NCBI RefSeq assembly: GCF_900096895.1
Contig: NZ_FMYO01000002.1
Span: 186,001 to 250,000, forward strand
Origin: Acinetobacter kookii
Lineage (GTDB): Bacteria; Pseudomonadota; Gammaproteobacteria; Pseudomonadales; Moraxellaceae
Direction: 5' to 3'
DNA: 64,000 bases
Part shown: positions 1 through 64,000 of the stretch, in pieces
How positions within the stretch are numbered: position 1 is the stretch's first letter
How the letters are laid out: each line of letters starts with the position of its first letter
Made by a program: the position numbers and the translations under genes
Notes under the pieces: model-generated
What the model was told of the DNA's origin: nothing
Database searches by the model: none
What the model saw: only the letters and a program-made list of their open reading frames with translations

Positions 1-154
1 CATAATAAACAATACGTTCTTTGGGCAAATGTCTGGCAATTTCTTGTGCGACAGACAAACCACCTATTCCAGAATCAAAAATCCCGATGGGTGCATCAGC
101 ATGTGCCTTAGGCATTGGATCGATTAAAGGATAAACAGGATGAATGGCTGTCAT
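1..154 (-). CDS. murI: Glutamate racemase, N-terminal part (cut by window edge)
   Basis: This is the first 51 codons of a gene running off the left edge on the minus strand. The reading starts [15 protein letters not shown] and soon reaches [18 protein letters not shown], the glutamate racemase N-terminal signature with the substrate-binding Asp-Ser pair. The family interconverts L- and D-glutamate in the cytoplasm for peptidoglycan synthesis. The start is the ATG at 152-154. The DUF1285 gene ends 48 bp upstream on the same strand, so the two may be co-transcribed. The catalytic cysteines lie outside the window and cannot be checked. Confidence 0.9.
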
Positions 155-202
155 GGTTTCACTTTCAGCAGTTCAAGAAATCGGAAGATCAAAGCTTAAA
201 CC

Positions 203-814
203 TCAGGTGCCCAATTGCAAGTAAAAATCGCCACTTTGTAAGCTTAAAATGGTTTCATTTTTGTCATTTTCAAGCAGCTGTCCCATTTCAATTAAATGAA
301 AAAAAGCAGAACGTTGAATTAATGCATTGATGCCAAAACGCACGTGTACATATGGACGCAATTCACTTTCATATTCACGCATAAAAATCGGATGCTGCTG
401 ATCCACAATCACGATATCCTGAGTGGTCGTGGTGAATTGAATATAAGTCTTTCCATCAATCTCGACCTGATCCACCTGATTGACAAATAAAGGCTCATCT
501 TCTACTTCAATTTCAATCTGCTCAACCGGGGTCTTTAAGTAGAATTTGCCCTGTTCTTTCCAGAGCACGGTTGAGAACAGGTCAATCAGGGCTTGTCGTT
601 TAATCAATTGACCTTCGTGCCACCATTCTCCATTGGCTTTTACCTTTAAATCCATTGTCCCACAATGCTTTGGGTTGAATTGATCCAATGGGGGTATTGA
701 CCTTTTGTGACCGGCCTGTGCATCTTTTAAGTATTGTGCAATGCCTTTTAAATTTTTATCATCGGGAATAGCTACTTTTTTCGTCGGATTTGGTGAATTA
801 TTTTGATTAATCAT
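203..814 (-). CDS. DUF1285 family protein
   Basis: This 203-residue soluble protein has no signal peptide or membrane segment. It carries the DUF1285 pattern, including CGTMDLKVKANGEWWHEG and LFSTVLWKEQGKFYLKTP. Structures are known for the family but its function is not established. I start it at the ATG at 812-814 (MINQNNSPNP), which has an AGGGTC-type ribosome site just upstream. The open frame continues 39 codons further to 931, but that extension is hydrophobic and does not resemble the family. It precedes murI on the same strand, so a cell-envelope link is possible but is inferred from position only. Confidence 0.8.
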   Translation of the reverse strand: MINQNNSPNPTKKVAIPDDKNLKGIAQYLKDAQAGHKRSIPPLDQFNPKHCGTMDLKVKANGEWWHEGQLIKRQALIDLFSTVLWKEQGKFYLKTPVEQIEIEVEDEPLFVNQVDQVEIDGKTYIQFTTTTQDIVIVDQQHPIFMREYESELRPYVHVRFGINALIQRSAFFHLIEMGQLLENDKNETILSLQSGDFYLQLGT

Positions 815-998
815 GACTAAAGACCCTGCTGACGGAAAAATAATATGATTCAGCCAATTGGCTAGATCGAGGTTTAAAACTATACTAGCCCACAATATAA
901 AAGGCACGATATTAAAATTGTGTCTGGGCACACAGAATACTCATGGCAGCACCGGAATAATGACGGTTGCCACCTTCTAATCATATGAGGAATCCTAC

Positions 999-2711
999 AT
1001 GGAACACATCGAACGTGAATCGATGGAGTTTGACGTCGTCATCGTAGGTGCAGGACCGGCCGGTCTTTCTGCAGCGATCAAGATCCGTCAACTTGCAATT
1101 GAAAACAACCTGAACGATCTGTCGGTTTGTGTGGTGGAAAAAGGCTCTGAAGTCGGTGCGCATATCCTGTCCGGTGCAGTACTGGAACCACGTGCCATGA
1201 ATGAGCTGTTCCCGAACTGGAAGGAAGAAGGTGCCCCTTTAAATGTGCCAGTAACCGAAGACAAGACCTATTTCCTGCTCTCGGATGAAAAATCACAGGA
1301 AGCCCCGCACTGGATGGTGCCTAAAACCATGCATAACGACGGCAACTATGTCATCTCGCTGGGCAACGTGGTGCGCTGGTTGGGCCAAAAAGCGGAAGAG
1401 CTGGAAGTGTCGATCTTCCCGGGCTTTGCCGCATCGGAAATTCTCTATCATGCAGATGGTTCGGTAAAAGGCATCCAGACCGGTGACATGGGCATTGGCA
1501 AGGATGGCGAACCGACACATAACTTCACTCCAGGCTATGAACTGCATGCCAAATACACCCTGTTTGCTGAAGGCTGCCGTGGCCACCTCGGCAAGCGTTT
1601 AATTGCCAAATACAACCTCGATAAAGATTCAGATCCGCAGCACTACGGGATCGGCATTAAGGAACTGTGGGAAATCGACCCGGCGAAACACAAGCCAGGT
1701 CTGGTGATGCACGGTGCCGGCTGGCCGTTAAACGAAACCGGTTCGTCAGGCGGCTGGTGGCTGTACCACGCTGAAAACAATCAGGTGACTTTGGGCATGA
1801 TCGTCGATCTGTCCTATACCAACCCGCATATGTATCCGTTTATGGAAATGCAGCGCTGGAAAACCCATCCCCTGATCAAGCAGTATCTGGAAGGTGGCAA
1901 GCGCATTTCTTATGGCGCGCGTGCCGTGACCAAAGGCGGCTTTAACTCGCTGCCGAAATTCACCTTCCCGGGCGGTAGCCTGATTGGTGATGATGCCGGC
2001 TTCCTGAACTTTGCCAAAATCAAGGGTTCGCATACCGCAATGAAATCCGGCATGCTCTGCGGTGAAGCGGTATTTGAAGCGATTGCTGCCGGTGTAGCAA
2101 AAGGCGGTGACCTGGCCGTTGCGCGTGTGACGGAAGGCGAAGACTTGTTTGCCAAAGAACTGACTGCTTACACCGACAAGTTTAACAACAGCTGGCTGAA
2201 AGAAGAATTATATAATTCGCGTAACTTTGGCCCGGCAATGCACAAGTTTGGCCAGTGGCTTGGCGGTGCGTTTAACTTTATCGACCAGAACGTGTTTAAG
2301 GTGCCATTTACCCTGCACGACCTGGTGACGGATTTCGGTGCGCTGAAAACCGTGGATGCGGTGAACTTCAAGCCGAACTATCCAAAACCGGATGGCAAGC
2401 TGACCTTTGACCGTTTATCTTCGGTGTTTGTATCCAACACGGTACATGAAGAAAACCAGCCAGCACACTTGAAGCTGACCGATGCCTCGATTCCGGTGAA
2501 CGTCAACCTGCCAAAATGGGATGAACCGGCACAGCGCTACTGCCCGGCGGGGGTATACGAAATCATGGAAAATGATGACGGTTCGAAACGCTTCCAGATC
2601 AATGCAGCCAACTGTGTACACTGCAAGACCTGTGACATCAAGGATCCTTCACAGAACATCACCTGGGTAACGCCGGAAGGCGGTGGTGGTCCAAACTACC
2701 CGAATATGTAA
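999..2711 (+). CDS. etfD: Electron transfer flavoprotein-ubiquinone oxidoreductase (ETF-QO)
   Basis: This inner-membrane-associated flavoprotein takes electrons from reduced ETF (fatty-acid and amino-acid oxidation) and passes them to ubiquinone. The 570-residue length fits the family. The FAD-binding GAGPAG lies at residues 17-22. The C-terminal ferredoxin-like part holds Cys515 and the CVHCKTC cluster (Cys539, 542 and 545), the four expected 4Fe-4S ligands, and ends GGGGPNYPNM as is typical. GAGGAATCC upstream of the ATG supports this start. It diverges from the DUF1285 gene, stands alone, and is followed by a strong terminator. Confidence 0.95.
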   Translation: MEHIERESMEFDVVIVGAGPAGLSAAIKIRQLAIENNLNDLSVCVVEKGSEVGAHILSGAVLEPRAMNELFPNWKEEGAPLNVPVTEDKTYFLLSDEKSQEAPHWMVPKTMHNDGNYVISLGNVVRWLGQKAEELEVSIFPGFAASEILYHADGSVKGIQTGDMGIGKDGEPTHNFTPGYELHAKYTLFAEGCRGHLGKRLIAKYNLDKDSDPQHYGIGIKELWEIDPAKHKPGLVMHGAGWPLNETGSSGGWWLYHAENNQVTLGMIVDLSYTNPHMYPFMEMQRWKTHPLIKQYLEGGKRISYGARAVTKGGFNSLPKFTFPGGSLIGDDAGFLNFAKIKGSHTAMKSGMLCGEAVFEAIAAGVAKGGDLAVARVTEGEDLFAKELTAYTDKFNNSWLKEELYNSRNFGPAMHKFGQWLGGAFNFIDQNVFKVPFTLHDLVTDFGALKTVDAVNFKPNYPKPDGKLTFDRLSSVFVSNTVHEENQPAHLKLTDASIPVNVNLPKWDEPAQRYCPAGVYEIMENDDGSKRFQINAANCVHCKTCDIKDPSQNITWVTPEGGGGPNYPNM

Positions 2712-2731
2712 TGAGTCTCAGTTGAGATATA

Positions 2732-2763
2732 AAATAAACCCGCTAAAAAGCGGGTTTATTTTT
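2732..2763. terminator. Bidirectional intrinsic terminator between etfD and tusA
   Basis: AAATAAACCCGC, loop TAAAAA, then GCGGGTTTATTT is a perfect 12-bp stem with T-runs on both strands. It sits between the convergent genes etfD (+) and tusA (-) and could serve both. Confidence 0.85.
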
Positions 2764-2855
2764 AGAGATTAAAACACCTTAAAATTTAAGTCGTAAGTGA
2801 TGAATCAATCTTTCAATCACACATCTCTAATCACGTATTTTAAATAAAAAAATCA

Positions 2856-3113
2856 TTAACCCTTCTTCACCAGATAATGGAACTCTTTATTGCCGTTTTC
2901 ATCTAAACATTCTTCCTGCAATAACAGCTCATGTCCCAAATGCATGCAGAATTTTGGAATATCCCAAGAAGTTGAATTATCTGTTGCAAATACTTCCACC
3001 ACATCGCCAGACTTGGATTTACGAATCGCCTGATGCAACATCATCACCGGTTCAGGGCAACGTAATCCACGGGTATTTAATTGAATGCTTGGAATGACAG
3101 AGGGTTCAGACAT
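2856..3113 (-). CDS. tusA: TusA-family sulfurtransferase
   Basis: This 85-residue cytoplasmic protein has the TusA/SirA signature LNTRGLRCPEPVMML, with the sulfur-carrying cysteine at Cys19. TusA accepts persulfide sulfur from IscS and relays it for thiolation of tRNA wobble uridine and other sulfur-transfer routes. Its length and the Cys-Pro-x-Pro motif fit true TusA. It stands as a single gene, convergent with etfD and divergent from the corC-like gene. Which sulfur pathway it serves here cannot be told from the sequence. Confidence 0.85.
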   Translation of the reverse strand: MSEPSVIPSIQLNTRGLRCPEPVMMLHQAIRKSKSGDVVEVFATDNSTSWDIPKFCMHLGHELLLQEECLDENGNKEFHYLVKKG

Positions 3114-3313
3114 CAGAAAACTCAGGTTTAAAATCTGCGGTTATTTTAGCATAAACATAAAGGTCCGGTGATATGCTGGAAAATGAAGGAGATAGCCTGA
3201 TTTTATGACCTAATTAACTCTGATTTAGATGAAGATTAGCGATAGACAACTGTATTTTCTACGGTATGATTAAAATTACATTTTTTAGATATTAAGCGTC
3301 TTTAGGAAAGATC

Positions 3314-4153
3314 ATGCACGAGGAATCAGGCCCGTCGTGGGGCATGCGCGGCTTACGCAAATGGCTAAGTACAGCACCCGAAACTCGCGACGAACTGTTA
3401 AAATTAGTACAAGATTCACGTCGTTTTTTAGAACCCGATACTGTTGCCATGCTTGAAGGCGTGCTTGACCTTCCGGCAACCAAGATTCGTGAGGTCATGA
3501 CCCCACGAACCGCCATGATCAGCTTGCAAGAAGATGATCAGCTGCTCGATATTCTGCATGTCCTGGTAGAATCTGCACATTCACGTTTTCCTGTTTTTTC
3601 ATCTGATCAACCGGATAATGTAGTCGGCATTTTATTGGCCAAAGATCTGTTGCCTTTCCTGACCGAACCTACCTCCAAAGTGGATATTCGCGCCTTAATG
3701 CGCCAACCGCTGTTTGTGCCGGAAAGCGCCCGTTCCGATCAGGTCATGCGGATGTTGAAAAACACCCAGACCCATATTGCAGTGGTGATTGATGAATATG
3801 GCACGACTTCAGGTCTGGTCACTTTAGAAGACATTCTGGAAGAAATTGTCGGTGAAATTGAAGACGAACACGACAAGGTGGATGAAGAAGCCCAGTACAT
3901 TATTCCCGATAACGATCCGCACACGGCGAATACCTGGCTGGTTCAGGCACTTACACCAATTGAACACTTTAACAATGTTTTAGATGCTGATTTTTCCGAT
4001 GATGAAGTAGAAACTGTCGGCGGTTTATTGCTTCAAGAAATGGGTCTAGTCAGCGATTTACAAGGTCAAGTGATTGAACTTGAAAATTGGGAATTTACCA
4101 TTTTAGAAGCAGATGCACGTACTATTCATCTGATTCGAGCTGTCCGTAAATGA
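3314..4153 (+). CDS. CorC/HlyC-family CBS-domain protein (YbeX-like)
   Basis: This 279-residue soluble protein matches the YbeX/CorC family. After an N-terminal helical segment it has [11 protein letters not shown], starting a CBS pair (about residues 60-185). The second CBS motif is [29 protein letters not shown]-terminal CorC_HlyC transporter-associated domain (about 200-279) follows. CBS pairs bind adenine nucleotides. The family has been linked to Mg2+/Co2+ efflux and to ribosome or heat-shock functions, but its exact role is unsettled. Its stop overlaps the lnt start (ATGA), as in E. coli where ybeX precedes lnt, so the two are translationally coupled. Confidence 0.85.
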
Positions 4154-5709
4154 GAACTTACTTTGATAAGCTGTTAAATTCATCTCAACAACACAAGCAG
4201 CTCCCTTTTATTTATCCCTTTTTAATTTCGCTTTTTTCAGGGGCCGTGTTCAGTTTTGCACTGGCACCTTATTATTACTGGTGGCTGGCCATATTGTCTC
4301 CAGCTTTGCTCTATGCTTCGCTGCGTAAACGCTCTGCTCCACAGGCTTTTTTCATTGGCTGGGCTTATGGCTTTGGCTTGTGGTTTGTCGGGGCCTTCTG
4401 GCTGTATACCTCAATCCATGTTTATGGGGATACCAGTGCTTTCTTAAGCGTACTGATGATTGCCTTCATGGCCTTGGTGATGGGGCTATTTACCGCGCTG
4501 CAAACCTGGATCTATCGGCGCTTTTTCCCAGAAACACCCCTGACTTTTGCACCGCTGTGGATATTCTTCGAGTGGGCCAAAACCTGGGTATTTACCGGTT
4601 TTCCCTGGCTATTTGTCGGTTATGCCTTTACCGAACGTTTCCTGGATAGCTATGCGCCCTTATTCGGTATTTTCGGTGTATCGTTTGTGGTGATTATACT
4701 GGCCTGTGCGCTGGTGGAAATTCTGAATAAGCGAGTGTTCTGGATCATCCCCTCAGCCATCTTGCTGCTGGGTGCCTGGGGAGCTTCTTATCTTCAATTT
4801 GTTGAAAAAAAAGCTGAAAAATCGCTTTCCGTTTCCCTGATTCAGGGCAATATTCCGCAAGACCTGAAATGGCTGACCGAATACCAGATCAAAACCTTGA
4901 TGATCTATGCCAATCTAAGCCGGACCGAATGGGGACGGGATCTGATCGTCTGGCCAGAGTCATCCATTCCGATGTTCCAGACGGATATTGAACCGTTTTT
5001 AGATGCCATGAAAGTTCAGGCCAATAAAACCGGAACAGCGTGGGTGACGGGTATCCCCTACTGGGATTTGAAAGAATCACAAATTGAACAACACCCGATG
5101 TACTACAACAGCATTATGGCAAGCGGTGATGAATCGAACGGCCTGTATAAAAAACAGCGTCTGGTTCCTTTTGGTGAGTATGTGCCTTTATCTGGCTGGC
5201 TCAGCTGGGTACTGCCTGCATTGCAAAATGATCCGTCCATGAGCGGTTTTTCTCGCGGAGCACGCGACCAGAAACCGTTAAATGTGAAAAATCATGCACT
5301 GGGTGCGGCCATTTGCTATGAAGTGGCTTATCCCAACCTGACCCGTCGCAATGCCAGTCAAAGTGATTACTTGGTCACTGTATCCAATGATGCCTGGTTT
5401 ACTGGAACGGCGGGACCTTGGCAGCATTTGCAGATGGTACAGATGCGTGCCAAAGAAAATGGACGCTGGTTTATTCGTGCAACCAATACCGGGGTGACGG
5501 CCTTTATCGATCATCACGGACATATTGTCAAACAGGCACCGACCGATCAAAGTGCGATTCTTCGTGGGGAACTGCCTGCGATGCAGGGTGAAACCCTGTA
5601 TATGCGCTTCAGTGATTGGCCAGTATTGATTGTGTCATTATTACTATTACTGCTGGGTTGGCGCTTCCGCCCACGTAAGGTGGATGTTTCGTTTAAATCA
5701 CGGCGTTGA
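4150..5709 (+). CDS. lnt: Apolipoprotein N-acyltransferase
   Basis: Lnt is an inner-membrane enzyme that adds the third acyl chain to the N-terminal cysteine of lipoproteins, the last maturation step before Lol export. The 519 residues show about six N-terminal membrane segments (roughly 20-215), a periplasmic nitrilase-type domain and a C-terminal anchor. The catalytic triad is visible as Glu270 (VWPESSIP), Lys335 (KKQRLVPFGEYVP) and Cys389 (AICYEVAYP), nearly matching E. coli numbering. The start overlaps the corC-like stop by 4 bp. Confidence 0.95.
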   Translation: MRTYFDKLLNSSQQHKQLPFIYPFLISLFSGAVFSFALAPYYYWWLAILSPALLYASLRKRSAPQAFFIGWAYGFGLWFVGAFWLYTSIHVYGDTSAFLSVLMIAFMALVMGLFTALQTWIYRRFFPETPLTFAPLWIFFEWAKTWVFTGFPWLFVGYAFTERFLDSYAPLFGIFGVSFVVIILACALVEILNKRVFWIIPSAILLLGAWGASYLQFVEKKAEKSLSVSLIQGNIPQDLKWLTEYQIKTLMIYANLSRTEWGRDLIVWPESSIPMFQTDIEPFLDAMKVQANKTGTAWVTGIPYWDLKESQIEQHPMYYNSIMASGDESNGLYKKQRLVPFGEYVPLSGWLSWVLPALQNDPSMSGFSRGARDQKPLNVKNHALGAAICYEVAYPNLTRRNASQSDYLVTVSNDAWFTGTAGPWQHLQMVQMRAKENGRWFIRATNTGVTAFIDHHGHIVKQAPTDQSAILRGELPAMQGETLYMRFSDWPVLIVSLLLLLLGWRFRPRKVDVSFKSRR

Positions 5710-5722
5710 ACTTCCATCTGAG

Positions 5723-5853
5723 CTCCCTTCTTCAAGGGAGAAACAGTCCCCCTTTCGAAAAGGTGAGCAGTACACTGCGCAAGGAGGGGGATTAAATATT
5801 TTCACAAGCCCCAACAAACCCCACCCAACCTCCCTTTTTCAAAGGGTGGAGCC
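5723..5853. repeat. Degraded palindromic intergenic repeat (CCCTTT/AAAGGG type)
   Basis: The gap after lnt contains CTCCCTT-CTTC-AAGGGAG, a perfect 7-bp hairpin at 5723-5740. It is followed by CCCCCTTTCGAAAAGG and GGAGGGGG tracts, and then a second inverted pair CTCCCTTT-TTC-AAAGGGTGGAG at about 5830-5851. The C-rich/T-rich mirror structure resembles short multi-copy palindromes common between Acinetobacter genes. That comparison is from memory; copy number was not tested. Confidence 0.5.
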
Positions 5854-5866
5854 TTTTAAAAGTAAT

Positions 5867-5898
5867 AAAAAAACCGAGATATTTATCTCGGTTTTTTT
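5867..5898. terminator. Bidirectional intrinsic terminator after lnt
   Basis: AAAAAAACCGAGAT, loop ATTT, then ATCTCGGTTTTTTT forms a near-perfect 14-bp stem with T-runs on both strands. It serves lnt (+) and the convergent small gene ending at 5911 (-). Confidence 0.85.
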
Positions 5899-5910
5899 AT
5901 GCACTGGATT

Positions 5911-6246
5911 TTATAATTGTGTGACGAGATAAGAAATCATGCTTGCTAAAAACAACATGGGAATGTAACGATAAATGCTCACTATACTTTGTTCTAAAAC
6001 TGAAGACTGTTCTTGTTTTAATCTTAATACAGTCGCTTTTAATGCAGACCAAAAGCACAGTACAAACAGGGCACTGAATAAACTGATGGCAAAAAATCCG
6101 ACCATAATCTGGCTACTGCCTTCCGTCGCATTCCATAAGTTTAAAATGCCTTGACTGATGGGAAGTAAGCTCAAAATTAAAAGAACAGACTTGAGCATGG
6201 TCCAATGAAATTGGTTAATTTCATCCGATATTATAAATGCTTTCAT
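5911..6246 (-). CDS. Small uncharacterised membrane protein
   Basis: I do not recognise a named family for this 111-residue protein. It has three likely membrane segments: about 17-35 (MLKSVLLILSLLPISQGIL), 46-68 (IMVGFFAISLFSALFVLCFW) and 92-110. A polar stretch, LRLKQEQSSVLEQS, lies between the second and third. A strong AAGGAG ribosome site 6 bp before the ATG supports real translation. It is monocistronic, ends at a good terminator, and has a long A/T-rich upstream gap with a possible Fur-like site. Confidence 0.65.
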   Translation of the reverse strand: MKAFIISDEINQFHWTMLKSVLLILSLLPISQGILNLWNATEGSSQIMVGFFAISLFSALFVLCFWSALKATVLRLKQEQSSVLEQSIVSIYRYIPMLFLASMISYLVTQL

Positions 6247-6450
6247 TCTATTCTCCTTGGCTAAAAAATGCCTTTAAGAATATTATGCTCAGTTTTAATT
6301 AAATAAAAAGACTATGTATCTGGATACTTTACAATTATTGTAATCAATAAATATGGGAATCATTCTTATTATAACCCTTAAATCATGATTATTATATAAT
6401 TTGTTTTAAATTCAATATCTTAATATATATTTTATAATTAAGATTTATTA

Positions 6451-6486
6451 TCACTTCATCCTCTATTGAATAACCAGATGAAGTGA
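6451..6486. repeat. Perfect 10-bp inverted repeat downstream of gspG
   Basis: TCACTTCATC and GATGAAGTGA flank a 16-nt loop about 45 bp past the gspG stop. No T-run follows on the minus strand, so it may be a weak terminator, an mRNA 3'-end stabiliser or an operator. The rest of the 282-bp gap (6247-6528) is A/T-rich with no gene seen. Confidence 0.45.
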
Positions 6487-6528
6487 AGTGATATATTTTA
6501 TACCCTTAAAATAATTAAGGATTTTTAA

Positions 6529-7032
6529 TTAAGGCTGATAATAAATATCGGCATCGGTATCTTCACCGCCTTCTTTACCGTCGGCGCCAAAAGAATATAA
6601 ATCGAATGCCCGACCTTCAGCACCGGGAATCACATATTGAATATCATTGTCCCAGCTGTCTTTCGGATAACCCCCTTTGACATAACCGCCCTGCATCCAG
6701 TTTTTAGCCGAAGCCGGCTGATTTACCAAGGCATCTAAACCGCCATCTTGCATGGACGGATATTTCCCATTATCCAGTTTGTATTGGTCTAAAGCCCCGG
6801 CAACGCCTTTCAAGGTAATGGAAGTGGTATCAACCTTGGCTTTTTCACCGCGCCCCATCACATTAGGAACAATCAGTGCAGCCAATACACCTAAAATTAC
6901 AATCACCACCATCACTTCAATGAGGGTAAAGCCTGAGGCACGATTCATTCGAGTGCCACTCGAGCGTGCCGCAAGTCCGAAAGCTGTGCTTGAGGAGGAG
7001 ATTTCATTCACAACCGGTTCAGTCTTTTTCAT
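6529..7032 (-). CDS. gspG: Type II secretion major pseudopilin GspG
   Basis: GspG polymerises into the periplasmic pseudopilus that drives type II secretion. The prepilin site SG|FTLIEVMVVIVIL is clear, with Glu at mature position +5 and the long N-terminal helix. The C-terminal part has the calcium-site region seen in GspG (PKDSWDNDIQYV, ending FGADGKEGGED). The frame opens at MKKTEP, which gives an unusually long 34-residue leader. An internal ATG at 6948 (MNRASG) gives a normal 6-residue leader, and no clear ribosome site decides between them. It lies 72 bp after gspF on the same strand. Processing should be by PilD, encoded at 63.1 kb. Confidence 0.92.
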   Translation of the reverse strand: MKKTEPVVNEISSSSTAFGLAARSSGTRMNRASGFTLIEVMVVIVILGVLAALIVPNVMGRGEKAKVDTTSITLKGVAGALDQYKLDNGKYPSMQDGGLDALVNQPASAKNWMQGGYVKGGYPKDSWDNDIQYVIPGAEGRAFDLYSFGADGKEGGEDTDADIYYQP

Positions 7033-7104
7033 TCAATTTCTCTCATTCATCTTTAGAAAGTTTGATTCACTTTCGATTTTTCGTAGAATTTACTCTATTT
7101 CTAT

Positions 7105-8310
7105 TTAAATCATATTATTCATATTCACAATTGGCAGCATCACTGCAATCACGATCACCAGCACAATACTTGCCATCAAGACCAGCATCAAAGGCTCAAG
7201 CAATGCCAGCAAAGTAGAAATCAGTGTGGTCACTTCCCGATCCTGCATGGTCGAGGCACGCTCTAACATTCGATCCAGCTCGCCCGATGCTTCGCCACTT
7301 TTGATCATTTGTACCATCATCGGTGGGAAATAACCACTACGTTCCAGTTGTGTCGCGAGGTTGCCCCCTTCGGTGACTCGCTCGGCGGCCAAATTGACCG
7401 AATCGCGGATGACCCAGTTATTACTCACCGCGGCGCCAATTTTAAGCGCATCCACCAAAGGCACGCCAGACTGGGTTAAAATGGATAAGGTGCTGGCAAA
7501 ACGTGCTGCATTTATACCACGTGATAATTTACCCAATAATGGCAATTTGAGCGTTAAACGATCAAACGCATAATGCCCGGCGGATGTTCTTAAAAAACGA
7601 AGCAAAGTGATAAAACCCAGCACACTGGCTATCAGCAAAAACGGCCAAGCCACACGAATAAAATCACTGGCTTTCATCAGCACGACCGTAATCCAGGGCA
7701 ATGCCTCCTTGCTCTGATCAAAAGTCTTGACGATGTCGGGCACCACATACGTCATCAGCCCCATCACAATGGCAAAGGACATCAGCATGAGAATAACCGG
7801 ATAAATCATCGCACCCTGCACTTTCTTTTGCATGGCAAAGCGGTTCTCGGTGTAATCGGCCAGCTGATCCAGAATTAAATCGAGATGTCCCGAGCGTTCG
7901 CCCGCTGCAATGGTGGCAATATATAAATCTGGTAAGCGTCCGGCCTGCTGCAGGGCGTTCGCCAGTGAATGCCCCTCCATCACTTTGGAACGCACCGACA
8001 TCAACAGGTTTTGCACATGGGCTTTTTCATTTTGCTTGCCTACCGCCCGCAGCGCTTCTTCTAAAGGAATTCCGGCTGCCACCAGAACTGAAAGCTGACG
8101 GGTAAACAGGGCCAGATCATAAGCCGTGATTTTTTTCTGAAACCAGCGTTTTGAGTTATGCTTATCTTTTTGCTCCACAGGATCAACCGTCACAGGAATA
8201 AGCGCTTTGTCTCTGAGCTGTTGACGGATTTGACGTGCTGAATCACCCTCTAACACGCCTTTTTGCTGCTTCCCTGAAGCATCAATGGCAGTAAATTGAT
8301 ATGCAGGCAT
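7105..8310 (-). CDS. gspF: Type II secretion inner-membrane platform protein GspF
   Basis: GspF is the inner-membrane platform protein of type II secretion, contacting the GspE ATPase. At 401 residues it shows the two T2SSF repeats (about 70-195 and 270-395), with signatures such as FTRQLSVLVAAGIPLEEAL and IAAGERSGHLD in the first and GVPLVDAL and IKSGEASGELD in the second. Three membrane helices are visible. gspG follows, but no gspC, D, E or H-K is nearby; scattered gsp genes are usual in Acinetobacter. It is paralogous to pilC at 61.9 kb but begins with the GspF-like MPAYQFTAIDASGKQQKG. Confidence 0.92.
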   Translation of the reverse strand: MPAYQFTAIDASGKQQKGVLEGDSARQIRQQLRDKALIPVTVDPVEQKDKHNSKRWFQKKITAYDLALFTRQLSVLVAAGIPLEEALRAVGKQNEKAHVQNLLMSVRSKVMEGHSLANALQQAGRLPDLYIATIAAGERSGHLDLILDQLADYTENRFAMQKKVQGAMIYPVILMLMSFAIVMGLMTYVVPDIVKTFDQSKEALPWITVVLMKASDFIRVAWPFLLIASVLGFITLLRFLRTSAGHYAFDRLTLKLPLLGKLSRGINAARFASTLSILTQSGVPLVDALKIGAAVSNNWVIRDSVNLAAERVTEGGNLATQLERSGYFPPMMVQMIKSGEASGELDRMLERASTMQDREVTTLISTLLALLEPLMLVLMASIVLVIVIAVMLPIVNMNNMI

Positions 8311-8462
8311 TGTGATGCTCTAATTTTCTAAAATTTGCTTCAGCGCGGTTGCGTCTGACCACCAAAATCATTCATATTCTTATACATAAATGATTTGCTC
8401 ACTCTAACATAACTCTATCCTTAGCACGACGAAATTTGATCAGGACCATTTGACCTTTATTT

Positions 8463-10685
8463 ATGCCAAATACACCATCGACTCCAGCCGACATTTATCG
8501 CATTCGTGTTGCCGTACCCGTACATCTCTATGACTGTTTTGACTACACCTTAACGGCTGAACAATATCGGCAAGCTGAAGTTGGGGCACGTGTGGCCGTG
8601 TCGTTTGGACGGCAAAATCTGGTGGGCATTATTGTTGAAAAATTAACGGCCGATACCCCGATTGATCCGCGTTTTAAGCTCAAAGCCATCACTGAACTGC
8701 TGGATGACCAAGCGCTGTTGGATCAAAAAATTTTAAGCTTGCTCACCTGGTCCGCGCAATATTATCAATTTCCGGTTGGCGAAGTTTTTCAAAGCGCCCT
8801 GCCGACATTTTTACGTCAGGGCAAACCCTATAATTTATTGGCCCGCATGTGGAAAGTTCTAGATTTACATGCTGAAGACAAGCTGACACGCTCTGAAAAA
8901 CAGCAACAAGCCTATAAAGTGCTGAAATTACATCCTCAAGGCACCACAGAAAATATTTTAAATTTAGCCGGAATTGAAACGGCGACACTCAAAGCGCTGG
9001 AAAAGAAGGCGGTTGTACAATGCATTCTGGAACATCAGGACTTTCGCCCTCAACCGGTCACACTGGCACAAATGCCCTTAACCGCCAATGAAGATCAGAA
9101 AAAAGCCATTCAACAGGTGTTGAAAGCCCAGAAAAAATATCAGGCCTTTTTACTGGATGGCTTGACCGGAAGCGGTAAAACCGAAGTGTATTTGCAAATC
9201 ATGCAAGAGGTGCTGAAACAGGGCAAACAGGTCCTGGTTTTAGTGCCTGAAATTGGCCTGACCCCGCAGACCATCAGCCGGTTCCAGTCACGTTTTCATG
9301 GCAACATTGTACTGCTGCATTCAGGACTGAATGATTCCAAGCGCCTGCAAGCCTGGCAGGCTGCACAAACTGGCAAGGCTTCGATTATTTTAGGGACCCG
9401 TTCAGCCATTTATACGCCGCTGCCAAATCTGGGGCTGATCATTCTGGATGAAGAACACGACCTGTCGTTTAAGCAGCAGGAAGGCTTTCGTTACCATGCC
9501 CGTGATGTCGCGATGTACCGTGCCCATCTGGAAAACTGTCCGATTATTTTAGGCTCGGCGACACCGAGTATTGACAGCTATGCGCTGGTTGAAATGGGGA
9601 AAATGACCCGTTTAGAACTGAATCAGCGTGCCGGTGCGGCCGTCATGCCAAAGATTCATCTGATTGACCTGAAAATTGCGCAAAAACAGAATGGCATAAG
9701 CCAAAGCCTGATTGATGAAATTCAAAAACGTCTGGATAGAAAAGAACAGGTGCTGGTGTTTTTAAACCGTCGTGGTTATGCCCCGGTGCTGATTTGTGAA
9801 AGCTGTGCCTGGCAAGCCAAATGTCCGCATTGTGATGCCAACTTTACCGTGCATCGCCAGCCTTATCAGCATTTGCATTGTCATCACTGTGGCAGCATTC
9901 ACCGTCTGCCCGAGCAATGTCCGCAGTGCAACCATAGTGAATTAAAGCCGATTGGTCTCGGTACCGCCCAAGTGGAAGAAAACCTGCAACAGCTGTTCCC
10001 CCATTTCGACGTGATTCGGGTCGACCGCGATTCTACCAGCCGGGTCGGCAGCTGGCAAAAAATTTATGACAAGATTCAAAAAAGTGAACCGGTTGTTCTG
10101 CTTGGGACGCAAATGCTGGCCAAAGGACATCATTTTCCCTATGTCACTTTAGTGGCCATTTTAGATATTGATTCCGGCCTGCTCAGTGTCGATTTCCGTG
10201 CCACCGAACGCACGGCACAGCTGATCGTACAGGTTGCAGGGCGTGCCGGACGCGGTGAACGCAAAGGTGAAGTCTATTTGCAAACCCTGAGACCGGATCA
10301 CCCCCTATTAAATACCTTAATTGACAAGGATTACCGACATTTTGCCAGACAGACTTTAAAAGAACGTCAGGCTGCCTTATTGCCCCCTTTTCGTTATGCC
10401 GCTTTAATTCGCTGTGAATCGAAAAGTCAGGAACAGAACCAGGAATTTTTACAGCAGCATGCCCAGGCTTTAAGACAGGCTTCGGAAAACCTGATTGATG
10501 TCTGGGGGCCGATTCCTGCCCCGATGGAACGTAAGGCCGGACGTTATCAGGCACATATGGTGCTGTTGTCACAGGACCGGGCCCGATTACACTTTTATAT
10601 CCGTGGCTGGTGGCAAAATATGTTGCATCAAAAGCCCTCAGCCATGAAACTTACCCTCGATATAGATCCTCAGGAATTAAGCTAA
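8463..10685 (+). CDS. priA: Primosomal protein N' (replication restart helicase PriA)
   Basis: PriA recognises stalled or repaired forks and reloads the replicative helicase, working downstream of RecBCD repair. The 740-residue protein has an N-terminal 3'-end-binding domain, Walker A (LDGLTGSGKTEV, about residue 235), the DEEH box (ILDEEHD) and SF2 motifs (GSATPSID, VAGRAGRGERKG). A Cys-rich insertion, CESCAWQAKCPHC to HCHHCG to CPQC, binds two zinc ions in the family. It diverges from gspF across a 152-bp gap that should carry both promoters. The downstream antiporter gene is 59 bp away. Confidence 0.95.
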   Translation: MPNTPSTPADIYRIRVAVPVHLYDCFDYTLTAEQYRQAEVGARVAVSFGRQNLVGIIVEKLTADTPIDPRFKLKAITELLDDQALLDQKILSLLTWSAQYYQFPVGEVFQSALPTFLRQGKPYNLLARMWKVLDLHAEDKLTRSEKQQQAYKVLKLHPQGTTENILNLAGIETATLKALEKKAVVQCILEHQDFRPQPVTLAQMPLTANEDQKKAIQQVLKAQKKYQAFLLDGLTGSGKTEVYLQIMQEVLKQGKQVLVLVPEIGLTPQTISRFQSRFHGNIVLLHSGLNDSKRLQAWQAAQTGKASIILGTRSAIYTPLPNLGLIILDEEHDLSFKQQEGFRYHARDVAMYRAHLENCPIILGSATPSIDSYALVEMGKMTRLELNQRAGAAVMPKIHLIDLKIAQKQNGISQSLIDEIQKRLDRKEQVLVFLNRRGYAPVLICESCAWQAKCPHCDANFTVHRQPYQHLHCHHCGSIHRLPEQCPQCNHSELKPIGLGTAQVEENLQQLFPHFDVIRVDRDSTSRVGSWQKIYDKIQKSEPVVLLGTQMLAKGHHFPYVTLVAILDIDSGLLSVDFRATERTAQLIVQVAGRAGRGERKGEVYLQTLRPDHPLLNTLIDKDYRHFARQTLKERQAALLPPFRYAALIRCESKSQEQNQEFLQQHAQALRQASENLIDVWGPIPAPMERKAGRYQAHMVLLSQDRARLHFYIRGWWQNMLHQKPSAMKLTLDIDPQELS

Positions 10686-10744
10686 GTCAACGTTCATGCT
10701 TTGCTTAAATTTTTTGACATTAAAATAAAATCCAGGATGAACCG

Positions 10745-12586
10745 ATGTCGCTACTGTTACAAATTACGATTTTTCTGGGTGCTTCGCTACTTTTAGTGCC
10801 GCTCGCCAAGCGTTTTGGCATTGCCACGGTACTCGGCTATTTGTTTACAGGCATTCTGCTCGGTCCCAGCGTATTCAATATTGCCAGTGATCCGGAAGCG
10901 ATTCAGGAACTGGCCGAATTTGGCGTGATTTTGCTGATGTTCATTATTGGTCTGGAGCTGCGTCCACAACGGCTGTGGGAAATGCGCAAATCCATCTTCC
11001 TGATGGGCAGCCTGCAAGTCGGGATTACCGGGGTGATTCTGGCCATCCTGACTTTTTTTGTCTTAAACCAAAGCCTTTCTGCCAGCTTTGTCATTGGTAT
11101 GGCGCTGGCACTGTCCTCCACAGCCTTTGTGTTACAGCTGCTTTCAGAAAAGCAGCAACTCAACACCACCTTCGGGCAACAATCTTTTTCAATTTTATTG
11201 TTCCAGGATATTGCGGCCATTCCGCTCTTGGCGATTATTCCCTTATTGGCGGGTACCGAATCGACCCATCATGGGGTGGCGTATTTTGCTGCAATTATTG
11301 CAACTTTTAGCGGCCTGTTCCTGTTTAGCCGCTACATGATGCGTCCTTTTTTCCGCTTTGTGGCCAAAAGTGGCGCACATGAACTGATTACCGCCGTCGG
11401 TTTATTTATTGTGCTGGGCGTGGTGGCATTGATGGATGTGCTCGGCATCAGCACGACCCTCGGCGCTTTCTTAACCGGGGTGTTGCTGGCCGACTCTGAA
11501 TTCCGACATGAGCTTGAAGCCAGTATTGCACCGTTTAAAGGGCTGCTGCTGGGCTTATTCTTCATGACGGTGGGCATGACCACACAATTGTCACTGCTGG
11601 TGGATATGCCCTGGCTGATTATTGGCGGTGCACTCATTTTAATGCTGGTCAAAAGCGTGACCCTGACGACCATTGCCCGCTATCTAAACTATTCATGGCG
11701 CAACAGCTTGCTGCTTGCGACCTGTCTGGCTCAAGGCGGTGAATTTGCCTTTGTGGTGCTGAAAGTCGCAATGAGTGAAAAATTACTCACTCAAGCCATG
11801 CTTGAGCCGTTGACCTTGATTGTGACCCTTTCCATGGTACTCACCCCAATGTTGTACTGGATCATCAGCAGCTGGATTATTCCTTTAATAGATAAAGAAA
11901 AAGCCCCGGTCTATGATGAAATTCCAGACATCCACAACCCGATGATCATTGCCGGCTTTGGCCGTTTCGGACAGATCATTGCCCGTATTGCCCATTTACA
12001 GCACCAGTCTTTTACTGCCATTGACAGTAATCTGGAAAAAGTCGATTTCGTGCGCAACTATGGCGGCACGGTATACTATGGTGATGCCACACAACCCGAT
12101 ATTTTACGTTCCGCAGGCATTGAACACGCCAAAGTTTTTGTCCTGGCGATTGATGATATTGAAGACTCCATGAATGTGGCGCGCCATATTCGTTTAAACT
12201 ATCCCAATCTGAAACTTTTGGTACGCGCCCGAGACCGCCATCATGTGCATTTACTGCGGGATTTGGGGGTCGAACAGATCTGGCGTGAAACCTATTTATC
12301 CTCGCTGGGCATGGCTTATCGCGCTTTACGTGAATTAGAGATCAGCGAAGAAGATGCGTATAAGAGTATTGAACTGTTCCGTGATTACGATGAGAAATTA
12401 TTGCTTCAACAGCAACGGGTTTATACTGATGAACAGAAAATTTATGAAACCCATCGTAATGCACTGGCAGAACTGGAACATCTATTTGAAAGTGATGCGC
12501 AAATTCGTCAAGAACCCACTGGCGTCAATTTACAACGCGGTCTAGAACATCAGCGTATTGATGTCACAAGAGATGATAGTAACTAG
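10745..12586 (+). CDS. CPA2-family cation:proton antiporter (KefB/KefC-like)
   Basis: This 613-residue inner-membrane protein has about twelve helices forming a Na_H_exchanger domain (residues 5-375), with GYLFTGILLGPSVF and FGVILLMFIIGLELRP near the N-terminus. A cytoplasmic RCK/TrkA-N domain (about 400-520) has the nucleotide-binding motif GFGRFGQ and the acidic DSNLEKVDF. That layout matches KefB/KefC K+/H+ efflux systems. Glutathione gating cannot be confirmed, and no kefF/kefG partner gene lies next to it. An acidic, polar tail of about 60 residues ends the protein. Confidence 0.82.
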   Translation: MSLLLQITIFLGASLLLVPLAKRFGIATVLGYLFTGILLGPSVFNIASDPEAIQELAEFGVILLMFIIGLELRPQRLWEMRKSIFLMGSLQVGITGVILAILTFFVLNQSLSASFVIGMALALSSTAFVLQLLSEKQQLNTTFGQQSFSILLFQDIAAIPLLAIIPLLAGTESTHHGVAYFAAIIATFSGLFLFSRYMMRPFFRFVAKSGAHELITAVGLFIVLGVVALMDVLGISTTLGAFLTGVLLADSEFRHELEASIAPFKGLLLGLFFMTVGMTTQLSLLVDMPWLIIGGALILMLVKSVTLTTIARYLNYSWRNSLLLATCLAQGGEFAFVVLKVAMSEKLLTQAMLEPLTLIVTLSMVLTPMLYWIISSWIIPLIDKEKAPVYDEIPDIHNPMIIAGFGRFGQIIARIAHLQHQSFTAIDSNLEKVDFVRNYGGTVYYGDATQPDILRSAGIEHAKVFVLAIDDIEDSMNVARHIRLNYPNLKLLVRARDRHHVHLLRDLGVEQIWRETYLSSLGMAYRALRELEISEEDAYKSIELFRDYDEKLLLQQQRVYTDEQKIYETHRNALAELEHLFESDAQIRQEPTGVNLQRGLEHQRIDVTRDDSN

Positions 12587-12636
12587 CTTGTGTTTTACAA
12601 TATAGACACCATTAACACGGGCTATTGGAGAAATTT

Positions 12637-13512
12637 ATGTCTGAATTACGTCAACGCTTTTATATTGAAAATTGCCCGATTCGTGGTGAAGTCGTCCATC
12701 TGGAAAGCGTTTTGCAAACAATTCTCGCGCAGCGTGATTATCCGCAAGCCATTCAAATTCTTTTGGGGGAAATGCTCAGCGCTACCGCCTTGTTAGCGAG
12801 CACCCTGAAAATTAAAGGCCGGATCAGCCTGCAAATTCAGGCAGCGGGCACCTTCAAATGGGCAATGGCGGAATGTAATCATTTAGGCCAGTTACGCGCA
12901 TCAGCCGATTATGAAGAAGATCCGCGTTTTTTTCAGGCGGAAAACAGCAGCACGGTGTTTAATGCCCTGGTCAATCCGGTACTGTTTATTAATATCGAGC
13001 CTGAATTTGGTGAACGCTATCAGGGTATTATTGCGCTTGAGCATGATACCTTGGCCGGCTGTTTAATGCAGTATTATGATTTATCAGCACAAATTCCAAC
13101 AAAAATTGTGTTGGCGAGTACAACTGAACGCTCTGGCGGTCTGCTGATTCAACTCTTGCCACGCAATAGTGAAGAAGAGCAGCAACGTGTGGATGAAGAC
13201 CTTTGGCCACGTCTCACCATGCTGACCGAAACCTTAAAAGCCGAAGAACTCACAGATCTTGAACCGACTGAAATTCTTTACCGTTTATATAATGAAGAAG
13301 ATGTGCGTTTACCCGAAGCTGAACGATTAAGCTTTGGCTGTACCTGTTCTAAAGAACGCTGTGCCAATGCCCTGATTCAAATTGGTGTAGAGGCAGTGCG
13401 TGAAACTTTAGAGTTCCAGAATCCGATTACCATGGATTGCCAGTTCTGCAGCACTCGCTACACATTTACTGCCGAAGAAGCTTTTGGTTTATTTGGTAAA
13501 CACCTCAGTTGA
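12637..13512 (+). CDS. hslO: Redox-regulated chaperone Hsp33
   Basis: Hsp33 is a cytoplasmic holdase switched on when oxidants release zinc from its C-terminal cysteines. With the ATG at 12637 the protein has 291 residues. The GGAG 7 bp upstream fixes this start, and the longer frame from 12625 lacks such a site. The zinc ligands are CTC (Cys235, Cys237) and CQFC (Cys268, Cys271), matching E. coli spacing. It follows the antiporter by 50 bp on the same strand and ends at a clear terminator. Confidence 0.95.
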   Translation: MSELRQRFYIENCPIRGEVVHLESVLQTILAQRDYPQAIQILLGEMLSATALLASTLKIKGRISLQIQAAGTFKWAMAECNHLGQLRASADYEEDPRFFQAENSSTVFNALVNPVLFINIEPEFGERYQGIIALEHDTLAGCLMQYYDLSAQIPTKIVLASTTERSGGLLIQLLPRNSEEEQQRVDEDLWPRLTMLTETLKAEELTDLEPTEILYRLYNEEDVRLPEAERLSFGCTCSKERCANALIQIGVEAVRETLEFQNPITMDCQFCSTRYTFTAEEAFGLFGKHLS

Positions 13513-13534
13513 TTTTATTCAAGTGAACAACATC

Positions 13535-13563
13535 AGGACAGCTATAATCGCTGTCCTTTTTTT
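13535..13563 (+). terminator. Intrinsic terminator after hslO
   Basis: AGGACAGC, loop TATAATC, then GCTGTCCT is a perfect 8-bp stem followed by TTTTTT, 22 bp past the hslO stop. Confidence 0.85.
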
Positions 13564-13745
13564 ATCTTCGCAAAAAATTAAAAATAAAATCCATTATTTT
13601 CTTATCCTTTTTTACCTCATTTTTTTACACTTGTATTTTAAATATTTTAGCGTAAAATTTCATTTCAAAATAAAGCAGAACAATCTCAAATAATGCTTTA
13701 TTTTTAATGCATAAAAATAAATTAATAATTGGAAATATTGACCAC

Positions 13746-14201
13746 ATGAACACAAAAATAATGCTTAGTCTATTATTACTGCTGACCTGTCCTTTTATTC
13801 ATGCAAAAGCCCTTGATTTAGTGGGTACATGGAAAGCGATTGATGATAAAACAGGATATGCCCGTGCTGACGTTCTGATCACCAAGAAAGAAAATGGAGG
13901 GTATCTGGGAACAATTATCCAGGTCCATGCCATTCCAAACCGTACCGCCATTGATCATTGTGAAAAATGCAAAGGTGCACTCAAAAATGCCCCTCTGATT
14001 GGCTTACCGATCTTGTCAGGATTTAGGCAAAATCCTAAAAAGACAGATGAATTTATTGATGGTCAGGTACTTGATCCCCTTTCAGGTCATGTCTATCAAG
14101 GTAAGGGACGTCTCAATACACGAGGCAATGTCCTGACCTTACGCGGCTTTATTGGAGCCAGTTTGCTCGGCCGGACCGTTTCCTGGATTAGAGTGGATTA
14201 A
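13746..14201 (+). CDS. DUF2147 exported protein (first copy)
   Basis: This 151-residue protein has a signal peptide (MNTKIMLSLLLLLTCPFIHAKA), so it is probably periplasmic. The mature part carries the DUF2147 pattern: LVGTWKAIDDKTGYARADV near the start, a Cys pair spaced CEKC, the LIGLPILSGFR segment, VLDPLSGHVYQGKGR, and LRGFIGASLLGRTVSWIR at the end. Its function is unknown; structures of the family show a lipocalin-like barrel. I start at 13746 because the signal peptide begins there, and the 13-codon extension upstream has no ribosome site. A paralogue follows 431 bp downstream. Confidence 0.8.
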   Translation: MNTKIMLSLLLLLTCPFIHAKALDLVGTWKAIDDKTGYARADVLITKKENGGYLGTIIQVHAIPNRTAIDHCEKCKGALKNAPLIGLPILSGFRQNPKKTDEFIDGQVLDPLSGHVYQGKGRLNTRGNVLTLRGFIGASLLGRTVSWIRVD

Positions 14202-14632
14202 CATGCTATTCATTCAGCACAAGTTTTTATCTCTGTCCTGTTAGAAACTTGTGCATCCTCCACATTTACAATCCCAAAATCCAGTGCAACATTCATCTCT
14301 ATAGCCAATCCATAAATTATTCTTTTTTATTCACTTAGATATATCAAAAGATAAATTTCATGATTAAAACCCATAAAAGTAATAATTTTTTCTCATGAAA
14401 AGCCATATTCTGCATTCCGGTAAAATATTAATTGAATAAAATTTTAAATCTTTAATATCAAGTTCGGGTGTTTTTTAATCAAAAGGAAATTAAAAAATAA
14501 AACACACAACACTCCCCTTTATTTATGTGACTTATTTAGCAATTTAATCATTTGATTTTATAGATACTTATCGCTATAAATTAGGCGTTTTACTCTAAAA
14601 ATATAAAACATTCATTTCAACAGGGGGAATTA
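14202..14632. other. Gene-free A/T-rich gap between the two DUF2147 genes
   Basis: No reading frame of useful length, tRNA or strong hairpin was seen. It probably holds the promoter of the second DUF2147 gene in the A/T-rich stretch before 14620. Confidence 0.6.
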
Positions 14633-15094
14633 GTGAAGAATTTATATAAAGGGATTTTGACCGGGGTAATTTTAGCTGCTGTTTCATCTTTCAGTTTTGC
14701 TGAAAATGATCCATTGGTGGGCAAATGGAAAACCATTGATGATCGTACTGGTTATTCACGTGCCGATGTAGAAATCAGTAAAAAACCGGATGGCACCTAT
14801 GAAGGTATCATCGTCGAAACCCGGAATGTGCCGGGTACAGAAAAGATGGTCATCTGTACAAACTGTCCGGGCAACTTAAAAAATAAACCATTTATTGGCT
14901 TACCTTTTATTTGGGGATTTAAACAAAATCCAGATAATCCACGCGAATTTAATAATGGTCGCGTACTTGATCCGATTGGCGGCAAAGTTTACAAAGGCAA
15001 GGCTCGTTTAAGCAGCAATGGTAAGCGTTTAACCATTCGTGGTTTTGTCGGCGTTTCCGTCATTGGTCGTAGCGTGACCTGGATTAAACATTGA
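14633..15094 (+). CDS. DUF2147 exported protein (second copy)
   Basis: A paralogue of the preceding gene, with 153 residues starting at GTG with GGGGG seven bases upstream. A signal peptide (MKNLYKGILTGVILAAVSSFSFAEN) targets it to the periplasm. The mature part shares the framework of the first copy: VGKWKTIDDRTGYSRADV, a CTNC pair, FIGLPFIWGFKQNP, VLDPIGGKVYKGKARL and IRGFVGVSVIGRSVTWI. Conserved blocks are near-identical while the connecting segments differ, so the duplication is old rather than recent. Its own upstream gap and terminator suggest independent expression. Function unknown. Confidence 0.85.
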   Translation: MKNLYKGILTGVILAAVSSFSFAENDPLVGKWKTIDDRTGYSRADVEISKKPDGTYEGIIVETRNVPGTEKMVICTNCPGNLKNKPFIGLPFIWGFKQNPDNPREFNNGRVLDPIGGKVYKGKARLSSNGKRLTIRGFVGVSVIGRSVTWIKH

Positions 15095-15112
15095 TCTTAT
15101 TCATAATTTTCG

Positions 15113-15137
15113 AAGGTCCCTATTGAGGGGCCTTTTT
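15113..15137 (+). terminator. Intrinsic terminator after the second DUF2147 gene
   Basis: AAGGTCCC, loop TATTGA, then GGGGCCTT pairs over 8 bp (one G:T) and is followed by TTTTT. Confidence 0.8.
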
Positions 15138-15235
15138 TGTCATGATTTGAAACAATAAGGTACAGATCTATACTGTTTCAAATTTATGAAAGGCATAATA
15201 ATGATTAAAACATAATCAATTTTATCTTCTTATTT

Positions 15236-16201
15236 ATGTCTAAAAGTCATTACGAAGTTCTTGGCATTAGTCGCAATGCCACACAGGATCAAATAAAGAA
15301 AGCTTACCGGAAACTGGCCCGAAAATACCATCCTGATGTTAGCAAAGAGAGTGATGCTGAAGAAAAGATGCAAAGCATTAATGTTGCCTATGACACCTTA
15401 AGCAACGAAGAAAAAAAAGCCGAATATGATTTTCAGCTGGATCATCCTGAAGCTTTTTATCAATCCGGGGCACAGACAGGAACCGGTGGTTTTGACAATA
15501 CCCAGTTCTATCGGCAGGGCTTTAATCAGCAACATTCCGGTTTTAGTGGCTTTGAAGATCTGTTTGGACGTTTTGGTTCGGGTTTTGGTGGTAGTAACTA
15601 TCAATACCAGAACCAGCAAAGACAGCAACAGCGCAGTTATCAAGGCGAAGATCAGCATGCCAGTATAGAAATTGATCCTGAAATTGCTTATCACGGTACA
15701 ACCCAACGGATTACCTTGCAGATTCCCACTTTAAATGCCTATGGAGAACCTGAAGTTCAACGCAAGACCTTGCAGGTGAAAATCCCCAAAGGCATGAAAG
15801 AAGGTCAACACATTCGTCTGAATGGCCAAGGTCAGAGTGGCATTAATGGCGGCAAAAATGGGGATTTGTACATTGAAATTCACTATAAGGATACTGCTCA
15901 AATTCGAGTAGAAGGTGCCGATATTTATTACAGCGTGAATATTGCCCCCTGGGAAGCTGCACTGGGGCAAAGTATCGAAATCTCTACGCCCGAAGGTAAA
16001 AAAATTCAGGTAAATGTGCCTAAAAATGCCAAAACCGGTCAACAGTTAAGGCTTAAGGACCAAGGGATTCCTAGCAAAGTCCCCGGCCATCTCTACCTGG
16101 TTTTAAATATTGTGTATCCAGCTGCACAAACTGAACATGAACAGCAGGCTTATCAAGCTTTTTCCGAAGCTTTTGCAACATTTAAGCCGCGCAATGATTA
16201 A
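15236..16201 (+). CDS. cbpA: DnaJ-like co-chaperone / curved-DNA-binding protein CbpA
   Basis: This 321-residue type II J-protein works with DnaK, and CbpA homologues also bind curved DNA in the nucleoid. An N-terminal J domain carries HPD at 32-34. A Gly/Phe/Gln-rich linker (about 75-140, with runs of QQRQQQR type) follows. Two C-terminal substrate-binding domains (about 143-310) include VKIPKGMKEGQHIRL and VNVPKNAKTGQQLRL. The zinc-finger CxxCxGxG repeats of DnaJ are absent, which separates it from DnaJ. cbpM follows 10 bp downstream. Confidence 0.9.
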   Translation: MSKSHYEVLGISRNATQDQIKKAYRKLARKYHPDVSKESDAEEKMQSINVAYDTLSNEEKKAEYDFQLDHPEAFYQSGAQTGTGGFDNTQFYRQGFNQQHSGFSGFEDLFGRFGSGFGGSNYQYQNQQRQQQRSYQGEDQHASIEIDPEIAYHGTTQRITLQIPTLNAYGEPEVQRKTLQVKIPKGMKEGQHIRLNGQGQSGINGGKNGDLYIEIHYKDTAQIRVEGADIYYSVNIAPWEAALGQSIEISTPEGKKIQVNVPKNAKTGQQLRLKDQGIPSKVPGHLYLVLNIVYPAAQTEHEQQAYQAFSEAFATFKPRND

Positions 16202-16211
16202 GGAGAACATC

Positions 16212-16550
16212 ATGACGACTATTCATTATCGTGAAATTATATCTGATGAGTTTAATCCTGCAGATGTCATTGATGAACATTACAGTTTTGATTTAAAGCA
16301 TTTTGCTGATGCGTGCGGGCAAAGTCCGGAATGGGTTTTACAACTCCTTGAATACGATATTCTGGACACGCGTCCAGAAGAAAGAATTCATCAATTTTTT
16401 GGTGATGATGTTTCGCGTGCACGTCGGGCCTACCGTTTGCAGCGCGACTTCGATGCCAGCTTTTCTGCGGTGGCAATGATGCTCGATTTGATTGATGAAG
16501 TGCAACAATTACGTAAACAGGTCAAGCACTTAAATGTAAAAGGCAATTAA
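16212..16550 (+). CDS. cbpM: CbpM-like chaperone modulator
   Basis: This 112-residue protein directly follows cbpA and is probably its specific inhibitor; CbpM binds the CbpA J domain in E. coli. The core ARRAYRLQRDFDASFSAVAMMLDLIDEVQQLRKQV is the conserved MerR-like helical end of the family. The start is the ATG at 16212 with AGGAG eight bases before it. The frame also runs back into cbpA, but that part is spurious. Residues 26-60 are less conserved. Confidence 0.85.
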   Translation: MTTIHYREIISDEFNPADVIDEHYSFDLKHFADACGQSPEWVLQLLEYDILDTRPEERIHQFFGDDVSRARRAYRLQRDFDASFSAVAMMLDLIDEVQQLRKQVKHLNVKGN

Positions 16551-16566
16551 GGCTACTTTGCTGTCT

Positions 16567-16605
16567 CCACCGTACCTTTTATAGATCAGGTATGTGGTGG
16601 TTATT
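16567..16605 (+). terminator. Probable terminator after cbpM
   Basis: CCACCGTACCT and AGGTATGTGGTGG form an imperfect stem around TTTATAGATC, followed by TTATTTTATT. Mismatches in the middle make this weaker than others in the window. Confidence 0.5.
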
Positions 16606-16643
16606 TTATTCTGAAATTCAACGCTGGAGAATAATCTAGGCTT

Positions 16644-16901
16644 ATGAAAACCAAAGAATGCAATAAGAAAGTGAAGAGAATGTTTCCTGAACATCAGGAA
16701 TTGATCCATAAACTACGGCATGATGATCCTCATTTCGCAAAAATATTTGAGAGTCATCAGGAACTCGATAAGGAGATCGCCCAGCTGGAGCTTAATCCGG
16801 TGAATTTAATTAATGATGATATTGATTCATTAAAGCGCAAGAAACTTAAAATGAAAGATGAAATTTATAAAATTCTGTCCCAGAATGCTCAAGCAGGGTA
16901 A
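16644..16901 (+). CDS. YdcH-like (DUF465) small coiled-coil protein
   Basis: This short charged helical protein has the YdcH/DUF465 pattern: MFPEHQELIHKLRHDDPHF, then a heptad-rich middle, then a KRKKLKMKDEIYKIL end. Homology begins at the second methionine (16680, giving 73 residues), so the first 12 residues (MKTKECNKKVKR) may not be translated. Neither start has a convincing ribosome site. The family's function is unknown. It sits alone between cbpM and the convergent corA-like gene. Confidence 0.75.
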   Translation: MKTKECNKKVKRMFPEHQELIHKLRHDDPHFAKIFESHQELDKEIAQLELNPVNLINDDIDSLKRKKLKMKDEIYKILSQNAQAG

Positions 16902-16997
16902 TCTTGTCGCAAACAGCCAATGGCCAAGACCATTCTGGATTTAATTGAGCTGTACTGATGGCACAGCAAACACAGTAAGTCTGGATAAAAATATGAT

Positions 16998-17033
16998 AAA
17001 AACTGACCTACTATTTAAACTTGGTCAGTTTTT
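16998..17033 (-). terminator. Terminator overlapping the 3' end of the corA-like gene
   Basis: On the minus strand AAAAACTGACC and GGTCAGTTTTT form an 11-bp stem ending in a T-run. The first arm lies inside the last codons of the corA-like gene. Confidence 0.65.
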
Positions 17034-18246
17034 CCACTTCTTTCATGGTTTCTTTGACCGATTGCTTAATCGGCTGATAGTTTAAAAACCAGAACAGGTT
17101 CACGTGTTGATCCTGATGCTGTTGGGCCAGTAAATCGATGACGCTCTTTTCCCCACGCCCCACCAGATGGCGACGATAAAAATAATAAACCAGCAGTAGT
17201 GTAGTAAGCAGCATCACAATCAGCATGCTCCAGAACCCGGTTGGAGATTTTAAGCCTGGAATAAACTCAAAATTCATTCCATACACCCCAGTCAATAAGG
17301 TTAAAGGGGCAAATATTGCGGTAATAATGGCCAGAATACGCATATTTTCGTTGGTCTGGTTGGCAATTGCAGAGAAATGCAAATCGATGGCTGCCTGAAT
17401 GGAAGCACGCAGTCGAACTGTATGCTTTTGAATTCGTTCAACATGGCTAACTAAATCATTCATCCGCACCAGCATAATGTCTTGCCGTTCAGATTTTTTC
17501 TTGCCTTTTAAATGGGGGTAATTATCGACAATTTCATCGCGTAGCTCTTGTAAGGTATCAATCTGTTCTTCGCAGAGATTCTCCACTTGTTGAAAAGACA
17601 TGCTTTCCTGTAATAACTGATCCCATTTGGTAAATCTGCGATGGCCCTGCAGTAATTCTTGCTGCCAAAACTCTACACGTCGGGTCAAAGGTACACGCAA
17701 ATCTAAATAGCCATCTACAATGCTATTCAGTAAGCGTAAAGCCAAATCTAAAGGTGTAGTAGAAACTTTACGTGATTTGTTTTGCTCTTGCACAGAACGG
17801 GTAAAATTCATTTCTATCCGTGAGATATAATTCTCAACTGCCCTATTGCCTTGTTCACGTACCGTAATCAGCACCTGAGGCGTCATGATAAAACTCACCG
17901 GTGTGGTGGCTAGACCAAACATCTTTTCATGCTGTTCCAGCGCTTGTGCTCCGGTTTTTATATCGTCATCCGGAGTGATCAGTTTACGGAAAATCAGCAG
18001 GTCATAATCTTCCAGAGTATCGAAGCTGCAGGGATGCTCCAGATTTAAAATATCTTTCACATGAAATTCATTTAATATCAGCTGAGTATATTGATAGATT
18101 TCTTTTTGCCACTCATCCGCACGATTTACCACATCTTCCCGAGTGCAATCAATCCACAGGAAGACCGGTTCAGCAGTAGCATTTTGGTCTTTTTGTACAA
18201 AAATATGCTGTTCGGTGGGATGTTGGTAGAAATAATAAACCTGCAT
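17011..18246 (-). CDS. CorA-family divalent-cation transporter
   Basis: This 411-residue protein has a large cytoplasmic N-terminal domain with long helices and two C-terminal membrane helices. The first ends with the signature YGMNFE, the CorA selectivity GMN motif, at about residue 325. CorA proteins form pentameric Mg2+ (also Co2+/Ni2+) channels. A long charged tail of about 45 residues after the second helix, ending VEKLTKFK, is longer than in E. coli CorA. The sequence is closer to the divergent CorA/ZntB group, so the ion transported is not certain. It is a single gene with its own terminator. Confidence 0.85.
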   Translation of the reverse strand: MQVYYFYQHPTEQHIFVQKDQNATAEPVFLWIDCTREDVVNRADEWQKEIYQYTQLILNEFHVKDILNLEHPCSFDTLEDYDLLIFRKLITPDDDIKTGAQALEQHEKMFGLATTPVSFIMTPQVLITVREQGNRAVENYISRIEMNFTRSVQEQNKSRKVSTTPLDLALRLLNSIVDGYLDLRVPLTRRVEFWQQELLQGHRRFTKWDQLLQESMSFQQVENLCEEQIDTLQELRDEIVDNYPHLKGKKKSERQDIMLVRMNDLVSHVERIQKHTVRLRASIQAAIDLHFSAIANQTNENMRILAIITAIFAPLTLLTGVYGMNFEFIPGLKSPTGFWSMLIVMLLTTLLLVYYFYRRHLVGRGEKSVIDLLAQQHQDQHVNLFWFLNYQPIKQSVKETMKEVEKLTKFK

Positions 18247-18395
18247 ATCAACAATTCTCTAGGGTGCTTTCTTATTGTCTAATTGATGGAAATTTCACCA
18301 ATTCAATCTGCCATAAAATTATCAGCGGTGCGAAAGTGTTAAGCAATAACATACAATTGAATTGGCATATTTGAAATCAAATTTTATGACTGCCC

Positions 18396-18450
18396 ACAAA
18401 AAAGCCCTGAGCCAACCAAAGGAATTCCTTTGGCAAAGCTCAAGGCTTTT
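18396..18450 (-). terminator. Terminator after pnp
   Basis: An outer stem AAAAGCC-TGAGC / GCTCA-GGCTTTT encloses the perfect palindrome CCAAAGGAATTCCTTTGG. On the minus strand it ends GGGCTTTTTT, 46 bp past the pnp stop. The nested double hairpin is unusually stable and may also protect the pnp mRNA 3' end. Confidence 0.8.
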
Positions 18451-18495
18451 CATCGTTTTGATTCACATGAGCTTAGTCATGTGAAACTCAAACAC

Positions 18496-20589
18496 TTATG
18501 CTTGTTCGATGTCTTTCATGGTCAGTTTGATACGACCACGGTTGTCGACATCAGCAACCTGAACCTTGATTTCCTGACCTTCAGACAATACGTCTGAAAC
18601 ATTGGCAATGCGTTCGTTCGAGATTTGAGAGATGTGAAGCAAACCGTCAGTACCTGGAAGGATGTTCACAAACGCACCGAATTCAACGATACGGATCACT
18701 TTACCGGTATAGATTGTACCTGGTTCGATTTCAGCAGTAAGCGCCTGGATTTTTGCAACCGCAGCCATCGCAGCAGCTTTAGTTTCACCAAATACGCGAA
18801 CTGTACCGTTGTCTTCAATGTCGATTGCCGCTTTGGTTTCTTCAGTGATTTGACGAATCGTCGCGCCACCTTTACCAATCACGTCACGGATCTTGTCAGG
18901 GTTGATGCTGATCACCTGGAATGTAGGCGCGTGCATCGAAATTTCAGGACGGGCACGTGAAATCACCTGGTTCATCGCATTCAGGATATGCATACGACCT
19001 GCATATGCCTGGTTTAATGCAACTTCCATGATCTCTTCAGTGATACCTTCAATCTTGATATCCATTTGAAGTGCAGTAATACCGTTTGCAGAACCTGCAA
19101 CTTTAAAGTCCATGTCGCCAAGGTGGTCTTCATCACCCAGGATGTCAGAAAGCACTGCGAAACGCTCGCCTTCTTTGACCAGACCCATTGCAATACCGGC
19201 AACTGGTGCTTTAAGTGGAACACCTGCATCCATCAGTGACAAAGAAGCGCCACATACAGAAGCCATTGAAGATGAACCGTTCGATTCCGTAATGTCAGAT
19301 ACAATACGGATCACGTACGGGAAGCGGTCAGCTGCAGGAAGAACTGCTTGAACACCACGACGCGCCAGACGACCGTGACCAATCTCACGACGTTTAGGAC
19401 CAGATTCACGACCTGTTTCACCTACAGAGTATGCAGGGAAGTTGTAGTGCAACATGAAGTTGTCAGTTTTTGTACCTGCAAGAGTATCAACCATCAACGC
19501 ATCACGTGTATTACCCAGAGTCGTTGTTACCAAGGCCTGAGTTTCACCACGTGTGAACAATGCAGAACCGTGTGCACGGTCTAGAACGCCAACCTGTACG
19601 TCAAGGGCACGAACGGTTTTGGTATCACGACCGTCAATACGTGGTTTACCTGACAAGATGTTGTCACGTACGGTACGGTATTTAAGATCTTCGAACAGTT
19701 CGTTCAAGTCATCTGCAATACCAGTTTCGTCATTTTCTGGCACGAACTGAGCAACTGCTTCAGCTTGAAGCGCATCCAATGCTGCATAACGGTCTTGTTT
19801 AATTGCAATTGTATACGCTTCAGAAATTTTTGCTTCGAACGCTTCTTTAAGTTTCGCGCGAAGGTCTTCGTTTTTAGTAGGAGCAGTCCAAGTCGATTCT
19901 GTTGCACCGGCAGCCGCAGCAAATTCTTTAATGGCTTGGATGGCAATTTGCATTTCGTCATGACCGAAAAGCACAGCGCCCAACATTTGGTCTTCAGAAA
20001 GTTCTTTCGCTTCAGATTCAACCATCAATACTGCAGATTCTGTACCCGCAACCACCAGGTCAAGGTCAGATTCTTTTAGCTGTTCATTGTTCGGGTTAAG
20101 AACGTATTCACCGTTGATTAAACCAACGCGCGCACCACCGATTGGACCACGGAAAGGCGTACCTGCAATGGCAAGCGCAGCAGAAGTACCAAGCATTGCA
20201 GCGATGTCAGCTTCCATTGTCTTGTCAGAAGATACAACAGTCGCAGTGACCTGGATTTCGTTGTAGTAACCTTCTGGGAACAATGGACGGATTGGACGGT
20301 CGATCAAGCGTGAAATTAAAGTTTCAGATTCAGACGCACGGCCTTCACGTTTACCGTAACCACCCGGAATACGACCAGCAGCATATTGTTTTTCTTGATA
20401 GTTAACAGTCAGTGGGAAAAAGTCCTGACCTGCTTTAGCAGTCGGTTGAGCAACCACGGCAACCAGTACGGTTACACCGCCCATAGTAATCAGAACGGTG
20501 TTGGCTTGACGCGCAACACGACCTGTTTCTAGTACAACTTGATGTTGACCAAATTGAAATTCTTTACGAACAATATTAAACATTGACAT
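18496..20589 (-). CDS. pnp: Polynucleotide phosphorylase
   Basis: PNPase degrades RNA 3' to 5' by phosphorolysis and is part of the RNA degradosome. The 697 residues carry two RNase PH domains (catalytic region about 320-545, with [15 protein letters not shown] and the active-site region [17 protein letters not shown]). A KH domain ([16 protein letters not shown], about 560-610) and an S1 domain (about 620-692) follow. The start ATG has AGGAAAG upstream. It follows rpsO as in E. coli, with 263 bp between them that include a hairpin. Autoregulation through RNase III cleavage of the leader, known in E. coli, is possible here but untested. Confidence 0.97.
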
Positions 20590-20738
20590 GTATTTTTCTT
20601 TCCTAGTTCTTTTGAACAGTTATTCTAGTGGAGACCCCTAAGGTTTGGCATTCACATCAACTGCATAAATGACAAAGCTTAGAAGCCGACCTCACTAGAC
20701 TATAAAAATGTATGAATACACTATTTTTAAACACAAAG

Positions 20739-20761
20739 AAGGAGCGAAACAATCGCCCCTT
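20739..20761 (-). terminator. Hairpin between rpsO and pnp (terminator or processing site)
   Basis: AAGGAGCGA, loop AACAA, then TCGCCCCTT forms a 9-bp stem (one G:T). Only a weak T-rich stretch follows on the minus strand, so it may be a partial terminator or an RNase III-type processing site for the rpsO-pnp transcript. Confidence 0.6.
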
Positions 20762-20852
20762 CCCCATTACCTAACCAAAGCCAGGTATATTCTTAATTTT
20801 CAGTAATACGGCATTTAACATGCAATAGTCCGAAAAAATAAGTTTAATCGAA

Positions 20853-21122
20853 TTAACGACGTAAACCTAAAGCAGCGATCAAAGCGCTGTAACGAGTAGC
20901 ATCTTTACCTTTAAGGTAGTCAAGAAGCTTACGACGTTGGTTAACCATACGGATAAGACCGCGACGGCTATGGTGGTCGTGTTTGTGTTCTTTAAAGTGA
21001 CCTTGCAAATCATTGATTTGGGCAGTTAAAAGAGCTACTTGAACTTCAGGTGAACCAGTGTCGTTTTCAGCGCGAGCAAATTTAGCAACGATCTCTGCGC
21101 GATCTGCGTTTGTTAAAGCCAT
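20853..21122 (-). CDS. rpsO: 30S ribosomal protein S15
   Basis: This 89-residue protein is full length for S15, with the family signature spanning [19 protein letters not shown] and then [10 protein letters not shown]15 binds the central domain of 16S rRNA early in small-subunit assembly. The start follows a CGGAGAAATCG ribosome site. A promoter and a leader hairpin lie upstream. It precedes pnp, the conserved order, but is about 31 kb away from the rimP-nusA-infB-rbfA group that adjoins it in E. coli. Confidence 0.97.
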
Positions 21123-21163
21123 TCGATTTCTCCGAGATGCTTAAAAATTACATTTGATAGAAA

Positions 21164-21183
21164 TCAATTGATTTCTCAATTGA
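21164..21183 (-). promoter_or_regulatory. GAAA-capped hairpin in the rpsO leader
   Basis: On the minus strand TCAATTGA-GAAA-TCAATTGA is a perfect 8-bp stem with a GNRA tetraloop, 41 nt before the rpsO start codon. S15 represses its own translation through mRNA leader structures in several bacteria, so this is a candidate element. It is inferred by position and shape only. Confidence 0.5.
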
Positions 21184-21212
21184 CTGCCGTGCATCACTAC
21201 AGCAAGTGCGTT

Positions 21213-21241
21213 ATTTTAAGGGAAAATCCGGGGGATTGCAA
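21213..21241 (-). promoter_or_regulatory. rpsO: Probable sigma-70 promoter of rpsO
   Basis: On the minus strand, -35 TTGCAA (21236-21241), a 17-bp spacer and -10 TAAAAT (21213-21218). This predicts a transcript leader of about 84 nt containing the GAAA hairpin. Confidence 0.65.
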
Positions 21242-21420
21242 AAAGAGAAACCGCTTTTCATCTTTTTATATCAATCGATTGAAAAAGCTTTATTTTTTTC
21301 CTTTCTTTGATTCTACTTTGAATTTATACCTAGCCTGTTAACGTTCATTCAAAAAACCGGGAAAACTGTGTTACAGATGAAAAACACCTATTTTGATTTT
21401 TTCTTATGGATGGATGATAG

Positions 21421-21453
21421 AAAAAAGCCCAAGCTGGGCTTGGGCTTTTTTTT
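21421..21453. terminator. Strong bidirectional terminator with no assigned gene
   Basis: AAAAAAGCCCAAGC, loop TGG, then GCTTGGGCTTTTTT is a perfect 14-bp stem with T-runs on both strands. It is about 180 bp upstream of the rpsO promoter and 630 bp past recD, so neither known gene needs it. It suggests a small untranslated transcript on one strand. Confidence 0.75.
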
Positions 21454-21834
21454 GCGCTGTAGTTTCTTATGTTTTAATTATTATTCTTTTATTTATAGTC
21501 ATAATTTACGCTTTTCGCGTTTATCGTTATAAACATTCCGTGTGTAAAGCTTTACTTCCTTATGTGGTAGATTCTGCCACAAAACATTGTGTAAAAAAGT
21601 CGACTTTCTCGTATCTACTTGTAAGTATTTTCGTACACTAATTATTATTTTTTATATTCCACACAACCCCAAAAACCTGCCTTATGCAATTAAATCAAAC
21701 ACTTAAAATAAAACAAAAATTTAACTTATACAAAAGCGCACCTGTCTGCCATATTTTATTTTGACTTATACCACAATCATTTAATAGTGTTCATTTCAGC
21801 CAATCATTTTTGTAATAAATCACCTAATTATGCA

Positions 21835-21875
21835 TATAAAAAAGCCCTGTAGTCTCTCCCAAAACTACAAGGCTT
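21835..21875 (-). terminator. Terminator downstream of recD
   Basis: On the minus strand AAGCCTTGTAGT, a 10-nt loop and ACTACAGGGCTTTTTT form an 11-12 bp stem ending in a T-run, 211 bp past the recD stop. The segment from recD to here has no credible gene and may be a long 3' untranslated region or a separate small RNA. Confidence 0.75.
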
Positions 21876-21958
21876 AGCGGCTGTAAGTTTCCTCTTTATC
21901 CTTACTTCATTGTAAGTTCGCTGTCTTTCGACATTATTATTATATGATGGCGATTTTA

Positions 21959-21984
21959 CTCAACTTTCCGTGTTGAGCTTTTTA
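21959..21984 (+). terminator. Small plus-strand terminator-like hairpin
   Basis: CTCAAC, loop TTTCCGT, then GTTGAG, followed by CTTTTTATG. It reads as a weak terminator on the plus strand although no plus-strand gene lies upstream. Confidence 0.4.
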
Positions 21985-22085
21985 TGTGCAGCAATCATCT
22001 CAAAAACATTCCTAAAGCTCTATGCGCCAATTTCTCGAATCGTTGTAAGTAATTTCGTACAAAAAACCGGATTATTCATTTATGA

Positions 22086-23849
22086 TTAACAATTTAGTGA
22101 ATTGTTAATTTTATCTAACACACCACTTTTTCTTATGGTTTTAATGGTTAAGGCTTGTACAAAAGTCTCTTGATCAGCCAGCACACTCACCACTTTTTTG
22201 GCACGGGTAATTGCGGTATACAGCAATTCTTTACTGAGCAAATTTTTCGCAGCCTCATCCAACACCACTGCGGTATGAGTAAATTCCGAACCTTGTGATT
22301 TATGAATGGTCAGTACAAATGCCGTTTCAATACTTTTCGGTAAGCGGGTTGCAGGCACCCATTTTTCCAGACTCGGGAAATAAACCTCAAACTGTGACTG
22401 TCCATCTCGGCTACGCTTAAAACAGATCCCGATGTCTCCGTTCGACAAGCCCAGTTGATAATCGTTATAGGTCATCATGACCGGACGACCGACATACCAG
22501 TCGCCTTGCTTGCTCATCAGTAGCGATAAAGCCTCCAGTAAACGCTGTTCAATTTGCTGGTTCAATTGGCCTAAACCGAAGGCACCATGGCGAATAGCCG
22601 CCAAAATCCGGTAATCATCAAAGGTCTTGACCACCTGAGCGACCCAAAGCTCAGGTTCATCAGCGGTTAAATAGCTTTTCAGCACTTCAATATAAGGCTG
22701 GTAGCCCAACATCAGTTTGTCGTAATACGCTGTCCGGTCAAATTGCCTGGACAAATGAGCAGGAAGATATTCCAGCTGGATCTGATCGGCCATTTCAGCC
22801 TGCAAGGACACCGCCCGGATTTCACCCGGAGCAACCACTTGCTTGGCAAACTGCTCGAGTAATGCTGCAGCGTTTAGTCTGGATTCTTGCTCTTGAATAA
22901 ATTTGGCCATTTGCCCAATCAATGCCCCCGCTTTAAAACGGCGACTGTTCACCAGATGAACACGATTTTCAGCCAGAACCGGGACATTTTGTAAGTCGGC
23001 CAACACGGCTCCCACGTCCACTGCGGCCAGCTGGTCAGCATCGCCCAGTAAAATCAGGCGAGCCTGATCCGGTAAGGCCGACAGCAACATATTGGCCAAA
23101 CTCAAGTCCAGCATGGAGGCTTCATCCACCACAATCACGTCATAGGGCAAAGGCTGCTGGGCATGAAAACGTGGCTGATAACTGTTTCCCAACCCCAATA
23201 AACGGTGAATGGTAATGGGGTTCAGCTGCTTGAGCTCATCCGTCACCAGGTCTTGCAGTTTTTCATCATTGAGTGAGTTTTGCAGTGCTTCTTTCATGCG
23301 CTGTGCAGCCTTACCGGTCGGTGCTGCCATGGCAATGCGAATATTTGGCATGGCCTGATTCAGCACGGCAATAATTCGCGCCAGGGTATAGGTTTTTCCG
23401 GTTCCGGGTCCACCGGTAATGATATTCAGTGCCTGCTTCGCCACCATCTGCAAGGCCTGAACCTGATATTCATCCGTCAATAAATCTGGATAAGCGGCAA
23501 GATCAACAGCGGGAATAGTTTGCTGTTTGAGACGGAGCACTTGCTGAGCCAGGGACTGTTCCATCGCCCAGTAACGGTACAGATACAAATGCTGCTGATC
23601 GAACACAAAGGGGGCGATATTTTGCTCGACATTTTCAGCCAAAACCACTAAATCATGCAGTGTATCCGCCTGCTGCTGAGTTGCAGAAATACAACTGTCG
23701 CCTTGTTGAACTGCTTCCAGAACCTGTTGAATAATGTCGCTACTATTTTCGTCCTGTGGCGCATAACTAAACGGCTGCTGGCGAATAAACCGACTCCAAG
23801 TGCTGATCCATTCAGCGCTTTGATCATCTTTATATTGTTTATTTTCCAC
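22086..23849 (-). CDS. recD: Exodeoxyribonuclease V alpha subunit RecD
   Basis: RecD is the 5'-3' helicase motor of RecBCD, which resects double-strand breaks and loads RecA at Chi. Walker A ITGGPGTGKTYTL, the VVDEASMLDLSLA box, GDADQLAAVDVG and the late LTIHKSQGSEFTH and LYTAITRAKK motifs are all present. I choose the GTG at 23847-23849 (587 residues, VENKQYKDD) because GAGG lies 8 bases upstream. An in-frame GTG at 23873 adds 8 residues but has no ribosome site. It lies 63 bp after recB. The first codons coincide with 12-bp DnaA-box-like repeats. Confidence 0.93.
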   Translation of the reverse strand: MENKQYKDDQSAEWISTWSRFIRQQPFSYAPQDENSSDIIQQVLEAVQQGDSCISATQQQADTLHDLVVLAENVEQNIAPFVFDQQHLYLYRYWAMEQSLAQQVLRLKQQTIPAVDLAAYPDLLTDEYQVQALQMVAKQALNIITGGPGTGKTYTLARIIAVLNQAMPNIRIAMAAPTGKAAQRMKEALQNSLNDEKLQDLVTDELKQLNPITIHRLLGLGNSYQPRFHAQQPLPYDVIVVDEASMLDLSLANMLLSALPDQARLILLGDADQLAAVDVGAVLADLQNVPVLAENRVHLVNSRRFKAGALIGQMAKFIQEQESRLNAAALLEQFAKQVVAPGEIRAVSLQAEMADQIQLEYLPAHLSRQFDRTAYYDKLMLGYQPYIEVLKSYLTADEPELWVAQVVKTFDDYRILAAIRHGAFGLGQLNQQIEQRLLEALSLLMSKQGDWYVGRPVMMTYNDYQLGLSNGDIGICFKRSRDGQSQFEVYFPSLEKWVPATRLPKSIETAFVLTIHKSQGSEFTHTAVVLDEAAKNLLSKELLYTAITRAKKVVSVLADQETFVQALTIKTIRKSGVLDKINNSLNC

Positions 23850-23877
23850 ACAGTTATCCTCAAAGTTATCCACAACT
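23842..23877. repeat. Three 12-bp tandem repeats resembling DnaA boxes at the recD start
   Basis: On the plus strand TTTTCCACA (23842-23850), TTATCCTCA (23854-23862) and TTATCCACA (23866-23874) recur every 12 bp. The last is the consensus DnaA box, the first a known relaxed form, and the middle has one mismatch. On the minus strand they read as GTGGATAACTTT, GAGGATAACTGT and GTGGAAAATAAA, spanning the recD start. Confidence 0.55.
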
Positions 23878-23912
23878 TAATCTATTGTTTACAAGCCATT
23901 AAATTTGACAAA

Positions 23913-26900
23913 TCAGGCAATTTTGCTGCTTTTATCTTCAGCAAAACAGCCTAAAATCGCATCAAGCCGCAGTATAAATTCGGCCTCCGGCTTCCAGTGA
24001 TAAAAGCCCTGTTCCGCCTGTCCGTTCATGCCGCGCAAATACAGATAACTTGCGCCGCCCAAATGTTTTTCAATGTCATAGTCCTGCATGTGGACTGTTA
24101 AATAGCGGTGCAACGCGACCAGATACAAACCGGCCTGTAACCAGTAGCTGGCCTGCGACATGCTCTGCCGAATTTCCACCTCCAGATAATGCGACTGATC
24201 GGTGCCTAAAAAGTTACTTTTATAATCGGCAATATGATAGTGCTGGCCATCAAAATACACCAAATCGATGGAGCCGGTGAGATAGCGTGCCGAATTGGCC
24301 GGGTTAAAATCCAGCATGTCAATGCCATGTTCCGCATACAATTGATGGATACGCTGGATGGCCAGGACATGGTCCGACAGGGACAGATAAAAGGGAAATT
24401 CGGCCAGATATTCATGTTCATTCAGCTGATTGAGCTGAAAATCCTGATGCAGAGGCGTTGTTAACACCTCGGCTAGCCATTCACCCATCCAGCCAATCAG
24501 CTGTTCTTCATCCACCTGCTGAAACTCCTGCTCATATTTTGCCAAAAGTTCTTGCCATAAAGCGGGATAATCATTTTTAAAACGACGGCGAATTTCTAAA
24601 GGCCAATCCTGCTGGTCCTGGAAATCGATATGTTCAAAAATTTCATGCAGAAATGTTCCCGCCACGGTGCCCATCGGGAAATTGCGTTTGATCCAGGACA
24701 GCGGTTGGTGGGCAACAGTTTCAAGCAGCTCAACGACATGAATTTCATCTGCTGCACTCGGCATTTGTTCGGTATTCACCGCCAAGGCATCCATGGCCTG
24801 CTTACGGCTTAAATGCTGGGCCAAGGCACTGAAACTGGTTTTGGAACGTGGATAAAAGCGCTGACTAGGAAATTGCAAAGCCTGTAAAGGCAAAAGCTCC
24901 TGCTGCCTGGCTTGCAGTTTGGGCGGTCTTTCATGGAGCAAGGCTTCTTCAGCACTGGCAGGATGCGCAAAGTCTTGCCCACGCCAGAAAGCCAGACCAT
25001 GACTGGACTTGCCTTCCTGATCCTGCAGCAGGGCATAGACCCGATGGCTGGCCCGGGTCAGGGCCACATACCACAGCCGATGCTGCTCTGCCACGGCACG
25101 GGCATTGTGCTGTTCAATCGCGGCCTGTTCCAGCAGATTCTTGTCATTCACCGCCACCACACGCTGTATGTCCACTTTACCCGTTACCGGATGGACATGT
25201 TCGACCGTGGAAAAGTTCAGGGTCTTGTTCATTTCCCGAAAATCTTTATCCGCCCCGAGCAGGAACACAATTTTAAACTCCAGTCCTTTGGACTGGTGGA
25301 TGGTCATCAGCTGCACCCCGGCCTCGTTGGACAGTTTGCGTTCAAGTTCCCACTCGCGTTCCGCCGGAGATTGCAGCTGTTTCAGATACCAGTGATAGAG
25401 CTTTTGCGCGCCCTGATACTGTTCGCTGTGCTGACACAATAATTCGGTCAGATGACGCAGATTGACCACGCTGCGTTCATTATCACGGCTTTGGGTAGCG
25501 ACCAGATTTTTCCAGACCTGAAATAAATTCAGACAATACTGCCACGCGGTTAAAAAGCCTTTTTGCAGCCACATTTCCCGAATGCAGTCAAAGTCGTAAA
25601 TGAACTGGCTCAAGCCATCGGCCTGGGCTTCCAGCTGTATCAATTGCTGCAAATTGAAACCCAATAGACGGCTGAGCAAGGCGCGCTTGATTTTGCCTTC
25701 GTCATACGGATGCATGATGGCTGCCAGTACCGCCCCCACATCCTTGGCAACTGCATGGTCAAACACACTGCGCTTGGAAGGACGGTTAACCCGAATACCG
25801 AGACGTTCCAGTTCATACTGGGCTTTATCCAGACCGTCATGGTTTTTCGATAAAATCGCGATGTCATTTTCAGTCAGGTATCTGGGACCGGTTTTTTCTG
25901 CCAGATAGAGTTTTTCTGCAATGCCCTGATTAAGTAAGTCGCGAATTTTCCAGGCCACCTGCAGCGGCTCATGCTTTTTATCATTCAATAATAACCAGCG
26001 CAGCGGCTGATGATTTTCACCCTGTGCATCGATGAGTGCCGGATGGGGACGCGAACCGGCTTCAACCGGGCTATAAATCACCTCTTCACCAAAGTCCATT
26101 TGTCGCTGAAACAGGGCATCCACAGCCTGCACCAGCACTTTAACCGAACGGTGATTGTGGCGCAGGCTGTATTGCCGTCCCTGTTTGGACAGCACATCGG
26201 CACGGGCTTTGTTATAGGTGAGCATGTCGCCGCCACGGAAACCGTAAATCGCCTGTTTCGGGTCACCGACCATGATCATGCAGCCTTGCATATAGCGTTT
26301 CTGGTCGCGCCAGATCCGGGCCAGCATATTGTCTTGATCCTGATTGGTATCCTGAAATTCATCCACCAGAATCAAGGGATAACGCGCCTGCACAAACTTG
26401 GCAAAGCGTAGCCCCTGCTCGCCTTGCAAGGCTTCTGAAAGGGTACGGATTTGCTGGGCAAAAGTGGTTTCGCTTTTCTGCTGCAGCACTTGCGGCAAGC
26501 GTTTTTTGACTTCGCGACTTAAATAAAATTTCAAATAGGCATCCAGCAGGTCCAGATCCAGATTAAGCTGGGACAAAGCCTCGCAAAAACTTTTTAGCGC
26601 TTGCATCACCGGATGCTGTTCAAACTGATGCAACACCTCTTCTGCACATTTATTCAGAACCTTTTTGGTTGCCAGATCGGTCAGATTTTTCAGGGTGGTT
26701 TCAAAATGCGGGGCAAATAAGGCATAGCAGCGCTGTTCAGCCAAAGCCTGAATAAAAGCCGGTAAATCGTCACACAAGCTGCGTTGCATCAAGCCATCGG
26801 TACGCCATTTTTTGCCAATAATGGAATGATATTGTCCCTCTGCCGAATAATAATCGCTCAGGCCAGCAATCAGGCTTAAATCCAGCTGAATAAATTCATC

Positions 26901-27611
26901 CACCAGTTGCTCAAACCGGTTTAAATCCAGCTCTGGCGGCATGACTTCCTGGAACTGTGCCGAGGCAAAGTTCAGGCTATTTTCCACCACCGGCACATAG
27001 GCCTCCTGCGACTTCAGCTTCTGATTCAGCAGCAGATAATCCACCACATTCTGCGGCTGCAACTGAATCCATTCACGCAGCACATCATGAATCAGCTGAT
27101 AGGTATAGCTTTTGGCATCATCGGTAATATCGGCCCGTTCAATCTTGCCACTTTCAAAGGAAAATTCGCGCAACAGTTTCTGGCTAAAACTGTCCAATGT
27201 GCCGACAAACAGTTCATCCAGCTGGTCAATCACCAGTTTTAAACGTTCCCGGGCAAAATCCACTCGCGTGACATACTCGCTTAAAACTTTCTGGAATAAA
27301 GGATCGGATTCAGCTGCTAATTTGGCCTGAAGCTCCGCTTGGGTCAGGGTTTGACAGCTGTCGAAATAACGCAGGGTTTCCACCAGACGTGCCCGAATGC
27401 GGTTTTTCAGCTCTGCGGCGGCGGCACGGGTAAAGGTGGTGGCAATAACCTGATTGGGCAGATACGGGTCAAGAAAAATCCGCACCATCAGACTGGACAG
27501 GGTAAAAGTTTTGCCTGTACCGGCTGAAGCCTCAATCCAGTGCAAGCCCTTGAATTGCATGTCCACAATCGGGTTAAACGACATTGGGTGTATTGTTTGA
27601 GGATGGTTCAT
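23913..27611 (-). CDS. recB: Exodeoxyribonuclease V beta subunit RecB
   Basis: RecB is the 3'-5' helicase and nuclease of RecBCD. The 1232 residues show Walker A IEASAGTGKTFTL (27-35), the LVDEFQDTN box, GDPKQAIYGFRGGD, and late helicase motifs MTIHQSKGLEFKIV and LWYVALTRA. A C-terminal RecB-type nuclease domain follows, with GSIDLVYFD and ADYKSN (catalytic Asp, Asp and Lys). It begins 8 bp after the recC stop, so the three genes form one operon in the order C-B-D. The gene typically lying between recC and recB in E. coli (ptrA) is absent. Confidence 0.96.
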   Translation of the reverse strand: MNHPQTIHPMSFNPIVDMQFKGLHWIEASAGTGKTFTLSSLMVRIFLDPYLPNQVIATTFTRAAAAELKNRIRARLVETLRYFDSCQTLTQAELQAKLAAESDPLFQKVLSEYVTRVDFARERLKLVIDQLDELFVGTLDSFSQKLLREFSFESGKIERADITDDAKSYTYQLIHDVLREWIQLQPQNVVDYLLLNQKLKSQEAYVPVVENSLNFASAQFQEVMPPELDLNRFEQLVDEFIQLDLSLIAGLSDYYSAEGQYHSIIGKKWRTDGLMQRSLCDDLPAFIQALAEQRCYALFAPHFETTLKNLTDLATKKVLNKCAEEVLHQFEQHPVMQALKSFCEALSQLNLDLDLLDAYLKFYLSREVKKRLPQVLQQKSETTFAQQIRTLSEALQGEQGLRFAKFVQARYPLILVDEFQDTNQDQDNMLARIWRDQKRYMQGCMIMVGDPKQAIYGFRGGDMLTYNKARADVLSKQGRQYSLRHNHRSVKVLVQAVDALFQRQMDFGEEVIYSPVEAGSRPHPALIDAQGENHQPLRWLLLNDKKHEPLQVAWKIRDLLNQGIAEKLYLAEKTGPRYLTENDIAILSKNHDGLDKAQYELERLGIRVNRPSKRSVFDHAVAKDVGAVLAAIMHPYDEGKIKRALLSRLLGFNLQQLIQLEAQADGLSQFIYDFDCIREMWLQKGFLTAWQYCLNLFQVWKNLVATQSRDNERSVVNLRHLTELLCQHSEQYQGAQKLYHWYLKQLQSPAEREWELERKLSNEAGVQLMTIHQSKGLEFKIVFLLGADKDFREMNKTLNFSTVEHVHPVTGKVDIQRVVAVNDKNLLEQAAIEQHNARAVAEQHRLWYVALTRASHRVYALLQDQEGKSSHGLAFWRGQDFAHPASAEEALLHERPPKLQARQQELLPLQALQFPSQRFYPRSKTSFSALAQHLSRKQAMDALAVNTEQMPSAADEIHVVELLETVAHQPLSWIKRNFPMGTVAGTFLHEIFEHIDFQDQQDWPLEIRRRFKNDYPALWQELLAKYEQEFQQVDEEQLIGWMGEWLAEVLTTPLHQDFQLNQLNEHEYLAEFPFYLSLSDHVLAIQRIHQLYAEHGIDMLDFNPANSARYLTGSIDLVYFDGQHYHIADYKSNFLGTDQSHYLEVEIRQSMSQASYWLQAGLYLVALHRYLTVHMQDYDIEKHLGGASYLYLRGMNGQAEQGFYHWKPEAEFILRLDAILGCFAEDKSSKIA

Positions 27612-27619
27612 ATTCTTTT

Positions 27620-30600
27620 TTATTCTTTAATGGCCTGTTGATGCATAAACACCGGTTGATAGAGCTGATAGGAAAATTGTGCGCAGGCATCTTCCAGCAA
27701 GGCGGTGGCATCCTGTTCCTGTAAAATAAACTGCCAGTCGCGGTGCATTTGGGTGGCTTCGTTATCCGTCACCGAAAAACCGCTAAACTTGCCATCTTCA
27801 TGCCAGTCTTTATAGATCACATCCATATCGTCAATGCACATCTGGTTGTGTTCATTCGGCTGCCAGTCATGTTCTTTATCTTTTTCAGCAATTTTCAGCA
27901 GCAAGGCGGCTGGCAACACCAACGGCTGGCTTTGCCCATATTTCCAGGCGGCCAGCCAGTGATTCAGCCATTCACGGGCTTTATTCGAGGTCACGCCATG
28001 ACATAAAATGGTCCGGTCACTGAACACCACAATCCGCGCCAGTTTTTCACCGCCATTCCCTAAATTCAGATAGGCCAGCCAGAGCAGATATTCCAGCCAG
28101 ACTTTGGCACGACGCTTGGCACGCGCGCTTGAAGCATCCAGGCTGACCCATTTTTCTGCACTGTTTTTCGGTAAATGAATGTTCATATACACATGATCAT
28201 TCACCTTCCACACTTGCTGTGTGGTCGGGGTCACTTCAGGGGCATATTTCAGCAAGCGGTCTTTTAAACGCTGCTGTTCAACCACACTCATTTGCCAGCT
28301 GCTTTGTTGCAGTTTGCCTATCGGCAGCTGATCCATCAGCAATTCAGGCTGTGCCGTACCCTGCTGTTTTTGCAGGAACTGGCGCACGGTATAACGCCCC
28401 AAACCATCCAGCAACAAGGGTTCCTGTACGGCAGGCAGATCTTCAGGATGCAGATTTTCCACGCCCAAGGTTTTTAAATATAAACGTGCCGGGAAAGTGA
28501 CGTCCTGAATCCACTGATGACTGTCCAGCACCAAGACATCCTGCTGCAGATGCTGATAAGGCGTATTCACCCATGACGAACGCTGTCCGCTGGCATGCCG
28601 AATCTGTCCCGCCACACAGAACCATTGGTCCTGATAACGCACCGGTCGGGCCGATTCAAATCCCACCGGATCAAAAGGCAATAAAGGGTGCACATGATAC
28701 AGTGAGCGCAGTTGCTCTGGCACTTCCACGCCATTGATCTCTACAGTGGCATCAGTTTGGTTGTCCGCTTGTTTGCTCTGAACGATAAAAGCCAGATGCT
28801 GCACCAGTTCCTGCACCACGGTGGAGGGATCACGCACTTCTCCATCGTTAATGTCAAAGCCGTTATAAAACAGCCACAGGTTGTCCTGAGCCAGCAGCAG
28901 ATGGTCTAAAAATGCGCCCTGATCATCTTCCAGACGGGAACGGTCGCCGAGCTGGGGCTTCAGCAAATCCATCAAATCGAAAGGCAAATGCTGGCTACGA
29001 TTGGGAAACTTGCCGCTGTCCAGTCCAAGCATCACAATCAATTTATATGGTACAGGACGAATCTGTCCGATCTGGCTAAAGGTAATCTGCCCGGTCGGTT
29101 CGGCATGGTCCAGCCGCATTTCTAAAGTGTTGTTAATTTCTGCCAGCAAATAAGGCAGAGGCAAACTTAAACTGCGCAAGGCATGATGATCGTGCTCATC
29201 ATAGAAACTGGCCAGGGTCAGCATTCGCTCCTGTTTTTTGATGATTTTATACACGCTCGATAAAGACTCGACACCGCTTTCTTCAAATTCGGCAATATCC
29301 TGCATCAGGCGCTTGAGCCATTGCTCCACTGCTACATTCTGGCCTTGCTCATGCGCAATCATCCAGTCCCGGCGTGCATCAAAATCCTGATAAATCTGGA
29401 TCAGCTTGCCAATCAGCTCAAAATCGCTGGGCAGAACCTGGGCAAAACTCAGCGTGCCCTGAAACAGGCGATGCTCAGGAATGGCAATTCCCAAGGCCAG
29501 GCGATCCAGCGCAAATTTAAAACTGAAACGATAATCTTCATCGCCTTCGCACAGGCTACGCTTTAAATGCTGCGCATCCAGTCCGCGTTTAAAGCCGGCA
29601 GCAATCAGCAACTCCGTGATGCGTTCAATGGCATTGACCTCTAAGCCATAGCACTGCTGGGTCGCATTCAGGCTCAGCCAGTCGGCAAAATCTTCAATGC
29701 TGAAACGCCCCTGAACCAGTTCAATCCGGCCCAGTACCGCTCGCCAGGCATTCAACGCATCCAGCTGGGCCACGCCGGCAATTTGAATCGGCAGATACAC
29801 ACTGTCTCTGGACAGTTGATGACTACTGCCCGCTTTTTGCTGAATCAAGTCGCGTTCACTCGGCGGCGGGGCAAATACGCTGCGGATCAGCGGTTCCAGC
29901 TCGCTTAGACTTGGACTGAGGACCAGAATATCACTTGGTCGACGCGGTGCATCTTTCGTGCCCTGTGCCAGCCAGTGAATCAGCTGTTCTTTTAAAACTT
30001 CCAGTTGGCGTAAGCTGGAATGACAGACATGAATCTGAATCGAATCATCCTGTTCATCCAGTACATATTGATGCTGCTCTGGTTCTACCAGATATAGAAT
30101 ATCGGACTGGATTTTACCAAGTAAATTCGCTTTATATTCATCAATAAAGGCATCTGCCCAGACCCCATCTTCCCCCGACGACAAGTTTGATAACAGGGAG
30201 AAGTGGTCACGCGCCTGCTTGCCAAAACGGGTCAACAAAGGATGACGCGACTCGCGCTGTTCTGCATTGAAATTTAAAGTAAATTCCTGGAAAAACTGTT
30301 CAATATCGGCATCACTGGCCTTAGGATTTTTGGCAATAAAGCGCTCTTTTACCCGCAGGTCATAGCGTGCTTTCCAGTTCGGATCGACACTGTCGGCCCA
30401 ATATTCCTGTGACGGGTTATAGTGCAAAATATAGATATCAAGATACTGTCCCAGACGGCGTAAAAACGCCAGCTGCATGGGAGGCAAATCCAGCAAGGTA
30501 AAAATCACCAGCTGTTGCGGCAATCTTTTTAATGCCGCCTTGCGTGTCTCGGAATTATCCAGAACCTCCCAGAACATGGCATCAATACTTTGCATCTGTT

Positions 30601-31312
30601 CAAAGTCATGATGAAACACTTCCTGCCACAACCAGCGCTGCCAGGCTTCCAGTTCACGAGCCTGATTCAGGGTAAATTCAGAAATGTCGCTATTGGTTTT
30701 AAAGAACATGTCCTCAATTGGAAGTTCCTTATTTTGTCCCCAAGCCTGTAACCAGTTAGTTGGACAGCTGCACATCTGCGCGGGACAGTTTTTCTGGCAA
30801 TGTCCGCGATATTCCATGTAATGGCTAAACAGGCGCGAAACCTGCTCTGCCACCCAATACAGCATGCCCTGCTTTTTCAGCTGTTTTTCGATGCCCTGTT
30901 CCAGGCGGTCAGCGCTGTCATAAATGCGCTGGACGATGGAATGCAAAGGATGATCGAGTTGTAAAGGATTCTGTTCACTCTGGATAAAGGCTTTCAGCGC
31001 CTGAAACACGCGCCACTTGATAATAATTCGCGGAATATTGGCTTTACGTACCTGTTCTTTTTGATCGACCAGTACCCATTGATAGGCGGACCACTGGAAA
31101 CCGCGAATCCGGTGATGAAACTGGGTATTGGCACTGATGCCTTTTTGTTCGGCCAGTTTCTGGGTCAGCCAGGCTTCAACCGCATGCGAAGGCACAATAA
31201 AATGTTGGGTTTGCAGCACCTGAAAAGGCGTGGTGGCAGGCTTATTCACGGTCGTCAGCATGGCGTGCACCAGCACATCAATACGCTGACTTTGAATCAC
31301 ATGAATGGCCAT
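27620..31312 (-). CDS. recC: Exodeoxyribonuclease V gamma subunit RecC
   Basis: RecC is the scaffold subunit of RecBCD that splits the duplex and reads Chi in the 3' strand. The 1230-residue protein opens IHVIQSQRIDVLVHAML as RecC does. It has helicase-like domains without a working Walker A, the family block GQIRPVPYKLIVMLGLD, and a C-terminal inactive nuclease-like fold. Its length is slightly above E. coli RecC. It is the first gene of the recC-recB-recD operon, with a 180-bp divergent gap to the next gene where its promoter should lie. A Chi sequence cannot be deduced here. Confidence 0.95.
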   Translation of the reverse strand: MAIHVIQSQRIDVLVHAMLTTVNKPATTPFQVLQTQHFIVPSHAVEAWLTQKLAEQKGISANTQFHHRIRGFQWSAYQWVLVDQKEQVRKANIPRIIIKWRVFQALKAFIQSEQNPLQLDHPLHSIVQRIYDSADRLEQGIEKQLKKQGMLYWVAEQVSRLFSHYMEYRGHCQKNCPAQMCSCPTNWLQAWGQNKELPIEDMFFKTNSDISEFTLNQARELEAWQRWLWQEVFHHDFEQMQSIDAMFWEVLDNSETRKAALKRLPQQLVIFTLLDLPPMQLAFLRRLGQYLDIYILHYNPSQEYWADSVDPNWKARYDLRVKERFIAKNPKASDADIEQFFQEFTLNFNAEQRESRHPLLTRFGKQARDHFSLLSNLSSGEDGVWADAFIDEYKANLLGKIQSDILYLVEPEQHQYVLDEQDDSIQIHVCHSSLRQLEVLKEQLIHWLAQGTKDAPRRPSDILVLSPSLSELEPLIRSVFAPPPSERDLIQQKAGSSHQLSRDSVYLPIQIAGVAQLDALNAWRAVLGRIELVQGRFSIEDFADWLSLNATQQCYGLEVNAIERITELLIAAGFKRGLDAQHLKRSLCEGDEDYRFSFKFALDRLALGIAIPEHRLFQGTLSFAQVLPSDFELIGKLIQIYQDFDARRDWMIAHEQGQNVAVEQWLKRLMQDIAEFEESGVESLSSVYKIIKKQERMLTLASFYDEHDHHALRSLSLPLPYLLAEINNTLEMRLDHAEPTGQITFSQIGQIRPVPYKLIVMLGLDSGKFPNRSQHLPFDLMDLLKPQLGDRSRLEDDQGAFLDHLLLAQDNLWLFYNGFDINDGEVRDPSTVVQELVQHLAFIVQSKQADNQTDATVEINGVEVPEQLRSLYHVHPLLPFDPVGFESARPVRYQDQWFCVAGQIRHASGQRSSWVNTPYQHLQQDVLVLDSHQWIQDVTFPARLYLKTLGVENLHPEDLPAVQEPLLLDGLGRYTVRQFLQKQQGTAQPELLMDQLPIGKLQQSSWQMSVVEQQRLKDRLLKYAPEVTPTTQQVWKVNDHVYMNIHLPKNSAEKWVSLDASSARAKRRAKVWLEYLLWLAYLNLGNGGEKLARIVVFSDRTILCHGVTSNKAREWLNHWLAAWKYGQSQPLVLPAALLLKIAEKDKEHDWQPNEHNQMCIDDMDVIYKDWHEDGKFSGFSVTDNEATQMHRDWQFILQEQDATALLEDACAQFSYQLYQPVFMHQQAIKE

Positions 31313-31492
31313 TATTGAATTACCCCAATATTTTTTAAAAATGAAACGCCTACAAAAGCATAAAGATTATTTACTATACAATGGCATCTGTCTATGTCAC
31401 TTTTAGGTGGATGCTGAATTTAAAAATGCTTTGAAATTCACACCTTAATGATGGTTGAATAGAACAAATAACACGAAATTTAAGGTATTTAC

Positions 31493-32002
31493 ATGATGAA
31501 AACAGACAAAACTCCAGACACAATCGACCCTAATTTAAACTTGGAAAGCATTCGGGCAGAATGCCTAGAACTTGTCAAAAAACGTGCTTACTGCTCTGCA
31601 GGAGCAGCCGTCATTCCGGTTCCATTTCTGGATGTGGTCATCGATGTCGGAATTTTGTCACAACTCATTCCGGAAGTGAATGCACGTTTTGGTTTGGCTC
31701 CGGAACAAATCAGTGTCTATGATCCCAAAACCAAACAAGTGCACTGGCAGGAACTGCGTAAACGTGGGGTAGAATTTTCCGGCCTGGTGGTGGCCCGTAC
31801 CGCAGTGAAAAAATCCCTCAACAATGTGGTAGCCAAGGTCATCACCAAACAGGTGACCAAATTTATTCCTCTGGGCGGTCAGATTGTGGCTGCAAGTTTA
31901 GGCTATATTGTGATGAAAAAAGTCGCAGGCGCTCACGTAGAAGACTGTTACAAAATTGCCAAAGGCATTCAACAAAAACAGCAAGCCCAGATGGCGAGTT
32001 AA
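31493..32002 (+). CDS. Uncharacterised protein, faintly DUF697-like
   Basis: I do not recognise this 169-residue protein with confidence. Residues 37-65 (AGAAVIPVPFLDVVIDVGIL) and 120-145 (KFIPLGGQIVAASLGYIVMK) are hydrophobic and Gly/Pro-rich. They resemble the paired membrane-associating helices of the DUF697/YcjF type, usually found beside GTPases. The N-terminus is acidic and polar with no signal peptide. AAGG lies 10 bases before the ATG; a second in-frame ATG follows at once. It is transcribed away from recC and ends at a strong hairpin, so it appears monocistronic. Confidence 0.65.
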   Translation: MMKTDKTPDTIDPNLNLESIRAECLELVKKRAYCSAGAAVIPVPFLDVVIDVGILSQLIPEVNARFGLAPEQISVYDPKTKQVHWQELRKRGVEFSGLVVARTAVKKSLNNVVAKVITKQVTKFIPLGGQIVAASLGYIVMKKVAGAHVEDCYKIAKGIQQKQQAQMAS

Positions 32003-32035
32003 TCCCCCTCTCGATTTCATAAAAAATTCATCCTG

Positions 32036-32068
32036 CAGCTGAGAGCCTAATTGGCTCTCAGCTGTTTT
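32036..32068 (+). terminator. Terminator of the unknown gene, overlapping the pap 3' end
   Basis: CAGCTGAGAGCC, loop TAATT, then GGCTCTCAGCTG is a perfect 12-bp stem followed by TTTT. Its right arm forms the last codons and stop of the convergent phosphotransferase gene. Confidence 0.8.
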
Positions 32069-33465
32069 AAAATGGCTCTTAATATTTCTAAGCGTGCGGT
32101 ATTTTTGTCATCGTTGGCAATAATATGCCACGGTGCATAATCGGTGCTGGTACGTTCAAACATGTCGGCGGCTGCATCCAAATAAGCATCCCATTTTTCC
32201 CGATTGCGCCAATCCTCCGGAGTGATTTTAAAGCGCTTGTTTGGCGTCTCTTCACGGGCTTTAAAACGGGTGGCCTGTTCGTCCTTGCTAATCGCCAGCC
32301 AGAATTTGATCACCACGGTTTGACTATTGACCAGATCCTTTTCAAAACGGTTAATTTCCTCATAAGCCCGCTGCCACGCATGCTCGCTGATCAGCCCTTC
32401 TACTCGCTCTACCAGCACCCGCCCATACCAGGAACGGTCAAAAATCCGGATGTCTTCATTGGTCTGCAACTTGGTCCAGAAACGCCATAAATACGGATGG
32501 CGCTTCTCATACCGTTCTGGGGCTGCAATACTGTGAATATCATATTCACGCGGATCCAGGTTTTTCACCAGCCGTTTAATGGCTCCACCCTTTCCTGCCG
32601 CATCCATGCCTTCAAATACAATAATGGCTTTGCGGTCATCAAAACGTAGCGCCTCGGCTACTTTTACCGACAGTTCTTTCAGTTCTTTTTTATAGTCTTC
32701 CTTGGTCGTGGGCTGATTTTCAGGATGCAAAAGCAGCTCTGGAACAGCCGCCGGTTTCCATTTGCTTTTCACTTCGCTCACATGCTCTGGACAGTTTTTC
32801 ATCGCCGCCAAAATGATCTGTGCAAATTGTTGATTACGGGCTTTTTCATCCTCACAATCAATGATGTTCCAATCCTTGATAAAACGCTGGCTGAGCTTTT
32901 GCAAACTGTCGTACTGCTTTTTATTACGCCAGTCCAGACCATGTAATTTATGCCAGCGCACTTCATGGGGATCCAGGTTATCCATTCGCTTCTGCAAGGA
33001 CTTCCAGGACAGGTCAAACCAGACTTTTACCACATCGACATGATTATTTTTTAAGTCCTGCTCAAAGGCCTGCATATCGGCAATATAAGCATCAAACTGC
33101 GATTCATCCAGAGGCTTGGACACATGCAAAGCCGTGGCCAGCAAATCGCTATACCAGTTGCCAAATAACACCATGAGCTGGCCTTCGGCAGGAATAGAAT
33201 TTGCATACGGCTGCCAGTAGGTCTGTTGATTGTTGAACATGTTGGCTGCATCGGCCTTGACCAGCAAATAACGCGGATCGACCCATTCACGCAGCTGCTT
33301 CACTGCCTCGCCCTTTCCAGCCAGCTCGATGCCATTGACCAGCACCAGCACACTTTTGGCATTATTCTGACCCCGAGTATTTCTTAGCAGGTATTGGGCT
33401 TCAATCAGATTCAGGGAAAGCTCATCTTCATCCAGCAGCGGATTTGTTGTTTTTTTCAGTGTCAT
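32047..33465 (-). CDS. pap: Polyphosphate:AMP phosphotransferase (tandem PPK2, class II)
   Basis: This enzyme makes ADP from AMP and polyphosphate. The protein has two PPK2 domains, as in the Acinetobacter johnsonii enzyme. The C-terminal one (about 245-470) has the working set: FEGMDAAGKGGAIKRL, DRSWYGRVLVERVEG and lid residues. The N-terminal one (about 20-235) keeps a P-loop-like NGIELAGKGEA, but DRSWYGR is replaced by FGNWYSD, so it is probably inactive. I start at the ATG at 33465 (472 residues), with GGGGAACAG just before it. The frame opens 22 codons earlier without support. Confidence 0.93.
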   Translation of the reverse strand: MTLKKTTNPLLDEDELSLNLIEAQYLLRNTRGQNNAKSVLVLVNGIELAGKGEAVKQLREWVDPRYLLVKADAANMFNNQQTYWQPYANSIPAEGQLMVLFGNWYSDLLATALHVSKPLDESQFDAYIADMQAFEQDLKNNHVDVVKVWFDLSWKSLQKRMDNLDPHEVRWHKLHGLDWRNKKQYDSLQKLSQRFIKDWNIIDCEDEKARNQQFAQIILAAMKNCPEHVSEVKSKWKPAAVPELLLHPENQPTTKEDYKKELKELSVKVAEALRFDDRKAIIVFEGMDAAGKGGAIKRLVKNLDPREYDIHSIAAPERYEKRHPYLWRFWTKLQTNEDIRIFDRSWYGRVLVERVEGLISEHAWQRAYEEINRFEKDLVNSQTVVIKFWLAISKDEQATRFKAREETPNKRFKITPEDWRNREKWDAYLDAAADMFERTSTDYAPWHIIANDDKNTARLEILRAILKQLRAN

Positions 33466-33670
33466 CTGTTCCCCGTCCTTTATTCTAAATCTCAGTCTAT
33501 TCAACCATAATCCAAGGCTGAATTTGAACACATAGTGTTTATGTTGCTCATAATTGCTGCATTTTCTAGCAAACTGACTTAATTTAAATCATTTTTCTGG
33601 CTGTTTGTCATAGCGACTTTGTCCGTCTCGCTCTAATATTTAGCCATCTAAAAAATAATAGAGACACAGC

Positions 33671-34372
33671 ATGTCTAAACTGGCTGCATTAGATGATCTT
33701 TTAGAGTTGTATTATCAATTGAATTATCATCAAAACCCTGAGATTTTTCGGCGTCTGCAAGATGTACAGGCCTGGCAAAAACAGCGCATGCAGGCCACCC
33801 ATAGCAAACAGTTTGCTGAAAAGCAGAATGTGTTGATGGCGGAGTATTTCCTGAACCGTCTGTATGGCGGTCCGGATTTTGATGCACTGGCTGAGCAGAT
33901 TGCCCGTTTGATGAAATATGCGCACAAGGCTGAAAAGCTGATTCCTGAAAATGCAGTGAAAACAGGCACATCAGGCGTATCTTTGGCCATTTTGGCGGTG
34001 CAGCTGGATGAACAGGTGGCGATGCAGCTCCTTGAAGATTATCATCCGCACGAAACTTTAAACGATGAAATGATGCGTTTGACTTATCTTAAACTTGATC
34101 AGGGGCAATCCCGTTTAAGACAGCTGGATTTACTCGACCAGCTGGGTTTTAGCCTGGATAAGTACATGCGCTCTTTTATGGTTCAGACTGCATTTAAAAT
34201 GTGTAAAGGTGCAGCCAGCAAATATAATTTCGACATTATGTATGAATTTATGCAGGATGGCTTTTTGGCCATGAAACCGTTAAAGTCAGCTGAGAAATTC
34301 GTGAAGGATTTTACCGCGGTTGAACGTCAGATTATCCATAAAGTTCATGCCGGCGATCCTCACCCGTTTTAG
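33671..34372 (+). CDS. FFLEELY-motif-type conserved protein
   Basis: This 233-residue soluble, mostly helical protein has the pattern of a conserved gammaproteobacterial family named after a FFLEELY-like motif, here AEYFLNRLYGGPDFDALAEQIARLMKYA. Other recognisable parts are MVQTAFKMCKGAASKYNFDIMYEFMQDGFLAMK near the C-terminus. No catalytic motif or membrane segment is visible, and function is unknown. It begins 205 bp from the divergent pap gene, with an AGAGACACAGC ribosome region before the ATG, and precedes ubiE by 171 bp. Confidence 0.75.
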   Translation: MSKLAALDDLLELYYQLNYHQNPEIFRRLQDVQAWQKQRMQATHSKQFAEKQNVLMAEYFLNRLYGGPDFDALAEQIARLMKYAHKAEKLIPENAVKTGTSGVSLAILAVQLDEQVAMQLLEDYHPHETLNDEMMRLTYLKLDQGQSRLRQLDLLDQLGFSLDKYMRSFMVQTAFKMCKGAASKYNFDIMYEFMQDGFLAMKPLKSAEKFVKDFTAVERQIIHKVHAGDPHPF

Positions 34373-34543
34373 TCAATTATGTTGTGATGGAAATAACAAA
34401 TTGAGCAGTGAATAAAAAATACAGAGCAGATTTCTGTATATTATTCATAACAATTGCATGCTGATTGCTGTACAACGTCCTAGAATCTGTCATCATGCAA
34501 GCACTGCAACATTAACCCTATTTTTATGTTAGGAGTGACTCTA

Positions 34544-35488
34544 ATGTCTAACGAAAAGCAAACGCCTACCTCTGCCTCTGAGCTGGCACAAAATACAGAC
34601 AAAGTGAGTCCTTTCTTAACTGAGCCTCTTCCGCAAGGCACTGCCCAAGGTCAGCAACAATCTTTACAACAACAGTTGACCGATACGCCAGTGACCGGTT
34701 CAGTACCCAAATACAATCTGCCGCGTGGCGCCAATACCGGGAATGTCGGTCCGACCACCCACTTCGGTTACCAGACTGTCAGCAGTGAAGATAAAGCCCA
34801 GAAAGTCGCTGAAGTATTCCACTCGGTTGCCAGCAAATACGACATCATGAATGACCTGATGTCCTTCGGTATTCACCGTTTATGGAAACGCTTTGCCATT
34901 AATATGTCAGGCGTACGCCGTGGTCAGCACGTACTCGATATTGCCGGCGGTACTGGTGACCTGGCCAAAGTCTTTAGCCGTGAAGTCGGACCGACCGGCC
35001 ATGTGGTTCTTTCAGACATCAATGAATCGATGCTGAATGTCGGCCGTGACCGCTTAATTGATGCCGGCTGTACCAATGTGGACTTCGTTTTGGCCAATGC
35101 TGAAACACTGGAGCCATTTGCAGACAACAGTTTTGACCTGGTGACGATCAGTTTCGGTTTACGTAACGTGACCGATAAAGATGCTGCGCTGGCTGCCATG
35201 TATCGTGTACTTAAGCCAGGTGGCCGTTTATTGGTGCTTGAATTCTCTAAACCTGTATTCGAGCCATTTTCTAAACTGTATGACCTGTATTCGTTCACAG
35301 CTTTACCGATCATGGGTAAAATTATTGCCAACGATTCTGAAAGTTACAAATACTTGGCCGAATCCATCCGTATGCATCCTGACCAGCGTACGCTTAAAGG
35401 AATGATGGAAAATGCCGGCTTCCAGAACTGTGATTACCACAACCTGACGGGTGGTATCGTTGCCGTTCACCGTGGTTTTAAACTTTAA
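34544..35488 (+). CDS. ubiE: Ubiquinone/menaquinone C-methyltransferase UbiE
   Basis: UbiE is a SAM-dependent enzyme that C-methylates 2-polyprenyl-6-methoxy-1,4-benzoquinol (and demethylmenaquinone where present). From TTHFGYQTV (residue 71) onward it matches E. coli UbiE closely: [19 protein letters not shown], the SAM site [11 protein letters not shown], and [11 protein letters not shown]. The first 62 residues are an extra polar, Gln/Pro-rich segment. The start at 34544 is set by AGGAG eight bases upstream. It leads the ubiE-ubiJ-ubiB cluster, with gaps of 11 and 12 bp. Confidence 0.95.
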
Positions 35489-35499
35489 GGTTCCCATTC

Positions 35500-36186
35500 A
35501 TGTGGTCAATTCTGGCACTGGGTGCCGTTGAACGTGTGATTCACCATTTGATTGATCTGGATGTGATTACCCGTATCCAGTTAAATGCATTGGCTGGCAA
35601 AATGCTGCGTGTGGTGATTGCCTCACCGCAGCTTTCTGTAGATGTATTCTTTGATGATGGCAAGGTTCGCCTAGAGCCAACAGCCACTGGACATACTGAA
35701 GCTGCTTCGATTTTTGAACAGCGGCCTTATGAAGCCAACAGCTCACAGATTTCTGAAGCCACTGCGACTTTACAAGTCGGCAATGTCGTTGAACTGCTGA
35801 AACTGCTGGTTTCAGATGAAATCGGCAATATTCCGCTGCAAGGGGACTACAAGTTATTACAGGAAATCCAACGTATCATGCAACAGGCTGAACCGGATTT
35901 GGCTTCGCATTTAAGTCCGTGGGTTGGCCCTGCCCTTGCCCATGAACTGGGCAAAATCCAGCTGGCACCGAAACATTTAAAACGTTCTTTAGAAAGTTAT
36001 TTATTCTTTGCTGAAGATGCGTTAAAAGAAGATACAGGCTTATTTGCTGCACGTTGGCAAATGGATGATCTGCAACAAGATACCCGAATTTTCAATCAAA
36101 ATTTAGACCGTGCTGAAGCCAAAATTCAACAGCTTCAGGCACAGATTGATGCTTTAGATACACCTCCTGCTTCACCTCAAGATTAG
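35500..36186 (+). CDS. ubiJ: Ubiquinone biosynthesis accessory factor UbiJ
   Basis: UbiJ is a lipid-binding SCP2-domain protein that organises the ubiquinone synthesis complex together with UbiK. The 228-residue protein has the N-terminal SCP2-like domain (about 15-110, with LQVGNVVELLKLLV), a middle block IPLQGDYKLLQEIQRIM typical of UbiJ, and a C-terminal coiled coil (AEAKIQQLQAQIDAL). It lies between ubiE and ubiB as in E. coli. Sequence similarity in the family is low, so the call leans on both motif and position. Confidence 0.88.
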   Translation: MWSILALGAVERVIHHLIDLDVITRIQLNALAGKMLRVVIASPQLSVDVFFDDGKVRLEPTATGHTEAASIFEQRPYEANSSQISEATATLQVGNVVELLKLLVSDEIGNIPLQGDYKLLQEIQRIMQQAEPDLASHLSPWVGPALAHELGKIQLAPKHLKRSLESYLFFAEDALKEDTGLFAARWQMDDLQQDTRIFNQNLDRAEAKIQQLQAQIDALDTPPASPQD

Positions 36187-36198
36187 GTAATTAGATTT

Positions 36199-37818
36199 AT
36201 GATTCCGCACGTTTCACGTTTACTCGAACTTTGGCGCATCGCCGCGCACTATAGACTCGACACGTTGTTTCCTGCGGAAGAATTACCGGAAAAAGCCCGT
36301 CATGCTTTAAATTTTATTCGCATGCACCCTGCGGCATGGTCAAGCCGTGAACGTAAAAATCCGCTCAAGCTGAAAGAAGCTCTGGAAGAAATGGGGCCGC
36401 TGGCGATTAAATTGGGACAGCTGCTTTCAACCCGCCGTGACCTGATGCCACCTGAAGTCTTACAGCAGCTGGTCTTATTGCAAGACCGGGTCAAACCCTT
36501 TGACAGCAATGTGGCTAAAACACGAATTCAGCAATCGCTAAAAGCCGATGTCAATACGCTGTTTGCCCGCTTCGATGCCCAACCGCTGGCCGCTGCTTCA
36601 ATTGCGCAGGTGCATACTGCGGCACTGCATGATGGTCGCGAAGTGGTGGTGAAAGTTACGCGTCCCGACATTCGCACGCAAATTCTGCAAGATTTTAAAA
36701 TTCTGGAATGGCTGGGTGCAGCGTTGGAAAAACGCCTGGAAGCCGCACGTGCCCTGCATTTATCGGAGATTATTCAGGACTATCGCCAGATCATTCTGAA
36801 TGAACTGGATTTGACCCTGGAAGCCGACAACACCCGTCGTATGCGCCATTATTTCACCGGCTCAAGCATGATGTATGTGCCTGAAGTCTACATGGACAGC
36901 AAAGATGTGATGGTGGCTGAACGCATCACGGGGGTTCCGATTTCCGATACGGCGACTTTTGACCAGATGGGCATGAATCGTGCGGATCTGGCGGAAAAAG
37001 GCCTGACCATTTTCTTCACCCAGGTGTTCCGTGACAACTTTTTCCATGCCGACATGCATCCGGGTAACGTATTTGTCGAAACCATCAACCCGGCCAATCC
37101 GCGCTTTATTGCGCTGGACTGCGCGATCATGGGTGAGCTCTCCAAGCATGACCAGATGACTGTCGCGCGCATGTTACTTGCGGTCATGAACAGCAACTTT
37201 ATGCAGCTGATTCAGATTGTGCACCAAGCTGGCTGGATTCCACCAGGCACCGACCAGGATGCCCTGGCACGTGAAATGCGTCGTACCGTAGGTCCAATGG
37301 TATCAAAACCCATGAGTGAGCTGGATTTTGCTGGCATTCTGATTCAGGTGATGGATATCGCCCGCCGTTTCCATCTGGAAATTCCTCCGCAGCTGATGTT
37401 ATTGCTGAAAACTCTGGTGCATGTAGAAGGTTTGGGTACCGACCTTTACCCGGATCTTGATATCTGGAAACTGGCGAAACCGATTTTAACTGACTGGATC
37501 AAGGCCAACATGAATCCAGTGAAAAACATGAAGGAAATCGGCCAGCAGATTCCTGACCTTCTGCTGGGTGCACAGGATTTACCAAGTTTGATGATTGACA
37601 GCCTGAATGGTTTAAAAAACCAGTCCGCCTGGCATTCCAAACAATTGCATGAACTGCAAAGCATGCGTCTGCAAATGGAACATCAGCAAAAACGCAGCTG
37701 GATTTTTGGCAGCATTATGGCCATTTTGCTATCGATTGCGATTATTGCACCGTGGTATGTGTCTATTATTCTGATCATGCTGGCGAGCTTGCTGGCCGTC
37801 TGGCGAATTGCGAAATAA
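36199..37818 (+). CDS. ubiB: Ubiquinone biosynthesis ATPase/kinase-like protein UbiB
   Basis: UbiB is a membrane-anchored atypical kinase fold of the ABC1/ADCK family with ATPase activity, needed for ubiquinone production. The 539 residues include the family KxGQ motif (LAIKLGQLLSTRRDLMP, about 72-88), the Ala-rich loop PLAAASIAQVH, the VVKVTRP lysine, HADMHPGN, and LDCAIMG in place of the kinase DFG. Two C-terminal membrane helices (about 492-538) anchor it. It ends the ubiE-ubiJ-ubiB operon just before a terminator. Confidence 0.95.
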   Translation: MIPHVSRLLELWRIAAHYRLDTLFPAEELPEKARHALNFIRMHPAAWSSRERKNPLKLKEALEEMGPLAIKLGQLLSTRRDLMPPEVLQQLVLLQDRVKPFDSNVAKTRIQQSLKADVNTLFARFDAQPLAAASIAQVHTAALHDGREVVVKVTRPDIRTQILQDFKILEWLGAALEKRLEAARALHLSEIIQDYRQIILNELDLTLEADNTRRMRHYFTGSSMMYVPEVYMDSKDVMVAERITGVPISDTATFDQMGMNRADLAEKGLTIFFTQVFRDNFFHADMHPGNVFVETINPANPRFIALDCAIMGELSKHDQMTVARMLLAVMNSNFMQLIQIVHQAGWIPPGTDQDALAREMRRTVGPMVSKPMSELDFAGILIQVMDIARRFHLEIPPQLMLLLKTLVHVEGLGTDLYPDLDIWKLAKPILTDWIKANMNPVKNMKEIGQQIPDLLLGAQDLPSLMIDSLNGLKNQSAWHSKQLHELQSMRLQMEHQQKRSWIFGSIMAILLSIAIIAPWYVSIILIMLASLLAVWRIAK

Positions 37819-37840
37819 GATTCCCTATTCAAAAATAATA

Positions 37841-37870
37841 TCAGCCCGTTTATGATGGGCTGATTTTTTC
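37841..37870 (+). terminator. Terminator after ubiB
   Basis: TCAGCCC, a 9-nt loop, then GGGCTGA followed by TTTTTT, 22 bp past the ubiB stop. Confidence 0.85.
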
Positions 37871-38020
37871 ATAATATCTAAAGTGATTATTCAATTATTA
37901 TTTATAATGATTTGTTGCATTTAGTTCAATTTAGATGTTTTTTTCACTTATTTTTTAACCATTTTTTTGTTATAAAGTTAAGCATCACTCATAACTAAAA
38001 CTTAGGCTTTAGGGAATACT

Positions 38021-39484
38021 ATGTTCAATCAGACTTTTAAACTAACAACATTAGCAATTGCAACTTCATTATTAGCGGCTTGTGGTGGGGGCGGTGGTGG
38101 TGGGAGTTCTGAAGCACCTTTTGCGCCGAAAACTATTTCTGGTACAGCTGTGGATTTTTATGTAGCTGGCGCAGATGTTGATTTTACTAACCCTGCTTGT
38201 CAAGAAGCCTATCCAGATCTGAAAACAGATGAAAACGGTAAATTTACTTTCAACACAACAGAAAACTGTCAGGAAACGGGTTTCATTATCACTGGCGGTA
38301 TTGATACGGTTACCAAACTTCCATTTGATGGTCAATTGAAAGTTAAAGAAATCAATTATCAAGCTAATTCAACTAATGAAATTGTGGCGAGCCCACTTAC
38401 CACCTTACAAGCTGAATTACCCGATGCAGAATTTAAAGCCATTCTTACAAATTTGGGTTTTGCTAACGATAAAAACGGACAGGGAATTACAGATATAACG
38501 ACATTTGATCCAATTACCGAAGGATCGAATCAACAAAAAGCCGCTGTATTTATCTTGCAACAAATCTTAACTCAGCTTGAGAATGCCGGTTTAACTACAA
38601 CTGAAGCAGCTAAGTCCGTTCAAACCACCATCGCGACAACTCCTCTACTGACTGGTTCAGGCGTAGACTCTGCTGTTATTACAACTATCTTTAATAATGC
38701 AGCAACTTCTTCACCTAGTCTTCAAGCAGAAATTCAAGCTAATCAAACCAAAGTAGAAAATGTAACAACCACTATTAATACCAGTTTGACTACAGCAGGC
38801 TCTTCTACTCTAGAACAATACTTAGCAGGCAATCCTACGATTGTGAGTGAAATTCAAGAGCAAGTTACTCCTGCCCTGTATAACAACTTTGAAATAGCAG
38901 GCTATAACATTACAAGTATTATCAATTCCGATAATACTCAACGTCTGGCGATTAATAAGACTTCAATTGATTCATTAGCACAAGTGAAATTCAATTTAAA
39001 TAAAGCAGCTACAGGTACCGATTCTATTAAATTAGGCTTCCAGGCTACTGCTGCAATTGGTCAAAATGGCCAGCCTGAAACCTTGACCGCGTATATTAGC
39101 GAGGTAAATGTTTCGTTTGATAATACTACTGCTATTAACAAAATCATTATCCCTGCAGGCACTATTATTGAAATTGAAACTACGCTAGCAAATGCACCGA
39201 AAGGCTCATTTGAAGTTGCGGAAGATACAGAATTCCTAGGTGATTCAATTGCCCTAACAGATCTGGTCGCAGCTTTCCCGATTTTAAGTCAGCCGTATAA
39301 TAATTATAAAAACTTGATCGTCTCAAGCAACCAGGTAAACGCTGAGGTATCTGTTTTTGTAGCTCCAACTACTTATCCAGTCTCTGCAACCTTAGGGTTG
39401 AACCTGGGTACATTTGGTCTTCCAAATAAAGCTGCAACTGTCTTTAGTGGATTTACTTCTACAGGCTACTTTGTCATCCAATAA
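38021..39484 (+). CDS. Uncharacterised large lipoprotein
   Basis: This 487-residue protein starts with a lipoprotein signal, LLAAC, making Cys21 the acylated residue. A run of seven glycines and serines follows as a flexible linker. The mature part has carboxypeptidase-like or transthyretin-like features early (ISGTAVDFYVAGADVDF, KTDENGKFTF). The middle is Thr/Ala/Asn-rich and helical (about 130-290), and the C-terminal half is beta-rich with no known motif. AGGG six bases before the ATG supports the start. It lacks Asp at +2, so outer-membrane sorting is likely. It is followed by a terminator and then a probable outer-membrane barrel gene. Function unknown. Confidence 0.75.
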   Translation: MFNQTFKLTTLAIATSLLAACGGGGGGGSSEAPFAPKTISGTAVDFYVAGADVDFTNPACQEAYPDLKTDENGKFTFNTTENCQETGFIITGGIDTVTKLPFDGQLKVKEINYQANSTNEIVASPLTTLQAELPDAEFKAILTNLGFANDKNGQGITDITTFDPITEGSNQQKAAVFILQQILTQLENAGLTTTEAAKSVQTTIATTPLLTGSGVDSAVITTIFNNAATSSPSLQAEIQANQTKVENVTTTINTSLTTAGSSTLEQYLAGNPTIVSEIQEQVTPALYNNFEIAGYNITSIINSDNTQRLAINKTSIDSLAQVKFNLNKAATGTDSIKLGFQATAAIGQNGQPETLTAYISEVNVSFDNTTAINKIIIPAGTIIEIETTLANAPKGSFEVAEDTEFLGDSIALTDLVAAFPILSQPYNNYKNLIVSSNQVNAEVSVFVAPTTYPVSATLGLNLGTFGLPNKAATVFSGFTSTGYFVIQ

Positions 39485-39494
39485 TCATAATTAA

Positions 39495-39521
39495 AAAAGC
39501 CAGTGATCATCACTGGCTTTT
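39495..39521 (+). terminator. Terminator after the lipoprotein gene
   Basis: AAAAGCCAGTGA, loop TCA, then TCACTGGCTTTT is a perfect 12-bp stem, 11 bp past the stop. It separates the lipoprotein from the next gene. Confidence 0.85.
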
Positions 39522-39548
39522 CTCTCACTTCCTATTGGGTAATTCAAG

Positions 39549-40649
39549 TTGAAAAATCAATCATTACTTTTTATTTCTGCAGCATTCATTATTTCTCATA
39601 CTTATGCCGCACCCGATGATTTGTTTTTACAAGCCACGCCTGCTAAAAATAAGCTTACGACCAATGCAAGCCTTGATTTGGTTAACGATACTGTCGACTT
39701 TTTAGATTTACGAGAAAGCGAAGGTGTTCAAGGAGACGCAGGAGATTATATCGGTGCGCATATAAGTGCCCAATATCAATTTCATCCTGAATGGTCTATC
39801 AGTGCTAGCTATTGGCGTCGAGAAATTGAGTTTAGAAAAGATACCAATACGTTAGATTCTGGAGCCTTAGGTATTACCTACTTTCCGGAAAGTCTTTCGA
39901 CTGATCGATCTAATCTTGCTTTTAAACTGTCTTTCTGGGGCAACCAAGCGGATGAATTAGCAAAAACCTCCCCTACCAATGTGAATGGCCGTACAATTAA
40001 TGAGGTCGTTGTTTCCAATCCTCGTGACACTCAAATTCAGCTAGATACTATTTATACCCATAAAATTGACTTTATGAATCAAGTGAATTTATTTGGTTCT
40101 TTAGGATATAGCAAAGTCAAAGTGGATGAATTGGACTTGATGGTTCATTTGACCGGCAATGGACGCGATTGTAAGGCCAATATCAATATTGACTCGAACA
40201 ATCAATTAACCGGAACACCCAGTGGTCGCTGCCTGATTGACGGTCTAATCGTACGGGATATTGATATTGCAAACTATGCTGATCGATTTGATCTTGATGT
40301 CCAAAAAGATCTTAACTATGATGCTTATTATGCAGGCTTGGGCGGTTCATGGAACTGGCGCTATAAACAATTTGAAAGCCAGCTTGCCTATCACTACCAA
40401 CGCCTGTGGCGCGACAATATTGATGACCGTGTTGCTAATTTTGGCAATCAGGCGATTAAAGACAATCATACCATTGGGGCCAAGTTCAGTTATGACTTTA
40501 CCCCTAAATTGACAGCTTACCTACAAGGTCAGATTTTCCAAAATAACTTAATTGGCTATGTACCCTTCTTATATAATGGGGTCACTGCTTCCCGTTTAGA
40601 CAAACGCTATGGATTGGCTTCTATTGGCATTCAATACCGCGCCTTCTAA
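39549..40649 (+). CDS. Probable outer-membrane beta-barrel protein
   Basis: This 366-residue exported protein has a signal peptide ending HTYA|APDD and starts at TTG. The body shows alternating beta-strand patterns with aromatic ends, such as YIGAHISAQYQFHPEWSIS and ASYWRREIEF. It ends in an aromatic-rich strand, GLASIGIQYRAF, whose terminal Phe is the usual signal for the BAM machinery. Two cysteines (in GRDCKAN and GRCLID) could form a loop disulfide. No named porin family is evident. It starts only 28 bp past the terminator of the lipoprotein gene, so read-through could couple the two. Confidence 0.72.
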   Translation: MKNQSLLFISAAFIISHTYAAPDDLFLQATPAKNKLTTNASLDLVNDTVDFLDLRESEGVQGDAGDYIGAHISAQYQFHPEWSISASYWRREIEFRKDTNTLDSGALGITYFPESLSTDRSNLAFKLSFWGNQADELAKTSPTNVNGRTINEVVVSNPRDTQIQLDTIYTHKIDFMNQVNLFGSLGYSKVKVDELDLMVHLTGNGRDCKANINIDSNNQLTGTPSGRCLIDGLIVRDIDIANYADRFDLDVQKDLNYDAYYAGLGGSWNWRYKQFESQLAYHYQRLWRDNIDDRVANFGNQAIKDNHTIGAKFSYDFTPKLTAYLQGQIFQNNLIGYVPFLYNGVTASRLDKRYGLASIGIQYRAF

Positions 40650-40654
40650 GCCTC

Positions 40655-40684
40655 AAAAAAAGCCTGAGCCCTTCAGGCTTTTTT
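40655..40684 (+). terminator. Terminator after the barrel gene
   Basis: AAAAAAGCCTGA, loop GCCCT, then TCAGGCTTTTTT is a perfect 12-bp stem five bases past the stop. Confidence 0.85.
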
Positions 40685-40788
40685 ATTGCCTATATGACTC
40701 CAAAGTCACCTTTGGACACTTCTCGCCATTGGGATCACTTGGTTTTCGCTTAAAATGAGTAGACATTTGTATATTTTAATGAGAAGCC

Positions 40789-41868
40789 ATGACGCAAATC
40801 TTGCATAAACGCCCTGCTTCATTAAATATCCGTGCTGGCAAATTGGTACGTCAACTGATTGAAAAAGAAGGCTTGCAGGCAAATTTTGTCGATATTGTTC
40901 CCGGTGCTGCAGGTGGTCCCAAAGGCATAGGCATTCAAGGCCTCGATCAAGCCATTTTTGGCAATTTCCTGGCACAAGCACCACAGCGCAGAACCCTGAT
41001 TGGCTCATCCATTGGCAGCTGGCGTTTTGCCAGTATTACGGCCTGGGGCGCAAAAGAAGGGACGGAGCGCCTTGCAGAGCTTTATACCAACCTGTATTTC
41101 CATAAAAAAATGTCTCGTCAGGAAGTCGGTAAGATTTGTCGCGACATGCTGCTCAATCTGGTGCAAGGCAAAGAACAGCAACTGGTTGAGCATCCCGACT
41201 ATCACCTGACCGTCATCTCGGTCAAAGCCCAGCACATTTTCCAGAGTGACAAATCCCTGCCGTTAATGGCATCGGTGGCCGGAATCATCAGCAGCAATGC
41301 TTTGGCACGCAAACACAACCGTCTGTTTATGCAACGGGTGATCAGCCAGCCGGAGATGGGAACACAATTTAAAGTCAATGATGAATTTACCACGCATTAT
41401 CAGCCCCTAAATCTCAGCAATGTTACCTCCTGGCTAATGGCTTCCGCTTCTATTCCCGGCGTGATGGCAGCCATCCGCGATATTCCCGATGCCCCGAAAG
41501 GCAGTTACCGTGATGGAGGGTTAATTGACTATCACCTTGACCTGCCGTTTCAGAGCCAAGGCATTGTGCTGTATCCGCATTTTAGCGACAGCATTACTCC
41601 GGGCTGGTTTGACAAGATGTTGAAAAAACGCAAGGCCAATCCGGAAAATCAGGCACGCACCTTATTGCTTTCCCCTTCTGCCGAGTATTTAGCGTCCCTA
41701 CCGCTCGGTCGCTTGCCGGATCGTAAAGATTTCACTTTAAAAGGGCTGGACCAGAAACAGCGAATTCAGATGTGGAATCAGTCGGTAGCAGAAAGCCAGC
41801 GCTTGGGAGACGAGTTTTTGGAAATGGTGGAGAAACAGAATTTTCCGCAGTTTATGCAGGACTTATAA
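40789..41868 (+). CDS. Patatin-like phospholipase family protein
   Basis: The patatin catalytic layout is visible: a Gly-rich oxyanion segment, GAAGGPKGIG (39-48); the nucleophile elbow GSSIG (72-76, Ser74); the helper motif ASASIP (218-223); and the catalytic Asp in DGG (Asp242). Patatins are Ser-Asp acyl hydrolases acting on lipids. With 359 residues and no signal peptide, it is probably cytoplasmic or peripheral on the inner membrane. The family name PNPLA fits, but its substrate is unknown. GAGAAG lies shortly before the ATG. It is a single gene between terminators and a 248-bp gap. Confidence 0.82.
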   Translation: MTQILHKRPASLNIRAGKLVRQLIEKEGLQANFVDIVPGAAGGPKGIGIQGLDQAIFGNFLAQAPQRRTLIGSSIGSWRFASITAWGAKEGTERLAELYTNLYFHKKMSRQEVGKICRDMLLNLVQGKEQQLVEHPDYHLTVISVKAQHIFQSDKSLPLMASVAGIISSNALARKHNRLFMQRVISQPEMGTQFKVNDEFTTHYQPLNLSNVTSWLMASASIPGVMAAIRDIPDAPKGSYRDGGLIDYHLDLPFQSQGIVLYPHFSDSITPGWFDKMLKKRKANPENQARTLLLSPSAEYLASLPLGRLPDRKDFTLKGLDQKQRIQMWNQSVAESQRLGDEFLEMVEKQNFPQFMQDL

Positions 41869-42116
41869 AATCAAGTAGAGGAAAAGCGATAGATGATGAG
41901 GCTTCACTTGGTGCTTGATGAATGAAGCAGCTGATTTTCCTAGGGTTGGCATATTATAAAACTCTTGGTGAATAAAGCACATGAACCTTTTCAGTCAGAA
42001 ATCAAAAGGTTCATGCGTATATTTTTTTCTCAAACAGCCGCTAATCACGTACACTATACAGCTGCGATTTTTTATTCGCTGTTTTCCATTTTGAACATAT
42101 TTTTGGTGAAATTCTC

Positions 42117-42899
42117 ATGAACAACGCGCAATGGCTCGATGAAGTAAAATTTAACGAACAAGGTCTGATCCCTGCCATTGCCCAGCATCATCAAAGCGGC
42201 CGTGTGCTAATGGTGGCCTGGATGAACCGTGAGGCTTTGGCGCTCACTGCCGAGAAAAATCAGGCGGTATATTTCTCCCGTTCACGCAACAAGTTATGGC
42301 ACAAAGGTGAAGAATCCGGTCATTTCCAGACTGTGCATGAAATCCGTCTGGACTGTGATGCCGACGTGATTATTTTGCAGATTGAACAGCATGGCGGTAT
42401 TGCCTGCCACACCGGTCGTGAATCGTGTTTCTATCGTAAATTGACTGCAAATGGCTGGGAAATTGTCGATGCACAGTTAAAAGATCCAAGCCAGATTTAT
42501 GCTGAAAAATCAACCAACCCGCATACCCTGGCCATGAATGCCTCGACTGCCCGTTCGGAACAGGTTGAAGTACTGGACTATTTGGGCCAGATGATGGCAG
42601 AGCGCAAGAAAGCCGACCCGGATTCATCTTATGTCGCCAAGCTGTATCACAAAGGCTTGAACAAAATTCTGGAAAAAATTGGTGAAGAAAGCGTTGAAAC
42701 CATTATCGCAGCCAAAGACTTTAAGTCTGAAGCCAATGCAGACAATAAAAACGACCTGATCTACGAAGTTGCCGATTTGTGGTTCCACACCATTGTGATG
42801 CTGGGTTATTTTGACCTTGACCCACAACTGGTATTAAACGAGCTGGCTCGTCGCCAAGGCTTATCCGGATTGGTTGAAAAAGCCAATCGTCAGCATTAA
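42117..42899 (+). CDS. hisIE: Bifunctional phosphoribosyl-AMP cyclohydrolase / phosphoribosyl-ATP pyrophosphatase
   Basis: This fusion carries out steps 2 and 3 of histidine synthesis. The N-terminal HisI part (about 1-115) has [22 protein letters not shown] and the metal ligands in DCDADVI and [11 protein letters not shown]. The C-terminal HisE part (about 150-258) has [23 protein letters not shown] and a YEVADLWFH helix. The linker of about 35 residues is Ala/Ser-rich. No other his gene is nearby. It is followed after 15 bp by a helicase gene on the same strand, which may be co-transcribed. Confidence 0.95.
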
Positions 42900-42914
42900 T
42901 TCAGTCTTTTTACC

Positions 42915-44420
42915 GTGTTAGTAGCTAAAAAGCCCAATCCCACCTATGAGCAAGCACTTGCCATAGATAATGCGCGTCTGGGCAATTCCTTCAAGGTGAT
43001 TGCCTATGCTGGCACAGGTAAAACCACCACCCTGCAAATGATCAGTGATGCCATGCCCGAGCGCCGTGGCATGTATCTGGCGTTTAACAAGGCCATTGCA
43101 GCAGAAGCACAAAGCAAGTTTCATCGCAACATCGACTGCCGAACCTTTCACTCGCTGGCTTTTCGCAGTGTGCCACGCGGCGTCACCGACAAACTTCGCC
43201 TGCCACGTTTAAGTCCGAGTTTTATCGCCAAGGAATATCGGCTGCAACCGATTACCCTGCGCCGGATGATGGGCGGCCGTTATGAAAAATATGTCATGAT
43301 GCCGTCGCGTCTTGCCAGTCTGGTGGCCAATGCGGTCAGCTATTTCTGCTCGACCAGTTCGCAATATCCGGCACCGCGACACCTTCAGGCACCGAGCTGG
43401 TTACATCCAGATGATATTGAAGAATTACAGAAACATTTATATCCCGCCATTGAACGGCGCTGGCTGGAATCGATTGATCCCAATCATCAGGCCGGTATTG
43501 GGCATGATATTTATCTGAAACTCTGGGCGCTGTCTGAACCCAATATTCCAGCAGACTATGTACTGTTTGATGAAGCACAAGATGCCGATCCATTGATGCT
43601 CGGAATTTTGCTGCGTCAAAGAAATACCCAGGTGATTTATGTCGGCGATGCCCATCAACAGATTTATGCCTGGCGTGGTGCGGTCAATGCCATGCAACAG
43701 CTGCCGCTGCCGGAATCGCGCCTGACCACCTCGTTCCGTTTTGGTGAAGAAATTGCCTTGAATGCCAACGCCATTTTGGGTGCATTAAATGAAACCGTGC
43801 CCTTGCTTGGCAATCCGCAGCTGAATTCTAAAGTGGTGAATAAACCGCATACCAAACAGCGCGATGCAATTTTGTGCCGTACCAATGCCCGTGCCATGGA
43901 ACTGCTGCTGTCCGGACTGGTGCATGGCGACAAGGTCAGCTTGCAGGCCGATCATGTCAAATTAAACCGTTTTGTCGATGCCGCCAGCATGCTGAAACAG
44001 GGTCGCCGCGTGACTGATGTGCCGGAACTGGCCTGGTTTAATTCATGGCACGATGTACATGAATACTGTGAAACCAATGATGGCAGTGACATCAAACCCT
44101 TGGTGAAACTGGTGGATGATCACGGAACCGATCCCCTCAAAAGAGCCTTGGCCAAAATCACCCCGATTGAACAGGCTGACTACATTATTTCGACCGCACA
44201 TAAAGCCAAAGGACTGGAATGGGATCGTGTGCATATCGAAGATGACTATCAATTTAAGGTCAATGAAAAAGACCATAAAATTAGTGACGAAGAGTTAAGA
44301 TTGCTTTACGTGGCCTGTACACGTGCTAAAGTGAGTTTAAATATTCACCACATTTACGATCTGGTACAACAGCTGAAAAAGCAGATGCCGGTATCGCTGC
44401 GTAAAGCTGTGGGAGAATAA
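42915..44420 (+). CDS. UvrD/Rep-type SF1 helicase, FBH1-like
   Basis: This compact 501-residue superfamily 1A helicase has Walker A AYAGTGKTTTL (31-40), motif II LFDEAQDADP (217-226), motif III GDAHQQIYAWRG (244-255), TAHKAKGLEWD (427-437) and YVACTRAK (465-472). The short size and the HKAKGLEW form resemble the helicase core of FBH1, which disrupts RecA/Rad51 filaments, more than full UvrD (about 720 residues). The start is a GTG 15 bp after hisIE with no clear ribosome site, so translational coupling is likely. The next gene, a RecF-like ATP-binding protein, is 30 bp downstream. Confidence 0.85.
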   Translation: MLVAKKPNPTYEQALAIDNARLGNSFKVIAYAGTGKTTTLQMISDAMPERRGMYLAFNKAIAAEAQSKFHRNIDCRTFHSLAFRSVPRGVTDKLRLPRLSPSFIAKEYRLQPITLRRMMGGRYEKYVMMPSRLASLVANAVSYFCSTSSQYPAPRHLQAPSWLHPDDIEELQKHLYPAIERRWLESIDPNHQAGIGHDIYLKLWALSEPNIPADYVLFDEAQDADPLMLGILLRQRNTQVIYVGDAHQQIYAWRGAVNAMQQLPLPESRLTTSFRFGEEIALNANAILGALNETVPLLGNPQLNSKVVNKPHTKQRDAILCRTNARAMELLLSGLVHGDKVSLQADHVKLNRFVDAASMLKQGRRVTDVPELAWFNSWHDVHEYCETNDGSDIKPLVKLVDDHGTDPLKRALAKITPIEQADYIISTAHKAKGLEWDRVHIEDDYQFKVNEKDHKISDEELRLLYVACTRAKVSLNIHHIYDLVQQLKKQMPVSLRKAVGE

Positions 44421-44450
44421 TTTTCGCTTCGGATGCAAGGCAGGTGTTTT

Positions 44451-45818
44451 ATGAAAATTGACTCCATTCAACTCAAACACGCGCTTCATTTTGCCGATCT
44501 CAAGCTGAACTTTAATGACAAGCCCATCACCCTGATTCTGGGCGATCAAAGCTCCGGCAAGACCGGCATTTTAAAATTTACCTATCAGGCACTGACCTGG
44601 TTTGCAGCCCGCTATAAAGACCTGCGTTCTGCCGGTGTGGTGATGCTGGATCAGGACATCATGTTTACCCGCCTGCAGTCCAAAATTGATATTCGGGTTC
44701 ATATTCCTCCCGATATCGGGACTTTAAATGCCGCTAGCGAAGCTGGCGACAAGACCCTGACAACCTGTGACTGGCAAATTTATAAAACTTTAAACAGTCA
44801 TGGCATTGGCACCAGCAAAGCCGAAACCCAGCAATTAGACAATCTGGTGGAGCTCTATCATAACGCGCTGAAGCACGATCAACAGCAAGGCTTGCCCCTG
44901 ATTGCCTATTACCCGGCAGAACGCTTTGTCCATGAAATGAATATTCAGAGCAAAAATAATCCGGTGGTGTTTCAGACTTCACATGCCTATGAAATTTCCA
45001 CCATTCCCTATACCACCTTTAGCCGTTTCTTTGAGTGGTTTCGTGAAATCAGCGATATTGAAAATGCCCAGATTGCGCAGCTGTTTCAGCAGCTCATTAC
45101 CAATTCGTCCATCCAGAAAAATAAAGACAAAGATTTTTTACAGCACTTGGTCAATGCCCAGAAGCAAATGAATGCGCCAAGTCTGGATGCCTTAAAACAG
45201 GCTCTCAGCACCGTTCTTCCCAATTTTGAAGATATTTATGTGCAGTATCAGCCCAAATTGCAGCTGATGGTGAGTTATGCGGGAAAAAGCATGCTTTATC
45301 AGCAACTTTCCAATAGTGTTAAAAACTGGATCGCCCTGGTGGGCGATATTGTACGGCGTTTGTGCCTGCTCAATCCCAAAAGTTTATATCCCTGTCTGGA
45401 AGGCGATGGCATTTTGCTGATTGACGCGATTGATCACCAGCTCGATCAAAATACTTCGCAAGTGATTTTACAGCGCCTGCATCAGGCGTTTCCGCGCCTG
45501 CAAATTGTTGCCACCGGCAACCGCATGGAATTACTGGAACATGCAGCCGAATATCAGTGTTTAAAACTGGAACATAAGCAGCTGTTTGATATGCAATTGC
45601 AACCGCTCAAGGAAGAATTTGATTCAATTTATGAAAATCTTGTGTTTAATGAGGAAGTGATTGAAGCCGATGCCTTAAATGAGCCTGCATCAGAAAGTAT
45701 TACCCCGCAAAGCCTGCTAGAGCAGATCCAGCAGCATTTAACGCCAGAACAACAAGCAGAATTATTGCACTTAATCCAACAACCGGATGACACCTCTTCC
45801 TCTCATCCTATTTCCTGA
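44451..45818 (+). CDS. COG3950-like (RecF-type) ATP-binding protein with degenerate ATPase motifs
   Basis: This 455-residue protein has the layout of COG3950-type ABC/RecF ATPases: Walker A GDQSSGKT (31-38), YYPAERFV (153-160), FFEWFREISDIENA (193-206) and GDIVRRLCLLNP (298-309). Three key sites are altered. The ABC signature LSDG/LSGG is LSNS (286-289), Walker B IDEID is IDAID with Ala326 in place of the catalytic Glu, and the H-loop THS is TGN (355-357). It may bind ATP but hydrolyse poorly. An acidic Gln-rich tail (about 405-450) follows. I start at the ATG at 44451, with AGG upstream; the frame opens at 44433. It pairs with the helicase gene. Confidence 0.7.
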   Translation: MKIDSIQLKHALHFADLKLNFNDKPITLILGDQSSGKTGILKFTYQALTWFAARYKDLRSAGVVMLDQDIMFTRLQSKIDIRVHIPPDIGTLNAASEAGDKTLTTCDWQIYKTLNSHGIGTSKAETQQLDNLVELYHNALKHDQQQGLPLIAYYPAERFVHEMNIQSKNNPVVFQTSHAYEISTIPYTTFSRFFEWFREISDIENAQIAQLFQQLITNSSIQKNKDKDFLQHLVNAQKQMNAPSLDALKQALSTVLPNFEDIYVQYQPKLQLMVSYAGKSMLYQQLSNSVKNWIALVGDIVRRLCLLNPKSLYPCLEGDGILLIDAIDHQLDQNTSQVILQRLHQAFPRLQIVATGNRMELLEHAAEYQCLKLEHKQLFDMQLQPLKEEFDSIYENLVFNEEVIEADALNEPASESITPQSLLEQIQQHLTPEQQAELLHLIQQPDDTSSSHPIS

Positions 45819-46213
45819 CACAAAAGATTGAAAGGTGTTAAAAATACCCGGTATGTTTAAAAAATTCAGTTTCAGCATTGCATCTGGCTAAACACGCTAC
45901 GCCCCTCAAGCATAGAGGGGCGTATAATAAGTCAGGCAAGTATTTATGAAATGTCAACCAACCCGGGTGTGTGCGCAAAAATAATCGATGTTGTTTTACT
46001 CATGCAATAAGATCATGTATATTTAAAGTTTAATAGTAAAATCCGATTCTACTATGACTTTTTTTACAGGTTGCGCAACACAGCTTGTTTTTCATTTTTT
46101 AACTCAAACCGGCTTTCAAGATTGAGAAGTTTGGATTGTTCTTTGCAGTCCTGTAATCCTTGAAAGATAAGATTCACGCTTAGGTGTTTATAGCCTAACT
46201 CACGACTTTGGAT
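45819..46213. other. Gene-free gap before mrpA with a 10-bp hairpin
   Basis: At 45898-45924, TACGCCCCTC, loop AAGCATA, then GAGGGGCGTA is a perfect stem without a T-run, so its role as a terminator is doubtful. The rest is A/T-rich and presumably contains the mrp promoter; no small gene or RNA was recognised. Confidence 0.55.
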
Positions 46214-49045
46214 ATGAGTGTGCTACCGATTATTATCTTGTTACCGTTAGTACTAGGCACAACCCTTGTCTCGTGGCTGAAATTTTCACGCGGGGTAACT
46301 GCTTTAGCGGCTCTAGGGGTCAGCCTGAGTAGTCTGACCCTGTTACTGCTGCAAGCTAAAGAGGTGTTTAATGGCGGAACAGTCACACAAACCTGGGCCT
46401 GGTTACCCCAGTTAGGCATCGATTTAAGCTTTCGTCTGGATGCCTTGGGCCTGTTATTTTGCTTGCTGATTAGCGGGATCGGAACGCTGATTTATATTTA
46501 TGCCTATTATTATTTAAATCCTAGAAACTCCCTAAGCAAACTCTATCTTCTGCTGATGCTGTTCATGGCTTCCATGCTCGGTATCTCTCTTTCTAACAAT
46601 TTAATTTTATTACTTATTTTTTGGGAACTCACCAGTATTTCCTCTTTCCTGCTGGTCGGTTACTGGAGCAATTATGAGGCTGCGCAGCGCGGTTCGCGTA
46701 TGGCTCTGACCATTACCGGCATGGGCGGTCTGGCCATGCTGGGCGGCTTCATTCTGCTCGGTCAAATCACCGGAACCTATCAGATTGACCAGATTTTGAC
46801 GATGAAGGATCAAATTCAAAGTCACTCGCTCTTTGTTCCAAGCTTGTTGCTGATTTTACTTGGTGCCTTCACCAAAAGTGCACAGTTTCCGTTTCATTTC
46901 TGGCTGCCGAATGCCATGGCAGCACCAACGCCGGTCTCTGCCTATTTGCACTCCGCCACCATGGTCAAAGCCGGTATTTTCCTGCTGGCACGTTTTACGC
47001 CAATTTTTGTCGGTGCGGCGCTGTATCACAATATTGTGACTTTTGTGGGCCTGTTCACCCTGTGTATGGCTGCCTTCTTTGCCATTTTCAAGGAAGACTT
47101 AAAAGGCTTGCTGGCGTATTCCACCATCAGTCATTTGGGCCTGATTGTGTGCTTACTGGGGATCGGATCACCCCTGGCCGTTGCAGCAGCCATTTTCCAT
47201 ATTATTAATCACGCGACCTTTAAAGCCGCCCTGTTCATGCTGGCCGGGATCATCGACCATGAAACCGGAACCCGGGATTTGCGTAAGCTTAGCGGCATCT
47301 GGCAACTCCTGCCCTTTACAGCCACCCTGACCATGATCACCGCCGCCTCTATGGCCGGTGTGCCCCTGACCAATGGCTTCCTGTCCAAGGAAATGTTCTT
47401 TACCGAACTTTTGGCCAACCTCTCTGGTCCGGTGCTCATTGTTTCCGCCATTATGGCAACGCTGGCCGGAATTTTTGCCGTGGCTTATTCGGTGCGTTTG
47501 GTGCATGGGGTATTTTTCGATGGTCCGATTGGCTTAGAGGTACCCAACCGACAAGCCCATGAACCGCCGCTGGGCATGCGCGTACCTGCAATCCTGCTGG
47601 CAGTTTTATGTATTTTGGTTGGCCTGTTACCGGCGCTGCTGGTGGAAAATATTGTCAATGCAACTGCACGTGCCAGCACTCAAATGCCTGACTTTGCCGG
47701 TAGCCATTTAGCCATCTGGCATGGTTTTAACCTGCCTTTGCTGATGAGTATTGTTGCACTCTTGGGTGGGGTAATTTTCTATTTTTCTTTGGCCAAAGGC
47801 GGTCGCATCCGGGAAATTGATCTTGATCCTATCTTGGGCAAATTCCAGGGCAGAGTGCTGTTCGATTTATTTTTAAAACATCTGTTACTGAGTTCACGCA
47901 AGTTCAAACGGCAAACTGAAAATGGTTCACTGCAAAGCTATCTGATGTGGATTGTGCTGTTCAGTGGCGCTTTGCTGAGCATCCCCTTTATCAATCAGGG
48001 CCTGACTACAGGCACACGTGAACTTGTCCATGCTCCCGCGATTGCCATTGTGTTGTGGCTGCTGTTGTTCTCAGCCTGCTGGATGATGCTGTGGTTTCAC
48101 CATGAACGGATCAAGGCCGTGCTGATTAGCGGTGCGGTTGGCCTTGTCGTGACTCTGGTGTTTGTGACCTTATCGGCACCCGATCTGGCCCTCACCCAAA
48201 TTACGGTCGATGTGGTCACGACAGTATTGCTGCTGATGAGCCTTTCCCTGCTGCCACAGCTTACCCCTTATGAATCCAGTGTTTCACGGCGCTGGCGCGA
48301 TGCCCTGATTGCCATTGGCGGTGGTCTGGGCATCGGCTGGATTAGCTGGCTGATGCTGACCCGTGACCACAACTCGATTTCATGGTTTTTCATGCAGCAG
48401 TCGCTTCCACTCGGTGGCGGTTCCAATGTGGTCAACGTGATTCTGGTCGACTTCCGGGGTTTCGATACCTTTGGGGAAATTACCGTCTTGGGTATTGCTG
48501 CGATTGGCGCACTGTGTCTGATGGATGGCATGCGTGCACACGGCACCACCATCACCCAGGGACTGACCTACCGCTTTAATCCCTCTCCGCTGATGTTCCG
48601 TATTACCGCATCCTGGGTATTGCCTCTGGCACTGGTGGTGAGCCTGTATATCTTCCTGCGTGGCCATAACCTGCCCGGCGGTGGTTTCATTGCCGGCCTC
48701 ATTACCTCTTTGGCCCTGGTGATCCAGTACATTGCCTTGGGACAAGATCAGGCTGAACAGATGCTGAGAGCCAAATCAGGCCGTTTATATGAAATCTGGA
48801 TTGGTTCAGGTCTAAGCATTGCGGGGCTGACCGGACTGGCTGCCTGGTTCTGGGGACGTCCATTCCTGACCAGTGCCCATGTGCATATCGCTCCGCCCCT
48901 GTTGGGGGATATCCATTTGGCCTCTGCAGCATTATTTGATGTCGGTGTCTATGTCACAGTCGTGGGTGCCACCATGTTGATGATTTCAGTTCTGGGTGAC
49001 TCGCGCCACTCCAGCATGTCCGGTCCTGTATTGAAGGGGGAATAA
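46214..49045 (+). CDS. mrpA: Mrp Na+/H+ antiporter subunit A, fused to subunit B
   Basis: This is the first gene of a six-gene mrp (mnh/pha) operon coding for a multisubunit Na+(K+)/H+ antiporter that supports sodium and alkali tolerance. The 943 residues form an NuoL-like proton-channel domain (about 1-500, with FHFWLPNAMAAPTPVSAYLHSATMVKAG as the core), the DUF4040-like segment LSAPDLALTQITVDVV, and a C-terminal MnhB-type part with RGHNLPGGGFIAGL. No separate mrpB follows, so A and B are fused. I use the ATG at 46214; a TTG two codons earlier is also open. Confidence 0.93.
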   Translation: MSVLPIIILLPLVLGTTLVSWLKFSRGVTALAALGVSLSSLTLLLLQAKEVFNGGTVTQTWAWLPQLGIDLSFRLDALGLLFCLLISGIGTLIYIYAYYYLNPRNSLSKLYLLLMLFMASMLGISLSNNLILLLIFWELTSISSFLLVGYWSNYEAAQRGSRMALTITGMGGLAMLGGFILLGQITGTYQIDQILTMKDQIQSHSLFVPSLLLILLGAFTKSAQFPFHFWLPNAMAAPTPVSAYLHSATMVKAGIFLLARFTPIFVGAALYHNIVTFVGLFTLCMAAFFAIFKEDLKGLLAYSTISHLGLIVCLLGIGSPLAVAAAIFHIINHATFKAALFMLAGIIDHETGTRDLRKLSGIWQLLPFTATLTMITAASMAGVPLTNGFLSKEMFFTELLANLSGPVLIVSAIMATLAGIFAVAYSVRLVHGVFFDGPIGLEVPNRQAHEPPLGMRVPAILLAVLCILVGLLPALLVENIVNATARASTQMPDFAGSHLAIWHGFNLPLLMSIVALLGGVIFYFSLAKGGRIREIDLDPILGKFQGRVLFDLFLKHLLLSSRKFKRQTENGSLQSYLMWIVLFSGALLSIPFINQGLTTGTRELVHAPAIAIVLWLLLFSACWMMLWFHHERIKAVLISGAVGLVVTLVFVTLSAPDLALTQITVDVVTTVLLLMSLSLLPQLTPYESSVSRRWRDALIAIGGGLGIGWISWLMLTRDHNSISWFFMQQSLPLGGGSNVVNVILVDFRGFDTFGEITVLGIAAIGALCLMDGMRAHGTTITQGLTYRFNPSPLMFRITASWVLPLALVVSLYIFLRGHNLPGGGFIAGLITSLALVIQYIALGQDQAEQMLRAKSGRLYEIWIGSGLSIAGLTGLAAWFWGRPFLTSAHVHIAPPLLGDIHLASAALFDVGVYVTVVGATMLMISVLGDSRHSSMSGPVLKGE

Positions 49046-49046
49046 A

Positions 49047-49412
49047 ATGATTAGTCTAGAATTTTTACTTGCCTCTGCCATTGGTCTACTGGTTGCCACG
49101 GGAATTTACCTGATCCTGCGTGCACGTACTTTCCCTGTGGTTTTAGGGCTGGCCATGATTGGCTATGCAGTCAATTTATTCCTGTTTGCCACGGGACGAA
49201 TTCAGGTCAATGCACCCGCTGTCCTCACGGAAACCAGCAAAGTGACCGATCCTCTACCTCAGGCTCTGGTCTTGACGGCCATTGTGATTGGCTTTGCCAC
49301 CACGGCCTTTATTGTCCAGCTGGCTTTACGCAGCCGTTATGAAAGCGGTACCGACCATGTCGACTCAAAAGAAGAAATCAACCCGATTGACCCGCGTGAG
49401 GATGAGCCTTAA
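49047..49412 (+). CDS. mrpC: Mrp antiporter subunit C
   Basis: This 121-residue membrane protein, homologous to NuoK, has three helices and the family segment RTFPVVLGLAMIGYAVNLFLF, followed by DPLPQALVLTAIVIGFA with the conserved Pro-x-Pro-Gln-Ala. The charged tail (ESGTDHVDSKEE) is cytoplasmic by analogy. It begins 1 bp after the mrpA stop, with GGGGGAATAA as ribosome site, and its stop overlaps the mrpD start. Confidence 0.93.
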   Translation: MISLEFLLASAIGLLVATGIYLILRARTFPVVLGLAMIGYAVNLFLFATGRIQVNAPAVLTETSKVTDPLPQALVLTAIVIGFATTAFIVQLALRSRYESGTDHVDSKEEINPIDPREDEP

Positions 49413-51220
49413 TGAATGCCATCATCCAGTTCTGGACTGAACACACCCCAATATTCAGCATTTTAATTCCGGCATTTACCGGTTTTTTACTGGTGCTTTT
49501 GGGCAATCCCGGCAAAGGTTCATTAGCCCATGACTGGCGGCAGCCTTGGCGTCGTGGCATCAGTTATGTTTCTTCAATCCTGGGTTTAGGCACTGCCGTA
49601 CTGTATTTAATTTTGGCCAGCAGCGGGCAAATCACGACCTACAACCTCAGTGAATGGGCGGCACCGTTCGGTATTGTGCTGGTTCTGGACCAGCTTTCCG
49701 CACTGATGCTGGTGCTGACCTATGCCCTGGCAACACCCATCTTATGGTTTGCCAGTCACGCATGGGATACCCAAGGGCGTTATTTCCATGCCATGTTCCA
49801 TTTTTTGCTCATGGGCTTGTGCGGTGCCTTCCTGACAGGCGATTTATTTAATTTATTCGTATTCTTTGAAATCCTGTTGATGGCCTCTTATGTCCTGCTG
49901 CTACACGGACAAGGCAAGGCCCGTTTCCAGCTCGGCATTCACTATGTCACCATCAACCTGCTGGCCTCTGCGCTGTTTCTGATTGGTCTGGGCATGATCT
50001 ACGGCAGTGTCGGCAGTTTAAACATGGCCGATGTCGCACGTTTAATTCCGCTGTTAGAACCGGACCAGCATATCCTGGCCGTTGCAGGCGGCCTGTTGTT
50101 ATTTGTGGTCTTTGGCATCAAGGCAGCCATGTTGCCGGTCGGCTTTTGGCTACCGAAAACCTATGCTGTTGCCACCACTCCGGTGGCTGCCATTTTCACC
50201 ATTATGACCAAAGTGGGGATCTATGCCATTCTTCGCGTCAATGGCACGATTTTTGATGACCGCTTAAGTCAGGGCATTCTGGCAAACTGGCTGCTTCCGA
50301 TCGGTTTGATCACCTCGGTGTATGGGGTGATTGGTGCCATTGGCGCCGAGCGTTTACGCCGTTTTGTCGGTTTTATGATTTTATCTTCCATTGGTACCCT
50401 GCTGATTGCCATTTCATTATTCAATACCTTGGCCTGGGCTGCAGGACTGTACTATCTGGTACATAGCACTATTATTGGCGCCGCATTTTATCTGCTCTGC
50501 GGCTGGATTACCTCGCAACGCGGTACATTCAAAGACCATTTCAACATCGCCCCGCAAATGAAACAGCACAAAGCGGTGTCACTCACCTTTTTTTTCATTG
50601 CCTTGATGATGGCGGGCTTACCGCCTTTTAGTGGCTTTTTAGGCAAGGTTTTTATCTTGCAGGCCACATCACATTCCCCTTATCAGGGTGTGATTATTGC
50701 GGTGGTGCTGCTGGTGAGTTTACTCAGCATTCTCGCCTTTACCCGGGTGGGGTTCATTCTGTTCTGGCGTGCCAGCAAACCTGAAAGCCAACCGGAAACC
50801 GAAGCCTTCAAAGCGTATCAAGCCATACCCAATCATGCACCAACACGCAATGACCAAACCATTTATCTGCTGTTGTCAGGCCTGGTGCTGTATATGGTTT
50901 GCGCAAATCCAATTCAGCAGTACATGTTCAAGACGGCGGAACAGATCCAAAATAATGCTGTGTATGAAGACGCGATTTTGCACCGGGATGACTTGAATCA
51001 GGTGATTAGCGTACAGCCCTTCAATCCTGAAAATTTACCTGAAACCAAATATGGTGGTGAAACCGTCGATCCGAATGCGCATCTGATTCCTTACATCATC
51101 TCTAAAGAAACTTTAGAAGGTGAGCACATTTCAGAATATAAGCAACGCCAGATCAGGCAGCAGCAAGATCAGCAAGCTGCTGATCCGGATGATGCCAAAC
51201 TCAAGCCTATGGAGCCTTAA
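49412..51220 (+). CDS. mrpD: Mrp antiporter subunit D
   Basis: This NuoM/NuoN-like proton-channel subunit has 602 residues and about fourteen helices. Family blocks include FFEILLMASYVLLLHG (around 147-162), with the essential membrane glutamate, and AAMLPVGFWLPKTYAVATTPVAA (around 238-260), with the key lysine. The C-terminal 110 residues or so are hydrophilic and unusually long for MrpD, ending in a Gln/Asp-rich tail. The start overlaps the mrpC stop (TAATG). Confidence 0.94.
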   Translation: MNAIIQFWTEHTPIFSILIPAFTGFLLVLLGNPGKGSLAHDWRQPWRRGISYVSSILGLGTAVLYLILASSGQITTYNLSEWAAPFGIVLVLDQLSALMLVLTYALATPILWFASHAWDTQGRYFHAMFHFLLMGLCGAFLTGDLFNLFVFFEILLMASYVLLLHGQGKARFQLGIHYVTINLLASALFLIGLGMIYGSVGSLNMADVARLIPLLEPDQHILAVAGGLLLFVVFGIKAAMLPVGFWLPKTYAVATTPVAAIFTIMTKVGIYAILRVNGTIFDDRLSQGILANWLLPIGLITSVYGVIGAIGAERLRRFVGFMILSSIGTLLIAISLFNTLAWAAGLYYLVHSTIIGAAFYLLCGWITSQRGTFKDHFNIAPQMKQHKAVSLTFFFIALMMAGLPPFSGFLGKVFILQATSHSPYQGVIIAVVLLVSLLSILAFTRVGFILFWRASKPESQPETEAFKAYQAIPNHAPTRNDQTIYLLLSGLVLYMVCANPIQQYMFKTAEQIQNNAVYEDAILHRDDLNQVISVQPFNPENLPETKYGGETVDPNAHLIPYIISKETLEGEHISEYKQRQIRQQQDQQAADPDDAKLKPMEP

Positions 51221-51222
51221 GC

Positions 51223-51744
51223 ATGCAAAAAACATCGTTTTTGGACCGCTGGCTGCCGCATCCCTTCGTCTCCGTGATTGTGGCCTTAAGCTGGATCATG
51301 CTGGCACATAGTCTTGATCCGGCAACCTTGCTGATGGCCTTATTGCTGGGCATTACCATTCCACGTCTAGTCAAACCGTTTATTGGCAACACACCCAATA
51401 TTCACTGGATTCTGGCCATAAAATTATTCTTTGTAGTGTTATGGGACATTATTGTTTGTAATATTAAAGTGGCCAAACAGGTGCTTGGTCCCACCCATAA
51501 ACTGCATCCGAAATGGTTTCGCGTGCCTTTGGAAACCCAGCATGAACAGGTCAATGTATTGCTGGCCCTGATCATTACCACTACGCCGGGTACCGTGACT
51601 GCCGGGATCGATCATGATCGTGGCGATATTCTGGTTCATGCCCTGAGTACCGATAATGCCGAAATCGATATTATCGAAATTAAAAACCGCTATGAAAAAG
51701 CGCTGATCGAAATTTTTGATGTGGAATTAGGAGAAGATTCATGA
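51223..51744 (+). CDS. mrpE: Mrp antiporter subunit E
   Basis: This 173-residue membrane subunit has two or three N-terminal helices (LPHPFVSVIVALSWIMLAH) and a soluble C-terminal domain with TTPGTVTAGIDHDRGDILVHAL, the MnhE hallmark. It begins 2 bp after the mrpD stop and ends overlapping mrpF by 4 bp (ATGA). E, F and G are small accessory subunits needed for assembly of the full antiporter. Confidence 0.92.
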   Translation: MQKTSFLDRWLPHPFVSVIVALSWIMLAHSLDPATLLMALLLGITIPRLVKPFIGNTPNIHWILAIKLFFVVLWDIIVCNIKVAKQVLGPTHKLHPKWFRVPLETQHEQVNVLLALIITTTPGTVTAGIDHDRGDILVHALSTDNAEIDIIEIKNRYEKALIEIFDVELGEDS

Positions 51745-52016
51745 CTATTTTGCCTTATGCACTGGGTCTGTGTATGGTCGCAATCACCATTTCCATGTTT
51801 CTTTGCCTGATCCGCATGGTGATCGGCCCTTCCATCGTGGACCGGCTTTTAGCCCTCGATACCCTGTTCCTGAATGCGACCTGTCTGGTGGTCATTCTGG
51901 GCATCTACTGGACCAGCACCTCCTTGTTTGAAGGCGCGTTACTGGTTGCCATGCTTGGATTTGTTTCCACCGCAGCCTTGGCACGCTACTTTACCACTGG
52001 CCATGTGGTCGATTAG
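51741..52016 (+). CDS. mrpF: Mrp antiporter subunit F
   Basis: This 91-residue protein has three helices and the MnhF pattern IRMVIGPSIVDRLLALDTL, which includes the conserved Asp implicated in ion handling. The start overlaps the mrpE stop by 4 bp, and mrpG follows 11 bp downstream with an AGGAG site. Confidence 0.92.
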   Translation: MTILPYALGLCMVAITISMFLCLIRMVIGPSIVDRLLALDTLFLNATCLVVILGIYWTSTSLFEGALLVAMLGFVSTAALARYFTTGHVVD

Positions 52017-52027
52017 GAGCAACAGCA

Positions 52028-52432
52028 ATGCAACTTCTCATGGAAATCCTGGTCTCGATATTTTTGTTGATTGGCTCATTCTTCATGCTGGTGGGCGGCA
52101 TTGGTATGGTTCGTCTGCCCGATTTATTTATGCGCCTGCATGCTCCGACCAAGTCCAGTACCTTGGGGCTGGGGAGCTTCCTGATTGCTGCCATGATCTT
52201 TTCAGCCTTTCAGGGACGCTTCGGTTTTGCCGAACTGTTATTGACCTTGCTGGCGTTCATTACTGCGCCCGTATCGGCAAACCTCATGGCACAGGCAGCA
52301 CTGCATTTACGTTTACGCTCAACCAGTGGCGAGGTACCTGAAGCACTTGAACGCCCCTTGCCCTGGCAACGAAGTCGTCGTCGCCCTCCGTCTAAAGACC
52401 CTCACAACAACTCCCATGATGATCTCGGCTAA
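52028..52432 (+). CDS. mrpG: Mrp antiporter subunit G
   Basis: This 134-residue subunit has three helices and the MnhG pattern VGGIGMVRLPDLFMRLHAPTKSSTLG, then a membrane segment FAELLLTLLAFITAPVSANLMAQAA. The Arg/Pro-rich C-terminal tail (about 107-134) is polar and longer than in Bacillus MrpG. It is the last gene of the operon; a bidirectional terminator lies about 105 bp further on. Confidence 0.92.
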   Translation: MQLLMEILVSIFLLIGSFFMLVGGIGMVRLPDLFMRLHAPTKSSTLGLGSFLIAAMIFSAFQGRFGFAELLLTLLAFITAPVSANLMAQAALHLRLRSTSGEVPEALERPLPWQRSRRRPPSKDPHNNSHDDLG

Positions 52433-52536
52433 ACGAAAACTAGAGTCTTTCTTATTTTTAGTGGTTGGGCTATTTTCAATGAAGTCTACGGTAATATGCT
52501 GAAATCCAGCTTATTCCAATCAAAATTTCAGCCCAT

Positions 52537-52567
52537 AAAAAAAGCCACCCGAAGGTGGCTTTTCTTT
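52537..52567. terminator. Bidirectional terminator between mrpG and rbfA
   Basis: AAAAGCCACC, loop CGAA, then GGTGGCTTTT is a perfect 10-bp stem with A-runs and T-runs on both sides, eight bases past the rbfA stop on the minus strand. Confidence 0.85.
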
Positions 52568-52574
52568 TTAGCGA

Positions 52575-52982
52575 TTATTCATCATCTTTTTTTGCATCAT
52601 CAGCTGGAGGCAAATCCTTCACTGCTTCTGCAATCAGACCAAACATATAGTTGCCATATGCGTTGGTTTTGTCGTAATGGAAACGCAAGCGAGGCGTTAT
52701 ACGTGTCTTGATACGACGACTCAGTTCGTGGCGCAAGAACCCGGATGCCTTGTTTAAGACTTCCAAAGTATCTTTGTTTGCCGCTTCACTCTGCTCATCG
52801 CCCAGCTCACGCCCCATCACGGTCACATAAACTTCGGCATATCCTAAATCTGGGCTAACTTTCACCGCAGAAATGGTCACCAGACCACCCAAGCGTGGAT
52901 CTTTCAGCTCTTGGCGAATCAGTTCAGACAACTCGCGCTGAACTGAATCTCCCATACGCTTCAGACGTTGACTACCCGCCAT
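52575..52982 (-). CDS. rbfA: Ribosome-binding factor A
   Basis: RbfA helps mature the 30S subunit near helix 1 of 16S rRNA and in cold adaptation. The 135-residue protein has the family start RLKRMGDSVQRELSELIRQELKDPR and the KH-like DLGYAEVYVTV strand, then an acidic Asp/Lys tail. Its start overlaps the infB stop by one base. truB, which follows rbfA in E. coli, is not present after it here; the operon ends at the terminator. Confidence 0.95.
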   Translation of the reverse strand: MAGSQRLKRMGDSVQRELSELIRQELKDPRLGGLVTISAVKVSPDLGYAEVYVTVMGRELGDEQSEAANKDTLEVLNKASGFLRHELSRRIKTRITPRLRFHYDKTNAYGNYMFGLIAEAVKDLPPADDAKKDDE

Positions 52983-55687
52983 TAAAGACTCCGTTTAATC
53001 AATTGAACATCATACACTTCGATCTTGTCTTGTGCTTTGATGTCTTTATAGCCTTTCACTGCAAGACCACATTCCATACCGGCACGAACTTCTTCCACCA
53101 CATCTTTATAGCGACGAAGAGATTCAAGCTCACCTTGGAACACCACCACATCATCACGAAGAACGCGGATTGGCTTATTACGGTGCAACACACCTTCAAG
53201 CACCATACAGCCTGCAGCTGCACCGAATTTGCTTGAGTGGAACACTTCACGTACTTCAGCAACACCCAGAATTGTCTCACGGTGTTCAGGAGCAAGTTTA
53301 CCGCTCATTGCTGCTTTCACGTCATCAATCAATTGATAGATGATGCTGTAGTAACGAATGTCGATACCGTCTTCATCGGCTTTTTGACGCGCAGTATTGT
53401 CCGCACGCACGTTAAAGCCAAGCAGTACCGCTTCAGATGATTCAGCCAGCGTTACGTCAGACTCGGTAATTGCACCGACACCTGAACCAATAATACGTAC
53501 TTTCACTTCATCGGTTGCCAATTCAGCAAGTGCCACGTGCAATGCTTCCAAAGTACCGCGTACGTCAGTTTTGAGTACCACGTTGACAATAGGCACATCT
53601 TTTTTGCCCATTGATGCCATGATGTTCTCAAGACGCATTGCACTTTGACGTTCAAGACGTTTTTGACGTTCACGATCCATACGCGCATCGGCAACTTCAC
53701 GTGCTTTTTTCTCGTCATTCACTACAAGAACTTCGTCACCTGCCATTGGTGCTTCTGGAAGACCCAGAATTTCTACAGGAATTGATGGACCCGCAGATTT
53801 GATACGCTGACCATTTTCATCCACCATCGCACGAACACGACCGTAAGATGCACCTGCAAGAACAAGATCACCCACTTTCAATGTACCGTTTTGAACCAGG
53901 ATAGAGGCAACCGCACCACGACCTTTGTCCACGCGAGCTTCAATGACCACACCTTGTGCAGCACCTTCTTCAGATGCTTTCAACTCTAGCAATTCTGCTT
54001 GAATTGAGATCAGGTCTAGAAGTTCATCAATACCTTGACCTGAGTGTGCTGAAACCATGGCAACCGGTACATCACCGCCCCATTGTTCAGGTACGATTTC
54101 TTTGGTGGTCAATTCATTCAATACGCGGTCCGGATCGGCAGACTCTTTATCCATCTTGTTGATTGCAACAATGATTGGAGTCCCGGCAGCACGTGCATGG
54201 TCAATGGCTTCTGCAGTCTGTGGCATTACACCATCATCCGCTGCAACAACCAGCACCACGATATCTGTCGCTTTGGCACCGCGTGAACGCATTGAAGTGA
54301 ACGCTGCGTGTCCCGGGGTATCAAGGAAAGTAATAATGCCCTTATCCGTTTTAACGTGATATGCACCGATATGCTGGGTAATACCACCCGCTTCGCCTGC
54401 AGCCACTTTGGTACGACGGATACGGTCAAGCAGCGATGTTTTACCATGGTCAACGTGACCCATGATGGTTACGACAGGAGCACGAGTGGTTTGAGCACCA
54501 CGCGCTTCTTCAGCCGCTTCAAGTAAATTGTCTTCAGCCTGGGTATCAGAAACCAATACCGGATTATGACCCATTTCTTCAACAACAAGCGCTGCAATCT
54601 CTTGATCAATCGCCTGGTTCTGAGTAACCAATTCACCCATTTTCATGAGTGCCTTGATCACTTCACGCACCTTCACCGCCATTTTCGCAGCCAGGTCAGC
54701 TACGATAATGGTTGAACCGATTTCAACATCATAAATTTGTTTTTTAACTGGTTTTTCAAAGCCATGCTTGTTCGCCTGACTTGATTTTAAACCGCGTTTA
54801 TGCGAGTTATCACGGAAAGACTGCTCTTCACCACGACGGCCACCTTTTTTCGGTGCACGCGCATTGGTGGTGTTGCCACCACGTTTAATTTCACGGTCTT
54901 CTTTAGCAAAAGAGTCTTCATAAGCCTGACCGACAAGACCGGCAGCCAGTGGAGAATCATCAATCACGCGAATTGTTGCCGTGGTATCTTCAGAAGAGTA
55001 CTTGGAAGCCATTTGACGCATTTGTTCAAGCGTACGTTGTTGTGCTTCTTCAGCCGATTTACGACGTGCCGCTTCTTCAACTGCTTTTAACTGGGCAGCT
55101 TGTGCTTCACGTGCTTTCTTCTGTTCTGGTGTTTCAGTCACTTTAACCGGCTGTTTTACAATCGGCTTGTTGTTTGACTTGCGTTTTACCACAACAGCGG
55201 CTTTCGGTGCTTCTTGCTTCGCAGTTTCTTGCTTCGCTGCTGCACGCATTGCTTCTAAAGCCTGTTTTGCTTTAGATTCAGGTTGTTGCTTAGGTTCTTC
55301 AGCTTTCGCTGCTGGCTTTTGCTCAGCTTCACGCGAATTCTGTTCAGCTTGCGCCTTCGCTAAAGCTTCAGCTTTAATCTGTTCCGGATCTGGCTTAACA
55401 AATGTATGCTTCTTGCGAACTTCTACATTAATTGTTTTCGCCTTACCTGATGTACTTGCCACTTTAGCAGTACTGGTTGTTTTACGTTTCAACGTGATTT
55501 TTCCTGCATTCCCATCGTCTTGACCATGAACTTTCTTCAAATGGTTAACGAGGGTATTTTGTTGTTCAGTGGAAATAATATCTTCAGCTTTACGTTGCGG
55601 TAAACCTGCGTCACGAACCTGCTCTAGGAGCTTCTCAACGGGGCGATCCACGCTGAGAGCCAACTCTTTAATCGACTTGTCCGTCAT
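52982..55687 (-). CDS. infB: Translation initiation factor IF-2
   Basis: IF-2 is the GTPase that brings initiator tRNA to the 30S P site and joins subunits. The 901 residues have an N-terminal IF2_N fold, a long charged Lys/Glu/Ala segment (about 100-320), a second IF2_N-like domain (about 320-375), and the G domain with GHVDHGKT (410-417), DTPGHAAF and NKMD. Domains II, III and C2 follow, the last with [16 protein letters not shown]. It lies between nusA (10 bp gap) and rbfA in one operon, near three initiator tRNA genes. Confidence 0.97.
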
Positions 55688-55697
55688 ATATTTCCTC

Positions 55698-57182
55698 CTA
55701 GTTAAACCATGATTCGCGCGCTTTCATAATAAGCTGACCCGCTTTTTCCGCACCTAAACCTTCAATATCTGCGATATCGTCAGTGGCTTGGTCAGCTAAA
55801 TCATCTACAGTCACCACACCGCGAGCCGCAAGGGCATATGCGATTTCCTGCGTCATCCCTTGCATTGCAACAAGTTCTGCACTTGGCTCTTGGATGTTTT
55901 CTTGTTGTTTTAATGCGTCTGCCAATGTAATTTCTTTCGCACGGCTTTGCAATAATTCAACAGTTTCTGCATCCAGTTCAATTTCATCAAATGTTTCAGC
56001 TGGTACATAGGCAATTTCTTCAAGCGAAGTAAAGCCCATCTCAACCAAAGCCATTGCCAAGTCTTCTTCAATATCCAGACGGGTGACAAACATGTCGAGA
56101 TATTGTTGAGCTTCATTTTGTTGACGTGCGTAGAATTCCTCTTCGAGCATCATATCCAGTTTGTAGCCAGTCAATTCAGAGGCTAAACGGACATTCTGAC
56201 CTTGCGAACCAATGGCACGTGCCAACTGGTCGCTCGCCGCAAAAATGATATCTGCACTGTGAACATCTTCATCAATCACAATACTGGATACATCTGCAGG
56301 CTCTAGCGCACTAGCGATGTACTGTGCCGGATCGTCCGACCACACCACCACATCAATACGTTCACCATTGAGTTCTGACTGTACCGCCTGGATACGTGTA
56401 CCACGCATACCAATACAAGCGCCTACAGGATCAATACGGTGATCGTTGGTTTTCACAGCAATTTTAGCACGAACGCCCGGCTGGCGTGCAGCTGCTTTAA
56501 TTTCGATGATTTCTTCAGAAATTTCAGGAATTTCTTTCTTCATCAATGCAATCAGCATTTCAGGACGTGAACGTGATAATAACAGTTGTGCACCGCGACC
56601 TTCACGGTTCACGCTATACAAAATCGCGTTTACACGTTGCTTCGGACGAAGAATCTCTTTAGGAATCATCTCTTCACGGGCAAGATAAGCTTCCGCATTG
56701 TCACCCAAGTCAATAATAAAGCCATCTTTGGTTTGCTTTTTCACTTCACCGTAGATGAGTTCACCGACTTTAGATTCATAGGCATCAGCAACCAGAGCAC
56801 GTTCAGCTTCACGAATTTTTTGCACAATCACCTGTTTGGCAATTTGCGCAGCAATTCGGCCGAAGTCGATCGATTCCACTTCGAGTTCACGAATGTCACC
56901 AATCGACCATTTAGCAGGATCCACATCCGAAATCGCATCCTGACATGCCGGCATTTCGTGATCTTCATCCGCCACCACTTCCCATTGACGGAAAGTACGG
57001 TAATCACCAGTTTTACGATCGATTTCCACACGTAAACGTGCTTCTTCCGAGTTTGTGCCTTCATAAAATTTCTTTTTAGTCGCAGCAACAAGCGCTTGTT
57101 CTAGCGCTTCAAAGATCGCTTCACGAGGTACACCTTTTTCGTTACTAACCGTTTCTACTACGGTAAGAATTTCACGTGCCAT
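55698..57182 (-). CDS. nusA: Transcription termination/antitermination factor NusA
   Basis: NusA binds RNA polymerase and modulates pausing, termination and antitermination. The 494 residues comprise the N-terminal RNAP-binding domain (1-125), an S1 domain (about 135-200), two KH domains (about 200-345; [15 protein letters not shown], and [21 protein letters not shown]) and two C-terminal acidic repeats, each with helix-hairpin-helix character (about 365-420 and 440-492). It is second in the rimP-nusA-infB-rbfA operon. Confidence 0.97.
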
Positions 57183-57222
57183 AAGTCACCTATTCGTTCA
57201 GATTCTTATTTATTTGGATAAA

Positions 57223-57747
57223 TTAATCTTGGTAAATCAAATTTGCTTTGTCGATATTATGACTGTCAATCTCAAGGACCTGTTGCTTTTCAACTTCCAC
57301 TTGAATGAGTTCATTTTCAAGATCAACGGCAATCAGTTTGGCTTGAAATTTACGACGGTTATCTACAGCACTGATCAGACGCAGCGCAACGGTTTGTCCG
57401 ATATAACCCGCCATCTGTTCGAGCTGGAAAAATGGACGATCCCAACCCGGAGAAGAAACTTCAAGTGAATACTCACCAGAAATTGGATCATGTACATCAA
57501 GCATGGCACCCACTTGCTGTGTTACGCGAACACAGTCTTGTACGCCGATACCTCGACCCTGCTCAAGCTCGCCATCTTCATTCAGGACAGGTTGCTCGTT
57601 ATTTTCATCTGCTTTATCGATATAGATACGCAATAAAGAACGTTTACCTTGAGGAAGAAATTCAATTCCCCAAAGATCGACATTGCATGCTTGCACTGCA
57701 GGAGCGATTAGGTCTTGGAGTGCTTGAGTTTTATTTGATAGCTTCAT
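57223..57747 (-). CDS. rimP: Ribosome maturation factor RimP
   Basis: RimP is needed for correct 30S subunit maturation. The 174-residue protein has the family sequences [43 protein letters not shown] and [15 protein letters not shown]. It begins the rimP-nusA-infB-rbfA operon. A terminator 121 bp upstream separates it from the tRNA array, so its promoter probably lies at 57750-57860. Confidence 0.95.
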
Positions 57748-57867
57748 TTACTCTCGTCATTATGCTGCGATTTAATGGTCGCGGTGACCGGTTCAGACTA
57801 ACTCAACTATATTAGTAGTGAAACATGACGATTTGACCAATAAATGTCGGACACTACACGATAGCCA

Positions 57868-57889
57868 ATAAAAAAGGGCGTAATCGCCC
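57868..57889 (-). terminator. Terminator upstream of rimP
   Basis: On the minus strand GGGCG, loop ATTA, then CGCCC followed by TTTTTT. It stops read-through from the tRNA array into rimP. Confidence 0.7.
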
Positions 57890-57922
57890 CTATTTACACA
57901 GAAAAACCAAAGTCCACTGTGC

Positions 57923-57951
57923 AAAAAGGCCCACCTTTTTGTGAGCCTTTT
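57923..57951 (-). terminator. Terminator at the 3' end of the tRNA array
   Basis: On the minus strand AAAAGGC-CAC and GTG-GCCTTTTT form an imperfect 10-bp stem ending in a T-run, eight bases past the CCA end of the last initiator tRNA. Confidence 0.65.
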
Positions 57952-57958
57952 AGAAACT

Positions 57959-58035
<77 letters not shown>

Positions 58036-58125
58036 TCAACGTGCAAAAATTATATACAATCTGCTGATCATTTTCAATCAAAACTGTTCAGTGATTGCTT
58101 GATTAAGTTGCACCTTAATCAAAAA

Positions 58126-58197
58126 CGGTAGCAGGAGCAGGATTAAACCAACAGCCTTCGCCAGTTTATAAAGAGTTGAGCCCGAGGAGCAATCAAC
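58126..58197 (-). pseudogene. Degenerate initiator-tRNA-like copy (p1)
   Basis: On the minus strand the 3' half resembles tRNA-fMet: TCGGGCTCA, GAAGG, TGTTGGTT, then CTGCTACCG. The anticodon loop is broken by an insertion of about 12 nt (ACTCTTTATAAACTGG region). The 5' acceptor strand and D arm are replaced by unrelated sequence starting GATTGCTCC, and the CCA end is CCG. It cannot form a cloverleaf. Confidence 0.75.
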
Positions 58198-58234
58198 TGT
58201 TTAATAAACAGCATTTCTACACATTCTAAAAACT

Positions 58235-58311
<77 letters not shown>

Positions 58312-58387
58312 ACAACATTACAAAAATTTTATCTCACCTTAAATAAACAAGGTGCCTATTTCAGTTTGCATCTAAAATAAGATTGAT

Positions 58388-58461
58388 TGGTAGCGGGAGC
58401 TGGATTTGAGCCAACAACCTTCGCCAGTTTATGAAGAGTTGAGCCCGATGAGCAATCAACC
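58388..58461 (-). pseudogene. Degenerate initiator-tRNA-like copy (p2)
   Basis: This is closer to tRNA-fMet at its 3' end than p1: CAAATCCAGCTCCCGCTACCA is intact in parts. It has the same insertion in the anticodon loop (CTCAACTCTTCATAAACTGG) and the same foreign 5' part (GATTGCTCATCGGG). TTGATTG before it and CAATCAA after it could pair as a 7-bp closing stem. It shares a common ancestor with p1. Confidence 0.75.
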
Positions 58462-58496
58462 AATTCTATAAATAGCATTACCAAACCATTAAAAAA

Positions 58497-58573
<77 letters not shown>

Positions 58574-58619
58574 TCAACAGATTTGCTGCTTACACCAACT
58601 TATGTTCTGGATTATAAGT

Positions 58620-58704
58620 TGGTGCGGAAGGGGGGACTTGAACCCCCACGCCCGAAAGCACTACCACCTCAAGGTAGCGTGTCTACCAATTCCACCACCA
58701 CCGC
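58620..58704 (-). tRNA. tRNA-Leu (GAG)
   Basis: This 85-nt type II tRNA has encoded CCA, anticodon loop CTTGAGG giving GAG, and a variable arm (TGCTTTCGGGCG). The D arm TGGTGGAATTGGTAGACACG is typical of tRNA-Leu, and the E. coli counterpart leuU also adjoins secG. The acceptor stem has one T/T mismatch (positions 5 and 68). Confidence 0.95.
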
Positions 58705-58757
58705 AGCTGTGACGCATTCTAGTCGGATCACACCCAAAAAGAAAGAACTAAATAAAT

Positions 58758-59087
58758 TTATTCGCCAGTTTTTGGTGCAACTGGTGAAGTTTCACTCGAA
58801 TTTGCCGGAGCTGTGGTTGTTGTTTGTACCGATTTTAAGCTATAGGCATCAGTGGTTTGCTTTTTGGCAAACACAGCTAAACTTAGGCTCGTGACAAAAA
58901 ATAAAGCGGTTAAAATTGCGGTTAAACGGGTTAAAAAATTAGCCGAACCCGAAGCACCAAAAACGGTTGCCGCGCCACCACCACCAAAGGATGCACCTGC
59001 ATCGGCACCCTTACCATGTTGTACCAGAATCAATACAATCATTAAAATGGCTAAGATAATATGTACTACCAGCACAAATGCATGCAT
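58758..59087 (-). CDS. secG: Preprotein translocase subunit SecG
   Basis: SecG is a small subunit of the SecYEG channel that assists SecA-driven export. The 109-residue protein has two membrane helices (about 2-22 and 52-72) joined by the family loop HGKGADAGASFGGGGAATVFG. A Thr/Ser/Pro-rich C-terminal tail of about 35 residues follows. It is 13 bp after tpiA and just before the tRNA-Leu gene, the conserved arrangement. Confidence 0.94.
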   Translation of the reverse strand: MHAFVLVVHIILAILMIVLILVQHGKGADAGASFGGGGAATVFGASGSANFLTRLTAILTALFFVTSLSLAVFAKKQTTDAYSLKSVQTTTTAPANSSETSPVAPKTGE

Positions 59088-59100
59088 GCTGAACTCCTAA

Positions 59101-59892
59101 TTATTTTGTATTTGCAAAAGCCTGAGCAATTTTATAGAAAGACTCTGCATTTAAAGATGCACCACCAACCAGCGCACCATTAATATCTGGACAGGCAGCC
59201 AACTCTACTGCATTTTCCGGCTTAACACTACCACCATATAAAATTGCCATGCTGGCACCCAAAGGGGTAATTTGGGTTAAACCTGCACGAATTTTGGCAT
59301 GCATCGCCTGTGCATCTTCAGGTGAAGCGGTTTTACCCGTACCAATCGCCCAAATGGGTTCATAAGCCACCACTATATTTTTCCACTGCTCAGCCTGAAC
59401 AACTGTGGCAATATCACAGATTTGTTGCAATACCACCTGCTCTGCCTGACCATTTTCACGCTGTTCCAGACTTTCACCTACGCAATAAATAATGGTTAAT
59501 CCTGCATTTAAGGCATTTTTAACTTTTTCATTCAGGATTGAGGCAGTTTCAGCAAAAAATTCCCGACGTTCTGAATGACCAATCAGTACAAAATCAATTT
59601 GCTGGTCTTTCAGCAGTTCGGCACTCACTTCACCGGTATATGCTCCTGTACCGGCAATACGGGAAACATCCTGCGCAACGGGATAAACAGGACGTACTGA
59701 ACTTGCCAATTCTGACTGAACACTACCCAAGGCCAGCATGGTCGGTGCAATACCTAAATAACAATCTTGTTCTTTAATTTCATTGTTCTGCAATAATTTT
59801 TTAAAATCTTGCAGCAACGCTTTTGCATCTGCCTGCATTGGGTTCATTTTCCAATTGCCGACAACCCAAGGAGTAATAGCCGAACCCGACAT
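59101..59892 (-). CDS. tpiA: Triosephosphate isomerase
   Basis: TpiA interconverts dihydroxyacetone phosphate and glyceraldehyde 3-phosphate. The 263-residue TIM barrel has GNWKMNPMQ (substrate Asn and Lys), [13 protein letters not shown] (catalytic His), [16 protein letters not shown] (catalytic Glu) and [10 protein letters not shown] (phosphate loop). I start at the ATG at 59892 (MSGSAITPW), with AGG upstream; the frame opens 7 codons earlier. secG follows. Confidence 0.95.
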
Positions 59893-60173
59893 ACAGTAAC
59901 CTATTAAAAACAATTCATTAAACCGCGCATATTCTACACGGAATTCAGCATTTTTTAGAAAATTTTCATATGGCTTTTTTATACTCTTCTTATTTTTGCA
60001 ATCGATCTTCTTTTACTCTCCGGAAAAACTTCTCCCTGTAATTACGACTGGTTCAAAGTTTTATCTGATATTAAGTAGATGACAACATTTTAAGATATGG
60101 TATTTTTATATAACAAAAGTATAATTCAATGATACCAATTATAAACAGATTGATTAAGCAGGCATATTAAAGC

Positions 60174-61886
60174 ATGGCAGCATTACAAGGATCACCAAGA
60201 TTTACGGGTTTTATTCGGCGTTTAGTCGAAGATGGCTTAGTTTCTGCTGAAAATATGCAGAGTGCAATATTGAATGCGAAAAAAGCCAATCAAGATATTG
60301 TCCCTTTTTTAATTTATCAGTTGAAAATTTCCTCTCTGGATATTGCAGAAAAAATCTCTCAAGAATTTGGAGAACCTCTTTTTGATTTGAGCGCCTATGA
60401 CTCTGCTCAAATTATCCGGGAAGGGCTGGATGAAAAACTCATTAGCAAACATTGCGTTTTGCCCATTTTTAAACGCGGGAATTTACTCTACGTCGCAACC
60501 AGCAATCCCACCAATATAGATGCCATGGATGCGATTCGCTTCAGCAGTAAAATGAATATTGAAGCGATTATTGTAGAACACCAGAAATTACACAAACTCA
60601 TTGAACAGAACTTTACCCAGGCGGACAGTTTTGAATTTTCTGATGAAGATATCGATCTAGATCTAGAACAAGAAGACCTGAACAAACCAGCTGATGAAGA
60701 TGATGGTCCCCAAGGGGATGAAGCTCCCATCGTTAAATATATTAATAAACTGTTAATTGATGCCATTCGTATGGGGGCTTCGGATTTACATTTCGAGCCG
60801 TATGAAAAGTCATATCGGGTCCGTTATCGTATTGATGGTGTGCTCCGCCAGATTGCCAATCCGCCGTTGCAGCTGTCCACACGCCTGGCATCACGTTTAA
60901 AAGTCATGTCGCAAATGGATATTTCTGAAAAGCGCTTGCCCCAGGATGGGCGGATTAAACTTAAGCTTTCAAAAACCAAGGCCATCGACTTCCGTGTCAA
61001 CTCATTACCTACCCTATTTGGTGAAAAACTGGTCCTACGTATTCTGGATCCTTCCAGTGCCATGCTGGGCATTGATGCATTGGGCTATGAACCCGATCAA
61101 AAAGAACTGTTTATGCAAGCGCTGGAAAAACCTCAAGGCATGCTGCTGATTACAGGTCCAACCGGTTCCGGTAAAACCGTATCGCTCTATACGGGCTTGA
61201 ATATTCTGAATCGTGAAGATACCAATATTTCAACGGCCGAAGACCCGGTAGAAATCAACCTGGAAGGGATTAATCAGGTCAATGTCAACGCTAAAGTCGG
61301 TTTAACCTTCTCTGCTGCGCTTAAATCATTTTTACGTCAGGATCCTGATATTGTCATGGTCGGTGAGATTCGAGACCTGGAAACCGCTGAAATTGCCGTT
61401 AAAGCAGCACAAACCGGTCATATGGTGATGTCTACACTGCATACCAACAGTGCACCCGAGACCTTGACACGTTTACGCAACATGGGCGTTCCTTCCTTTA
61501 ACATTGCCACCTCGGTCAACCTGGTGATTGCACAACGTTTAGCCCGTCGTTTATGCTCTCAATGTAAAGTGCCTGCAGATATTCCAGAGCCCAGCTTATT
61601 AGAAATGGGTTTTACCGAAGAAGATCTTAAACATCCAGAATTTCAGGTATATCAACCTGTAGGCTGTTCCGAGTGTCGTGAAGGTTATAAAGGTCGTGTC
61701 GGTATTTATGAAGTCATGAAAGTAACCCCTGAAATTTCGAAAATTATTATGGAAGATGGCAATGCACTGGAAATTGCAGCAGCATCTGAAAGATCGGGGT
61801 TTAATAATTTACGCCGTTCAGGATTAATTAAGGTTATGCAGGGGGTGACTTCCCTTCAGGAAGTCAATCGTGTAACCAGTGAATAA
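60174..61886 (+). CDS. pilB: Type IV pilus extension ATPase PilB
   Basis: PilB is the hexameric cytoplasmic motor that drives type IV pilus extension, needed for twitching and DNA uptake. The 570 residues have N-terminal MshEN-type domains (about 1-150), Walker A GPTGSGKT (328-335), the Asp box, Walker B VMVGEIRD (394-401) and the His box with STLHTNSA. A tetracysteine zinc site is formed by CSQC (461-464) and CSEC (498-501). It leads pilB-pilC-pilD, 281 bp from the divergent tpiA. Confidence 0.96.
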   Translation: MAALQGSPRFTGFIRRLVEDGLVSAENMQSAILNAKKANQDIVPFLIYQLKISSLDIAEKISQEFGEPLFDLSAYDSAQIIREGLDEKLISKHCVLPIFKRGNLLYVATSNPTNIDAMDAIRFSSKMNIEAIIVEHQKLHKLIEQNFTQADSFEFSDEDIDLDLEQEDLNKPADEDDGPQGDEAPIVKYINKLLIDAIRMGASDLHFEPYEKSYRVRYRIDGVLRQIANPPLQLSTRLASRLKVMSQMDISEKRLPQDGRIKLKLSKTKAIDFRVNSLPTLFGEKLVLRILDPSSAMLGIDALGYEPDQKELFMQALEKPQGMLLITGPTGSGKTVSLYTGLNILNREDTNISTAEDPVEINLEGINQVNVNAKVGLTFSAALKSFLRQDPDIVMVGEIRDLETAEIAVKAAQTGHMVMSTLHTNSAPETLTRLRNMGVPSFNIATSVNLVIAQRLARRLCSQCKVPADIPEPSLLEMGFTEEDLKHPEFQVYQPVGCSECREGYKGRVGIYEVMKVTPEISKIIMEDGNALEIAAASERSGFNNLRRSGLIKVMQGVTSLQEVNRVTSE

Positions 61887-61912
61887 ATGAAATTTAAAAT
61901 AAGGATAAACGC

Positions 61913-63139
61913 ATGGCTGTCAAAAAAGCACAGATGATGCCCGTCTTCAGTTATGAAGGCATTGATCGCAAAGGGGAAAAACTTAAAGGGGAATTACCTG
62001 CACGTAATATGGCACTTGCCAAAGTGACCTTACGCAAGCAAGGCATTACCATTAAACATATTCGGGAAAAACGTAAAAATATTCTCGAAGGGTTAATGAA
62101 AAAGAAAGTCACCACCCTGGATATCACGATTTTTACCCGCCAGCTGGCCACCATGATGAAAGCCGGTGTACCACTTGTACAAAGCTTTGAAATTGTCGCA
62201 GAAGGTCTGGAAAATCCAGCGATGCGTGAGGTGGTACTGGGTATTAAAGGTGAAGTGGAAGGCGGGAATACCTTTGCAGGTGCACTTAAAAAGTATCCAC
62301 AATATTTTGACAACTTATTCTGCTCACTGGTTGAATCTGGTGAACAGTCCGGTGCCCTGGAAACTATGCTGGACCGTGTCGCGATTTATAAAGAGAAAAG
62401 CGAACTCTTAAAACAAAAAATTAAAAAAGCCATGAAATATCCAGCAACCGTTATTGTGGTTGCTGTGATTGTGACCATCATCTTGATGGTTAAAGTGGTT
62501 CCGGTATTCCAAGATCTGTTCAGTTCTTTTGGTGCTGACCTGCCAGCTTTTACCAAAATGGTGGTAAATATGTCTGAATGGATGCAGAAATACTGGTTTA
62601 TTCTGATTATTGCGATTGGTGCCATTATTGCAGGCTTTCTGGAAGCTAAAAAGCGGAGTAAAAAATTTCGGGATTTTCTCGATAAAGCCGCACTCAAAGC
62701 CCCTATTTTCGGTGACCTGGTTTATAAAGCCATTATTGCGCGTTACAGTCGTACTCTAGCCACTACCTTTGCTGCCGGTGTTCCCTTGATTGATGCCTTG
62801 GAATCCACTGCAGGTGCAACCAATAATGTGGTTTATGAAACTGCCGTAATGAAAATTCGTGATGACGTGGCCACCGGACAACAATTACAATTTGCCATGC
62901 GGGTTACCAACAAATTTCCCTCTATGGCGGTACAGATGGTCGCGATTGGTGAAGAATCTGGTGCGCTGGATGCCATGCTGGATAAAGTCGCAACGCATTT
63001 CGAAAATGAAGTCGACAATGCTGTGGATGGCTTAACCTCGATGATGGAACCCTTGATTATGGCCATACTGGGTGTATTAGTCGGTGGTCTGGTAATTGCC
63101 ATGTATCTTCCAATTTTCCAAATGGGTTCTGTGGTTTAA
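61913..63139 (+). CDS. pilC: Type IV pilus inner-membrane platform protein PilC
   Basis: PilC is the platform protein with which PilB (and the PilT retraction motor) interact. The 408 residues have two GspF-type repeats: TIFTRQLATMMKAGVPLVQSF with LVESGEQSGALE, and TLATTFAAGVPLIDALE with IGEESGALD. Three membrane helices are visible (about 180-205, 220-240 and 378-400). It is paralogous to gspF at 7.1 kb. AAGGATAA precedes the ATG, and its stop overlaps the pilD start. Confidence 0.96.
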   Translation: MAVKKAQMMPVFSYEGIDRKGEKLKGELPARNMALAKVTLRKQGITIKHIREKRKNILEGLMKKKVTTLDITIFTRQLATMMKAGVPLVQSFEIVAEGLENPAMREVVLGIKGEVEGGNTFAGALKKYPQYFDNLFCSLVESGEQSGALETMLDRVAIYKEKSELLKQKIKKAMKYPATVIVVAVIVTIILMVKVVPVFQDLFSSFGADLPAFTKMVVNMSEWMQKYWFILIIAIGAIIAGFLEAKKRSKKFRDFLDKAALKAPIFGDLVYKAIIARYSRTLATTFAAGVPLIDALESTAGATNNVVYETAVMKIRDDVATGQQLQFAMRVTNKFPSMAVQMVAIGEESGALDAMLDKVATHFENEVDNAVDGLTSMMEPLIMAILGVLVGGLVIAMYLPIFQMGSVV

Positions 63140-63999
63140 TGCAAGATTTCATTTCTTATTTTATGATTAACCCAACTGCTTTATATATTGCAGTTGGGCT
63201 TTTTAGTCTGTGTATCGGCAGTTTTCTCAATGTCGTGATTTATCGAACGCCGAAAATGATGGAGCAAGAGTGGCGGCAGGATTGTCAAATATTGCTGCAT
63301 CCTGAGCAGGCCATTATTGACGAAACAAAAATCACCCTCAGCAAGCCTGTTTCAACCTGTCCGAAATGCCAGACTCCCATTCGCTGGTATCAGAATATTC
63401 CTGTCATCAGCTGGCTGGTTTTACAGGGCAAATGCGGTTCTTGCAAAAATCCGATCAGCATTCGCTATCCACTCATTGAATTGTTAACTGCACTCTGTTC
63501 CCTGATCATTGTGGCAGTATTCGGCCCTACCCTACAGATGCTGTTTGGTCTAGTTCTCACTTGGGTACTGATTGCGCTGACTTTTATCGACTTTGACACC
63601 CAGCTTTTACCTGACCGTTATACTTTACCTCTGGCAGCGCTGGGTTTAGCAGTAAATAGCTATAGTCTCTATACCAGTCCAACTTCTGCCATCTGGGGCT
63701 ATATTATTGGCTTCCTGTGTTTGTGGATTGTCTATTATCTGTTTAAGATCATTACCGGCAAAGAAGGTATGGGCTATGGCGATTTTAAACTTCTGGCTGC
63801 CTTAGGTGCCTGGATGGGGCCATTTCTGCTGCCCCTGATTGTATTGCTCTCTTCCTTTGTCGGCGCTGTGATTGGCATTATTCTGCTCAAAATACGCAAA
63901 AAAAATCAGCCTTTTGCATTTGGCCCTTATATTGCGATTGCCGGTTGGATTGCATTCATTTGGGGTGAGCAAATCATGAAAATCTATTTGGGACAGTAA
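63139..63999 (+). CDS. pilD: Prepilin peptidase / N-methyltransferase PilD
   Basis: PilD cleaves and N-methylates type IV prepilins and type II secretion pseudopilins at the inner membrane. The 286-residue protein has the CPKC (74-77) and CGSC (99-102) zinc cysteines in the cytoplasmic domain. The two aspartates of the aspartyl protease are in IDFDTQLLPD (about 150-159) and GYGD (Asp215). About eight helices are visible. The start overlaps the pilC stop (TAATG), and the stop codon is the last complete codon of the window. GspG is a likely substrate. Confidence 0.96.
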   Translation: MQDFISYFMINPTALYIAVGLFSLCIGSFLNVVIYRTPKMMEQEWRQDCQILLHPEQAIIDETKITLSKPVSTCPKCQTPIRWYQNIPVISWLVLQGKCGSCKNPISIRYPLIELLTALCSLIIVAVFGPTLQMLFGLVLTWVLIALTFIDFDTQLLPDRYTLPLAALGLAVNSYSLYTSPTSAIWGYIIGFLCLWIVYYLFKIITGKEGMGYGDFKLLAALGAWMGPFLLPLIVLLSSFVGAVIGIILLKIRKKNQPFAFGPYIAIAGWIAFIWGEQIMKIYLGQ

Positions 64000-64000
64000 T

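Follow-up and report, generated by a model that had tools for sequence, protein, structure and literature searches.

In Acinetobacter, an ATPase that by sequence and predicted fold belongs to the PtuA family (the ATPases of Septu and of retron I-A) has lost three hydrolysis residues across the genus, is under purifying selection, and lies directly behind a core helicase. We propose that a former defence ATPase now holds ATP as an accessory to a recombination helicase, and we would give this proposal an even chance of being right.

The gene pair lies on the plus strand of the window, a 64,000-nucleotide stretch from the 3.09 Mb genome of Acinetobacter kookii. The FBH1-like SF1A (UvrD-type) helicase gene (42915..44420, +) was identified from its open reading frame and its Pfam domains and encodes a 501-residue protein with intact motifs. 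Its GTG start is uncertain, as most orthologue matches begin at residue 4–6. The gene for the PtuA-family pseudo-ATPase (44451..45818, +, 455 amino acids) follows after a gap of 30 bp (44421..44450, +), and both open reading frames are where the sequence-only reading of this DNA had put them. (The ATPase frame spans 44433–45818, and the gap is 12 bp if counted from the first in-frame ATG, at 44433; orthologue matches start at the ATG at 44451.) A HisIE-type gene (42117..42899, +) ends 15 bp upstream of the helicase, and the next open reading frame after the ATPase encodes an mnhA-type cation/H+ antiporter subunit (46208..49045, +). Scans for promoters and terminators gave results at chance level. 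Among the best 80 of 214 relatives of the ATPase, the order hisIE-helicase-ATPase-mnhA is seen in all 69 named loci that show all four genes, and the loci are from Acinetobacter except for one from a Moraxellaceae bacterium. The gap between helicase and ATPase was measured in 102 genomes and is 14–49 bp in 92 of them and 61–377 bp in the other 10.

The sequence-only reading had labelled the second protein as a RecF/COG3950-type ATPase, which should be replaced: its sequence and its predicted fold both put it in the PtuA family. The closest PADLOC model is a PtuA model, PDLC00271 (202 bits, E = 5e-60, versus 526 and 546 bits for two relatives with PtuB alongside). The NCBIfam model for the PtuA of retron Ec78, NF041760, also matches (E = 5.5e-44), with a score of 150.9 bits that is below the model's cut-off of 500 bits. 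This shortfall is not decisive because three relatives with intact motifs fall below the cut-off as well (337, 346, and 447 bits). Solved PtuA chains match the ATPase by sequence, and family residues (YP..R, F..FF.W.R...D.EN, and GD..RR) are common to both. The structure of the ATPase was predicted with AlphaFold2 from an 80-sequence alignment (mean pLDDT 81.3, pTM 0.77). When the model was compared to solved structures with VIA-align, the first 21 rows were all Septu or retron I-A chains (Z of 27.2–36.6), and the first other family was PARIS AriA (Z = 19.5). The top fold match is a retron chain (9vhe_C, Z = 36.6, 324 residues, 22% identity), and a Septu chain, 8eea_B, has a Z of 34.2. In Foldseek, too, the model matches PtuA from complexes of Septu and of retron I-A. 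The structural match covers residues 1–387 of the ATPase; the portion past residue 387 is weakly predicted and is barely covered by the matches.

The Walker A motif and the three losses (LSNS, IDAID, and TGN) that the sequence-only reading described are all present in the window's ATPase, and an alignment of 102 orthologues, with one frame each (101 from the genus survey and one from G145), shows that the losses are conserved. (A separate count gives 105 rows, with two genes there in two pieces each.) Walker A (GDQSSGKT, 44541..44564, +) is retained, with Lys37 and the Thr/Ser present in every one of the 102; the Walker B aspartate, Asp325, is likewise invariant. At the signature motif (QLSNS, 45303..45317, +), where the glycine is replaced by serine, none of the 102 orthologues has glycine (79 have Ser, 22 Thr, and one His), versus 16 of 16 aligned PtuA homologues. 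At Walker B (ILLIDA, 45411..45428, +, within the window's LLIDAID), the catalytic glutamate is replaced by alanine, and across the orthologues this position is Gln in 48, Ala in 34, His in seven, Glu in five, Asn in five, and Asp in three. In the H-loop region (VATGN, 45507..45521, +), the histidine is replaced by asparagine; one orthologue has His at the aligned position and 11 have it one residue later. All three residues are lost in 96 of the 102, five keep the glutamate alone, one keeps the histidine alone, and none keeps more than one. Also, Asp332 (codon at 45444..45446, +) is invariant in the pseudo-ATPases where all 16 aligned relatives have His. Other positions whose conservation is confined to the pseudo-ATPases include D57, R59, N169, T188, A206, Y266, and Y394. 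The five orthologues that retain the Walker B glutamate sit less comfortably with a protein that merely holds ATP.

Outside the orthologous group, the signature glycine, the Walker B glutamate, and the H-loop histidine are all retained in 20 of 20 homologues. These are six proteins from the same genus (at two Septu-like and four retron-like loci), nine from the same family, and five from the class; the motifs of 16 were taken from the alignment and those of the four retron-linked proteins (L171–L174) were read separately. In the family, nine of the 14 genomes outside the genus with a PtuA-like match were read (G159, G195, G199, G224, and G249 were left out), and of the 369 genomes surveyed for the class, five match the ATPase at 1e-30, namely the window's own and four others that hold five loci. 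Neighbours at all ten of the other PtuA loci that were scanned match PtuB/HNH models, and the remaining loci were judged by eye. Among the loci that were read, loss of the motifs coincides with the absence of a nuclease and with a helicase as neighbour.

Given losses throughout the genus, a retained Walker A, and purifying selection on the gene, the natural reading of these sequences is that the protein binds ATP without normal hydrolysis, as had been suggested from the window alone. The Walker B site also differs in three of five solved PtuA sequences that were compared (9o4a_A, LIAAID; 9nnk_C, LIDQIE; and 22et_E, LIAEIE). The 9o4a entry is titled as a mutant complex, and the changes in all three were probably made to stop hydrolysis.

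The ATPase gene is under purifying selection and is not decaying, as its median dN/dS is 0.068 (range 0.031–0.154) across 110 selected close pairs. (The pairs were selected to have a helicase dS of 0.1–0.9 and an ATPase dS below 1.3; the median dN/dS of the helicase in the same pairs is 0.013.) The ATPase nevertheless evolves much faster than its neighbours, with a mean distance of 0.60 versus 0.10–0.18 (0.10 for the helicase). We found no specific signal of co-evolution between the ATPase and the helicase in the partial correlations of distances across 67 named loci (0.38 for ATPase and helicase, 0.36 for ATPase and mnhA, 0.31 for ATPase and hisIE, and 0.46 for helicase and mnhA). That the ATPase correlates with the helicase hardly more than with mnhA, and holds its position next to mnhA just as constantly as next to the helicase, speaks against an accessory role.

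The helicase contains UvrD-helicase and UvrD_C domains according to a Pfam scan, and the earlier label of FBH1-like suits it well. The closest solved structure is F-box DNA helicase 1 (9xzj_F, E = 5.2e-44), which is homologous over residues 10–475 of the Acinetobacter protein (466 residues). The other solved matches are far weaker (E = 3e-4 for UvrD and 3e-3 for GajB), and the helicase also matches the GajB models of PADLOC (E = 3.3e-16), although FBH1 is much the nearer of the two in the comparison with solved structures. The helicase motifs AGTGKT and DEAQD are invariant in an alignment of 33 orthologues. The match spans residues 371–858 of the 972 in 9xzj_F, and the approximately 370 N-terminal residues that precede it are absent from the bacterial protein, which has no N-terminal extension. 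Presumably, the F-box of 9xzj_F lies in this N-terminal part, before the matched segment.

The helicase was found in all 119 of the Acinetobacter genomes sampled, and the ATPase orthologue lies directly behind it on the same strand in 103 of them. (Three of these 103 copies are flawed: in G009 and G033 the gene is split into two frames, and in G023 it has an early stop.) Matches to the ATPase occur in 105 of the 119 genomes; 14 have no match, and G029 and G037 have remnants alone, so that 16 genomes have the helicase with a missing or remnant ATPase. We saw no ATPase orthologue away from the helicase locus in the 119 genomes, with weak secondary matches in G028, G019, and G095 left out. Thus, of the idea that the two genes always co-occur, one half stands, in that the ATPase was not seen without the helicase as a neighbour, and the other half falls with the 16 genomes that keep the helicase without it. 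At 9 of the 18 ATPase-less Acinetobacter loci that were read (L111, L114, L116, L117, L118, L120, L124, L186, and L187), the mnhA frame directly follows the helicase after about 255–550 bp, and elsewhere other genes follow. In the wider family sample, 167 of 199 genomes and 8 of 16 genera have the helicase. Among 133 genomes from outside the genus, a PtuA-like match at 1e-20 occurs in 14, and 13 of these also have the helicase, but the two genes are adjacent in none of the 13. There is also no ATPase at nine helicase loci that were read in other genera.

On a quick helicase tree, the presence and absence of the ATPase requires at least nine changes, which is a fewest-changes count on a tree with long branches and does not tell gain from loss. 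Because of these changes, and because deep branches (L099, L100, and L167) already have degenerate copies, the data suggest, without proving it, that the ATPase was gained early and then lost repeatedly. A mobile island is ruled out by the fixed synteny across the genus. A scan of viral contigs found no relative, and two closely matching phage records (H16 and H17) have the chromosomal gene order, as read for one of them.

The universal helicase, the 16 genomes with a missing or remnant ATPase, and the repeated changes together indicate that the helicase does not need the ATPase. The helicase is still constrained where the ATPase is missing (dN/dS of 0.02–0.16). In six ATPase-less lineages that lie among carriers (L104, L105, L114, L116, L124, and L187), the dN/dS of the helicase is 0.023–0.039, versus a median of 0.021 where the ATPase is present (quartiles 0.015–0.040, highest 0.117). 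(These values are for the 86 of 104 ATPase-carrying tips with a dS of 0.2–1.5, with the nearest relative that has the ATPase as the reference.) All six lineages are above the carrier median and within the quartiles, and the helicase may be mildly relaxed in them. The other 14 ATPase-less tips gave 0.082–0.160, at a dS of 1.26–1.81 that is near saturation and with distant neighbours.

The pair shares parts with several known systems. Like Septu PtuA, the Acinetobacter ATPase has the same predicted fold over residues 1–387, Walker A, the Walker B aspartate, and the family residues; it differs in its three losses, in its fixed place behind a core helicase, and in that no PtuB was found with it. 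(The one PtuB model that was used, PDLC00344, has no match in the source genome at E = 1, and the gene after the ATPase is of the mnhA type.) Retron I-A (Ec78/Ec83) supplies the best sequence and fold matches in the PDB, but no reverse transcriptase or HNH gene adjoins the Acinetobacter ATPase, whose neighbours are hisIE, the helicase, and mnhA, and the motifs are retained in the four PtuA proteins of Acinetobacter that are linked to retrons. Membership in Septu or in a retron is ruled out by the lost motifs and by the lack of either partner gene alongside or of a match to the one PtuB model. GajA of the Gabija system is an OLD-type ATPase that carries a TOPRIM nuclease. Gabija resembles our pair in that an ATPase protein adjoins a UvrD-like helicase, but the Acinetobacter ATPase is of the PtuA type and the helicase is closer to FBH1 than to GajB among solved structures. 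A Pfam scan of the ATPase to E = 1 found no TOPRIM match, which rules out Gabija and bears out the sequence-only reading on this point. Finally, one report describes an operon, ptuXYZ, in which a PtuA-like ATPase, PtuY, is joined to new partners (PMC11980606); instead of a helicase, they are a DUF262 and a PIN-YoeB protein. Among the matches listed in a search of the open-access literature, we found nothing on the Acinetobacter helicase-ATPase pair.

How might a pseudo-ATPase serve a helicase? We propose that it would hold ATP as a structural ligand, would assemble or oligomerise as other PtuA proteins do, and would attach to the helicase as an accessory subunit, in a pairing that might be compared to PtuA-PtuB and GajA-GajB. 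The accessory subunit could then tune the action of the helicase on recombination intermediates. We propose a role in recombination because Fbh1 disrupts Rad51 filaments and inhibits strand exchange by RecA, as reported in PMC4148199, and because a helicase that is 45–46% identical adjoins YqaJ-like and RecT-like genes in six prophage-like loci of Acinetobacter (these domains were checked in one locus, L110). A more specific form of the accessory proposal is that a tamed Septu-type PtuA, frozen in its ATP-bound state, stays with an FBH1-type anti-recombinase as a lasting regulatory subunit and sets the level of homologous recombination in the cell. We regard this form as rather improbable. If it is true, then the recombination so controlled would include repair, natural transformation, and phage recombination, and the Walker B variants in the solved PtuA structures would have a natural equivalent in the pseudo-ATPase.

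A second possibility, which is nearly as plausible as that specific form, is that the pseudo-ATPase works on its own or with a different partner and that its position behind the helicase gives co-transcription only. The lack of specific co-evolution with the helicase, the repeated absence of the ATPase where the helicase is kept, and the equally constant adjacency of mnhA all fit with this. Against it, no unlinked orthologue was seen, and across most of the genus the ATPase adjoins the helicase in the same orientation and mostly with a short gap. Also, G254 has kept both genes, with an IS200/IS605 element between them.

Third, the pair could be an anti-phage or anti-plasmid module, with the pseudo-PtuA as the sensor and scaffold and the helicase as the effector on phage DNA or recombination intermediates. 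The PtuA family serves in defence, the ATPase is fast-evolving and often absent, and Gabija likewise couples an ATPase protein to a UvrD-like helicase (PMC10681800). This seems unlikely because the pair occupies one fixed chromosomal site throughout the genus instead of variable islands, because the helicase is widespread in the family and outside the genus has no adjoining ATPase where seen, and because no nuclease was found. Furthermore, in the Septu system of EcB88, mutating Walker A or Walker B of PtuA abolished immunity (PMC13096335, as excerpted), although the excerpt does not separate hydrolysis from binding.

Fourth, the ATPase could be a divergent enzyme that still hydrolyses ATP via other residues. 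The invariant Walker A and Walker B aspartate would be expected of such an enzyme, the invariant Asp332 in place of His or the histidine just past the H-loop position (in 11 of 102) might contribute, and a few orthologues keep the Walker B glutamate. We consider this very unlikely, as the signature glycine is lost in every orthologue and the glutamate in 97 of 102, mostly to Gln or Ala, and as three solved PtuA sequences are changed at the same Walker B site, probably to stop hydrolysis. Finally, the split, stopped, remnant, and missing copies might be taken to mean that the motif losses are drift towards a pseudogene, but the low dN/dS (at most 0.154 in the selected pairs) rules out decay, and the invariant Walker A lysine and the losses common to all of the orthologues make it more improbable still.

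PtuA proteins have been studied as parts of phage-defence effectors. Acinetobacter offers a natural collection of such proteins, spread across the genus, that have neither the hydrolysis motifs nor a nuclease and that selection maintains next to a core helicase. With this set, one can ask what PtuA does beyond hydrolysis and the control of a nuclease, and whether defence ATPases get reused in recombination. Hospital pathogens and species capable of natural transformation both belong to Acinetobacter, and a regulator of a recombination helicase in this genus would bear on gene uptake.

Residue 332 of the PtuA-family pseudo-ATPase (window 45444-45446) is an aspartate in place of the histidine that the PtuA family has there, and this aspartate is invariant in all 102 of the aligned pseudo-ATPases. 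In one surveyed genome (G254), the helicase and the pseudo-ATPase are both retained despite an intervening IS200/IS605 element, which carries OrfB_IS605 and Y1 transposase genes (positions 1829-3590 of locus L183).

The helicase and pseudo-ATPase pair is also matched by two contigs that were deposited as Acinetobacter phage MD-2021a (CAKLQH020000005.1 and CAKLQF020000005.1). The first of these (locus L276) looks like bacterial chromosome, and its hisI, helicase, ATPase, and mnh genes are arranged as in the chromosome.

Relatives of the helicase were found in 256 of the 50,697 records in the phage collection that we searched, and many of these are Escherichia, Pseudomonas, or Acinetobacter phages. 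In Acinetobacter prophage-like regions (loci L108, L110, L125, L126, L127, and L130), YqaJ-like and RecT-like genes adjoin helicase relatives that are 45-46% identical. Among these loci, Pfam confirmed both YqaJ and RecT in L110 and identified a phage integrase in L126.

Septu-like PtuA-PtuB pairs occur in Acinetobacter genomes G047 and G079, both of which have the pseudo-ATPase as well. By eye, integrase-like genes adjoin these pairs (loci L106 and L107), and type I restriction-like genes surround the PtuA-PtuB pairs at loci L161 and L164, which belong to a different genus within the same family.
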